From contig CM007991.1 in NCBI GenBank assembly GCA_002189035.1, positions 124,001 through 188,000 on the forward strand: a stretch of 64,000 nucleotides of DNA, in the 5' to 3' direction. This document shows positions 1 to 64,000 of this stretch, in pieces. Position 1 is the stretch's first letter. Every line of letters begins with the position of its first letter. The stretch is from Utricularia gibba (Eukaryota > Streptophyta > Magnoliopsida > Lamiales > Lentibulariaceae). Under the pieces are notes generated by a model that had not been told where the DNA came from, made no database searches, and worked only from the letters and a program-made list of their open reading frames with translations. The position numbers were made by a program, and so were the translations under genes.

Positions 1-3000
1 GAGCTCCAGGAAAGTTCGAATAGAATCTATGAAGACGATAACGGGAGGTTTCTCAGGGCACTCAGAAACCGAGCTGAAAGGTATTCGATTATGGAATTTT
101 TCTTTTTCATTTATTGCAAAAAAGTCTGCATTTTTGGTTATAGGATATGCTTTTTAATTAATTGTTTTACAATTTTTATTTCTTTTTGTTCGCCTACCCA
201 AATTTTCATGTTGGTTATAGGTTTAATAAAAATTATTAATTTTCAACTCATTACACATTTTAATAAAATATTTTTATTAATAAAAGTACAAAAATTAATA
301 TTGAAAATAGCCATGGTCACTTTTAAAGTCACATATCTCAGATCTATTCATCATTGAATGCTAATTAATATTTAGAAATTAATGTGTTATTTTATATTCA
401 TCATTATGTAATGAGCATATGAAATCATGGGAGGATAGAATATTTTTATTATTCTTTTTTAAATTAAACGATTAGAATTAATTATCAATAATTTGAAGTA
501 ATAATAATGATTATAGTAAAAAAAGAGAGATTTTCCTAATGAAACTCATAATGGGCTACTGATTTGTAACTACGGCCGGGTATGTTTTTGGAGTAGAGTT
601 GGGATAGATATACCAAAGGTGGAGGTTCGTTACGAGCATTTGACCGTTGATGGAGATGCAGCCGTGGGATCGAGGGTGCTCCCCACATTGTCGAATTCCG
701 CGCTCAGCTTTGTAGAGGTAATGTGACATGAACCCTTCCCACGTATTCTGGTTTCGGCCTGCTGTTACTCAAAAAGTGGCCGCATTTTGATTCTTCAGGG
801 AGTGTTTGAGAAATTCGGGATTCTTCAATCAAGAAAAAGGTGTATCAGAATCCTCAACAATGTCAGTGGGGTCATAAAGCCTTCGAGGTAAAAACACTCC
901 TGTTTCTTGCATATCCATGAAAGGGAATGATTTTCTTGCATTCAAGATTTGAAAGATTTTTTTTTTCTTTGAAGGCTTACCTTGCTTCTTGGCCCCCCTG
1001 GAGCTGGGAAATCTGTATTTCTCAAGGCGCTTGCAGGAAAGTTGGATGAAGATCTCAGGGTGTGTGTTGATTTAGTGTGTGGGGTGCAAATTTCGGCGAT
1101 ACAGTTGCTGATGGATGTCTTGTTCTTGTGTTGTTAGGTAAGTGGGAGAGTTACCTACTGCGGTCATGAGCTTTCAGAGTTCATTCCTCAGAAGACATGC
1201 TCTTATATCAGTCAGTATGATCTTCACCATGGGGAGATGACAGTAAGGGAGACTCTGAACTTTTCAGCTAGATGTTTAGGAGTTGGAAACCACTACAAAA
1301 TCCTTAAGGAACTATTTAGGAGGGAGAAGGAGGCAGGCATTGAACATGACCCTGAGATCGAAGCATTCATGAAAGCTATGGAAGAAGCTGGCCGAGATTT
1401 TGGTCTTATAATAGACCATACTCTTAAGGTATGCATTCATCTACCTGTTTCTCAACGAGGGATTCAACAAATAAAAAGTTCATTTAAACCTGTTTTGAGT
1501 TCAGCATCTTGGGCTAGATGTATGTGCTGATATTCTTGTGGGAGATGAGATGCGACGAGGTATTTCAGGTGGACAGAAGAAGCGGCTCACTACCGGTATG
1601 TGAATGGAATTGGCACATGAGCAAGCTATTCTATCTTCTGGCTTAGTTTTGAGTCATTTTCATCTTTGCATGGCGTAGGCGAAATGCTAGTTGGGCCTGC
1701 AAAGGTTTTCTGCATGGATGATATATCAACTGGTCTTGATAGTTCAACAACCTTTCAAATTGTGAAGTACATGAGACAGATGGTGCATATCATGGATGTG
1801 ACGATGGTCATCTCCCTTTTGCAGCCTGCTCCTGAACTATTCGATCTTTTCGATGATATTATCTTGATCTCTGAAGGAAATGTTTTGTACCACGGTCCTC
1901 GTGAAAGCATACTCCCATTTTTCGAGAGTGTCGGATTCAAGTGTCCCGACAGAAAAGGAGTTACAGATTTTTTGCAAGAAGTAACTTCGATAAAGGACCA
2001 AGAGCAATACTGGTTTAGAAAGGAGAAGCCTTATAAATACATATCGGTATCCGATTTCGTGGATTGTTTTAGTTCTTCCCACGTTGGACTAACACTTTTT
2101 GATGATCTTGCAGTACCGTATGACAAAAACAAAGCTCACCCTGCTGCATTGGTCACTGAAAAGTATGGGATATCTAACTTGGAGTTGTTTAAGGCATGCT
2201 TATCAAGGGAATATCTTTTGATGAAACGCAATGCCATTGTGTACATATTTAAGATCTTTCAGGTCACTGTAATGTCCATAATCACATTCTCAGTGTTCTT
2301 CAGAAGTGAAATGGCAGTGGGAAAAATTGCAGATGGTGGGAAATTTTATGGTGCCCTGTTTTTCAGCCTCATTACCTTGATGTTCAATGGAACAACTGAA
2401 CTTGGCTTGACGGTTCTGAGACTTCCTGTGTTCTTCAAACAGAGGGATGCTTTGTTCTTTCCAGCTTGGGCATTTTCACTACCAATCTGTCTTCTCAGGA
2501 TTCCCATTTCCTTCATAGAATCATTCATATGGATGGCTTTTACGTACTACACAATCGGATTTGCTCCAGATCCTACCAGGTATTGTATTGCAATATGAAT
2601 CTTTTGTGATGTCACTATTCTGTTGAACTGAAACAGAGACATGGGCGTTCTTTTTCAGGCTATTTCGTCAGTTTTTGGCTTTTTTTGCACTACATCAAAT
2701 GGCTCTATCGCTATTTAGATTTCTTTCTGCGATTGGAAGAACACTTATTGTCTCCTTTGCTCTCTCCACCTTCACTTTGCTACTGGTTTTTGTCCTTGGT
2801 GGATTCATTATATCAAAAGGTTACCCTTTAACTCCCTTGTTCAAGTTATGGCATTGTGTATCTCTCTGTTTACTTGTTATGTACTCTCTGTTTTTTAGAT
2901 GACATAAAGCCATGGATGATTTGGGGTTATTATCTTTCTCCGATGACATATGGCCAGAACGCAATTTCCATAAACGAGTTTCTTGACAAAAGATGGAGCA

Positions 3001-6000
3001 CTGTATGATGACTGTAGCTCATTCGTTGAACCTTTAGTTTGTCTCTTTCACTTAAACGGCTTCTTTTTAATCCGCAGCCAAATACTGATCCAAGGATCCC
3101 GGCGCCTACCATAGGAAAGGCTCTGTTGAGAATGAGAGGAATGTTCACAGAGGAGTACATGTATTGGGTTTGTGTTGCAGCATTGTTTGCATTCTCTCTT
3201 GTCTTCAACATTGGCTTTATCGTCGCATTGACATACCTGAATCGTAAGTTTTCTGTTGAGTTCATGTCGTTTTTTTTTTCTCTAAACTCCCTTTGGTCAC
3301 ACTCCGTACATAAATTGTGTAGCTTTTGTGAGTACAAAATCCACTCTCGTGGAAAACGAAGGCATGTTTGAAAAGAAAATCGTCGTGCCTGGTCCTGCTG
3401 AAATAGTAAACTGCAAAGTCTGCACAGTTGAAGGTATGAGAGCAGTCGAAAGATCCCCAAATGCTTCAAAAATTGTATTTTAATGGTATACATTTTGCAG
3501 ATGAGAAAATGTTTCGTTGTACAAAGAAAGGAATGGTGCTTCCATTCACTCCCCTGTCCTTGGCGTTTAACCACATCAGTTACTATGTCGATATGCCAGC
3601 TGTAAGTGATGTTCAAAATATTCATTCTTCATGGATGAACCATCTACTGACAATATTACATGCTTGGTTCTCCATCTACAGGAGATGAAGAAGAAAGGGA
3701 TACAAGAGAATAGGCTGCAGTTATTGCGAGATGTGAGTGGAGTATTCAAACCTGGAATTCTAACATCTTTGGTAGGTGTGAGTGGGGCTGGAAAAACTAC
3801 GTTGATGGACGTCTTGGCTGGAAGAAAAACAGGTGGATACATCGAAGGCAGCATAAGCATATCTGGTTTTCCAAAGAATCAAAGAACCTTTGCTCGTATC
3901 AGTGGATACTGTGAGCAGACGGATATTCACTCTCCACATGTTACAGTCTATGAGTCAATTGTATACTCTGCTTGGTTGCGACTTTCACCTGAAATAAACC
4001 AGGAATCAAGAAAGGTAAGTGCTGTTGTACATTAAGAGATAGTTTGCGTTGCTCACTTAATGAAATTTGTTAATGTTTTGAAGATGTTCGTGGAAGAAGT
4101 GATGGAGTTGATTGAGCTCCAGCCATTGAGGGAATCCCTGGTTGGGCTGCCTGGGGTAAATGGTCTGTCAGTTGAACAGAGAAAGAGATTAACCATAGCA
4201 GTAGAGCTTGTTGCCAATCCTTCCATAATCTTTATGGATGAACCCACATCAGGCCTTGATGCTAGAGCTGCTGCAATTGTCATGCGAACAGTTCGCAATA
4301 CAGTTGACACAGGCCGAACTGTCGTCTGCACAATTCACCAACCAAGCATAGACATATTTGAAGCATTCGATGAGGTAATTTTCTGAATTTCCCATCCCTT
4401 AATGTGGACTGATGTCGATACTGATTGCCACCAAACTGCAGCTTTTACTCTTGAAAAGAGGGGGACAAGTTATCTATGCAGGACCTCTAGGGCATCATTC
4501 TCACCAGCTGATAGATTACTTTCAAGTGAGTACTTGATGTTGAAATAAAAAATAAGTTGGTTTTATACTAGTAGCGAGTAAAGTACTAAAATCACTTGCA
4601 TTCATCACGCAGTCAGTGACAGGGATTCCAAAGATCGAAAAAGACACCAATCCTTCTACATGGATGCTCGATATCAGTACACCAGCATTGGAAGAACAAC
4701 TTGGCATTGATTATGCAGAAATTTATGCAAACTCTGATCTTTACAGGTGATAAGACGATACCAACTATTTCTCAAAACCTTTCCTCTCGTGTCTAATTTA
4801 ACCCGTGTTGTGCCTGGATTCGTGCTATCAAACAGGAAGAACCAAGAGCTCATCAAGCAGCTCAGCACTCCTGCAATAGGGTCAGAAGATCTTCATTTTC
4901 CAACTAAACATGCACAATCCTTCCTCTCTCAATGCAGAGCTTGCTTCTGGAAACAAAACTTGTCATACTGGAGAAACCCACAATACAATGTGGTGCGTTT
5001 CTTCTTGACAACAATAATTGGTTTCGTTTTCGGAGTGACATTCTGGAAAAGGGCAGACAAGATGTAAGTCACAAAATCACTTCTTTCCGTCATAATATTA
5101 ACTTGGCTTCTCTTAACAGTAACTGATTCGACAGACATAAGCTACAAGATCTGACGAACATAATTGGAGCCATGTATGCAGCAGTTAATTTCCTAGGGGG
5201 CATGAACACTTATGCTGTGCAATCAGTAGTGGAAATCGAAAGAACTGCTTTTTACCGTGAAAAAGCTTCTGGGATGTACTCAGCTCTGCCATATGCATTT
5301 GCTCAGGTACAGAAGGAAAAAGATCACCTTTTTTTTTTCTATCTTCCCCTGATTCAAGATGCTTGACATAGCTGATAAATCACACCTCACAGGTTGCCAT
5401 CGAGACGGTTTACACAGCAATGCAAACACTCATCTACAGCCTCCTCCTTTACACCATGATGGGATTCGATGTCCGTGTTGATAAATTCTTCAACTTCTAC
5501 TTCTACGTTTTCATGTGCTTCCTATATTTCACTGCGTACGGAATGATGTTAGTAGCCCTGACCCCAAATTGCCACATTGCTGCTGTGGTGATGACATTCA
5601 TTCTCAGCTTTTGGAATCTCTTCTCCGGGTTCCTCATTCCAAGAACAGTAAGTAAAACAAACAAAACAAAAAAGCAACCTCTCAATTTCATGTTTCAACA
5701 ATGCCAACTCACTTTTACATTACTGAAACTTGCAGCAAATACCCAAATGGTGGAGGTGGTATTATTGGGCCAATCCAGCTTCATGGACAATCTACGGCTT
5801 GATCACATCTCAAATAGGCGATAGTAGAGGTACAATTGAAGTTCCTGGCTATGGTGATGTATCATTGAAGGATCTCCTCCATTACTACATGGGATTTGAT
5901 TACAACTTCTTGGGAGTTGTTGCGGTTGCTCACGTTGCATGGGCTGCCTTCTTTTGCGTCGTCTTCGCTCTTGGCATCAAGTACCTCATCTTCCAGAGGA

Positions 6001-6005
6001 GATGA
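1..6005 (+). CDS. Full-size ABCG (PDR-type) ABC transporter, 5' end outside the window
   Basis: ATP-driven plasma-membrane exporter of the pleiotropic drug resistance class; family substrates include hormones, cuticle precursors and defence metabolites, and this one's is unknown. Twenty exons are visible: 1-80, 597-717, 799-887, 975-1059, 1138-1428, 1505-1595, 1679-2579, 2659-2819, 2899-3002, 3078-3243, 3323-3433, 3501-3601, 3682-4014, 4084-4374, 4442-4525, 4613-4746, 4836-5063, 5135-5306, 5393-5647, 5736-6005; all phases close. The order is NBD1-TMD1-NBD2-TMD2. NBD1 has Walker A GPPGAGKS and signature [11 protein letters not shown]2 has Walker A GVSGAGKT, the PDR-typical degenerate signature LSVEQRKR, Walker [11 protein letters not shown] and [14 protein letters not shown]. 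The C-terminus is the usual short polar tail after the last membrane span. Odd: the NBD1 Walker B reads CMDDIS where the family has MDEIS. The start codon and most N-terminal residues lie upstream of the window. Confidence 0.93.
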
Positions 6006-7083
6006 GGATTTGTAAATGTTAGAAAATCAGAACCCTAATTCGACGGTTGTTATGTAAATTGGGGGTCGAGGTGAGCCAGCTGGAGTTTTTGTGTTGGCCC
6101 CAAGAGTTTCTGTAATTGTAGTGCTGTATCCCTCTTTTTTCAACGGCTAGTAATTGAATTCTTCCAAGGCGTAGCTGGGCCGCATTACAGGCGATAACAA
6201 CTGATTTTCCCCATTTCTCTGCGTCTAGGGTTTGTCTATCGTCATCCCTTCCTTCCCGTAAATCTCTACGTTTCCTGTTTCACTTATCCAAATCGGTTGA
6301 TTCTTTAGTGACAGTTTCCTCCTATGTTTATACGACGTTTCAGGGATTCTGCGGGGGTTGACTGCTGGGGGTAAAGGAGACGAAAAGCCGATCCAAGTGT
6401 CACTTAACTGTGAGTTCAATCTGAGGAACCCCCTTTTGTTGCGTGGTTGGTTTGTATCGTTCTGTGTTCTTGTCAACTGATTTATGTGTGTTGCGTATGC
6501 GCAATTTGGTGCCGAGAAGAAAAAATTTCGAGTTTTAGACGTATTGTCCTATCATGGGGCTGCTTTGGATCCTGGGAAAGGGTTGAATTATAAGGGGTTT
6601 AAATATTCGCGATAAAGATTGTATTTTTAACATTTGGTGTTCCTGGGGATAATTTTTGGTATTGATTGAATGGAGACCTTTGTGTATAGCTTGCTTGCCT
6701 TTTCATTTGTTAAGTTGCTACCATTGAGACGTTTAACACGAAAGATGTTTCAGGTATATTGACTGGGAGGTGTCTGGTTGTTGAGTTCATTCCCAGATAA
6801 AAAGGTTTTCTTTTTGTTCATGGCTTTATCTTGCGTGATATCTCTTCAGCATTTCATGAAGACAGCAAATCATATTCATTTGAACTTTATGGTGTACTTC
6901 AAATACTACATCTTGGTTTTGTTATTTCATTACCAAACATGGATATATTGATCATAAGCCCAGTTGTGCCATTTGTTCTCTAAATATTTGTCGTTGTAAA
7001 AAATTCTTGGATTTGAGTAGAATGCGAACAGTTTGTGGTTATTCAAAGGGGATTTTGTCCATTTATTTTAGAAACAGTACAAA
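6006..7083 (+). other. ABCG 3' UTR followed by promoter, leader and leader intron of the A20/AN1 gene
   Basis: No coding exon is seen. The first 150 bases are probably the 3' UTR of the transporter. From about 6190 the sequence looks like a plant 5' leader (pyrimidine-rich, CTAGGGTTTG), followed by T-rich DNA. A good 3' splice site, TTTATTTTAG, ends at about 7071, just before the ATG at 7084. A leader intron is common in A20/AN1 genes. The leader start was not fixed from sequence. Confidence 0.45.
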
Positions 7084-7615
7084 ATGGAACAAAATGAGAC
7101 CGGCTGCGAAGCTCCTCAGGCCCCTATCCTCTGTGGACCTCAACAATTGTGGATTCTTCGGAACAGCAGCCACCATGAACATGTGCTCCAAATGTTACAA
7201 AGACCTTGCATTAAAGCAAGAGCAAGTCAAGCTTGCCGCATCATCCATCCAGAGCATTGTGAACGGGACTTCCAGTACATCTGAAACGGATTCTGATGTA
7301 CCTACAATGACTAAAGCCAGGCAGAGTGTGATTATCAACACGGCTGTAGCATCATCACCACAAGCTTCTGCTGCAGTCCCACCTCAGGAAGCTAAAGAGC
7401 CTAAAGAAGGCCCAAAGAGGTGTGGCTCTTGCAGAAAACGTGTAGGTCTCACCGGCTTCAACTGCCGCTGTGGTGGCATCTTCTGCTACATTCATCGCTA
7501 CTCTGACAAGCATGAATGCCCCTTCGATTATCGCTCTGCAGGCCAGGAAGCCATTGCCAAGGCCAACCCGGTGGTCAAGGCCGACAAGCTAGACAAGATT
7601 TGTCCCACGCTCTGA
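7084..7615 (+). CDS. A20/AN1 zinc-finger stress-associated protein (SAP), reading frame broken in the A20 finger
   Basis: SAP proteins bind ubiquitin through A20 and AN1 zinc fingers and act in abiotic-stress responses. The ATG at 7084 gives [17 protein letters not shown], which matches the family N-terminus up to the first A20 cysteine. The rest of A20 ([15 protein letters not shown], then SKC) and the whole AN1 finger ([27 protein letters not shown]) are read in another frame, which is open from about 7007 to the stop at 7613-7615. The switch falls at about 7131-7143. Homologues have one residue between the first Cys and NNC; here seven bases sit there instead of three. Either there is a small insertion (net +1) that truncates the A20 product, or the base sequence is wrong. 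Without the break the protein would be about 176 residues, normal for the family, with an intronless coding region. Confidence 0.85.
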
Positions 7616-7997
7616 ACAGTTGAAAATCCCCATATTGATGCAGTTGCTTGTGGCTATGTTGGGTATGATTTGTTGATGGTAGTTATGATTTGGCTATGGA
7701 CTTTCTCCTGCTGTAATATCTTTATGCTGTCTACTTGTGTTGAATGTCATGGGATTTCAACTTCAAGGATACCTCTGTGGAGCAACCTGTAGAAGATGAA
7801 GCCAGGAAGCTCTGTTTTTTCATTGGATAACAACACATCGTCCTTAACCTCCAAGGACTATAAAAATAAACAATGAGGTACCAGTAGCATTGTTAGGATT
7901 TTGTTTGGGGAAATCTCTTCCTCCCACGTCCCTAGTTTCCATTCTGTAAAGTTGTTACCTTTGATCCTATCTCCAACATTTCACCATCAGCATACTA

Positions 7998-10900
7998 CTA
8001 CCGGAAACTTCGCCGGAGAACATCCACCAACAGCACTCCGTCGCTGGGTGCTTGGCCAGTTTTCCAGACAGTAAAACCTGCCTTGAAGAAATTATTGTCA
8101 TTCCATCGCTTCAATGCCTGCAGCGAAAAAGGGCCGTGCATCTTCCCTCGGGGATCCACATAGTGCCAATCAGCAATGTTTGTAGGTTCAGCATTTCCTT
8201 CTGGCTCTGACTCATCCTCATCGCTGCTGAGTTCAATAATCTCATCAGTAGCCACAGCTTTTACCCGAAATTCCTGTGCTGGCGGTGGCATGGATGATTT
8301 TTGGATCTTCGGGCTGTCACTTAATGTTGAACACCCTGTGTCCATTACCCTTTCCTTCTCTGTGGTACTTGTATATACTGAAACAGAATCATGCATATCC
8401 ATTCCTGCCTCCTTTTCTTCACAATTCCTATCTTCAATACCAAAAGAAAAATTTCTCTTGCCTCCCAGCTTCTCTGGGTAACTCATCTCGCTTGAAATGT
8501 TTTCTTCCAATGGTGATGGCATGTATGCCTCTGTCGTCTCTTTTCCAGCATTGATGGGATCATGCATATGTCCATTATTCTCATGGGGCAGGACATCAGC
8601 TATATTAACCAAATGAGCACGTCCATCAACTGCGAGCATACAAGTAGTATAAGGATCAGCTTTTGTTTCCACCTTCAATTCATACTTGAGTTCAAAATGA
8701 AGACAAAATTCATGAATTCTAGAGGCTTACCACTTGGACTTTTAACAGTAGCGAAGCCATCGGTGCTCATGACCGAAGTTTGCTGGTTATCAGAACAGTG
8801 CGACTGGGAAAGGGATGGGAGATTGACGAAACCTGAGAAGAAGTGTGACGAAGTTGACAAGGTGTAATGGATATTCAAGCAACAATCTTACATACTAGTT
8901 ATAGTGGTTTAGGAAAATGTACCTGAATCACCTGAGGAGCATGCATCTGCATCAAACAGACAATTTGATTCTGATATTTGAGCCCTTGCCTCGGCCGTAC
9001 TAGAAGCATCTCTCTCTTCAGCAATCACATCGGGAATGCTAGGTAACAATTTCTCTTGAGTCTGAAGCATCTTCCTTTGATCCAGATACTCAAATAGTGT
9101 GAATTCTAAAAGGTTAAGGCAACGTTATAGCACAATGAAAAGCAACAAACATGATGATGACACAATGCAGAAAGAAAGAATTGTTCGATCCTTCTCCAGG
9201 GGGTTCTGTGACTAGGAACAGCACGTAGCATATATAGACGCTAACTGATTGACACCCTCAACTAGGAACACCCATATGCTTGCCATAGAAATAATTTTCC
9301 CATGTAACTTAAGGATATTCTCTTCGCCATCCCTTTTCATTTGCATGATTAATTTTCTTCTGCAACACGGACAGCTCCTTAGCAATCCGCTGCGATCAAA
9401 TGGTGATGGTTATAGGACGCTGCTATACCAAGCAAACAAGATACGACTGACTACATGCAGAAAGAATGTTCATGATTTGAGATTTCCAAAGCTGATTTTG
9501 GCACATTCAAATGACAAGGCATACTCCTGTTAATTTTTCACCAGAGTATATCCAGTCTCACCAAATAATGAAAAAAAAATTCACGACATACATGTTTTGT
9601 TATATCCTCATGCAGCAATTGTGCCTTCAACTCGATCTCCTTCTGTCAAATAATGATTCACAAGTTTAAAATGGGTAACCGAAATAGGAAAATGGCATCA
9701 TTATCTACGGGCCTGATATTTATTACATAACACTCAAAGAGAACAATATGCGAGTTTGCCTTCCTGCTAGTAAAGGAATGGCGATTTAACTCGAGCTATA
9801 AGCCTTAGGAAGAGATAACAACTTGTAAGAATTTCCTTTGGGGCACTTCATAAAAATTTAATTTCCATCGGTTCGATGGAACTTCTAAAGATAATGTATT
9901 TTGAGGCATATGGCAGCTAATGATGACCCTATTCAAAGCATGTTTTCTTAAAGTGGTCATAGACCTTGATATCAAGCAGTCAGGAGGAAAAGTTCAGCTG
10001 TATATGAATCTTACAACACTGAACTTTTTAAGCACGCCACATATTACTCTTTTATGCACATCCTCAACTTCTTCCTACAAAATGAATACAGCATAAATGC
10101 CGTGGGTTAGAGTCTAAACAAATCTCAGCATTAGATGAATCAAATATGAAGTGCCATTAAGAACTAAAAATTAACTAAGTTGAGAAACAGTTTCTATGGT
10201 GGTAGAAATCAGAGAGAACACAAGTCATCGGAAAAAAATTCAAAAGAGAAAGTAAATTCATAGTCAATGAAATATTTGAGAGTTCGTATGACTAGTTACC
10301 TCTAAGAAGTCTTCGTCTGACAACATGGATAAAGTAACTTCGTTAAGAAAATTTGCAACTTTCAGATGGATTTCAGCATTAGGACTAACAGCAAGGGAAA
10401 AGTTTTCAACACCTGCCAAATAAATGATAACGCAAATACATATGAAGAGAAGAGCAACAATCACAATCATGCAATGTAGCCCATTCGACATACAAGATCA
10501 AATACAACACGTAAATTCTCTCTAGTTAGCCAAATTACCAGTAACAAGTTGAAGATGAAACAAAGGCGTCTGAAAATTATCATTTGTGTTGGATTTCATC
10601 CTGACAAAGCTCCCAACAATTTTTTTCTCAAAGCTTGTTCGATCATGAAGAAGCTCCATAATCAAACTTTTCTTCAAGTATATTAGCTTGATATTCCTGG
10701 GAACAATTGCAGCAAAGAAACTTCGATGTGACTTCACGCCCATGGTTGTGAAAGCCTTTTTTCTTTTGTCTTTTTCTTCTGAACTGTCAAGAGATTCGTC
10801 ATCAGACTCATCACTTTCTTCACAAAGGTGCTCCTCAAGCAACTCATGAATCTTTTTCGTAGAAATGGACTTCTTCCCAAAAAGAGAAAAAAGTCTCTCA

Positions 10901-11154
10901 TCACATATAACTGTCTTCTTCTTTCCTTCAGCACAGAGGCTTTTCTCTTTTATATACCTCAATATGAATCTAACCAATTCTAGTTTACTGTACTCCTTTT
11001 CAGTATCCACATTAACAGCCTCCAGAAATTCAATCAGACGCTTTGAAGCCCATCCAAGAAATTCAATCTTCCTTACTGCGACTCTTCTCTTTCTTTTATT
11101 AAAAATGGGCGGGCCTTCACCTTGACCCTCTGCAACCCAGTAATTGTCATCCAT
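7998..11154 (-). CDS. SWIB–Plus3–GYF domain nuclear protein (Arabidopsis AT5G08430-like)
   Basis: Eight exons in transcription order: 11154-10539, 10412-10300, 10074-10015, 9642-9592, 9389-9319, 9098-8923, 8832-8731, 8659-7998. They sum to 1851 bp (616 residues) with all phases closing. Domains are SWIB (about residues 28-115; FLGWASKRLIEFL, VICDERLFSLFG), an acidic linker, Plus3 (about 145-265; FAAIVPRNIKLIYL, EILSM-type core ending SDEDFLEV), a helical stretch, a low-complexity region with IIELSSDEDES, and a C-terminal GYF domain (DWHYVDPRGKMHGPFSLQAL). Plus3 and SWIB occur in transcription-elongation and chromatin proteins; GYF binds proline-rich peptides. The exon 5/6 junction has no GT–AG solution but is solved exactly by a U12 AT–AC intron. 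The last exon's acceptor (8660) is the least certain boundary. The 5' leader probably reaches about 11640. Confidence 0.88.
9099..9318 (-). other. U12-type AT–AC intron in the SWIB–Plus3–GYF gene
   Basis: On the minus strand the intron begins ATATCCTT at 9318, the exact U12 5' splice-site consensus. It carries GCCTTAAC (branch-site consensus TTCCTTAAC, branch A near 9114) and ends TTCAC at 9099, 15 bases after the branch adenine. Splicing at AT and AC joins GA to ACTATTTGAG and restores the reading GWRRELFEYLDQRK, which aligns with the family protein (GWRRELSEYLEKRE in Arabidopsis, from memory). Reading through instead meets an in-frame TAA at once. Removal would need the minor spliceosome. 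Confidence 0.88.
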
Positions 11155-12467
11155 ACCATCCAGAATGTAGAAGAGGGGAGCAATTCACATAAGCACTGCC
11201 TCTAACTAATGAGCCTACACGGGATCATTGAGAAATCAACTCATCAAAACTAAAGTAATATAAATAAATCCTTAAAACTCATGTAAGAACGACTGCATAA
11301 GCGAAATAAAAAAAAGGAACAAAATCCATTATTGGATCAGAAATCGCAAGGAAACAGTTCGAAACACAAAAAAATGACACTCAAATATCGCTCCGAACAA
11401 CTCGCAAGCCATGCAGGTAATCAAAAGAGTACGGGGTTGAGGTATAACCAAGAACCCTTTCACTGAAGCCACTGTTCGACGTAAATTGAGTGAATCAGTG
11501 CATATTATATCACCTTACACGACCGCTGTACACTGCTAGATAGGGTATTCTAATACCTCTTCCGGTACTTCAGAGAGGAAGGGCGAGGAGAGAGAAACTG
11601 CGGCAGAGGAGATCGCCGGGAACTCATCGGATTACGCCCGAAGGCAGAGCGGCGAGGGAGAAAAATGTTATCACTGGCACGTAAAAAAGGGGCATGTTGT
11701 AACGAATGTTTTACATTTTCCAAAATTTATTCGAAATGGAATTTTTCTATAAACCTTCCGTAGAATAAAAACTTGATAAATTTTTCTGTAAATTAAAAGG
11801 AATTTAATTCTATATTTATTTTCTCAATGGGCCAATTCATTTGGTACCCAGCTCGCTACAGCGTGTTTTCCTCCACGTGGGCCTCGACCCATTGTCATGT
11901 GGTGATCAGCGCAGATAGGGCTGCTAAGAGGCCCATGCGCCTTAATTTATGGGTCTGAATTGAGGCCCAACACAAGCACTACCCATCTACTATTGTTTAT
12001 TACCTCCTGAGCGTCATTAACAGAAAACAAGAGAATTATTAGACAGAGAGGGCGCTGATACAATGGTGGGGCCCATTCATGACTACCATTGGTCCCCATG
12101 CACATGGATGGCAGCATGTCACATGCCACATCTCAACCCACCCATTTCATTTTCAAGGATATGGCATGTGGTTGGGGCTGTTACTAAATTTGACCATAAA
12201 ATTGATTGAGATAATGGATTTTGATTTTGCACACTTTAATTGTGCAAAGTCCATTTTGTGGTGCGACCGGTTCGAGAAATGAAATTCAAACTTCTTGTTT
12301 TTGGTTCGGTTTCGAAACCGTACAATTTCGGACCAGTTCCGAACCGATCCCTTAACACTAGCATAAGAGTTGCTTTGGGTTCAGGTTTGGAGTAATTGTG
12401 TGTGACATACAGGGTGATGATAATAAAGCGTGATTCTAAATAAGGTAAAGCCTATAAATGAAAAGTT
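11155..12467. other. Intergenic: leader and promoter of the SWIB–Plus3–GYF gene, then gene-free DNA
   Basis: Bases 11480-11650 are rich in CT/GA and look like the start of the minus-strand transcript. From 11690 the sequence is AT-rich. Around 12265-12350 there are repeated GGTTCG/CGAACC words, including a 14-base perfect palindrome at 12307-12320, of the kind left by decayed transposable elements. No coding exon is supported. Confidence 0.5.
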
Positions 12468-13577
12468 TTAGCAGGCTTTCAACGGCGCACCGCAGAGGCA
12501 ATCGTTGCTTGCGAAGGACGACGGTCCCAGCCGGTCGAACGGCGATACCCTTGGAATGGGGCCGCAGAGATGGTTATGGCTCAGATCCATGTGTCCGATG
12601 TACCGTGCCGCCGACAGCGACCGAGGAATCGCGCCTTGTAAGTTGTTATGCGATAAATCGATGACGGTGAAGTATGTTTTGGGACCGAATACGTCTGGCA
12701 GGTGTCCTTCGAAGGAGTTCCGGCTTAAGTTGAGGATATTGATGCCGGAATTGGAGAATAATCCGGTGGGGATTTCGCCTGAGAGGTGGTTACTGTCGAG
12801 GTTTAGCGTTGAGAGGACGGGCATTGATCCGAATTGCGACGGAATGGGGCCGGAGAGAAGGTTCAATGACAGATCTACGTCGGCGAGGCGGTAGATCGAG
12901 GCGAGGGAGGAAGGGATGTGACCGGTGAGTTGGTTACGGTGGAGGAGGAATCGGCTCATCATTGTTAATTTTCCAATGTCGGATGGGATTTCACCGGTGA
13001 GGTGGTTGTTACTGAGTTCTAAGTGCATGAGGCTGTTGAGATTCACGATTGAGGGAGGAATCGTGCCCGAGATTTGGTTATCGGCGAGATTCAGCACAGT
13101 GAGGCGGCTGAGTTTGCCGATGTCGGCTGGGATTTTACCGGATATTTTGTTCCCGATCAAATCGAGAATCCTCAGGCGAGGCAGCGTGGTAATGCACTCC
13201 GGGATCTCGCCGGAAATCGCCTTCCAGTCTGCGATAACCAGCGTCGTGAGACGCTCGAGACCGCATACCGCCGGTGAAATCGAACCGGTCATGTAACCCG
13301 TACGGCCGGCGCGTTCGAAAATCTTATCCTCCGATTCCCCCCGTAGAACCACATCGGCAACCCGTTTCGTTTCCGGGTCGCAGCTGACGCCGTGCCAGTT
13401 GGTGCAGCATTCTTCTCCCTTCCAAGTGTCGAAAATCCCGAGGTAAGGTTCGTTGAGCGCCGCTCGGAAAGAGAGAAGCGCCGCCCTGTCAGACGGCTGG
13501 CAAGCCATCGCCGTCGTGGCGAAAAGCAAACCGACAGCGAACGCGGCGGCGCACAGGAAGTTACCGTTGGGCTGCAT
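12468..13577 (-). CDS. DRT100: Secreted leucine-rich repeat protein, DRT100-like
   Basis: A single exon of 369 residues, close to the 370 or so usual for DRT100 proteins. The ATG at 13577 begins MQPNGNFLC; upstream codons in the same frame lack family similarity. It has a signal peptide (residues about 4-27, ending ATTAMA), an LRR N-terminal cap with paired cysteines (DTWKGEECCTNWHGVSCD), about nine plant-type 24-residue LRRs (LxxNxxSGxIPxxIGKL) and a C-terminal cap ending CLCGAPLKAC. There is no membrane anchor or kinase, so it is probably an apoplastic or cell-wall LRR protein. The name comes from an Arabidopsis cDNA isolated by complementing DNA-repair defects in E. coli; that function fits poorly with a secreted LRR protein. 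Confidence 0.93.
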   Translation of the reverse strand: MQPNGNFLCAAAFAVGLLFATTAMACQPSDRAALLSFRAALNEPYLGIFDTWKGEECCTNWHGVSCDPETKRVADVVLRGESEDKIFERAGRTGYMTGSISPAVCGLERLTTLVIADWKAISGEIPECITTLPRLRILDLIGNKISGKIPADIGKLSRLTVLNLADNQISGTIPPSIVNLNSLMHLELSNNHLTGEIPSDIGKLTMMSRFLLHRNQLTGHIPSSLASIYRLADVDLSLNLLSGPIPSQFGSMPVLSTLNLDSNHLSGEIPTGLFSNSGINILNLSRNSFEGHLPDVFGPKTYFTVIDLSHNNLQGAIPRSLSAARYIGHMDLSHNHLCGPIPRVSPFDRLGPSSFASNDCLCGAPLKAC

Positions 13578-14908
13578 TTTTTTTTTTTTGTAGGTGGAGC
13601 GAAAATGAATGAAATTTGCGGTGGCCAGACACGGCCTTTTAAGTCGAGCGGGAGAAGCGGCGAAAGTCCAAAATACCCTCGAAATTTCCAACTTTCAGAG
13701 CACCGGCAAACGAACACGGGTTGTTTCCGTCATAAATTTGGATAGCGAAAGTCACGTGAATTTCTCCCCAACCATGAGACAGACAAGCAAACGGGTCTTT
13801 TTGTTTTGTTTTGGTAGCACGGTTTACATTTCTAAAACCATCCAGATTCTTGTAATAAATTCAAAAGACAAAAAAAAGGGTGAAGTTTTCTTTGATCAAC
13901 AAAAAAACAAAAAACAAAAAAAAAAGAAAAGTGAAAAATATTTGAAAGTGTTGTGAGGAGGGGGATACGTGATGCCTACAAAATTGGTGCATGATACCTT
14001 GTCCTGGGCCCGTCCCCTGGGTTTGGACAAGCAATGGTGTGTCTAAAGTGAAAGCGAGAGTCTGAATAGGACACGGCATTCTTGTATCCAACACGGACAT
14101 TCGGATATGTCTATTTTTCCTCCAAGTTTCTTTTTCTTTTTTTTTTTTTTTGTTCGGATGGATGGGATGGAAGGAATATCCTTGTGTGTGTGTTGACGTT
14201 GGAGCAGGAATGGTTTTCCTTTTGGGCCAAGAGAAAGGGACGACTCCCATTAGACCCATTGGGCCAAGTGAAGTGATGGCTGCACTGCACCACATGTTGA
14301 GGTACAGATGGGCTCAGTGATTACCCTACCAGTGCCACATGATTTAAATAATCCACACTTAAAGTCGGATTTGGATGAAGAAGCAGAAGAAGAAGATTCC
14401 CACGTCATCCCAGCTGCATTTTTTTATTAAATTCAATCATAAAATCTAATTTCCTTCAACTCAGCACATTGCTTGACTGAGATACAGTATACAGATTGTA
14501 TGGGACTCCCCGCCAACCCGATCCTAAACCCACTACAACAAATATTATTGATGGCTTTGCTTCCACGTAAGTGAGCACTCCACTCCCTACGTGGGCATCC
14601 CCATGGCCATGGATGACCTTATCAGACACAAAATGAAAAGAATTACCACGTCAATCAATCATGTCTAAAAATGGGAAGGAAGCCGGCCGCCCCTTCATCA
14701 TCATCATCATTCCGCTTTCTAAAAAAGTAAAAAAGGAGAAGCGCAATTATGGGGTGAGTGAGTACGCACGTCGGCCCTTACATTCTTTCTTTACGGATCC
14801 ATTTGGACTCGAATTAAAAGTTTTTATTACAAAAGCGGGCGGTTGCGCTGTTGCATGGGGAGCACCTTCATGCATGCGTTGCGTCCTAATCCTGCATCTT
14901 GTGCACCC

Positions 14909-14956
14909 ACTAATACTAATACTAATACTAATACTAATACTAATACTAATACTAAT
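14909..14956 (+). repeat. (ACTAAT)8 microsatellite
   Basis: Eight perfect copies of the six-base unit ACTAAT, flanked by GTGCACCC and GGGTTGGG. It lies in gene-free DNA between two divergent genes and is about 40 bases from a (TTAA)7 tract. Confidence 0.97.
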
Positions 14957-14996
14957 GGGTTGGGTGTGTGTCGGTGCAGGGTGCACCATTACCCTT

Positions 14997-15024
14997 TTAA
15001 TTAATTAATTAATTAATTAATTAA
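14997..15024 (+). repeat. (TTAA)7 microsatellite
   Basis: Seven perfect copies of TTAA, a self-complementary unit that could form a cruciform or hairpin. No gene overlaps it. Confidence 0.95.
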
Positions 15025-16718
15025 TATAATTCAACCCACTTTCTTTTTTTTACAGCCTGGCTCCGAAAGAGGAGCCATTTTCACAATCAACACCCGGAAT
15101 TGACAACAAACAGTATCATCAACCAACCCCCCGCCATCCCCATGCTCCCTAATCACCCTCTTCTCTCGTGTTTATCAGAAAGAAAGAGTAAAAGGGAAGG
15201 GGAGGGGAGGCCAATTTTACTTTACTTTCCTCTACACAGTAATTAATTAAATTTAAATTAACTCAATTAATGCTGCTCTCCCGTAGGGCGTTGATCTCGG
15301 ATGCTATCTTTTGACTCTTTTTTTTTTTTTTCATGTTGGTAGGCAAATTAGGGGAGGGAGCTGGGGGAGTTCCCAGCTTCCCGAGTCATGATTATATCAC
15401 AACCTTCATGCTGTGTGGTTTTTTGATAATAAAAATGAAATGGTTACAGGAAACCGTGTTCCATGGAAAAAATAATGTTACAATGCCGTTGAGGAGGGAA
15501 GTGTCGCTCTCCATGCATGCATCATCCTCCAATACGACGGCATGGGCATCCTCCTCCCCCCAATGTGTCCCCATCCCCCATCTGCCCCGCCCCGGCCTCA
15601 AGACAGTGAGGCGTACTGCCCATGGGCATGCTGGTCATTTCACACCCTCCTGGTTCCACCCACCCGCCAGACCTCGCGAGGTTTGGGGAAGAAAGCGGGG
15701 ATGGGAATTTACGAAATGGCACCTACCGGGGAGGGGGCCACTCTGAGCTTAGATTCTGTTTTCGCTGTCGTTTACTTTGGAGAGTTAGGAGGGAGAGTAG
15801 GCTGGCGCACACGATCGCAATAATGAATGATATTCGCGACTGGGAGTGGGAGGGGAGGTAACCATGACGATTCATCCATCCCGATTATCAGAAGAGAAAC
15901 GGGTCCATGGATCGGGAGGGAAGAGTGGTGGTGGTTCTTGGCCAAGCCGGAAAATTGGGGTAATCAATGCTCGCAATTACATTGCTTTGACTGCGGGGCG
16001 GGGGTTTAGGAAATAATTAATCCTAGGGACTCAGTTGTGTCTTCTCCAGGATGAAGCCCCGACCTGTTGAGCATTCTCGGCAGATTCACAAGATCCCCGC
16101 CTGCGCCTCCCCTCATTCACATACTCCTTTTTCTCTTTCTCAAAAAGTGAAGCGCATCATCGCCGCACGTGCCAATTTTCGCATTTGGTCGTTGCCTGTT
16201 GCCCTGTTTCTGGAATGGCTACAAATATAGTGAGTGATCAACGGACCATGGAAAACAAAAATTACTCGTTTAACTAGTGTGTAAGTGTTTGGTCAGAATC
16301 TAAATAATATAAGGGTTTTTTTTGAATGATCGGAATCCATATTTATAACACAAAACAAACTTTGTTAAGAATTGGAGCAAATTGTCGGAAGTGAAGCAGC
16401 ATATTTCATATTAAAAGAAAATTGTTCATTTTGCAATATGGAATAGGTGTGTAGTTGAGGAGTTAGTCCCCAGCCCAACGCCCTACAAAATGTATGTATT
16501 GTGTAGTTTAGCGCCATACACGAAAATACAGACAGGCTGGCCCCGTCCTCCTCCACCTCCGATCCTATGATTGTGTGACCGTATGAATGTATGCCGGCCG
16601 GCAGGAGGTGGGTAGAGGAAATTTAATGGAGACTGGAGGGGTGATTCAGTAAATTCCAGTGGACCCTGAAATGTCGGTACCCGAGCTTGGATGTGTGCCT
16701 CTTCCCCTGTGTTGTGTT

Positions 16719-16731
16719 GTTATATAAGAGG
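16719..16731 (+). promoter_or_regulatory. Likely TATA box of the bHLH gene
   Basis: TTATATAAGAGG matches the plant TATA consensus. It lies about 300 bases before the ATG at 17021, with a CT-rich and T-rich leader between. Inferred from motif and position only. Confidence 0.5.
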
Positions 16732-17020
16732 AAAGGGAAGGCAGTGATTGGGAAGCACAGGTTGGTTGGGTTCAGCGCGTTTGCCATTTTTTGACACCTG
16801 TGAGTGGAGTGTACTCTACTCGCAACCCCCATTCATTTAGCGCTCCTCCTCCGACGGCGATTCCAACACCCTAATAAGGAAACACTTTTTTTTTATCTAC
16901 TTTTGTTGTCTCTCGGCTTTTGGGGAAGATCCCATCTCCCTTTTTCTCCTGTCCGAATCTTGTATTCCATGTTTTCGCCTTTTTGAGAAGGCGTTTTTTT
17001 GTCTTTTTTTTTTTTCGATT

Positions 17021-18920
17021 ATGTTCAGTTTGGGGACGGTAGCCGGAGATATGAGTAACAGTAGTAGCTTCGGTGGGAGCCAGAGTTCGAAGCATATGGA
17101 GATGGAGTTTGCTAAGAGTAGAGAGTTTATGGGGTCGGATTTTTTCCACCAGAGTCCAGGTTTGGCCCGGTATCGATCCGCCCCAAGTTCGTTTCTTGGA
17201 GCACTTTTGGATTCACCGGCGGATAACAGCAGCAGCGGCGATGAATCTGACGCTGCTCTGTTATCTTCGATTTGGACTGGGCCCGAGATTTGAATCACAA
17301 GGTTGGAGGAGTAGGGAGCGATGATTCTCAGTATCATATGAAGCAGGAAATCGGAGCCGCGTCTGGTTTGAGTAGCTATGAAACTACGCCGGCCGTCTGC
17401 AGCGGTGGGACGGTTCTTGGTTCCGATTCTGTTGGATTCGAGGCTCAAGTTCAAGTCCGATTGAATGGTGGAAACGGGATCACCGGATCACATCTCATCA
17501 GGCAGAGCAGTTCCCCTGCTGGATTCTTTAATGGTAATAATTGTTTGCTCTGAATTTAAGAAGAGTCGAGACAACTTTTTGAAAAAGTATTCGCTTTTTT
17601 TCGTGAAGAAATTCACTTTCCAATCTTTTCTCCCTTTTTCTCTTTTCTTGAATTTACAGGCTGTTGTTTTCGGGCCCCTTTCTTTGCCTCATTTTCCAAT
17701 GATTTCTTCTTACTCGAATATGAGCATCTGCGACCGTCCGTAGGGAGTCCAAAAAAAAAAAAAAAAACTTTGTTTTTTTGTGAATGGAGATACTGTAAAA
17801 ATGGTGGCTTTTTTGCCGTTTACAGTCTCACCATTGCCTTGGGTTGGGCGACAGAGATTCTATTTGCTTAATTCCAGACAGATTCACCAACCATTCCATT
17901 ATGTGCTCTGATGGGTTCATTTATGTGGCGAGTGTGTACTGTTTGTTGAAACTTGCTCTTTGCATCAGGATTTGGCGTGAGCAGCAGCCACCTGAGCTTC
18001 TCCTCCTCTGCTGCGTCTTCCAGTCCGAGAATGATGCCCAGCATACCGGAGAACGGCCACACTGATGCTTCCGAAAGGAACGGTGCTTACTCCCATGAAG
18101 CATGGAGTGACTCCATGATCGGTGAATTGAAGAGAGGCCGTGATGGGCATTTGAAGATGTTCTCCGCTCTCAATGAAATGCAGAGTCAGGTGAGAATGCC
18201 TTAGTCGCTTGGTTTACTCTGTTTCCTCTTGTTTGTCTCTATACCCCATGGCGGCAACTCTACTCTGCAGCAGTATGGGGAAACTTTCAAGAGTTTAACA
18301 CACCATCTGAGCTTGCCAAGAGCTTTGAACGAAAGAGGAGAACCAGAAAAGTTCAAGTTTCTACAGTTTCAACCAGACGTCGTCCCCTGCCAAATACGAG
18401 CTAAGAGAGGCTGCGCGACGCACCCCCGGAGCATCGCCGAAAGGGTAAACCCAATCCCCATCCAGCTCTGAGTTCCTTGATCACCCTTTTTCCACACAAG
18501 TCTGTTCGAATTTTCAGATGAGGAGAACGAGAATCAGCGAGCGGATGAAGAAGCTGCAGGAGCTTTTCCCCAACATGGACAAGGTAAAAGTCCACATCTG
18601 GAGCCAGAAGCATTTTCCCCCTTCCCCGACGGCTTTGGCAGAGCTTCGCAAATCTAACCTAATCTTACTGCAGCAAACGAGCACAGCTGACATGCTGGAT
18701 TTGGCAGTTGAATACATTAAAGACCTTCAGCGGCAAGTTCAGGTAATAAAACCGTCTCCCAGACTCCAGAGCGCACCTCTCTCTCTCATGTGGGATTGCC
18801 CGTCCCTCGCTCATCTCCTTCTCTTACATCTGATTTATTCTGCAGACCCTGTCCGAAGCGAAGGCCCGGTGTGTCTGTTCATCGGCGAAGACGACGGCGG
18901 AGACTAGCAAGGGGAAGTGA
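17021..18920 (+). CDS. bHLH transcription factor, FBH/bHLH130-like, with an apparent one-base deletion in exon 1
   Basis: FBH proteins bind E-boxes and activate CONSTANS in Arabidopsis. Exons: 17021-17533, 17969-18189, 18271-18444, 18518-18583, 18674-18742, 18846-18920; phases close apart from exon 1. Family blocks are YRSAPSSFLGALLD and SSGDESDA, then LIRQSSSPAGFF, LTHHLSLP, a basic region AKRGCATHPRSIAER, helix 1 ISERMKKLQELFPNMDK, and helix 2 TADMLDLAVEYIKDLQRQV followed by SEAKARCVCSS. In exon 1 the frame stops at 17291-17293, yet the conserved part resumes at about 17286 in the next frame. One extra C in the run at 17282-17284 would restore a smooth 372-residue protein. The codon after the third intron is ATG (Met) where the family has Val (AERVRRTRISER). 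Confidence 0.88.
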
Positions 18921-20011
18921 AACCAAGGTCGGAGAGAGAATCTTCACCAGTCTCCATGAATAAACAAACATGTATATTTCGTTTCAGTATGCCGGAAACA
19001 TAAGTTAACAAAATGCTGAGTAACATAATTCAATCACTATTCGTTCCCACATATAAATATAAATTTGGGACCCTAACTCTTGCAAGTGAAGGGTAATTGA
19101 AAATTTAACATAATTAATTTTTAAATTAGGTAGAAATTTGATTTTCATAATTTATATTACTTAATAGTAATATTCAATTATTTAAAGATTTATAAAATTT
19201 AATATCAAATTAATACTACCTGATTTTTTAAATATTGTATATTAATTATGTTGATGTTCAAATTATATTGGTGATTGAGGCGCATTTTTTTGTGCAAGTA
19301 AATGTTTTCAAAAAATGTTATAACAACAATGCGTTTGCAGACCATACTATTTCGTTTGTACGGCTTCGCACTCACTCCCGATCCTCCTTTTTTTCCCTCT
19401 TGTTAAAGAGCTGAAGAGGGACCCACCCACACAGCTCAGCTCCTCGAGCCTCCTGATAATTAAAGTATTTGCAGCATTTAGAAAAAAATGCCATGGTCTG
19501 CACTGTTGGGCACACCTGGGAATCATGTATTATTCCATTTTATGTTTTAATGTCAAATATGGATTCGCACCATAGTGTACGAAAGATGCATTGGGTGTCT
19601 GAAACGAGTATCACGATTATAAAGCACCAAAAAAATTAGAAAATGAAGGAGATATTTTCCCAAATTTCAAGTAAAGCCGAAAAGCTATTTATGAAATTGA
19701 AGACGCTATAAAAATAAAAGAAAGAAAAGAAAAGAACGACATACGCCGCGCTGATGGATTACAGGCCCCACATTTAACGAAATTCAATAAACTAATTGGC
19801 GTCCGGCGCTTCCACTCGCGCACAGTGCGAACCCTCGGAAATTGCAGAGATCCAAATTTGCGTTGCCGATTAATCAATAGCGTCCTCCCGCGGTGGTTCC
19901 TCCTATCTGGTGTTGCTCTTGTGATCGATTGTCGACTATTCCCGTAAGCGAAAGCCTTTTTTTCTGGTTGAGGTTCAATCGAGCGGCCGAATTTCTGAAT
20001 TCGGTCTGCGC
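18921..20011. other. Intergenic: bHLH 3' end, AT-rich spacer, EMSY-like promoter
   Basis: From about 19000 to 19330 the DNA is strongly AT-rich, with no exon on either strand. The CT-rich stretch near 19900-19990 is probably the leader of the EMSY-like gene. Nothing else is recognised. Confidence 0.6.
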
Positions 20012-20020
20012 ATGTTGGCT

Positions 20021-22713
20021 ATGGATTACGGTACATACGATAGCAGCGGTAAGTTAATTCGGTTTAGGGATTCTATTTCTTTGATAAAACTGGGGTGTTT
20101 GTGGTTGCGTATTGTGCAGATTCTTGGGCAATACTTGTTTTAGGGTTTGTGAGGTTGTTTAGGTTTTGTTGGTGGTGGTGTTTCTCTCATCGGGATTGTA
20201 ATGGCATTGACGACGTTTGTCAAGAGCATCATCACTTGAATGTCGCTTTGCTCAAGTTTTTTTCCTGCAGCTGTATTGGTCTTATTCATTTGAAGTGTTT
20301 CGCCGTTTAATTGTTTGATGCTCGAAACTTTTTTACTGGTTGATTGCTGGAGTGTGTCAGAATATAGAGAGGTCCAGTTACTTGTAGGTTAATTTTTCAT
20401 ATTTGTGGTAGGCGATATTTGGGATTATTGCAAGATAGTGACTTGATCTTGTTCTTCATGCGTTGCACCTGGTATAAGGTATTTATATCCCATGCAATGG
20501 AATCGTTTGCTGGGATTAGCTACATGAATTTAATTGCATCATCCCCTGTTGAATTCGGTTGGATTGGTTGCAGGAACTGATGATGATTTACCCCCACCAC
20601 ATCAGAGTAGGGTGTCCAGAGCTGGCCGACTTTCTGGAAATGGAAGGTCCGCGGCTATGGGTTCAATGCCATACGCAAGAATGTATGAGGAAACTGAGAT
20701 GGAGACGAGAATTCATCAACTTGAGCAAGAAGCATACAGTTCCATTCTAAGAGCATTTAAAGCGCAAGCCGATGCTATTTCTTGGGTACGCACTTTGCAT
20801 GTGCATTCTGTTTCTGGTAGTGATAATCAACAATGAGATGTGTTATCCCCAGGAGAAGGAAGATTTGATAACTGAGCTTAGAAGGGAGTTGAGAGTGTCA
20901 AATGAAGAGCACAGGGAAATTCTCGGTAGGGTTAATGCCGATGGAACAATCCAAAGCATAAGGTTGTGTGCGTAGATCCAGCATTGATTACCAATTCTCT
21001 GCCTTTATGTTAAAAATGTTCTAAAATTCATTGCCCTTGGTTGGAAAAAAAAATTGAAACCTCTATCAGGGAGTGGAGACAATCTTTTGGGCTTCAACCT
21101 GGACTGTATGGTGCCGGTCAAGTCGGTAAAACCGTCCAAGAGCCCGTGCCCAGTTCCTCTATCTCAGCTTCGCGTAAGAAACAGAAGATAGCTCCCCTGC
21201 CTTCACAATCCTTTCATGCCCCATCCCCTTCTTTCCATCCAGAGCCGATGGCTGCAGCAAATCAGCCATCCTCATCCACGGGAAAGCGTGGGCCCTTGAT
21301 GGGAGTTAAAGGAAAAAAGCAAAAAGCTGTGAGTATGAATTCGTGTACACAAGTTCCATGTTTGGTCGCCTGTGATAGGGATTTTGCTCATCCGTTCGTT
21401 TTTGTGAAGATCCCTATAGGGGCCCCGGCTGTCAAAGTGCAGCATCCTAATGGTCCATCCGGAAGAGGCCAACTTGGGCAGCGTATTCCAGCTGGTGGCC
21501 ATGCAATGGAACCTGCTGAAGGAGCACTATTTGATCCTTTGATTGGTCGGAAAGTGCGGACCAGGTGGCCTGATGATAATAATTTTTATGAGGCTGTGAT
21601 TACAGATTATAATCCCGTGGAGGTAAACACAATTTACCTCATGCGTTCTGAGTACCAAAATTTAATCGTTATGGCTGTGCTACTTTTTCCAGGGTCGTCA
21701 TTTTCTTGTCTATGATATGGGTACTGCCAATGAAACTTGGGAATGGGTCAATCTTTCTGAGGTAACTATGTTTGGAATATGGTCACTCGAAGAGCAAGCC
21801 TTATGCTAAATATAATCGATGCATGTATAGTGGGTACTCGACATGGTTAAATTTAAGTCTCTTTTGTACTAGAAACCATTGATTCTCGTATAAAGATCTC
21901 TTAAAATACTCTTAACTTTGCTACTGCCCTACAGATTTCACCCGAAGACCTGCAGTGGGAAGGTGAAGATCCTGGAATTTCCCATCGTGGAGGTTATGTT
22001 GGATCTGAGCTCGGAAAGAATAGACCTCTAGGACGAGGCAGTGCTCCAGGGGTTGGGCGAGGAAGAGGATTAGCGAAATTTCAGTCAAGAAAGGAGTTAC
22101 CGTCACAGAATGGCATTGGAAAGAAAGGGCCTGATGACATCCAATTGCTTCACACCGACACTCTAATAAAGGAGGTAAAACGCTGGTTAATGATGTGTCT
22201 GCTATGGCATGCATCATTTGATGTGCATCGTTGTTTGCTGGCAGATAGAGAGGTTATTTAGTGCAAATCACCCTGACCCTGTTGAGATCGAGAAAGCCAA
22301 GCTGATGCTGAAGGTCGTCGCATACATAATCTAGACACGTTTGTTGACTGTAATTTTGCTTGCCCGTCATATATTAACATTTTTTGAAACTTTTGGAGAA
22401 ACAGGATCACGAGCAAGCTCTGACCGAGGCCATTGCGAGGCTGGAGGACTTCTCCGATGGTGAAAGTGGTACGTACTCAGCTTTCGATTTGGTCGTGAAG
22501 TAACTGACTTTCTGTGTGGATGCAATTGCTGAGCTGAGGCGCTTGCCTGTCTGCCTTGTCAATTTTTCTTGACAGAGACACAGACAACTCATCCCAATTA
22601 ACCAAAAAAAATGACGGGAAGTATGGACAGAAGGGAGCCATTTTGTAGATGGAATCGGATTGCATGGCAGTAAGATCCTTGATGATAGGCGTTGTTGTAT
22701 TCTTCCAGGGTAA
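20021..22713 (+). CDS. EMSY-like protein with ENT and Tudor/Agenet domains (EML3-like)
   Basis: EML proteins are chromatin-associated; Arabidopsis members act in defence and seed development. Exons: 20021-20048, 20574-20785, 20853-20962, 21070-21328, 21410-21622, 21693-21761, 21935-22174, 22245-22313, 22405-22468, 22709-22713; 422 residues with every phase closing. The N-terminus [17 protein letters not shown] matches EML3; an in-frame ATG three codons earlier (20012) is a possible alternative. The ENT domain (about residues 47-130) starts [19 protein letters not shown]. The Tudor-like region is [13 protein letters not shown]-type (here [20 protein letters not shown]) and ends [14 protein letters not shown]-terminal coiled coil ends [10 protein letters not shown]. 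The stop codon lies in a five-base terminal coding exon, joined across the last intron. Confidence 0.92.
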
Positions 22714-23559
22714 TGGCGAAGCAGCAAGCAGTTCCAGTCCCTGGTGTTAGACCATCCATAGCAAGTTACTTGAGAACATTCTTTGCAGCTGGTTGTAGGC
22801 CAGCCACCATGGTTCCAGTATCAGAGAAAAATCTTTTCGTTCTGTATAATAATATATCTATCTTGTCATCCCGTTTACTCTCGCTGTTCCAGGTTGTGGG
22901 TGAGGTGATGAAATGCAATCAATGTGAGGAGCAGGGAGTGGGGGCGGGGCCGACAATTCATAAATAGGCCCCCACCCACCGGATCCCTCTGAAGTCTCCT
23001 TTTTGCCGACGCCCCACACCTCACTGGTTTGACATTTTTACCAAACTCCTCCTCATCATCCTGATCATCATTCATTGTAACAATTGTTTTACTTCATATG
23101 CATTCTTAATCATTGATGTTGCTGATTGGAATTTGTAAGTGGTGAGCCCCACCCACTCCATTCAAGTCCAACATTCCACCAATTCCTTTGCATTAATGGC
23201 GTTTGCACACCCCACCTCATCTTTGAGAAATGAGAAGCCCATGGAGATGTGATGTGCTCTTCTTTTCATCGATCCCTATGCCATGTGACTCCTCAATGTC
23301 AAGCTTAGAAAATCATGATGTCATGAATGAGAGCAACTGCTCATCTAACTTTCTGGTGCATCTGTTTTGATAGGTTTCCAAGTGCCGCTGCACTTAGAAC
23401 GGAGATTGGCGCGCGCTTTTTTGATAGCACAATATAAAGCATTTAACAAAAATGGTTTTAAAAAATATGGGATTTTGCAGGACCGCATCGGGAGACATCC
23501 TGAGAAAAAAAAAAAATCTGACTTTCTCCACCATATGGATGATGTGTTCCCTTGCTGCA
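22714..23559. other. Intergenic: EMSY-like 3' UTR and downstream region of the HD-Zip gene
   Basis: The two genes converge here. The interval should hold both 3' UTRs. No coding exon, RNA gene or repeat was recognised. Confidence 0.6.
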
Positions 23560-24606
23560 TCAAGTTGCAGCAGCGTGATTCCTCGGCGCCGCCGGGAAAA
23601 ATCTCGGCCTCGAATCCCTCTCCGCGGCGGAGGAAGACGGCGCCACACGCTCACACGACGGACACATCGTCAGCGTCGTCGCCGGAGCCTGCATGTAAAA
23701 TGGGGCGGCCCTTTTTAAAGCTCTCAGCTCCTGGACTTCCTTTTGGAGCCGCCGATTTTCCTCCGTCAGCGCGTCGAAGCACCGTTTCAGATACTCGCAG
23801 TCTACCTCCGTTTGCCTCAGCTTCGTCCTGAGAATTCGAATTCGTTACTTAAACCCGAGACTGATCACCGCCAAAAGATTTGTAGCGAATGGCGGGTAAA
23901 TTTTGCACCTTGCTCTTCTGTTCTGGAACCAAACTTCGACTTGTCGTGGTCGCAGATTGAGATGAGCAGCAAGCGCAAGCTTCTGTTTCTGTTGAAAAAA
24001 TGGCGGTTGGATAAAAACCCTGGAAAGGAAAATTTGTTGGGGAATTTACAGGAACTCACAGGATTCAGAGTACTGTGTTCTTTGAAGCTTTCCTCTAGAT
24101 ACGCAGATTGTTCTTTCGATAACCGGAGTTTCTTTCTAGCATTTGCGTTTTCGTCGTCGTCGCTGCCTCTCTCACCCTCCACCGCAGTGCTGCCGCCGCC
24201 TCCCGATCTGTTCGCAGACGATGCATCCTCCACCGCTACCGCCGTCGCCGGATTTTTATTTCCCGATGACCCATACTCCAACTCCCTTCAAAAGCACCCG
24301 CCTTTTCTAAGCTACACATACAGTAAAGAAAAGAATTCGGGGGACAGATTTGATTGATTCGATTACCATTTTCACGACGAGGAGAACTCCTGCGAGGAAG
24401 AAGACCCAACTGCAAGACGGGAGCTTCACCGTCCCCCTCCAACGCGGGATCATCCTCATCAACGAGGATTCGCCGGCGCGCTCAAAGCGATGGCCCAAAT
24501 CCATACACGGATCGAAAGCGGAGCTTGCCTGGGTAATGGGTCTGTCCTGCAGAGAACCCAATTGGACTCTGGAGCAGTCCCCTCCTAAGGTCAAGTCGAG
24601 CTCCAT
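23560..24606 (-). CDS. HD-Zip class II transcription factor (HAT14/HAT22-like)
   Basis: Class II HD-Zip factors are repressors in shade and auxin responses. Exons in transcription order: 24606-24367, 24275-24060, 23988-23909, 23827-23560. They sum to 804 bp (267 residues) in phase. The N-terminus MELDLTLGG carries an LxLxL (EAR-type) repressor motif. The homeodomain spans exons 2-4: [19 protein letters not shown], then [16 protein letters not shown] and [12 protein letters not shown]. The leucine zipper follows ([15 protein letters not shown]...[12 protein letters not shown]), then the class II CPSCE redox motif and a short tail. Doubt remains for the last third of exon 1: the phase-closing frame reads unlike the family, while the alternative frame reads [16 protein letters not shown], similar to the conserved QLDLLPFSPVPR block. 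A base may be missing there. The exon 2 acceptor is therefore tentative. Confidence 0.87.
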
Positions 24607-25584
24607 CAATGGCGGCGGAGGAACAGAAACAGGGGATCTCTTGCTGCGTTACGTTGTTGTTGTCGTTGTGGTTTTTAAAGAAGTGAGAGAGGAAAGGGAA
24701 CAAGGATGAGACAAGACAAGCAGTAGGAGGAAGAGGAGTAAAGACGGCGATATTGAATTCTCTGGTCTATCGAGAAGTTCAGAGTTCAACCAACACAAAT
24801 ATCATCTCCACAAAAGCCAACGCCAAAAGCCTTCTGCACTATTTTCTCTGCAAAGTGCGGAAGACTCGTCATTGTGGATCAAAGAAAACATCAGAAGAAG
24901 AAGATGGGTGTTTTCCTTCCAAAGTTCATCCAAAAGCCATTGTGTCCTGAGAGCGACAAATGAAGAAACATCAATCATTGCAATGCGACAAGAGACACCA
25001 CACGTGAACTCCCCACGTTCATAATACATTTTAAGATCAGTTCAAGAGATAAGAGTTAACTGCTGCTAGCTGCAAGTGGAGTGCACTAACAAGCAGAATA
25101 AACTCTCTCCTGATCAGGAACAGAGCCAACGAATCAACGATTGTATACCGTACACCCACAGAAGTTACAAGCCCGGCTGAGCTGCTCCGGATCAAATTCC
25201 TTGTCTGGTTACATATGAGCTTCGAGTATTTGGAATAGCAATGCAGGCCCATGTTGCTTTGGAAGGGCTTCTCCTCATTTGCATCAACGGCTTCTGCAAG
25301 CCCAACGCTGTACTGAAACTATCCTGGCTTTCCAATGCATTCAAACACATAGAAATCACACATCTTACATGACTGACACACATTCTACTCTCAGCAAACG
25401 CCATTGACGCCCATAATGTAAAGTTCCACGTTTCCTTTTCTTCTTCTAGAGTCTGAAACGTACGAGTTCCGAGAAGCCCTCGCATCAAAGCTCTGCGCTT
25501 CCTGGACCTCGCTCAAAAAATGAGACCTTAATTCTGGCACTCTCTCGATTTTTCGCTTTTTTTTTTTACCCTCGACTTATTCCG
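24607..25584. other. Divergent promoter region between the HD-Zip II and B3 genes
   Basis: Both flanking genes are transcribed away from this interval. GTTGTTGTTGTCGTTGT-type repeats near 24650-24670 are probably in the HD-Zip leader. No exon with family similarity was seen on either strand. Confidence 0.55.
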
Positions 25585-26322
25585 ATGGCCGGAAGTTCTT
25601 CCCGCGCTGATTCACTCACTGAAGATGAGGTACACGAGCTCCCTTCCCGTTAACTCTTTGGAAGTAACATTGGGTTGGATTCGGTAAAAGAGATTCATTT
25701 TGCGTGCAACATTACAGGAATCTGTAGAGGAGTTATCATCCTTTACCGGATTTCAAAAGTCGAAGGAAAAACTTGAACCTGAATCTGAGAATATAGAAGA
25801 AGAAGAAGCAGATTTCTTCGACAAACTCGGTAAACTAGAGGAAGACGAAGAAGATGATCCGCCGTTTCTTACCAGGAACCCACGATTCGACGTTGTTTTC
25901 AGACCCTCTCACGTTGAGCGTACCTTTGTGTTGGTAGAGGCTTCAATCCTATCTGAGCATACGCATTAGCATGTAATCAGTCGCCCCGTTAACATACTCT
26001 CTTTTCTTCACAGAACATGCCAAAAAAGATGCGCTGGCGGCTCCCTCGTGCTCCGATGCGCAGTGTCATACGATGTAAGAACAAGACGTGGGATTTGTTT
26101 TACAGAGGACATTACAGTACTCCGAGGTTTGAAGGTTCCGGTTGGAGAAGCTTCGTGGCAGACAACCGGCTTCGTATCGGAGATGCGTGCGTTTTCGAAC
26201 TGATGACATGCAACGAGACGTTGCTCGAGTTCAAGGTGCAGATTTTGCGGCATGATCTCCCCCCTGAGCTCGCTGCTTATCTGAGCAACACGGGGAGTCC
26301 GAGGAGAACCCCATTGGGATAA
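25585..26322 (+). CDS. Single B3-domain protein (REM-like)
   Basis: Three exons, 25585-25629, 25718-25933 and 26014-26322, give 189 residues with closed phases. The first 60 residues are acidic and probably disordered (ENIEEEEADFFDKLGKLEED). The C-terminal B3 domain (about residues 70-180) has the typical order: FDVVFRPSHV, RTFVLNMPKKMRW, a DLFYRGHYSTPRF strand region, GWRSFVADNRLRIGDACVFEL and a final FKVQILR strand. B3 domains bind DNA; REM members act in reproductive development, but the target here is unknown. A dual-function or single-copy B3 outside REM is possible, since only the fold is clear. Confidence 0.85.
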
Positions 26323-27357
26323 CATGAACTTGAGCTGCGCCTTGGGCTATGTGATTCTGACAGCATTTCCCTGATTCCACTGGTACTGCTGCTATTGGCA
26401 TCTCTAGTATTGTTGCAGGTTTCTCTGTACGTAAATTCAAGCTTAGTTGTGTCCTGGAAAAAGAACAAGAAATGCAACATCATTCAGAGGAACTTCTTTG
26501 AAAACAGAGAATGAACATCAGAGACTGAATATAAAAAAACAGATCAAGAACCATGAAATATCATACACAAACAGAGAATGAACATCAGAGCAAGCGTCTA
26601 GGATGCGAGCTGTAGAGAGCATTTTGAAAACATCTCGTTCCATTACGAGCCGGCTTTTGGGATGCTAATCCTCCCTTGACTATATTACACAGTTGGCTCT
26701 CTGGCTATTAAGAAAAATGCATCATTGCAAGAGAGCACAAACAAAAAATCACAACGGAGTTGCCCCCGCAGCCTAGATTTCACTCCGAATTCATCAAAAT
26801 CTCTTCTTTCAATAAATTTTTCATGGACAGAGCTGCCGTTCAGTCTTTTACAATTCCAAAACCCGCAGATAGTGATGCAAAAGGGATTGGAAGACAGAGT
26901 AGCAAATGAAAGCATCAGCCAAATTCACTTGGGCACAAATCTATTGGGGAGGTCACTTGATGCAGGCAAAGAAAAAGAAAACACTCGCTTTTATTGTTTG
27001 GATTGTAGATAAGTTTCCAGAATCTCCCAACAAGTCTAAAAAAAGAGAGCTTAATTCTAATCATTAACAGCAACAAAAGTCATGAAAGGTTTTCACGAGA
27101 CAACAAGCTGCCCAAAGAAAACCAAACTAGGAATGAAAATGCAGGGAAGAAATACTCCGGCAAGACACAAAATCGTTGCTTCTGAGAAACACAACGAACC
27201 ACGATCTTGAATAACCTGAAAAGGGCGCCCCACCCAGATTAATTCAACCCCAAAATCAATCCAAGAGTTGAAAATGGGTTGCAAAGGTACCTGAAATTTC
27301 CAGAAAAAAGGGTCTTCTCCTTCCTTGCCTCCCAACCCCCCCACCCATGTATTAGGG
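26323..27357. other. Intergenic between the B3 gene and the decayed RING gene
   Basis: The flanking genes converge, so this holds 3' UTR sequence of at least the B3 gene. A short duplicated phrase (AACAGAGAATGAACATCAGAG) occurs near 26500 and 26570. No coding exon or RNA gene was recognised. Confidence 0.55.
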
Positions 27358-28477
27358 TTAGTGTGAAATTTCACGCGCTATGTTCCCTTCAAAATACGCC
27401 CATGATGCTGCCTCATCATCGCTAGTTCCACAGCTATCACTGCCAGTTTCATCTGACGGCCACCCTTCATAACCCGATGTAGTTTCTACCGCCATCTCGT
27501 GAGTAATTTCAGCCGGGGATATAACAAACGCACCGCCTTCATGATGACTCCGCCAACCATCGCTATCATCGGCTGTGTTCGCAAAATACGCCCATACATC
27601 GGCCTCATCATCCCTAGTTCCACGGCTATTACCACCGATTTCATCTGCCGGCCACCCTTCAAATCCCGATGTAGTTTCCACAGTCCCCGCCATCTCCTGA
27701 GTGATTTCAGTCGGGGATATAACAAACGCACGGCCTTCATGTTCACTCTGCCAACCATCGCTATCGTCGGCCCGCCTTCTAGTAACTCGATCTAAAGCCT
27801 CTCTGATCCTATAAATATGATCAGCGAATTCGTAACGTCGCATCGACCCAATCTCCTCTCCCCCGGAAACTTATGGCGACAAACAGGGCAAGAATTGTTA
27901 ATTTCCAGCCAAGGGACAATACGTTCAGAATGAAAATTGTGTTTACAGGGCGTCACTTTCACGGCCGAGGCAACCGTAAACGCGTCCTTACAAATGGGTC
28001 AGAGCATAGTCGGATCACTCTCAGATGTGATAATCACATCTTTAAGTGCCTCCACTGCCGACATTGGAGCGGGCTCCAGGCACGGATTCGCCGCGCTGGC
28101 GATTGTGGTCGTCATGCCGAAGATCATGAAGTCAAAATAAGTACCAGTGAGTGGGTAACCGTCATCGTTGTCTAGGTATTCTGCCGGCGTCGGAGAAGAC
28201 ACATGGGCATCAATCTCTTCAAAGGTGCCACCGTGGCAGTAAGGGCAGAGGAAGCTCTCCGGAGTCGCAGACGGGGAAATCCCGAGACTCCTAACGCAGG
28301 AGTGACACCAATACTCTGGGTGGGAGAAGAGGGGGGCAAGGCGGCGGACGGCGGGGATGACACCGGCTTTCCTGAATTTAACTCGGTCCGGGATTGGAAA
28401 CTTTTTAGCGTCGGGGAATTAGGGCTATAAATCTGCAAAATAAGTTGGAAGCGGGAATCGCTAACAATACTCATCAT
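27358..28477 (-). pseudogene. Decayed RING-H2 E3 ligase of the zinc-ribbon plus RING (BCA2/RING1-like) type
   Basis: The minus strand encodes, in order, a zinc-ribbon (PEYWCHSCVRSL then LCPYCHGGTFEEID), an acidic linker, a RING-H2 finger and a tail. Several defects argue against a working ligase. The codon for the first RING cysteine is TGA (28001-27999; PTML-stop-PICKDAF). The sixth metal ligand, Cys in HSDC of relatives, is Arg (CKHNFHSERIVPW; codon 27923-27921). The frame also slips by one base in two G/C runs: before the zinc-ribbon (28318-28320) and after the RING (27860-27864). The slips could be assembly errors, but the two lost ligands are substitutions and would abolish zinc binding. 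The tail after the RING carries a tandem duplication. The first possible start is near 28477 (tentative). Confidence 0.75.
27382..27771 (-). repeat. Tandem duplication of about 195 bp in the tail of the RING gene
   Basis: Two head-to-tail copies encode 66 and 64 residues: 27771-27574 starts ADDSDGWQSEHEGRAF and ends DVWAYFANT; 27573-27382 starts ADDSDGWRSHHEGGAF and ends ASWAYFEGN. Both contain FVISPxEIT and ETTSGxEGWPxDE. The copies differ at scattered positions and by two codons, so the duplication is in frame and fairly recent but not brand new. Confidence 0.9.
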
Positions 28478-29073
28478 TCAAATAATATTAATATTAATAT
28501 TTATTTATTATGCAATTATCATATATTGCATATTTTGTTATTTCATTTATTTTGAAAAACCTTATTAAATTTTTCCATTAACAAAATAAACTACCTTTAT
28601 TTTATAAAAAAATAATTTTGTTGACGGAATTATTATAAAAAATATGTAAATAGATTGTCTAAATCAAAGGGATATATATGTGTCTAAAAAGGGTAATTTT
28701 GCTTTGAAAATTAAATTATTTTAATTATTTATGATAGAATTTAAACTATTTGGATCAACAAGTGAATTTGTGTCCATCCACTCAGTAAAGTCCATTAAAA
28801 AAATAATGATATTCTAATCTATTTATAATAAAATTAATCATTTTTAATATTAATTTTTACAAAAGTGGATTTCTTTTAAATTCCGTACAATAGGGATTTA
28901 CTAGTGATTAGTGGGACGCGAGAAAGAAAAGGTATTTGGTTTTGAATTTGGGTGTTGAGACACAGTAGCTTCTTTTACGGTTCTTTGTGGGGTGCAAACC
29001 AGGTGCGTGAATTTTGAGCTCTTAGATTCACCTTCGCCTGAATCTTGAGCTAGGTCTCTTTAATCAAGGGGAG
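28478..29073. other. Intergenic AT-rich spacer and PP2A leader
   Basis: Bases 28480-28880 are very AT-rich with no exon. The stretch 28970-29073 is probably the 5' leader of the PP2A gene, which begins at 29074. Confidence 0.6.
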
Positions 29074-31642
29074 ATGAGCGCAGATCTGGTGGCTTCGAGC
29101 GCCCATGGGAGCCTGGATGAGCAGATTGCGCAGCTCATGCAGTGCAAGCCCTTGTCCGAGCCTGAGGTTGCGAAATTTTAGTTTTTGATGTCAGTGTTTC
29201 TGTTGTTCTCATGATTTCAACGGATGGGACGCTATTTCTGTTAGATCTAGGGATTGGGTGACCCTATCCTGGCTTCGATTTAACTTTTATGGAGTTTCGG
29301 TTGATTTGGGCGATTTTAGATATTGGTTTCGAATTCGAAATATTAGTTCTTGATGATGTTCTACGGATTTCTTTTGCGTTCTTGGGAGGTAGTCGTCGTG
29401 TTTATTTTTAACAAGTGAAAGGGTTATATTTTTCTATTGAGTGAATTGTAAAAAAAAAGTACGAAGTAATCCCTCTTATGGACCACCCGTGAGAAGTGCG
29501 TGATTGGTTTTTCCTAGAAAATTGCAAGAAAGGAAGTGTGCCGTTCTTAGAGGCGATTTACGATAATCTGTCATGGTTTAAATTTGATAATTAAACGATG
29601 CAACGCTCATGTGTGAATATTGATCATCTTGCAAGCATAGGTGCGGGCCTTGTGTGAGAAGGCAAAGGAGATACTAAAGGAGGAGAGTAATGTTCAGGTA
29701 TGAATTCGTTGTTTCTCTCAGATAATTCGTGAGGAGGGGGAGGAGATACATGCCGTTACTTCTAGTTGTTCATTTGGATGCTTTTCAGTGAGTTTTTTTT
29801 TCTTCTTTTTCTTCTTATTATGGGGATCCTATATTAAGCATTTTCTTGTCATGTGCAGCCTGTGAAAAGCCCAGTGACAATTTGTGGTGATATTCATGGC
29901 CAATTTCACGATCTTGCTGAACTTTTTCGCATTGGAGGGAAGGTAAAATATTAGCCGTGTGTGATAACAGCCTGTGCAGTTTTTTGTTTGATTTTACATC
30001 ATCGTGGCGTCTTGGCTAGCTATAATTGAATGACTCATGTCCAGCTGTTGTGATATTGACAGTGCCCGGATACTAACTACCTGTTCATGGGTGATTATGT
30101 TGATCGTGGCTACTATTCAGTTGAAACTGTTACGGTAAGAGATGACTCGTGAATTTTTAGCTGTTCCATGTACCCCTCTTCTTTTGATACCCGCTCGTTA
30201 ATTCTGATGAACTGCCTTTTTTGCAGCTTTTAGTTGCCTTAAAAGTACGGTATTCACAGAGGATCACTATTCTTAGAGGCAATCATGAGAGTAGACAGGT
30301 GTTGATGACACTGAGGAGACCTTTTCTGTTCCATTTGCATTTTATTATTATGCACTCTGTCAAGCGCTTTCTGGACTGATCGTATTTCTTTATTTTTCAG
30401 ATAACGCAAGTTTATGGGTTCTATGATGAATGCCTGCGGAAGTGAGTTGCTCCTATCATTCACCTGATAATCATTCGGCTCTTTATCCAGTGACATTTTT
30501 TGAATTTGGGGCAGTGTCACTGGGTAAATGATATGTTTTATATTAGAACATACTTTGTCTTTCTTATTGCTTCTGTTTGTTTCGAGTGTTGGGTGTTGTT
30601 ATTTGTTAAGATTGTCATCGTTCTTCCTACAGAATTTGGAAAGTAGTTTGTTATGTGTTTAGACTCAACTGCCCTTTGCCATGTTTTCTGTAGTTGTCAG
30701 TCCTGAATACTGATACGTTTCCGAACATATGGCAGGTATGGAAATGCGAATGTCTGGAAAATATTCACCGATCTCTTTGACTATTTTCCCTTGACCGCAT
30801 TGGTTAGTTGAAGTTTTCAATTTGGTGTTTACGCGTATATTGTTTTCCTGCTTGGTAACACTTTGTGTTCGGCTTCCATGTCCCTTGACACATAGCGCTT
30901 TTACTTCATGTAGGTAGAATCAGAAATATTTTGTCTCCACGGTGGATTGTCTCCCTCTGTTGAAACCCTTGATAATATAAGAAACTTTGATCGAGTACAA
31001 GAAGTCCCTCATGAAGGCCCAATGTGTGATTTACTATGGTCAGATCCGGATGATCGTTGTGGTTGGGGCATTTCACCTCGTGGTGCTGGATACACATTTG
31101 GCCAGGTACCTCTTCACTCAATTGTACTAGCTTTTTCCATTCTTCCTCGCAGGTTACTTCTCCATCTGCATAACTTTCCTATTACCTCCCAGGATATATC
31201 TGAGCAATTCAATCACACCAACAACTTGAAACTGATTGCTAGAGCTCATCAGCTGGTTATGGAAGGATACAACTGGGCCCATGTATTGTCATCACTGTTC
31301 CTGTCTTTAATACATCTCATCTTATACCGTTTGCCATCCACAGTAGCACAATGTCAATTATGATCGTTTTTGACGAATGCAGGAGCAAAAGGTTGTCACC
31401 ATCTTCAGTGCCCCAAATTATTGCTATCGTTGTGGGAACATGGCGTCAATCCTCGAGGTAGATGACTGTGGAGACCACACCTTTATTCAGGTAGTCATTC
31501 TATCACATCTCCCTCTACCTTACATGCAATGCCGTATAACTTGAATTCTTTGCCATTTTTATTTGCATCAATGCAGTTTGAGCCAGCCCCAAGAAGGGGA
31601 GAACCAGATGTGACTCGAAGGACACCCGATTACTTCCTTTAG
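29074..31642 (+). CDS. PP2AC: Protein phosphatase 2A catalytic subunit (PP2A-3/4 type)
   Basis: Catalytic subunit of the heterotrimeric Ser/Thr phosphatase PP2A. Eleven exons: 29074-29166, 29641-29697, 29859-29942, 30063-30134, 30227-30298, 30401-30441, 30736-30802, 30914-31105, 31193-31282, 31383-31490, 31577-31642; 313 residues, the normal length, all phases closed. Metal-binding and catalytic blocks are intact: [49 protein letters not shown] and [11 protein letters not shown]. The C-terminus TPDYFL carries the leucine that is carboxymethylated. [20 protein letters not shown] and [20 protein letters not shown] place it with the Arabidopsis PP2A-3/PP2A-4 group rather than PP2A-1/2/5. Confidence 0.97.
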
Positions 31643-32036
31643 AGCAATCCATCACTGAGTTCTCTGGGTTTTATGTCGTCAAGGGCTCCGCAATCAGGTT
31701 TGTATCAGGCGAGTGGTACCATAAGAGATGAACCTGCCCACATGATTTTGGAGCCATATTCTCTGACTCAGAGGTAGGATGGCTTGGAAAACAGCATCCC
31801 TGGTGTGTAACTTGTCATCTCTTCCTCACCCCAGATTTCTCGTACAATAATGACTGCTTTTTTTTTTTAATCTCTTTTTGTCAACATTTCCCCTGATGTT
31901 CTTTCTTTCCATGTGTAATCCCCCATTCCAAAGCCTGCTGTGTTATTTACTACAGGGTTTGTCATGTTTGAAACACAGGACGACTTCCTTACAGTATGAT
32001 TATTATCATTAATCACTATGATGATAGCTCTTAAGA
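31643..32036. other. Convergent 3' region between the PP2A and neprosin genes
   Basis: About 390 bases shared by two converging genes, presumably both 3' UTRs. Nothing else is seen. Confidence 0.6.
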
Positions 32037-33760
32037 CTAAGGGCAATGAGGGTTTCTCCCCGGGCCTCCATAGAAGATATGGTTCTTTAAATTATCGTTA
32101 TAACCAGCTCTCACCCCATAGCACTCCGGGCTATTTGCCTTCACCCGGAAGTCCCCAACCTGCGTGACTCTGAAAGATCTATCGATGGTCTCCAATCCCC
32201 CGATGTACGCTGCTCTCGTGAGCCCCTCCTCTGGGAAATGCCCGCTGCCCATCTGAGTCGTCGTGTGCTGATCTCCAATGTTGGTGTTCAAAACAACACC
32301 ACCCCAGTTGACATTGTTGGCCACCTTCCTCAAGCTCTTGAAGAGGGCCCCTGGCCAATACCCCACCAACTCATTCTGAACCCTGAGGAAGTAGTTTTTC
32401 GAATGTGGATCCTGTGAACCGTCTCCAAGTCAGTGTACACAGTGGCATTCTGACATCCTTAGTTATCCCGACAAACCTGCCACATGCTGATGCTGACGAA
32501 ATAACCTTGACCTCTGTAGGTAGAAATCGTCCCAAGAGCCGCCCCTAAAGCGATTTTGTAGCTGGTTTGGACAAACCCGGAGCATATCAAGTTGTAGCAG
32601 CCTGTAGCTCTGTAGGTGTCTGTCTGCACAGTAAAAAAAATGTCTTCCCTGAATGCAAAAGATCAAATTGCCGCAACTGAAGTTAGAAGTTCATGATAAT
32701 GCTCACAGTCCAGTGGATGAACAGTCTCGTTCGCTTATCTCCATACAGTGAGGGAGATACCTGCATTTCCATACATGTTCGTGAGGAATAAACGAAAGAA
32801 TGGATAAAAAACCATACAAAAAAGATTTGAACAAGTTAATCACTAGTGTGTTACTGTGTCAACAAAACGTGTCCATTACATGCACTCCCGCTTCAATCGC
32901 TTCGGCATCCACGCTACCGCGTCCAACAATCCACATCTGCGCAGAAGTGTGTTCTTGTTGCGCTTGAACCACAGGGTTCCATACATTGAACATCCCATTT
33001 CCTCCATAGTAGAGCCCTTCTTTAGAAAGTGCCATCGCAAACTGAAGAAAACAAATCAAGTGCATATTGCGAATCACTAAATAGCATTCGCGTATGCCAT
33101 CTCTCTTCTTCTTTTTTGACGATTATACCTCGTTAACCCAATTGATCATTTCTGGTTGAACTGAACCCGGGAGTATGGAGTTCGGAGCTTTCTTGCCGTA
33201 GGCTTCAATGGAAGGTGCTTTGAGTACATTTTCTCTCCTGGTTCTTAGTATTGGGATTGTTCCTGGGGAGCATCTTCCGTACTCGTGCCAATCTTGAGCC
33301 AGTTCTCCTGCCACTCTGCTCTCGTTCCACCCTTCCAGATAACTGCTAGGACTTATCTGCAACATTTGATCCAAGAACAATGAGGTCATACTGCACCAAG
33401 TCCATACAACATTTGTACGGATCCATGGAGGCTTCTGGCTCAAATACCTGAATGGTATGGTTTCGAAGCAAGGGATGATCGAAGGCTGGTTGGTGAAGAA
33501 TATCAATACAATCGATGGTATCTCCATCCGCAACCTGCATATCCCGTAGTAAGCATCCAATCACACTCATTAAGCGTTTACTAAATTTGTTCTTGTTAAC
33601 TGATAAGCGAGAAGAAGATGCATACGTTGATGGACTTGACGGGAGGCTTGTTCAGGCGAGCCAACAGCTTCTCCACTTCAAGATTCCGGTCGGCCGCGCC
33701 GGCGGAGTACAAGACTGCCGATATGAGCAGTAGGCAGCAGGACAACATGAGTGAGGCCAT
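32037..33760 (-). CDS. Secreted neprosin-domain (DUF239) protein
   Basis: Seven exons in transcription order: 33760-33626, 33534-33448, 33356-33129, 33041-32880, 32760-32707, 32623-32477, 32411-32037; 395 residues, all phases closed. It has a signal peptide (residues about 1-25, [12 protein letters not shown]), then the activation-peptide region with [20 protein letters not shown] and [14 protein letters not shown]. The neprosin domain follows: [72 protein letters not shown] and the terminal [11 protein letters not shown]. Neprosin from Nepenthes is a glutamate peptidase that cuts after proline, but most plant members are uncharacterised, so peptidase activity here is inferred only from the domain. 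Confidence 0.93.
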
Positions 33761-34176
33761 CGTTATTTCGGTTCATTGAAACGGCCTGCTCAGCCATTGA
33801 CTATTTATAGAAAGTACTGAATATGTTTTATAAGCGAAATTATATTTAATATTTTTACCCGAATTTTAATTTTCCGTAGATGCATATTTCAACATTTGAA
33901 TTGAGAAGATTTTATTACTAAATTAAAATTTGACTGGCTTCAATTTAACCCTAAACACCAAAATCTGAACTCAACTCTATTAATTTGATATTTATATTCA
34001 TTTTCATTAATTTGAAAAGTAGAGTTGGACCGGAAGGATGACGAAAAAGTGATCTATTGGGCGCAGATTCTAACAGGTCGACTAGGAGTGCAAGGCCCGG
34101 CCCAGAAACTAATCCCAAACCACTTTTATGGTCTCTGGCCTATTCAAGGCGTGTACCGAGGGCAGGGAACGGGGAA

Positions 34177-34660
34177 ATGTCGCCGCCGACGGGATTTCTT
34201 CGCGGAACCCGGGCTTTTATTGCCGCTGCGCGGTATACGTCAACACGTTCGAAAACGGTTGTTTCTGCGGCGGCGCCGGCGAAGGAGACGAGTGCTTCGA
34301 AGTCAGCTAAGCTGGAAAAGGAAAAGAAGGTTCCGAGTGGGGGAATAACGAAAGTCCTGCCTATATCTCAGACTCTCCAAAGCTTCGTTGGTGAGCCTGA
34401 GATTTCTCGTGTTCAGGCTGTGAAGAAAGTCTGGGAATATATCAAGTTGAACAAACTCCAGGTAATTAGGAGTGTTCTGTAATTAGTGTTTCTTTTCGGT
34501 GTATCCAGATTCCGTAATGGAGCGTCTGCTTCTGCAGAATCCGACGAATAAGAAGGAGATTGTGTGCGATGCAAAGTTGAAGAAGGTCTTTAATGGGAAA
34601 GATAAAGTTGATATGCTGGAGATTGCGAAGCTTCTTTCTTCCCATTTTGTGAAGAATTAA
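34177..34660 (+). CDS. Small SWIB/MDM2-domain protein, probably organellar
   Basis: Two exons, 34177-34461 and 34538-34660, give 135 residues. The N-terminus (MSPPTGFLRGTRAFIAAARY) is basic and rich in Ser/Ala and looks like a mitochondrial or plastid targeting peptide. A single SWIB domain follows (about 57-135): VLPISQTLQSFVGEPEISR, VWEYIKLNKLQNP, KEIVCDAKLKKVFNGKDKVD and a final MLEIAKLLSSHFVKN. Plant stand-alone SWIB proteins are found in organelle nucleoids and in nuclear chromatin. The frame is open upstream of 34177, but only this Met starts a plausible transit peptide. Confidence 0.9.
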
Positions 34661-34997
34661 TTGACTGGGAATGGGGGGGCCTGCGAACCTGCATCAGTTC
34701 TCATTAGGCAACACTTAGCTTTACCTTTTGCACCTGTCTGATTAGGTTCTGGAACTTGGTATTTTTGTACAGAACAAGCGCGAGTGCACTGGTTATTTCA
34801 AGCTGTCTTCTCTGTTGCAACGCTTTGTTCCAGATTTGTGCTCAGATTCTAATGCAATTAGTTACTTTGACTTGGCTCTCGAACAGAATATGATGTTCAT
34901 TTTCTCTGTGCGGCACCAACGTAACCTCTACTCTGTTTGGTGTTCTAAGGTCAGCAAATAGAATGCTGCATGATTCAGTTTTTTGGTGTACAAATTT

Positions 34998-36329
34998 CTA
35001 CATGAGAAGGTGATGGACCCATTGCTCGACAACAGCAGGGGAACCATACCAGGGTCTGGTTTCATCATCTGATCCAACAGGTGAATGATAAACGCCGTCC
35101 AGGCTAAGGTTCAACGCGCCTTCTAAATGTGCAGCTACCTCAGGGACAATTCCATCACCCCATACATCTGCTTCACCGCATACCTGCTTATAGCCTTGGC
35201 CGACGAATCGAGCTTGAAAACTGTTAGGCTGCACTGCAGTCAAGCCTGCTCCACTGGAAGCTTCCTCGGTTGCAATGCTATTGGTGCTGGATCCAAGAAG
35301 ACGAACTCCTTGGAGATACCTCCCTGCAATGCACACATATCTGAGCTGTGGTGTGTACACAGCTTTTGGACAATGGTTTTCCACATAATCAAGGAGGCCC
35401 CTGGTTTGGTCTATTACTCCTGATATGCCTTTCGGTGGTGCCCTGTATCGTGTGGGTGAGTCCGACACTCGCGAGACACAAAAGATTCACTGTACAGATT
35501 AATGGAGCAATAGATTCTTACATATGGGGGTCCCTAAAGTCAAGAGGAGAGAAACATCAGACACACCAAACTCTTGTAAGTAAACACGGGCAAGCCAGCC
35601 TCCGGCTGAATGACCGATCAAAGATATTTCTGAACCTGCTGATGAACAAATCATGAACTTCTACTACTTCATTGAAACTAGTAATATGTAGGTAAGCTTA
35701 GAACCTTTAGCCATCTCTCTAGCTAAGGCCACGGCTTCCTCAACCCTCTCCAAGTACCTGCACTCGTACGTATATACTACATGCATCACGAACCTTGCAT
35801 TGCTAGTAAAACCATGGCTCATATTTGTATATATGTGTGCGTTGAGGTTCTTTGTTATTGAATGTTATTGCAGAGAGCACAACAAGGGAAAATTTACCAA
35901 TCAAGAACCGGCCGAGGACGTAGCGTCCCCCGCCAATAATTCCCGTCCAGCAAACCGGCAGCATTTCTGAGCCAATCAATTCTTGACACTTTTGCAGTTA
36001 CAGTCTCAACTCCGTAATCTTTCAAGACCAAGGCCAATTTCTTGTAATCATCGGTGTTGTTTCCTAAACCCTGCAGAAATCAGGTACGCCCACAAGAAAC
36101 AGGAACCGAAAGTCAAAACCTCGTTCATGTATTTCTTCATATTTCAATAAAAACGGATGGAGAAATTAGCTGGAAGAATCACGGCAGGGCGGTAATTGGT
36201 CACGGCGGCGGGTGAAGAAGATACTGCGTCGTTTTGAGAGACGGTTGAGCTGCAGCGGCACCGGAGAGTTGAGAGTTTTAGCCTTGACGCCGGTGAAGGA
36301 AGCTGCAACGATGCCAGAGGCGCAGCCAT
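34998..36329 (-). CDS. Alpha/beta-hydrolase, lipase-like, probably plastid-targeted; one-base deletion in exon 4
   Basis: Five exons in transcription order: 36329-36171, 36070-35898, 35757-35705, 35635-35522, 35442-34998. The N-terminus (MAAPLASLQLPSPASRLKL) looks like a transit peptide. The hydrolase part starts VILPGLGNNTDDYKKLA, and the nucleophile elbow is GHSAGG, followed by WLARVYLQEFG. A candidate acid is in DVWGDGIVPE and the His is in GVYHSPVGSDD; DETRPWYGSPAVV ends the domain. Family members are uncharacterised lipase/PGAP1-like proteins; the substrate is unknown. Exon 4 ends one base short of the phase needed by exon 5. The C run at 35526-35530 has five bases, and six would give GTPHM then APPKG as in relatives, for 314 residues. 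Intron 1 has no GT donor; the conserved junction ILP/GLGNN falls on CCA before GCTAAT, a GC–AG intron. Confidence 0.82.
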
Positions 36330-36588
36330 GTTCTTCCACCGACAGCCGCCGTAATGCCCTGCTCAATCTGATGAGCGGTTTTTGTGGTTGTCAATGCCCT
36401 TCTTCTTTCACTTCATTTTTCAAAATAATATGAACGAATTTTAAGTCATGAACACGAATCAAACTTCTCGAATCTTAGCCGTTAGGGTGATTAATGGTTT
36501 ACATATGTTAATTTAGTTTAATAATAATATACAGCTGTGGTGATGACATCATATACAACAGACTCATACGCCCGCCCAAACGGAGGTT

Positions 36589-36894
36589 TCAATTTTCTTT
36601 CCATTTCTCTTGGATCTCGACGATAGGCTTTTCCTCTTCCGAACGGCGAGAATCGGACGGTCGGTCCCCTGCGATGCTGCATTCAGAATCTAGAATTAGC
36701 GGTTTCATGCTGCTGTGGAATAGTGAGGTCCGCGGCTCCGCAATGACCGAATTGGTCAAGGCGTGTATGGCGGAAATCCCGAGAAGAAGGAAATTAAATC
36801 CAATACCGAACTCCGAAGAACAGTAACTCACCCCGGAGGCGCAGATCTTACGAGTTCGACTTGATATCGCGCCGAATCCATTGTTCTTCTTCAA
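36589..36894 (-). CDS. Unrecognised small open frame (101 residues)
   Basis: An ATG-initiated frame of 101 residues lies upstream of the hydrolase gene on the same strand. It has one hydrophobic stretch (about 31-44, GFNFLLLGISAI) and an acidic Glu/Ser-rich tail. A GTGAGT donor-like site occurs after residue 20, so it may be a first exon rather than a whole gene. I know of no family like it. It could be chance. Confidence 0.25.
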   Translation of the reverse strand: MKKNNGFGAISSRTRKICASGVSYCSSEFGIGFNFLLLGISAIHALTNSVIAEPRTSLFHSSMKPLILDSECSIAGDRPSDSRRSEEEKPIVEIQEKWKEN

Positions 36895-38938
36895 CAGTAA
36901 ACGCGGAGAAGACGATCGGAGCGGAGAGGTTGCGAATCCGGTGGATCGCAGTGCATGTGAGTTTGGGTGTTCCTGGGCCCCAAGGCGCGCCTACCCCACC
37001 ACTTCAGGTTAGCCGTGAGCTGTGGCATAGCCCCTCCCTTTCTATCAATTTCTACATTATATAATTTATTATTATTTAATGATGGACATTGAAACAGGGT
37101 TTAAAAAAAAAACTAAAAAAAATTAATGTGGACTATAGTCCCGGATAAGGTTGAAGATCAGGGTTTTCATTCATCTTGATTCGTCCCACGTCTTCGTCAT
37201 GAAGAGGAACAAGCACATGAAATTCCGGTGTCAAATAGCGGAGAATGTCCAGATTCATTGCCGGTAAGTAAACTTCTTGCTACCCATCACTTAATTATCG
37301 TCGATTATTTTAATAAATTGGTCACTGAATGTCCACTCCACGTATTGGTCAAGATGGAGAATCCCAGGGGCGGAATTGGAAATTGAATAGTTCGCACTCA
37401 TATGTCCAATTATTTACAAAATAAAAAGGAATAATATGAAATAATCCTGTCAAATTGTCACCAAGGTGGACTTGAAAATGAACCGCGTTTCTGGAGTAGC
37501 ATTACAAGGGCAAGGAGACGTGTCTCTGGTGAGTCTGAATGGTGGGGTGAGCAATCCCATGTGAGTGATCTCCACGGCAAGATTCGGCGTGTCGCCTTTC
37601 GATGAAAGAAAGAAACGGGGTCTGAGGTAAGGATCAGTTACGCTGGCTGTATTCTGTATTCTGTATTCTGCTATCTGCACTTTTACATATCTATCTGAAC
37701 TTTTATTAGGCTATAAATAGTAATTAAATTTGTGGAAAATTTAATGGAAAAGCTGTTCAAAATGCTAATTAATGCAGAGGAAAATTTGGAAGACAAGCGT
37801 AATTAAATTAGGAAACAATGGGGCTGTCATCCAGAGAGACAAGGAGAAAGACTTGTCGGAATTTGTTTATTTCCTCATTTTCTTGGCTCTCTCTCTCTCT
37901 CTCTCTCTCTGTTTTTTTCTGCCGTTTTTTTACTACTAACTCGTTGAACTCCCGCGAGCATGTTCATTCTCTACTCCAAGTCGCGCTACTTGTGATTTGT
38001 GAAAGTTTTTGTTTGTGTGGGTATTTTCCTTGGCTTCTTGTTTCGTCGTCCAAAGCTGGTATCTTTTTTTCGCTACTCGGCATTTAGATCTGAAGAGGAA
38101 TAAAGGTTTACAGAGAGAGATTCGCCCGTTTTGGGAGGGGAGGAATCGGGACTGCAAGTTATGGTACTTTCTTTGCAGCTTTCTGGAACTCAGTTTTTTG
38201 GGGGGATTCAATGATGCTTTGTGGGGCTCCTTTTAAGAAGAGCAGAGATTTTCTTTTCTTTTCTTTGCTCTCATTTCTTTTATTTTTTTGTTTTCACTGA
38301 CAAGATTGGCGGTTGATTTTGATTAGCCTCGCGTTGTGTAATGAGCCAGATCTCATGTGAGTTTTTTGGGAATTTGACTTTGCTGTTTTCCAGATTCTCG
38401 TAGCATCTTTTCCCATTTTTGTTTTTCTTGTCTTTATAAGTAATGAGGCTTGAGTATTGGATTTGGAAAAGATAAAGCGCAATAAAAGATTGATGTAAGA
38501 ATTTTTGATGCAGCAGAGAAGTTTGCTGTAACTTCTTGAGTGCAGTAGTAAATTGTTGCTGTAAGACTCGATGGAAGTTTCCCCGTTACCGTACATGGTC
38601 CAATTTCTTATTTGAAACCAAGGCACTTGTTTTCCTGTCTGATTCTAGCATATTTATACCTTGTTTTGCTTAAGGCTCAGGCATAATGATAAAGCATATG
38701 CTGACCCATCGTCCATTTTCATGCCTTCTTGCTTGAAAAAATACATCTTTTCTCTCCCATGATGGAACTTGAACACGAAACCCGACTGGCTTTATGTTCA
38801 GTTTTCTCGGCTGTGGTCTATTTAGAGTGAAAAAGCTTTTTGATTACTAAGGAATGCTATTGATGGGTTCTTTTGCAGATTTTATGAACCTTCGATCTGT
38901 AGTAAGCTGAAGGAAATGGGCAAGTAACCTTGAAAGGA
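36895..38938. other. Promoter, leader and probable leader intron of the DUF1005 gene
   Basis: No coding exon is supported. A GTATTCT-type short repeat sits near 37650. A (CT)12 run (37887-37910) lies in CT-rich DNA that looks like a 5' leader. A 3' splice-like site TTTTGCAG ends at 38879, 60 bases before the ATG at 38939, suggesting a leader intron. Confidence 0.5.
37887..37910 (+). repeat. (CT)12 microsatellite
   Basis: Twelve CT units in probable 5' leader DNA of the downstream DUF1005 gene. CT/GA repeats are frequent in plant leaders and core promoters. Confidence 0.95.
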
Positions 38939-40300
38939 ATGGACCCTCAGAATTTCATCAGGCTTTCTATTGGTTCGCTTGGAATTCGAGTTCCTGAGAC
39001 AGTTCTTCCTGCCGGAAACTCGCGCGTCCCTGCATTATCATCTCCATGTATTTGTGAGATTCGGCTTCGCGGCTTCCCCGTACAAACGACGCCGGTCCCC
39101 TATATACCCCCTGAAGCAAATCCTAGTGGTCACGCAGTTGTCTCCAGCTTCTATCTTGAAGAATCAGATTTGAGAGCAATGCTGGCCCCTGGTTGCTTTT
39201 ATGCTTCACATGCCTGTCTCGAGATAGGCGTGTTTACCCGAAAGAAGGACTCGAATTGTGGTGTTATCATAAAAAAGCCTATCGGGGTGCTTAGATTGGA
39301 TGTATCAGCTGAATGGGGAGAAGGGAAGCCTGCAGTTCTATTCAATGGATGGATTGGAATCGGTAAAAACAAGCAGGATGCCAGCAAGCCTGGAGCAGAG
39401 CTTCATCTTAAAGTGAAGCTGAATCCAGATCCCAGATACGTATTTCAGTTTGAGGATGAGACGAAATTGAGTCCACAGATTGTTCAGCTCCAGGGCTCTG
39501 TGAAGCAGCCTATTTTCAGCTGCAAGTTCAGCCGAGACAGGTGACCTACAAATGCTGCTTGTTTGCTAAGCTTTTCACGTTCCTTGATTCTTGATCAGTA
39601 CAACAGCTATAACTACAGGGTGACTCCCATGGATCTACTGAACGCATCCTGGTCGAATACCGAAGATGGATTAACCAACGAGAAGGAAAGAAGAGAAAGA
39701 AAGGGATGGAAGGTTAAGATACATGATCTCTCTGGTTCAGCGGTTGCAGCAGCCTTCATAACGACCCCATTCGTCCCATCAACCGGTTGCGATTGGGTGG
39801 CTAAATCCAACCCAGGAGCCTGGTTGATCGTCCGTCCTGATGCCTGCATGCCGGAGAGCTGGCAGCCGTGGGGTAAACTCGAGGCATGGCGTGAACGAGG
39901 TAGCCGGGACTCGATTTGCTTCCGCTTCCATGTTCTCTCAGATGTTCATGATGCAGGGGAGCTTCTCATGTCTGAAGTAACTCTCAATGCTGAAAAGGGC
40001 GGCGAGTTTTTCATCGACACCGATCGACATTTCCAACCCGGAAATGCAACCCCGCTGCCAAGCCCACAAAGCAGCGGAGACTTCGCCGCCCTCAATCCTT
40101 CCCATTGTGGATTTGTTATGAGATGCAGGGTACTCGGAGAGGGGAAACCAAGCAAGCCACTGGTACAGCTGGCCCTCCGTCACGTGACCTGCGTCGAGGA
40201 TGCAGCCATATTCATGGCTCTGGCTGCTGCAGTCGACCTCAGTATAGAAGCCTGTAAGCCTTTCCGGCGGAAGCTCCGGCGGCCCGGCCGCCATTCATGA
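38939..40300 (+). CDS. DUF1005 family protein
   Basis: Two exons, 38939-39540 and 39619-40300, separated by a 78-base intron; 427 residues, phases closed. The start is the first ATG of the family N-terminus MDPQNFIRLSIGSLGIRVP. Conserved blocks include CICEIRLRGFPVQTTPVP, FYLEESDLRAMLAPGCFY, RLDVSAEWGEGKPAVLFNGW and SWSNTEDGLTNEKERRERKG. Later come AAFITTPFVPSTGCDWVAKS, NPGAWLIVRPD, WQPWGKLEAWRERG and HVTCVEDAAIFMALAAAVDL. No enzymatic motif is known. Arabidopsis relatives include a gene induced by abiotic stress (ASG1), but the molecular role is unknown. Confidence 0.93.
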
Positions 40301-40390
40301 TGAGGCTTGTCGGCGTGTATAGGATGACATCCATTCCGATGTGAGTTTGCTAATGTTTTTTATTCACCAACTTATTTGCTTCGTTTACAT

Positions 40391-42213
40391 CTACCGACAG
40401 TACTCTTGGTAGATCCTTTCGAGCTCCTGCTGGTGCTTCTTTATATCAGCCCGTGCTCTCTCCCTCTCATCCTCGTCTTTCGATTCCAGTTTCTTGAGTT
40501 TTCGCGATATCTTCCCGTCGATGGATTTTATCTAGATTCACATTAGAAACCGGAAATCCGATCAGAGGTGATTCACTGTGAAAGAAGTGGTTGAGGAGAT
40601 GGATACCTTTCTGTGAGGCCATCGTCCAACTCCGCTTTTACGGCATATCTTCTTTATCACCGTCGGACAGAGGTTCATTTTCCGAGCAGCTTCCTCCATC
40701 GGGAGATCGAAGTAATCCCTCAAGTCCTTCATCTTCAAGCTCCTCGTTCTTTCACGCTGCTCACACAAGTAGAAGGACCTTCACTACAGCGTGCTCTCGT
40801 GTGGAGTTAAACAAAACACCCTGGTTGTGTGTTTCCATGCATACCTGTTTGGAAAGAGAGATCTTCTTCTTACACTCTGCGCTGCTTTCACCATCCAGTG
40901 GCTTGAGTTCCTCCTTTCGCCTTTTGAGAGAATCATCTTCACGAAGGAATCATGTCAAAAAAGGGCAGCAAAGAAGCAAAAAAACAGCATGATAGATGGA
41001 CTGAATTGAATCTTGATCATAGGGACTGGATCACTACAACATAGAACCACTGCAGTTGGATCCCAGCTTGTCTCCAGCCCGACCCGTCCACTTCGAATGC
41101 CGGACTCGTCGAAAAACATTGCTTCTAATATGTATCAGTATAACACCCATATCCTACTTACAATGTCTTAACAGCTATTGTATGAAAAAGGGTGTGGCAT
41201 TGGATTGAAGAAGCCACTGATGAGATCAAACCCCTTAAGTTCCTAAACTATTGAGGAGAAGCATGTGATTAAACCCTTGAACGTAAATCCTAATGCAGAC
41301 CCTATTAACATTTTGTCATGAAGTGCAATGTAGAATCCTAAAAACCTAATTTCACAATCAGGGATGTTTTGCATGCATGAACCTGTATTGTCCGGGGACG
41401 AAGGATTGAAATCATCCGAGACCCTGGATACGGACAATCCAACGGAAAGTGCATCATAGAAGGGGAGGAGGGGATCTTCGAGTGGGAAATATCCATCTTC
41501 CTCGCAAGTCTTGAAGTATTGGAGCAAGAACTTCTTCACCTTCTTGGGTCCTTCCATGCTAAAACTGCGATGAAAGAACAGTAAGTTGTGTATTTAGATG
41601 TCCTTCTTGGAGGTCTCTCGACCCTTTTTCAACTCACTCTATGAATTGATTATGCTGAGTCGGAAGAGATGAATCGAGATCGTGTTTTGATAGAACAGCA
41701 TGTGTGATTGTCCCTAATCTTCCATGAATCTCGAGACGCTGAATCTCTAAACCTGTAAGAAAAGAGAAACGAACCCTTTTCTTACCAATTCCAACCAATC
41801 AGATTAAACTATAATGAGTAAGTACCATTGAAGTGCGTGATCTCTCTTAAAGTTTGGCAACAAATGCAGGAGACTTGCGATTCCGGAACGACGAATCCGA
41901 AATTGGGCAATGTATCAGCCGGATTTTGGCAACTGCTGCTTTCTCCAAAAGGAAATGATGGCACTGCTGCAGTCGGTAGATCAATGACTTCATCTGTGTC
42001 ATTGAAGAAGGTGGTTACGAAACTGGAATCATGAGACAATCCTTTAGCATCGGCGTTTCGGTGAATTGTAGCATCCAGTGACGCTTGGTTCTGGTTCAGG
42101 GGAAGTTCACACAGGCCGAGAGTTGGATTCTCATCCACAAACATGGAAGAAAAAGAAATGTCTTGGGGCGGCGGAAGAAGTTCCTGGAAGTATTTGGCGT
42201 ATTCGGCATCCAT
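40391..42213 (-). CDS. RKD transcription factor (RWP-RK domain)
   Basis: RKD proteins control egg-cell identity and early embryo patterning in Arabidopsis. Six exons in transcription order: 42213-41826, 41752-41638, 41564-41383, 40936-40845, 40756-40607, 40531-40391; 355 residues, all phases closed. The N-terminal region holds the RKD block CICCQTLREITHFNGLEIQR, EIHGRLGTITHAVLS and FSMEGPKKVKKFLLQYF. The RWP-RK domain is MKDLRDYFDLPMEEAARKM...CPTVIKKICRKSGVGRWPHRK, followed by a charged coiled-coil tail (ISRKLKKLESKDEDERERA). The DUF1005 stop is only 90 bases away on the other strand, so the 3' UTRs probably overlap. Confidence 0.9.
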
Positions 42214-42459
42214 TCAGCGACGCTTGGCGCCGACCAAGCGCCGCGGCGGAGACTGGGGCTCAGGGGATGATCGCTTCAAGATTGCTTTTTGCGGCAAAAA
42301 TGACAACACAATACAATCTCGCGGGTGAAAAGGTGGCCGGTTTTTCTGACCGTTGGAAAAGCAGTTATTGTTAATATTTTATTATTTTTGAGATAGTAAT
42401 ATTTTAATCTAACTGTTATTTCCAACGGTTGAATGCTGAGCCAATCTGATCAACCCTTC

Positions 42460-44306
42460 TTATTTTGGATCGATGTTCTTCTTCTTCTTCTTCTTTATCT
42501 GGCAATCGGAATTGTGGGCCGCCGTCGAAACGCATCCGAATTTCCTCTTCATCTCCTTCCAGAGACTCGGTTTTCGTCTACAGGTGCTTCCTTTCTCAAT
42601 CTCCTTCCTCATTACAGAACATTCTTGCTCCAGCTCCAGCACTTTGCTGCCCATCATCTGTATCTCCGTCCTCACTTGTTCATCAATGTGCTCCTCTTCC
42701 TCTGGGAATTTGATGAATTCTCCCTCAACGGTCTTCCTCAGATTCAACTGGATGACAAACAAGGCTTGAACCATTACCCGAACCGGCATCCTCTCGTTCT
42801 GAGCAAGGTGTTGTAATGCCTCAGCAGACATCTTGCCACAGTCGAGAACGCTGCAGAGTTCTTCTCGTTCGGATTCAGTTAAATGTGGATGCTTGTTTAG
42901 GTAGATGTCAACTGCCCTGTAAATCCCATCATAGGTTCTAAGGGTTCCCACTGATGCTGCAGTTGACATGTTGGCCAGTTCTATGAATGTTGTGATCTTC
43001 AACCCGATATCCGATGATATCTCCGCTATGAATTTGTCGAGAAGCTCCGCTACAAAGTTTATCTTCCCAAAATCCTTGCAGTTGTAGTTGAAGTAGAAAT
43101 GCTTCAAGATCCTCTTTACACTGTCAGTGTCATACTGTTCATCCTTTGCATATCCATGACAGGGAATTAAGAGATCTTCTGGAGATGCTTCGTCTAATTG
43201 CTTCCCGATCCGAATCTCCAAACTGTTCTTACATTCGTTGCTGCATTCGAGAACAATGGCATGGTGCAGCAGCTTGAATAGAACTTGACAGGGAGTCATG
43301 CCTCTGTCTTCAGGAAGCATTCTAACCAAACCTTCAACCATATTCCTTAGTGAAGTCCTTCCATAAATTGAGGCATCTTCTCCAATTTTGGGTGCATTGA
43401 AGATACAAGTTCTTGCATATTCACATAGACTTGCAGCAATGTACTCACGTGGGACCTGACTCTGAATCATGGCTTCCATTATAGTTTCATATAGCTCAAA
43501 CGGAAGCAGAGCCAAACCTTCTGGTTTCCAGTCGATATCGAATAGCTTCCTTCTAGCATTCGGCTTGTAAGTTGTGGACTCATTTTCACTACCTCCACTG
43601 TTGCTGTTAAGAAATTTCAATGGCTCTCCGAGCAGGCGAGGGTCATCAAGAACCTCTGCGATGATAGTTTCGATACAGCACTTAACTAGTCCAAGCTTGA
43701 TTGCATGTTGGAGAACACTGGCTGAATGTTTGAGAGCTTTTATGCAGTTGCTCCAACTTGGAATGATTTGTTTCTCAAAGAACAACAGAGCTTTGGTTAG
43801 AAGATTTTCCGAGCAATGGCTCTCCGTCATTCCTAGGAAATGCGATATACAAGTGACACGGATGATGTTCTCCGGTGAGAGATGGACCTCGAAACCATAA
43901 CAGAATCCTGCAACAAGCTCCATGGATTCATGATCAGCAGGGATATCATGAAGCAAATGGGATAGCTCTCCGTGAGGATTCATCGCAAGCATCGCAGCAA
44001 TCTTCGAGGACTTGGCTGCCAGAAGCTCCTAGAAAGACATTAGAGTTAACAGATTTGATCAAGATTGATTGCAAGTGAACAGAAATGTGAGGTTATTTCT
44101 CTCTTAACCTTGTCAAGACTGAGACACGATCCATGGAGGTTAAGCTTGATCTCTGATAATGGCTTTAGACCTCTGTTTCCTGTATAACAATAGACAGGGT
44201 TCACGGCATTCGAGTTGGTGTCAACCTTTCTGATACAGCCTTCATTAAAGAGATTTAAAAAAAAAAAAAGCTAACCGGAGCATTCAATCCCTTTTCTTGA
44301 CGTCAT
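42460..44306 (-). CDS. BTB/NPH3 (NRL) family protein, CUL3 adaptor-like
   Basis: NRL proteins are plasma-membrane or cytosolic adaptors, some linking CUL3 ligases to phototropin and auxin-transport signalling. Three exons: 44306-44276, 44179-44109, 44028-42460; 556 residues, phases closed. The BTB part is short and divergent (IKLNLHGSCLSLDKELLAAK, SKIAAMLAMN). The NPH3 domain contains DIDWKPEGLALLPFELYETI, VPREYIAASLCEYA, MLPEDRGMTPCQVLFKLLHH and the hallmark YDGIYRAVDIYLNKHPHL. The C-terminal coiled coil is followed by a lysine run encoded by a CTT microsatellite (42478-42495). The start is the ATG giving MTSRKGIECSGN; an intron in the leader is possible, since DNA up to 44700 looks transcribed. 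Confidence 0.9.
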
Positions 44307-45119
44307 TTCATGGCAGCCTCTTCTCAGCTTCAGACCTCTAAAACCACCACAAAAAACCATGTTATAAAACTGATGCAACAGCCAGACCCAGAAGGAGGCG
44401 GCTTCGACTTCTTACAAACATAATGGAAATCAGTATCATCTCAACCAAAAAACACAACGGTGATCGAAGTGTCAAGTTGCGCACAACACACGACAAAAAT
44501 TGTGGACAAGATGAATGCAAATTCGCAATGAAATCACGAATCTGCGGGAGCCCGGATCACATAAGGATCATGATCATTCATACGTACAAAAATTCAATCA
44601 ATCCCAACAACATGATGCAGAAAACTGAGAAATGAAACATCGCATCATACTTCCCAGAGAAGAGAAACACCGCCTTCAGGTGAATTTGCGGTTACCGTTA
44701 TCGGAAAATGGGATTCAAAAAGTTTGAAATACTGCGTTTGAATTGGTGAAGCAGGACAGCTACGCCCTGTTCGTTGGGGGAGTGATTATCAGTTAGAGTT
44801 TCTAGCGATTGGAAAACGCAACTTATTTATCTTAAAAAATAACTTCTTTTTTTCATGTTTTAAACGTGTTTCAATTAACGTTTCAGAGACAGTTGACAGA
44901 AAAAACTCCGTGGAAAAAACCAGAGACGAAAAGACAGGGAGGTATTGAGAGTAAATAGTCATTAACCTTGAAACATTTTTGCAGTAAAGAAAGAAAGACA
45001 AGGAACAAAAATGCATCAGGTAACGAGAATATAGCAAACCCAGTTTAGTTTGAACACCTGCCCGGATGATGGAAAGCATCTTTGATACAACGGGGCAGGA
45101 GTTGCCATCGGAAAAGGTC
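44307..45119. other. Intergenic: NPH3 leader/promoter and RGG-protein 3' UTR
   Basis: No coding exon was recognised. Both flanking genes are on the minus strand, so this holds the promoter of the NPH3 gene and the 3' UTR of the RGG gene. Confidence 0.55.
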
Positions 45120-47109
45120 TTATTTTCCACCACCCAGGATGGGAAATTGACCAGGATCCTCGATGGCCAGTTCCTTGTTATTGCTCAAGCCACTGCCTCC
45201 AGTGTATCCACCACGGGCGCCACGTCCACGGCCTCTCCCGCGTCCACCGGGGGAGTAATACCTCTCGCCCTCAGCAGGTTTTAGGAACTCGTTGATGCTG
45301 ACAGACTGGAACAGAATCCAGAGAGAGAGAGCAGTTCAGGGTGGGATAGTTTGGTGGTTCTGGTAATGAGTTACTGAATGCTACACTACCTTTTTGGCTC
45401 TCTCCTCTTTCTCTGCAAGTTCCTTCTTCTTATCCTTGTCAGACCCCTGAAAGCATTGGGTTCAGACAATGTAAAGTGCGACAGTACAAAGTGATGAATG
45501 AAATGTGACTCACCAGTTTGATAAACACATCATCGCTACCCTTCTTGTTTGAAAGCTGTTGCATTGATTCAAACTCCTTCGTGTCAACTTTCCTTTCCTC
45601 GGTTTTCAAGGCAATCAGTGCTTTCCGCTTCTCCTCAAGAAGCTTCTCATACTCTTCAAGAGTCATCTCCTGGATTAGAAAAGACAACTTGCTTAAACAT
45701 AGCCGGCTTTGGTAGCAAAAAAAAATAAAAATAAAACGGGGATAGGGATGTATTCACCTTGTCCTCGGGTTCCTTCTCTTCAACTTCCTTTGTAGACACC
45801 TCTTTGTCGCCATCTGCAGCAGGTTCATTTTCAGTCTCACGCTTCTCTTCACTCACAGGTTTCTCCTCTTCCTTAGCTGCTACATCCTCAGTCCCTCTAC
45901 CAAGATATGAACTTAACCAGTTTAGATATGCTGCAATGTTGCGGATTCTAAAAACAGTATGAAATACTCACTGAGCCAAATCATCGGCCTGAGTACCCCA
46001 GTTACCTCTCCCAGCTCCACCTCGCTTGATCTCATTCCTATGAAATATAACGAGTTTAACGAGAACCACAACTCTGGAATTCAATAATTTCATATAATAC
46101 ACAAGTAACCCACATCACTTGGTAATGATAAATATCAATAAGCTTACACTTAAATACGAATTTCCAAAGCAGATATCTTGAATATCTGTAACATGAAAAA
46201 ACCACACATACCCTCTTCCAGTTCCACTTCGGCGGTCAAACGTCCTACGAGGACGCTCCCTATCTCCATCTCCAATATCCCCATTGCCGAAACCTTCTCT
46301 GCGACCACCACGAGGTGGACCACGGGGGCTACCAGCATATCCACCACGCTTTTCGGAAATCTTCCCAGCTTCAGCACCATCAGTAGTGCCCTGTCGGGTG
46401 GGAATATCAATACCAAAGGAATTCTCATTGGTTTGTGAATCTCTGTAGGGCCCAGTTGCAACTCCACGCCCACGCCCATATCCACGACCACCACCTCGAC
46501 CTCCTCGGGTAGGTTCAGATCTAGCTTCTCTAACTGTTCTTATGCAGCACAATGTCAATAAATAACAAAAAACACTCCAGAAGAACATTAGCAACATAAT
46601 TCACTAGTTCATATTCATCATGACGGAATCATTCACCGGTAAACAATCCATGTACCCCAACTGCAGCATTCGAATGCCTCAGCATAAACCACTTCTTTAA
46701 AAAATAATGACATGAACATAATATGAGAACTAAATACTTAGTACGCCACAAACACATGAAATAAAATGTTAAGCGCCAACCCAAAGCTCAGCTTTGAATT
46801 TTAGAACAGGTCAACCCCATCCCAATATAAGAGCAATTACACATCTCCCACTAATCATATTCCAATATTCATATCTAGATAAAAAATGAAATTACCAGCC
46901 TGTGCAGGAGGGAGGGGCTTTGAGGGAAGCTTAGCCTGCGCTGCAGTAGCGGACCCAGCAGCAGCTTCCTTATTCTGAGTCGGCAGTTTCTTAGTCGCCA
47001 AGGCCGGACTTTTCTTGGGCTCGACCTTTTGCTGACTAGCAGTAATCAACAGCGACGGATCCTCCGTATCATTATCACCCAACAAATCAAATGGGTTCAA
47101 CGTTGCCAT
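45120..47109 (-). CDS. RGG-repeat mRNA-binding protein, hyaluronan/SERBP1–Stm1 family (RGGA-like)
   Basis: Seven exons in transcription order: 47109-46896, 46533-46212, 46037-45972, 45896-45758, 45669-45514, 45446-45390, 45305-45120; 379 residues, all phases closed. The N-terminal Stm1-type motif is MATLNPFDLLGDNDTEDPS. Two RGG-rich regions (RGGRGGGRGYGRGRG; GGRGRGRGARGGYTGG) flank a central Glu-rich segment and the family core MTLEEYEKLLEEKRKALIAL. It ends ELAIEDPGQFPILGGGK. Animal and yeast relatives clamp mRNA and eEF2 on idle ribosomes; Arabidopsis RGGA affects salt and drought tolerance. Role here is inferred from the family. Confidence 0.93.
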
Positions 47110-47764
47110 TTCCTCTCCGGAGGCACCAGTATAAGAAAAAACCCAACTTTAGGATGATCACACACACGACTCTCTCAGTTGAACCCCGTTATCGTCATCA
47201 GCGCAAAAGGGGTCGCCCAGATCTAGAGATGCTAAAACGCGAAGTTACAGAGGTGACAATAAAACGAAGGGTTTCACCAAACCCTAGCCGCAATCACACC
47301 ACAGTAGAAAGGGAGGGTGTAATGCTTATCCACTGCAATCAAGAGGCACGAATATATACCTCATATCATCGGGCCGCAAGCCCACTAAACTTATCGGGTT
47401 CAAATCGGGCTCTGTGTTGGGCCCAACCCTTGAGCTCAAAAATAACTTGTCAGAAGCATGATCGTCAACCGGCCCGTATTTCAGAGAAAGTCCCCGTGAT
47501 CCAATGGCATTGCCGCCGGGAGGCAGTTCCCGCGGTGCATGGCGATGATTGTAAGGTCATCGGTGATCCAAGTATGAAGGAATCCGTTACCGAAAACCGA
47601 AATTTTTGAAAAAATGGCTCGCTTTCATTCGATTCCAGGTGTGCGGGAAACAAATCGTACGAAACTACTCAATCCGAGCAGCAACAAAGATCATCCAAGA
47701 AAGAATTTAAACAACAGAGCTCAAGAATCTGAATAGTGAAGGTACTTCCTCAGTGTGAGTGCAG

Positions 47765-49196
47765 CTAGCTCTTCGAAAGCTCTTGGCTGCGTTTCGTAGC
47801 AGCAACGACCGCATTCATCAAAGACGCACGGAAGCCTGCCTTTTCAAGCTCATGGATACCGGCAATCGTCGTCCCGCCAGGCGATGTAACGTCGTCTTTC
47901 AACTGCCCAGGATGCTTGCCGGTGTTTGAAACCATAGATGCTGCTCCTAGCACCTGTGGCAGTTGTCTCCTATCAGGTTATTATATTGAAGTGCGAAGCG
48001 TACACACATCACACGCTTACAGTTTGAGAAGCTAATGCTGAAGCAAGTTCCCGGGGCAGACCAGCAGCCACGCCCCCATCGGCTAATGCCTCTATCGCTA
48101 TATAGATGTATGCTGGTCCACTGCCACTGAAAAACCAAATGAACAAATTCTTCGTAAGTTCTGTCATCTTCATCGTTTGTCAATAGCTTCTCACGGCTTA
48201 TGTTTGAGTATTGAGATGTCTACAGCATGAACAAGCATGTAACCTGAGGCCGGTGACAGCATCGAAAAGCTTTTCTTCAGCTTTCCACACTTTTCCAATT
48301 GCTCCGAACAATCTGGATATCCGCTCTTCATCATCCTTGGTCGCTGCAGATCCCAGGCTCATAACTGTGCAGGTATGGTTTGTATAAAAAAATGTCAGCT
48401 CACTATTTTTTCAGCAAGGGTATGTTTCTTCAGCGGTCACACACCTGATGCGCCAACTCCAACAGCAGCTGGAGTGTTTGGGATTACTCTTATAAAGCGG
48501 CTGTGCCCAGCCCATTCCTGGTACCAACGGGATCAACTATTGAATCAAACAATTGTCAAAGAGTTGCAAGCCTGACAGATGATTCTAAGGAAAAAGGAAG
48601 GACCTGCAAATCTTTAAGCTTGACCCCGGCAGCAACAGACACCAAGAGCTTTTTCTCGGACAAGAGTGGCCTCAATTGCAGGACAACATCTTTCACTGTA
48701 TGGGCATTACACGTGGAAAGAGAGGAACGGAGAGAGATTCAATGGATAGTGTTGGAAACGCTTGCAGGATCCACATTTCTGATGAAATCGACAAGAAACA
48801 TGTCATACCAACTTGAGGTTTCACCGAGAATACAACCACATCACTCTCTTCGACTACCTGCATTCCAGACAAGAGGATTATTGTATGAAACTGTCCAACG
48901 GAATATTAAAGAATTGGGAGCATGAAATGAATCAAGAAGCAAATTTTAAAAACTCATTCCAGATCATCTCAAAATATAGAACAAAGTCAGTATCAGAAGA
49001 GTGCCTTCTTATTATCTTCAACGACTTTTACACCAAAAGATGCAAATGCAGTACGCCGATCAACCGAACGATGGGCAGTTCGAATCTGGGACGCAGGGAG
49101 AACTCCTGATTTGTCTATACCTCTGGCAATGCTTTCAGCCATTTTTCCAGCCCCGATAAATCCTAGAGTGTACATATCTGGTAGTGCTGCAGCCAT
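47765..49196 (-). CDS. P5CR: Pyrroline-5-carboxylate reductase
   Basis: Catalyses the last step of proline synthesis, reducing P5C with NADPH. Seven exons in transcription order: 49196-49005, 48857-48809, 48695-48604, 48517-48445, 48364-48244, 48126-48021, 47953-47765; 273 residues, typical length, phases closed. The Rossmann motif is [15 protein letters not shown]. Other hallmarks are [26 protein letters not shown], the signature [19 protein letters not shown] and [18 protein letters not shown]. The first intron starts GCACTC directly after AATAAGAAG, so it is a GC–AG intron; the protein alignment leaves no room for another junction. No clear transit peptide is present, as expected for a cytosolic enzyme. 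Confidence 0.95.
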
Positions 49197-50570
49197 CCCG
49201 CCAAGTATGAGAGCTGCATTACGTGAAAAGCTCAGACGCTCAGCTACACGGTTTAATCAGTGTTCCGATCACATAAGCACATCCAAAAAGGAAAGTGGCA
49301 AACCTAATATTCATGAAAAGTTAACGAAGAAAAGCAGCTCTGACAAGATTTAAAAAAAAAAGCATTTTTTGTCATGTTCAAGGAGAGGATTTCGAATCAT
49401 AATTCCTCGGAATAACAAGAGAAACAACACAACCCTCAATCAAAATCCCATTTCCAGAGTCTGTTACATTATGGCAGTAATCATACTCCAAAACCGTAAC
49501 TTTCAACGTAAAGAAACTAAAACAGAAGTCCAAACCTAATCTTGCACAAACGTGTTAACTTTCTTCTCCGACTACGTTGAGAATGGCCAGAGAGATTCGC
49601 CGGTGGCCCGTTTGAAAGAGATATCTCCCTCTCTACCGGCCGCCAGCTATTACCGAGCCTTCCATTGGGCCGGATACACTCATCGCCCTCACCTATTTCC
49701 GAAACCCATTTTCTGTCCGGCAGATGACCAGTACGGACCCAATGACCCAATCCAATAATGAAATAATTGGCATGGAAAATGGAATAAAATGAATCTCAAC
49801 CAAATACGATTTACTCGTTATTTTGGATTAAATCATTTTTATTCAATTTAATGTAAACATATAATAAAAAATAAAAAATAATTTTATAAATGGTTACTTA
49901 TCATCTTAGCTTAAAACTTTTTTATAGTAAATTTAATCGAATTAAATACATCGTAAATATGTTATATAAAATAAAATATTTATTTAAATTTAACATTTTA
50001 AAATTTTTAATTTTTTTAATATTTCATAAAAATTATTGAAATAAAAAAATATTTAAATTTAGATTAGTCTCACTCATTTACGTTATTTACAAATTTGATC
50101 ACTCCGTCTTATTCATTTACAAATTCAAAATAATATATATTAAAAGTGAATAATATTTATATATTATATATATAGATGACAAGGTGATGAAATTATATTT
50201 AAAGATAATAAAATAAAAGCAAACAAAGTCGTAAAACCAAAGTAAAGAAAAGGAGACTGACAAAGGCAAGTAGCCGTTGTTTTTCAAAAGCCATGGATCA
50301 CGGAATTATTAGAGATATCATTTGTCCTAATTATTCGTGTACTTGCTTGTCACGAATTCATTCCTCACTATCAAAGTTGTCTGATTGAAAATGAAAGCCT
50401 CTTGGATTCTCAATCATCATCTCTTGCGTTAACATGAAGCTGCGCAACAAGGTAGTGAGATGTCGTCTTTTCCCTTTAGTCTTTTTTGCGGGCTTCTTAA
50501 ATTTCCAATCTTTTTCGATGTTTGTTGATGAATGCTTTGAGGTTACTGCAAATCGCATCGTTTTGTGTTC
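49197..50570. other. Divergent intergenic region between P5CR and the ATL gene
   Basis: Bases 49200-49330 probably hold the P5CR leader. From 49760 to 50250 the DNA is very AT-rich. No exon, RNA gene or repeat family was recognised. Confidence 0.6.
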
Positions 50571-51395
50571 ATGGGTTCTGTAGGTAGCCAGAGCGTCTGG
50601 GCTTCTTACTACACTTCTGCAGATTGCTCACAAGGTGTTTGTAGTATTTACTGCCCACAATTCTGCTATTTGATCTTCCCTCCGCCGCCACCAGATCATG
50701 ATTCCACTGGTCCGTTTTCACCTCTTGTCATCGTAATCATCTGTATTTTTCTCAGCGGGTTTCTCCTTGTTAGCTACTACACACTTGTTACAAGATTATG
50801 TGGAAGAAGAATCGAACAGACGCAGGTTGTGTCGAGCCAGGATCACCTGCCTGTTGTTTCTAATGGATTGGATGAGTCGGTGGTGAAAAGGATTAAAGTG
50901 TGCAAGTATCAGAAGGGGAACGGGGTGATCGAAGGAACTGACTGTGCTGTTTGTTTGAGTGAGTTTAAAGAGAACGAATCTCTCAGGCTTTTGCCTAGCT
51001 GCAGCCATGCCTTTCATCTTCCCTGTATTGATACTTGGCTGAAATCTCAGTCTAACTGTCCCCTTTGTCGTGCAAGTGTCACTGATCTTCAAACTCCACC
51101 TGCCCTTAAGATGAATACAGATGAATTTCGTCGTCCCGACGATCTGATTCTTGTTGTGGATCAACAAAGAAGCTGCCAAGAAAGTGAAGGTGAAAGAGAG
51201 AATCTTGATAAGGGAGATGAGCGTATCAGTGGCTCAATTCCTTCAGGTTCACAATGTGAACATCGAAGAGACGCTGGAACATCGAAGGGACGCTCATCCG
51301 ACGAAGACATCGAGTTCACATTGCCTACAAGGAAAAGATCTGCACCCACTTGTGAATTCAGGGACGACGGCAAGAATTTCATGTTTCCAAGTTGA
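50571..51395 (+). CDS. ATL-type RING-H2 E3 ubiquitin ligase
   Basis: Intronless, 274 residues, as typical of ATL genes. A Cys-rich segment precedes one membrane span (about 49-72, PLVIVIICIFLSGFLLVSYY). A GLD-type motif follows (NGLDESVVKRIKV). The RING-H2 finger is complete: CAVCLSEFKENESLRLLPSC, HAFHLPCIDTWLKSQSNCPLC. The C-terminal third is polar and probably disordered. ATL ligases are membrane-bound, stress- or defence-inducible E3s that work with UBC8-class E2 enzymes; such an E2 is the next gene, though adjacency does not imply function. Confidence 0.93.
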   Translation: MGSVGSQSVWASYYTSADCSQGVCSIYCPQFCYLIFPPPPPDHDSTGPFSPLVIVIICIFLSGFLLVSYYTLVTRLCGRRIEQTQVVSSQDHLPVVSNGLDESVVKRIKVCKYQKGNGVIEGTDCAVCLSEFKENESLRLLPSCSHAFHLPCIDTWLKSQSNCPLCRASVTDLQTPPALKMNTDEFRRPDDLILVVDQQRSCQESEGERENLDKGDERISGSIPSGSQCEHRRDAGTSKGRSSDEDIEFTLPTRKRSAPTCEFRDDGKNFMFPS

Positions 51396-51942
51396 ATGGA
51401 GATCATAAAGTGCTTATTTTTGTTCAGTTTCTTGAGTTTAAGTGGCAGGAATATCTTGTCACTTTACTATGCACTAATGGTCAAGTTTATGCATGAAGGC
51501 GGTTTTAAAGGAGTGATCAATGACTCAGAACAATCAAAATTAAAAATTTCAAAGTTAATGAGCTTGAATGCTCATTCAAGTTTCAAAAAAGGATTACAAA
51601 GGGTCACGTTTTTTTAAAGAAAATTCGAAATAATGTATCCACCTGTATATGGAAGCACTGTATCCCTCGGGGTCCCTGCATTCGATTGGTGCAGGCAGGA
51701 AAGAGATGGGTATTCCTTAATTTTCTTAATTTTCTTGACAGGACTTTCCAACCACATATAATTTTAAAATTGTCCCGTAGGATTCACGCATCCAGCACAA
51801 TCCGTTTGGTGTAAGAAAAAAGCTGTAAAGTTTGTTTCTCTCGCCTCGTTCTTCCCTTCTTCTGCCCCGTTCGTGGCATTCTTTGACCCAGATCAAAAGA
51901 TAAGAAATTGGCAGACCAGGGTAATCTCCTTTGATTTAGACG

Positions 51943-53228
<1,286 letters not shown>

Positions 53229-55313
53229 GACAAGTTATATGTAGAAAAAACCAGTGGCGTCGGCGTCGGCGTTCCTCCACTTGCTACAATTTCCATTCAT
53301 TGCCCTCCCTTATGGATCCCTCACTCCTAAAACTATTTCCATCTTCAAGTGAAGTTTTATTTATATGTTTGGGAACTCATGTGTTCATCATACTCTACTC
53401 CTGGATCAATTCATTATTAGACGTCACTGGTGCGTTAAAAAAGGGATTTTGGCACAGATTTTAATCTTTTATAAGTATTTTCATTTTTTTGATATTATTT
53501 TTTCATTGATTTTGTATTTTCTGAAGTATTTTGAAGAAAATATTTTATATAACATTATTACGGTCTATCTGTTTAAATACGTACCATATTAACTATTATC
53601 ATGCACAATAAAACAGTAATTTAGTAGTGATGTTTTTTTAAAAAAAGAATTATTAAATTGTTAATACGTGTCAATAAAGAGTTGGCTTTTTTGGTCAAAA
53701 AGATGAAAAGCAGTCCTTTTTTCTTCACCCAATGCGGGGAGATCTTTCCGCTTCAGACAATGTGTAATAATAAAAAAAAGGGGGGAAATATATAGTTATC
53801 TTCTTACCATTGATTTGATTTGATCTGATCCACAAAAAACGACAGCTTCATTTGTCGTTTGTTACAAGTGCATTGCATTAAATGTGACCCATGCATCACA
53901 ATCCCCACAGAAAGCGGACGATGCCATCCATCATCTTGAAAAAAAAAATTATTAAAATGTAATATATTGAATTATAACCTTGAAAGCCATGCATCATCCT
54001 CCATGGAGACACCACACTATGAAGCACACACAGCTTAAGATTTTTCAGGTTCCTCATATGGTATTTTAGACGGATATAGTTGCAATTTTGCTTCGATTTC
54101 GATTTCGATTTTGAGTTTGATTTGGAGTCTCTTATATCACAATGCCATCAAATAATTTGAGACAACTCAACGAAAACTGCGTTGTAAAGTATAATGCTAT
54201 CACTCATAAAGAAAAGCAAACACCAAAATGAAATCTTTTGCTTTTTATTTATTTTTGGAAAATAATTGACAAAGGATAGCCCAGAGCAGCTGGAGACAAT
54301 GTTGTGTGGGGAGGGCAGGCCACTTGTTCAAAAAGTAACCATCGGTGATATGATTGTTTTAAATTATTTTTCTATTTATTATTAAATGAGTTTAACCAGA
54401 TACTTAATTTAATTATAAATTTAGTTAACCAAATTTTAAAATCGAATTAAACCTATAGTTTTAAAATATATTGAAACCTAACAAAAATTTGAAGCATGAA
54501 CAATATTGATATCGAAACAATGTAAGGTTCTGATAGTATGAGACATTTTAAAAATTTCAAAAACAAAGTAGTAATTATTGTGTATGTGATGAGTGCTCTA
54601 AAGTTGTGGGTGTGGGCGTGGGTGCTGTTGGATCATCCCATGTGGAGAAGGGGACTACTAATCACAATCCGGGAATCTGAATAATTGGAGATTTACGCTT
54701 CATGAAAGTGGGCACATGCACAATTGACATTTGGGCCTAAACCAGACCCCAAATTGGTCCAATAAAAATTATAACTTCAATTCCGAAATGAAATTCGGTT
54801 AAATCTAAATTCATAATTTAATTAGAGAATGTATTGGGCTATAATAAGAATAATTTTTTTATCTAAAAATTATATATTATTATTAAAAATATGAAATGAA
54901 CTATGGGACATATGTAAATCACATATTTAGATATTCTAAAATTGAGGTATCTCAAATTCTAATCTGAATGCTTCATAAATCCTATTAATTAAAAGATATT
55001 ATTTTTACTATGTTTATTAATAAATTCTAATCTGAATGCACTAGTACAAAACCGGAACCCGCACACCGCAGTCTCTATTTTCGCTCTCTCTATATATATG
55101 AGGAAGGAAACCTACGCGCACGCACCAGAGACGTTTGATTTGCGACGGGTGGATGCGGGGAACTGAGAGTTTCTCGAGTTTCTTTGTACAAGTAAAGCTA
55201 GCCGATTGATTGAATTTTGGCTGGAATTGTTGATGCGTTTGTTGACATTTCGGGTTAGAATCTTGAGTTCTGGAAGTGGAGACCGTTCTTGAAACGGAGT
55301 TGCGGTTGGGGAA
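53229..55313. other. 2-kb AT-rich intergenic region
   Basis: No coding exon on either strand. Long AT-rich stretches (53450-53640, 54350-54600, 54780-55030) with scattered poly-A tracts. The last 250 bases, with CT-rich DNA near 55080-55100 and a TATATATA stretch, probably hold the promoter and leader of the ELMO gene. Confidence 0.6.
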
Positions 55314-57467
55314 ATGGATGACAGAGGAACTGGATCGTTCGTTGCGGTGAGGCGGATTTCCCAAGGACTTGATAGAGGAACTGCGTGCCATTCTACTTCT
55401 GGTATATTTGGGTTCTTTCCTTGTGTTTGTTCTTCGTCTGAATCTTGGTTGCCGTAGATTCTTGGGAAAGAATTTGACGGATGTAACTGTTGTTGATTGG
55501 AGAGTTTTTTTGTCGCTGGTGTGTTGTATGTCTGGTTCGTGCTGCTTTTCTTCCTGTTAACTTTTGACCAGCCTACACTTTTATATGACTTTGTGTCTAT
55601 TCTAGTATTTTACAAAGGAAATGTGAATTTCAATTGAAAAAAAAAAACCTGAATTTGTTTGAAGGCTTACAGACCAGGATAATAAACCTAGATAAGTTCC
55701 TCTACGCACCGTGATTCTGAGCACCACTTCAACCTTTTGTTTTGAATTTTGCCAACATTCCTTCTTTTTCGTTTACAGAGGAGGTTGGGCCTGGATCTGC
55801 TGCATGGTTAGGCAGGGGCCTTTCATGTGTATGCGTTCAGATTAGAGAAAATGATGGTTTCGCGTCATTTGATCTGAACCCTCTTCAGGTGTTAAATAGC
55901 TACTTGCATCCGAGTTCTTGTTTTTCTATTTGCTGTATATTCACTAACAGCAGTATCTCTTGCTAACTGCGTTTCTGAACTACTTTGATTTTTGCATCGT
56001 TGGTCATAACTGTATTACACAGCTAATTTCACATGAACATGCCTAGATGAGGTCATGACGATTGAACAATGTCTTTTATTAGGAGGAATCCTTACTGAGG
56101 CTGCAGAATCGGATAGATATTGCCTACGATAATTCACTTTCAGAACATCGGGTACGGTTTACAGAAGTTTATGGAAGCAAGGACATAACGGTAGATCTAA
56201 TTACGTTTCCCATCTTTTTCTTCTAATCCAGGATACTCTGAGGACGTTATGGTATGCTGCCTTTCCTGATGAGGAGCTTAGTGGTTTAATATCAGAACAG
56301 TGGAAAGAAATGGGTTGGCAGGGGAAAGATCCGGCTACTGATTTCCGGTATATCCAAGTGGGTTTATGTCTTCAATGATTATGAAGCGTGACCTCTAATG
56401 CATCAATTTTAACCATTTCAGGGGTGGTGGCTTAATATCATTGGAAAACTTACTGTTTTTTGCCCGGACATTTCCAGTGTGTACTTCATCCGTATTCGCT
56501 CACTTTATATGTTAATTACTGCACTGAATGCACCGGAATGCCAAGTGTTCTATTAGATGATCCATTTAGGAATTCTATAGGCCTCTGTTTTCTGCGCTGA
56601 AATGCTTGTTTTCGCGGTGGACAGACATCATTTCAGGATCTCCTTCGTAAAAGGGAAGGTGACAGAGCCTTATGGGAGTACCCCTTTGCTGTAGCCGGTG
56701 TCAACATTACGTGCATGCTTATCCAGATGCTTGACCTTGAAGCTGGTATTTTTTCATTCAAACATCCTTGACTTCATTTTTCCAAAACTTCATGGTTTGT
56801 GTTCTTGATCTTTTTCTGGTACTCCACCACCCGTCTTTTCATGTATGCTGAAGTAGGTCTATGACTTTCCTTCCTTTTATTGAGGAGTTACTATGTCGTC
56901 CAATGAACCAAAATGAAAATTGCAACAGTCTGCAATATCTCTTTCTTCGGTTGCTGGAAACAAATTCAATCCATTGTATGGGGTGGTTAACAGAGAGTTT
57001 TGCTAATCACTATCTTACATATGCAGTGAAGCCCAGAACTGCCGTGGGTGCAACGTTCTTGCAGTTTCTAACTGGTAAGGGGAATCCAAATGATCATCGC
57101 TTGGAGGGCTGCTTTTGTTTCTTAGTGTGAACTCCCATTAGTCAGAAATGATTTATTTCCTGTGCTCTTCCTCGACAGAAAACGAATTCGCATTCGACCT
57201 TCTCTACTGTATCACCTTCAAGCTAATGGACCAGCAGTGGCTGGCGATGCGCGCTTCTTACATGGAGTTCAACGTGAGTATTATTGCTTACGTGGAGTTT
57301 GGAAAGAATCCCTGGCTCATGTTATGCATATATGTGGATGTGTATGTATGTATGAGGAGCAGAGCGTGATGAAAGCAACACGCCATCAGCTGGAGAAGGA
57401 ACTTCTCAAAGAGGACATCTCATGCCTTGAAGACTTGCCCTCTTACGGTCTTCTCAGCCGGAGATGA
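55314..57467 (+). CDS. ELMO/CED-12 domain protein
   Basis: Nine exons: 55314-55401, 55779-55888, 56083-56151, 56232-56347, 56422-56476, 56625-56745, 57027-57074, 57179-57273, 57363-57467; 268 residues, all phases closed. The ELMO domain runs from about residue 85 to the end: LRTLWYAAFPDEELSGLISE, WKEMGWQGKDPATDFRGGG, FAVAGVNITCMLIQMLDLEA, ENEFAFDLLYCITFKLMDQQ and WLAMRASYMEFN. In animals ELMO proteins join DOCK exchange factors; ELMOD proteins act as Arf GAPs. Plant members are mostly uncharacterised. In Arabidopsis an ELMO gene (AT2G44770) lies next to WRKY12 (AT2G44745), as it does here. Confidence 0.92.
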
Positions 57468-58554
57468 TCAGATCAGCCGGACAAGCAAAATTGCCTTCCG
57501 TTGTGTGCCTGTGAGTGATCCAACATGGAGAACCAGGAGCCCAAAATGTTGAATAATAGCAACCTTTTTGTATGCCCAAAAGAGAGGCGGGCCATCATCT
57601 ACCAAGTCGGGGTTCATTCTGTGTCGATCCTCTCGAGTGAGCATTTATGTGACATGTGATGATTCCAGGACTAAGTAGACGGAATAAAAGCGGTGATTGG
57701 ATAGGGATAAGGAAGGCACCGCGGGGTGGAACGATGGACTGGAGTAGTGGATGGTCCAACAAACGTTCCCACACACGTCAAAGCAGTGTCTCTCTTTGTG
57801 GAAACCAATTGAAAATGATGCATTTGGCATATTACCTTCAAAATTCAAACCACCCATAATGAGCGAAGGGGCTTAGCTTCCCCAAACACACAGGAATAAA
57901 ACTAAATGAGTGAGTGGGTGTAACAACCGGTGACACAGCCAGCCATTGAAGAACCAACAGCTCCCCAAGCCTCCATTAATCGGTTCTTCCTTTCCTTTTG
58001 TTTTTTTTAAAGGAAAACTTTAAATTTCCATCCAATATGTCAAAAAAAAAAAAAAGAAAAGAAAATAACCCTGGAAGACCAATCAATCCCAGTTTTCAAT
58101 GAGGAGGGGAGGGGGGAACATCATTAGGGTGTCAGCGTTAGTTAAATTCCCAATGCTAAAAGGGTGAAGAGGGGCTCAGGCAGGCTCACTGGCTCCCTCA
58201 AGAGGAGAGTAGTATCATTAGTCGCGTTTTGTGCGACCCTAACCCCCTGATACATTATCACATGAAACCCTAATACTCATCCTGGGCACCAAGAAATGGA
58301 GAGAAAAATGTTGTATATAGTTGCAAAAAGGGATGTGAAGAATCAGGAGACTTTTTTGGTAGCCATCGAATGGTGAAGTGCGCTAAACTTCCGAGCATAT
58401 TCTTTGGCGAGAGAATAAATATCATCATTCATTATTAGGTTGCTCGGTCCAAACCGCCTGATGGACCGGACAAACCTGGGGTGGTGCGTACGAGGGAGGG
58501 AGGGAGGGTTCGTAAAGAATGAGCAGAAAGCAGTCAGTAGTTCCTTTTGATGGG

Positions 58555-58584
58555 GGGCGAGGGCGAGGGCGAGGGCGAGGGCGA
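58555..58584 (+). repeat. (GGGCGA)5 minisatellite
   Basis: Five perfect copies of GGGCGA, giving evenly spaced G triplets that could form a G-quadruplex. A second G-triplet cluster (GGGAGGGAGGGAGGG) lies about 50 bases upstream. Confidence 0.95.
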
Positions 58585-58724
58585 ATCATCCAGACAGACA
58601 GACAGCCAGTAGTATCAACTCATCATACGTCATCTGTATACCCCTTGGAAGCACTCGCATTCCAGATTCCAATCATTTTATTTGATTGCCACCAGGGAAT
58701 ATAATAAACAGATTTTTACCTAAT

Positions 58725-58741
58725 CCCCCCCCCCCCCCCCC
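58725..58741 (+). repeat. Poly-C tract (17 bases)
   Basis: A run of 17 Cs, rare in plant DNA. Its true length is doubtful given signs of length errors in other C runs of this window. Confidence 0.8.
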
Positions 58742-59277
58742 ACTTTTACTCGCACAGGGAGGGTCGCGGTTAAAACTTGAATATCGCCATGGAGCCCCCA
58801 GCCCTTCCTTCGTTCCCATTTCTTGCACAGAAAATAACCAGACAATGCATGTTTAGTAGACCATTTTGTATGTTAAATGAGGTGCAATATTTGATATGAG
58901 ATGTTCATATCCTAAAACTTAGGAATATCAAAATGCAATCTTTTCATTTTGATATGTTTATTAATATTTTTCATGGAATATCACCTCACCCTATGTGTAT
59001 TATGGGGGAGTCATGTAGTACATAGTCCCAATGTCACAACATGTACATTATGAGGGGTGCCCATGGATCGTACACACAATACTCTCCTTCTCTTTGTGCG
59101 ATAAAAGAAAACAAAAGAGAAAGTGTCACGTTCATCAAAACTGTACTATTCTTCTACATGCAATGATAAAACCCCAGATCCCACTAAGCTTCAGCTTACA
59201 GCTACAATGAAAAAGGAGAATATAGCGAGAATTTCTTCGATTCTCCATCCAACTCTCCTTTGAAAAAAGCCACAATC

Positions 59278-60705
59278 ATGGAACAACAACAAGGATCGGA
59301 TCATTCACTTCCCACCCTTTACAGTTATCACAACCCTCAAATTGCCTTTCCCCTCCACCATCAGCAGATGAGGTTTCCTCACTTTGAAGACCAGAATCAT
59401 CTCTTCAGCTTCCTGGGGCCTCAGCCGCTCGACACCGGGAGCTCCTCTGCCAAGAACGCCGATGAAGCCGGATTAGGGTTTGGTGGTAAACCCTCGTGGA
59501 GCCATGAACCCCTGGTTTGCCGACTTCTCCTCCTTCTAACCCTTGTTTTTTTTTTGGTGTCTTACTCACGGTTGGGGTTCTTACGAGCTGAGAGTCGTTC
59601 TAGGCCTCCTTGATTGCTTGCTTTATAGGATCCTAAGTTTCTGACAGCTTTAGTTACGTTTTCTTACATCATTTATCTCCCTTTTTTTTGAATTAAAACA
59701 TTGTTTTTATTGAATTTCTGCTGAATAAAGTTTTTAACGGTTTTCCAAGGGTTTAATGCAGGATCCCAAGGATATGAACGATGAACAGTGCAATGGCAAC
59801 ACGACTGAGAATGGAAACTGCTGGTACTATCTCTTCATTTACTGGTTCATGTCGCAGTTCTTAAATAGGCCGTGAAAAGATTTTTTGAATGAAGCTTGTT
59901 TTAAGTTAAGCGATTTCCACATTGGGAAGACCCAAAAAAGAAAAAAAGAATTTCTGGATGGAGTCGTCTCATCTGATTTCTGCATTGTCACCTGAATCTT
60001 CTGCGACATTAAACACCAGTTGAAGAAGTTTGAGACACACTTTCTCCCTTCTTCTTCCTCTAATCAAAGAGTAAAACAACAGATTGGTCCTCTTGCATCT
60101 ACGTGTCAGCTGTGGACTCATGGAAACGTATTGGATAACGTTATGCATAGATGCGCTGGATCCTCCTCGTTCATGTCTTAAGAATAGTGGCGCGTCCACT
60201 AACTCGTCTGAGTCAGAAGCTTCCTTTTTTCCGGAACCAAAAATTTGTTCTGCTTCGTTCAGGTGGAAGGAGAAGAGCAAGGTGAAGATGAGGAGGAAGC
60301 TGCGAGAGCCGAGGTTCTGCTTTCAGACAAGAAGCGATGTGGATGTTCTTGATGACGGGTACAAATGGAGGAAATATGGGCAGAAGGTTGTCAAGAACAG
60401 CCTCCATCCTCGGTAATGTACCAGCATTTCCTCGCTTGATTCCGTGTTCTTTCCACAGAATCAAGACACCGAGGTCTAGCGATCGAGAGAATTCATCTTA
60501 GAGGATGACCCAATGTTCTCACTCTTGTCCTTCGATACGCAGAAGTTACTACAGGTGCACGCACAACAACTGCCGAGTGAAGAAGAGGGTGGAGCGGCTG
60601 TCGGAGGATTGCCGGATGGTCATAACAACGTACGAAGGACGGCACAACCACTCGCCGTGTGACGAGTCGAACTCGTCGGAGCTGGACGGCTTCTCTTCCT
60701 TCTAA
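59278..60705 (+). CDS. WRKY12: WRKY transcription factor, group IIc, WRKY12-like
   Basis: Arabidopsis WRKY12 represses secondary-wall formation in pith and affects flowering. Four exons: 59278-59514, 59762-59823, 60263-60412, 60543-60705; 203 residues, phases closed. The N-terminal part has LFSFLGPQP and WSHEPL. The WRKY domain starts [20 protein letters not shown], then [40 protein letters not shown] and a CX4CX23HXH finger ending EGRHNHSP. The intron inside the domain, after the KNSLHPR codon, is the usual position for this group. The tail ELDGFSSF resembles the Arabidopsis WRKY12 ending. WRKY13 is the alternative but has a different finger (CTQDNC). Confidence 0.92.
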
Positions 60706-62563
60706 CAAGGAAGTGCAGTCAGTCAGTGCATCTCCTGCCTTCCTGCTATTGCCTTCATTTCTTGCTTGGACTTGGAAGCTCCTCTTTGCAATGCTGCATT
60801 GTGTTCAATGCTACCTCTTCAGATTCTCATCCTGTTGTGGATTTATTTAAATAAATCCGAAATTGAAAGCGTTTCATGGATTTATTTAGCATATCATCAT
60901 TCTTATATTTAATCAAATATTTTTACCTATTAATTGAATACAATAATTAATTCTTTTAAATTAATTTTATCTAAATTTAAATAAATCAAACCCTTTGTAT
61001 TCTCGTTCCATAAATCAAATATTTCCTAAGTGTTGTTCCGTAGTTGGTATAGATTTTTTGGAATTACTAACTAAAATAGAGTTTAAGTAAAATAAAATAT
61101 TATTCTTAGTTTTTAAGATGTGTTTAGTATAAGATTTTAATATATCTATAAAGCTCTAATCATTAACGATAATTCTTTATTATATAAAACTAATATTCGA
61201 TTTAAATGAAAGGATATTTTATAAAAGGTTAATTATCAAATAGGATTTACTATCAAATACCCCATTAGTGTATTGACTCCATAGAGTATGAAAAATAAAA
61301 GCTTGCCTACTGTATTAATAACACAAAGTATTTAATCATAGTCCGTACGATCATAAAAAACAAAAGAAAAAGAAAGTAAGATATCAACACAACAGAATTT
61401 TATAAGTAAAAAGAAATGGCATTGTAATATATTAGCTATGAATTATACAAAAAATAGAAATAAATTAAGGCTTCTAATTAAAATCACATTCCAAATTTCA
61501 GAACTAAACCAATGTTAATGATTCCCCAAAAAGAAAGAAAAGAAAAAGAATGGCTGGAACTTTGGGCAAGGGATCAGAGAAGCTGCTGCGTATGTTTTGG
61601 TTGTGATTCCGTCGCATTTGGAGCCATCGCCTTTTGGGCTCAATCTGGGGCAGCCTTCGGTTCGCCTCTGCACTTTCTTTCGAAAAGCCAAAGCACCCAA
61701 CTCACTCATCAGTCAAAAACTCACCTTTCTGCATTCCACTCTTTCCTCCTCCGCTTGCCTTCCCGCATACTCCTCCTCCTCCCTTCGGATACCAAGCTGC
61801 AGCTCATTCCTCTCGCACCCAGTTCAAGAACAAGGGTAAAAAAAACACATGATCGAAGACGCCGTAGTTTACAACACTCGCCAACACAGGCATCTGGTTC
61901 GGGAAGAGCTTTTCATTTTTTATTGAGATACATTCGTCGTTATTCTTGAATATTTTACTGTTTTTTTATTAATTAGTATAAAGTATGATTAAGGGAATAA
62001 AGTGGGCATCGAGGATAAGCTTAGTATATTATTTATGGAAACCGCCGTGCCCCTTTTTTAATTAAAAAAGGAAATTAAAAGTGGGCCCCATTTATTATTG
62101 CAGTCGGCCCAACTAATCAGCACTTGCGCGGGCCTGTCCTTCTTTTGTGCGTAACTTTCACTAACCCCCTTGGGCTGTTTTTTTTTTTTTTTTTTTTTTT
62201 TTGTGGTGGTGGAAATAAAATAAGAATAAATGGTAATTATTTTTTTTGTGTGACGGACCAATGGGATAATTTGAATGGCGTGGATCATGATTAATCATTT
62301 AAAATTGAGGGAGGACCGAAGGGTAAATTCGTCCAATGCAGATGACCCAATAAGTACCTTATTTGCAAAGCACGTCTTTGATCTCGGTTGCCTCTTTTAT
62401 GCAGATTACGCAAGGAAAGCATTGAGATCACCGGCGGACGCCATAAATCCTGCAAACTGCCTGCCCTCTGTCTGGAGACGCCGGCCGGCCTGATCCATTC
62501 TACTCACCTCAAAAAACCCTTCCATCTCTCACCCTCTCTCTCCCCTCTTCAAATTCCACCGCC
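60706..62563. other. AT-rich intergenic region and ATL4-like promoter
   Basis: Bases 60850-61500 are strongly AT-rich without exons. A run of 25 Ts spans 62178-62202. Several short open frames near 61510-61950 have no recognisable family and look like chance. The last 100 bases are a CT-rich leader for the RING-H2 gene. Confidence 0.6.
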
Positions 62564-63625
62564 ATGCCCACTCCGTTTGCTCCGCCGTCGCCGGGCTCCT
62601 CTAGCAGACCGGGCGTTCCTCAGATTCCAGAGGTTCCTCCGCAGTACGCTCTTTCCAACACCACCTTCTCCTCCGTACCGGGAATCTCGTCCGCGACCTC
62701 CATCATCGTTATTGTTATCATCGTAGCCTCCGCCGTGGTCGTCTCGGCGTTCATCTACATCCTCCTTCGCTTCCTCTCCACGCGATTTCGTCGTTCGTTC
62801 CGTGCATTTGCTGCAGCGGACGACGTCGTACTTAGGCAAGATTCGTTCGGCCTGAGCTCTGGTCGACCGCTGCAATGCCAGGCGGCGACTGTCGCGTTGC
62901 TCGATTCGCTCCCGATCTTTACGTTTGGTTCGGTTACCAATCTCACAGGAGGCGACTGCGCGGTGTGTTTGTCGAAGTTTGAGAGACACGACAGACTCCG
63001 ATTGTTGCCCCTGTGCTGTCATGCGTTTCACGCGGAGTGTATAGATGCGTGGATAGTGTCGAATCAGAGTTGTCCGCTGTGTCGCTCTGCGGTGGTGGCG
63101 TCGGATTCAGATTTGGTTGGGAAAATTCTGCCCGGAGAAAATCGCGGTGCTGTAAACGGGAATAGCGGCAGTTTTCGTATCGAAATCGGGAATATTAGCC
63201 GTAGACGCGATGGTTCTGTTGAGGCGGCGGAGGGAGATCGGCGTACGTATTCAATCGGTTCTTTCGATTACATTGTTGACGAGAATGGCTACGAGGTTTG
63301 CGTTGCGTCGATAACTGATCGCTTTGGGGCCTCCGATTACACTTTTTTTGATAAGGAATCTTCGTTCGGGGTTCCTATTCCGGAACCGCCCGGGGAAGCT
63401 CTCGCCGCGGACGTTTCCGGCACCAGAAACTGGCTCCTAGAATACGTCGATAGACTGGCTTCGATCTCCATCTCTTCCCGTGCAATATCGTTTCGAGGCT
63501 CCGGTCGATTCTTCTCCGGCAGTAGCCGCCGCACTGAACGTTCCGCTCCCGCCTATGATCTGGAGGCCACGCACCGTGTCGGAGAGGAAATCAGCGAAGT
63601 ATTTCGGTGGCTTTCCGGAATCTAA
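62564..63625 (+). CDS. ATL-type RING-H2 E3 ubiquitin ligase, ATL4-like
   Basis: Intronless, 353 residues. A Ser/Pro-rich start is followed by a strong membrane span (about 46-68, SIIVIVIIVASAVVVSAFIY), a basic stretch, a GLD-like region (LLDSLPIFTF) and a complete RING-H2 finger: CAVCLSKFERHDRLRLLPLC, CHAFHAECIDAWIVSNQSCP, LCRSAV. The long C-terminal region (SIGSFDYIVDENGYEVCV; NWLLEYVDRLASI; EEISEVFRWLSGI) resembles the ATL4/ATL3 subgroup. Like other ATLs it is probably a membrane E3; substrates are unknown. GC-rich coding DNA contrasts with the AT-rich flanks. Confidence 0.92.
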   Translation: MPTPFAPPSPGSSSRPGVPQIPEVPPQYALSNTTFSSVPGISSATSIIVIVIIVASAVVVSAFIYILLRFLSTRFRRSFRAFAAADDVVLRQDSFGLSSGRPLQCQAATVALLDSLPIFTFGSVTNLTGGDCAVCLSKFERHDRLRLLPLCCHAFHAECIDAWIVSNQSCPLCRSAVVASDSDLVGKILPGENRGAVNGNSGSFRIEIGNISRRRDGSVEAAEGDRRTYSIGSFDYIVDENGYEVCVASITDRFGASDYTFFDKESSFGVPIPEPPGEALAADVSGTRNWLLEYVDRLASISISSRAISFRGSGRFFSGSSRRTERSAPAYDLEATHRVGEEISEVFRWLSGI

Positions 63626-64000
63626 GAATGTAAATTCCTCAATCCTCGGGGGCAAATAGGTAACGCCATTTTTATATATATTTTGCATATAAATGCCTTT
63701 TGTGCTTGCATATTATACATATTTCCTTGGGTACTGAAACCATATAATTCCTTAAATACCAATAAAATAAAATATTTGCCAAATGCGCACTTTAAATATC
63801 GGTGTGGCCAAATTGGAGTAAGCAGCATACTTGCAACCACCACGCTTGCTTCTTTGTCGTTTTCACCCCTCCAACACACACTCCGACCTAGTCTCGTTCT
63901 TCCTATCCGACTTTATGATAATATCCGACACTCAAATAATCAAATTGAGTTAATATTATTATGAGTTCCTTGAATGCCATATATGTTAATTAATTATATT
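63626..64000. other. Downstream region of the ATL4-like gene
   Basis: Probable 3' UTR followed by AT-rich DNA. No exon or repeat is seen before the window ends. Confidence 0.6.

Follow-up and report, generated by a model that had tools for sequence, protein, structure and literature searches.

How is the fifth intron of a SWIB–Plus-3–GYF gene in Utricularia gibba removed, given that it is the exception in a gene where 6 of the 7 introns carry GT-AG ends? The window, that is, the whole stretch of DNA that we analyzed, comprises 64,000 nt of assembly GCA_002189035.1 (contig CM007991.1, positions 124,001-188,000 of the forward strand). Within it the gene occupies positions 11154-7998 of the minus strand, and joining its 8 coding exons yields one open frame of 606 aa that closes with a TAG stop (Table 1). 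Pfam placed SWIB (residues 37-110), Plus-3 (154-252) and GYF (551-589) above cut-offs and in that order, and the best solved match of the GYF part was 1wh2, named At5g08430, in agreement with the gene identity proposed in an earlier reading made from the letters of the DNA (hereafter the sequence-only reading). Compared with 1v32, SWIB was identical at 35/89 positions in the window gene and at 36/89 in a paralogue described below, L019; the two being equally close, we take the window gene as a member of the AT5G08430 family and as a possible one-to-one orthologue of AT5G08430. On either side of the gene the window holds other readable genes. An A20/AN1 zinc-finger (stress-associated protein) reading frame at 7007-7615 on the plus strand converges on the SWIB gene, with ~380 bases from one stop codon to the other, and a single-exon gene for a leucine-rich-repeat protein lies upstream at 12468-13577 on the minus strand.

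Table 1. Coding exons and intron 5 of the window gene, with the signals of that intron, in window positions, and the homologous introns of the four paralogues in positions of their own loci.
Feature	Position	Strand	Length	Remarks
Exon 1	11154-10539	-		coding
Exon 2	10412-10300	-		coding
Exon 3	10074-10015	-		coding
Exon 4	9642-9592	-		coding
Exon 5	9389-9319	-		…HANEKGWRR; phase 2 end (GA), with a homologous end in each of the four paralogues
Intron 5, AT-AC, predicted U12-type	9318-9099	-	220 nt	flanking exon bases 9319 and 9098
U12-type 5' splice site ATATCCTT	9318-9311	-		same in all five family members
In-frame TAA on intron retention	9311-9309	-		GAA TAT CCT TAA
U12-type branch site CCTTAAC	9119-9113	-		branch A probably at 9114; UAAGG in the genome's U12 snRNA pairs with CCTTA
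AC 3' splice site	9100-9099	-		continues the protein frame
Exon 6	9098-8923	-		…LFEYLDQRKMLQ…; homologous exon start in paralogues
Exon 7	8832-8731	-		coding
Exon 8	8629-7998	-		coding, TAG stop included
L019 AT-AC intron	3337-3469 (locus)		133 nt	U12-type, homologous codon
L020 AT-AC intron	3912-3479 (locus)	-	434 nt	U12-type, homologous codon
L021 AT-AC intron	3307-3530 (locus)		224 nt	U12-type, homologous codon
L022 AT-AC intron	3404-3590 (locus)		187 nt	U12-type, homologous codon

Exploring the intron boundaries on the minus strand, we found the junction context …TGG CGA AGA GA/ATATCCTTAAG…TTGCCTTAACCTTTTAGAATTCAC/A CTA TTT GAG TAT CTG…, so written that the slashes separate exon from intron. 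The intron starts with ATATCCTT, an 8/8 match to the U12-type donor, and closes with TTGCCTTAACCTTTTAGAATTCAC, its last bases before the junction being …CCTTTTAGAATTCAC. The branch region TGCCTTAAC differs from the consensus TTCCTTAAC by one mismatch, a G directly before CCTTAAC, which counts against a U12 reading; it lies inside the expected distance of ~10-20 nt from the acceptor. The intron's final base lies 15 nt beyond the branch A. The donor, the CCTTAAC branch site and the AC acceptor 15 bases further on, all named in the sequence-only reading, were thus found as described, as was the truncation that it foresaw at an in-frame TAA, which is met in frame on read-through. The predicted joint of exon 5 and exon 6 (9319/9098) reads …TGGCGAAGAGA/ACTATTTGAG…. 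Plant U12-type AT-AC introns share with intron 5 the donor ATATCCTT, the CCTTAAC branch site, the short distance from branch to acceptor and the AC end, and we noted no difference in the intron itself. The very small share that the sequence-only reading assigned to AT-AC introns in plants corresponds to a published figure of about 0.092%, from a study in which 64 AT-AC sites of A. thaliana were analyzed (PMC7072748).

To see how far this junction is forced, we enumerated, over the interval from the first base of exon 5 to the last base of exon 6, every GT-AG, GC-AG, AT-AC and AT-AG pairing spanning 60 nt or more whose product stays in the downstream frame and contains no stop. The WRRELFEYL reading was kept by 2 of these 112 pairings, 9318/9099 with the U12 signals and 9316/9097, and by none of the GT-AG, GC-AG or AT-AG pairings among them. 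The latter pairing is an AT-AC junction shifted by 2 nt that encodes the same residues but lacks the ATATCC of a U12 donor. The earlier claim that a single splice restores WRREL/FEYL therefore stands among junctions with a U12 donor and falls for junctions at large, as the shifted one gives the same protein; the two registers differ in the spliced junction, …GAACTATTT or …GAATTATTT. It is very improbable that this shifted pairing is used, identical though its protein is, or that intron 5 is an AT-AC intron of the major spliceosome. Introns of the latter type are known from animal sodium-channel genes (PMC2831892), but these have G at position +5, where intron 5 has C within the full ATATCCTT, and intron 5 carries a U12 branch site at the expected distance. 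A further acceptor, a TAG 7 nt upstream (ending at 9106), was ruled out with the same donor because the frame shifts.

The enumeration also bears on the explanation that a U2-type GT-AG (or GC-AG) intron is used and that the AT-AC match is coincidental. Between exon 5 and exon 6 there are 16 stop-free GT-AG pairings that keep the frame, so such an intron can be drawn; yet all of their donors lie inside exon 5, at GTCCGTGT, GTGTTGCA or GTTGCAGA, which are unlike plant U2 donors, and every one of the pairings deletes the conserved ANEKGWRRE. Furthermore, four paralogues preserve ATATCCTT at the equivalent codon. We hold this explanation to be highly unlikely. Under a first-order model, ATATCCTT is expected by chance at ~2e-5 per position. 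The window contains 7 RTATCCTT donors, 2 of which (intron 5 and a donor at 31270) are followed by CCTTRAY and an acceptor in range. The plus strand at ~31000-31270 reads as an exon of a PP2A-type phosphatase, with the U12-like donor GTATCCTT antisense to it, and the pairing of donor 31270 with ~29058 (GT-AG) was taken as a chance match, antisense to the PP2A-like coding region. For intron 5, the recurrence of the motif at the equivalent codon of four paralogues practically excludes a chance match.

These paralogues were found by searching the assembly around the window (100 Mb, 516 contigs) with the window protein, which revealed four further family genes, L019, L020, L021 and L022, and thus five members with the window gene. 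L019 lies on the same contig as the window gene, about 1 Mb away, and L021 and L022 are recent duplicates of one another. By Pfam, each of the four has SWIB and Plus-3, and L020 and L022 also have GYF; a GYF match in L021 came from protein comparison. In L020, GYF is followed by glycine-tryptophan-rich sequence and a CCCH-like C-terminal end, which makes it NERD-like by inspection. Pfam detected no GYF in L019. The reading of L019 (1699-3551) comprises SWIB and Plus-3, and its frame soon hits a stop beyond the AT-AC intron; the gene is either a GYF-less form or decaying. A GYF-less form has reportedly been described for ZMP in rosids.

Each of the four paralogues has ATATCCTT…CCTTAA(C/T)…AC, with codon and phase matching those of intron 5 in the window gene: the counterpart of exon 5 ends in GA, ATATCCTT comes next, and beyond the AC the following exon takes up the reading in an unchanged phase. 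The second A of their CCTTAAC or CCTTAAT lies 11-13 nt before the last intron base, compared with 15 in the window gene. Retention of the intron soon leads to a stop in 5/5 family members. The interiors of the five introns show no similarity at E <0.01, save for L021 against L022. That only the splice signals and the codon position are kept is the pattern expected of selection for U12 splicing. Given that L019, with no GYF detected, still has the intron, the intron is not kept merely for the sake of a downstream GYF half. The fit of donor, branch site and acceptor, together with the same motif in four paralogues, supports at the sequence level the U12-type AT-AC class that the sequence-only reading had assigned.

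Searching the genome for the minor-spliceosome machinery, we found genes over the Rfam cut-offs for U12 (86 bits), U6atac (87 bits) and U11 (74 bits). Because the snRNA duplex program chose a non-canonical register for U12, pairing with the window intron was counted directly, giving contiguous pairings of 6 for U11, 5 for U6atac and 5 for U12. For U4atac, an Rfam search of the assembly, run without a positive control, was negative, as was one pattern guessed from complementarity; this result is not informative on absence, and the missing U4atac is probably due to the limits of the search and not to a real loss. DIM1-family loci are present, one of them with the residues LLPTLREKRQVDSLIKDTIDKVLVLRFGR…CLQLDD and …VVFFFNAHHMKMDSG, which read as those of the TXNL4B/DROL1 kind. 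A homologue of CCDC84/CENATAC was found in the genome as well. DROL1 and CENATAC have been reported to be specific for AT-AC or AT-AN introns (PMC11039992).

Together, the data indicate that intron 5 is almost certainly a genuine U12-type AT-AC intron that the plant gene family inherited from its common ancestor, given that the full 8-exon frame with its conserved residues closes at this junction, that donor, branch site and spacing fit and the signals are shared by 4/4 paralogues, and that genes for U11, U12, U6atac, a TXNL4B-like protein and CCDC84/CENATAC are present. Following established minor splicing, U11 and then U6atac would pair with ATATCCTT, U12 would pair with CCTTAAC and bulge the branch A at 9114, and the U4atac/U6atac.U5 tri-snRNP, with the DROL1/TXNL4B-like and CENATAC factors, would splice exon 5 onto exon 6, with the AC as acceptor. 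Correct splicing would connect the SWIB–Plus-3 half to the GYF half. Upon retention, the protein would stop two residues past the junction (…WRREYP and stop, 306 aa), leaving SWIB–Plus-3 without GYF; alternatively, the transcript may be decayed. This premature stop would lie upstream of two further introns. That RNA is spliced at this junction, and what becomes of retained transcripts, we infer from the genomic sequence.

Arabidopsis NERD and ZMP act in small-RNA/DNA-methylation pathways, ZMP with Pol IV and NERD with AGO2. As described in passages of PMC9699677, the ZMP/NERD-like family combines SWIB and Plus-3 with or without GYF, PHD and CCCH, has a common ancestor in land plants and has roles in methylation; the window gene and its paralogues are of that kind. 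The word-matched passages of that paper on domains and methylation make no mention of minor introns. Land-plant minor introns have been reported to be stable (PMC10639083). Intron 4 of plant CBP20 (PMC5932401) likewise stands alone as a U12 intron among U2 introns, at a conserved position, and separates two functional parts of the protein; it belongs to another gene, however, and intron 5 is shown here to be common to paralogues in one genome, not across species. A word search of the literature returned nothing that links AT5G08430 with introns or locus tags of the family with U12 introns, and the Arabidopsis counterparts of the intron may well be in intron databases already.

As a kind, the AT-AC intron is already known; the present analysis contributes that each of the five family members found in this genome has it. 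The proteins of the family have diverged down to roughly 30-40% identity while the AT-AC intron was kept, and with five such genes the family is a clear example of an intron subtype being strongly retained. Mutants in AT-AC splicing, such as drol1, would be predicted to retain the intron throughout the family at once. Gene finders restricted to GT-AG introns would mis-annotate all five genes at the position of intron 5. By default, the sharing of the intron is explained by simple inheritance rather than by coordinated control. It is possible, though we consider it unlikely, that this chromatin-protein family is collectively under minor-spliceosome control, by way of the AT-AC intron that every member keeps at a single codon, between its Plus-3 and C-terminal parts. 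If so, the efficiency of AT-AC splicing (DROL1, CENATAC) would set the level of all members together, or that of their truncated SWIB–Plus-3-only form.
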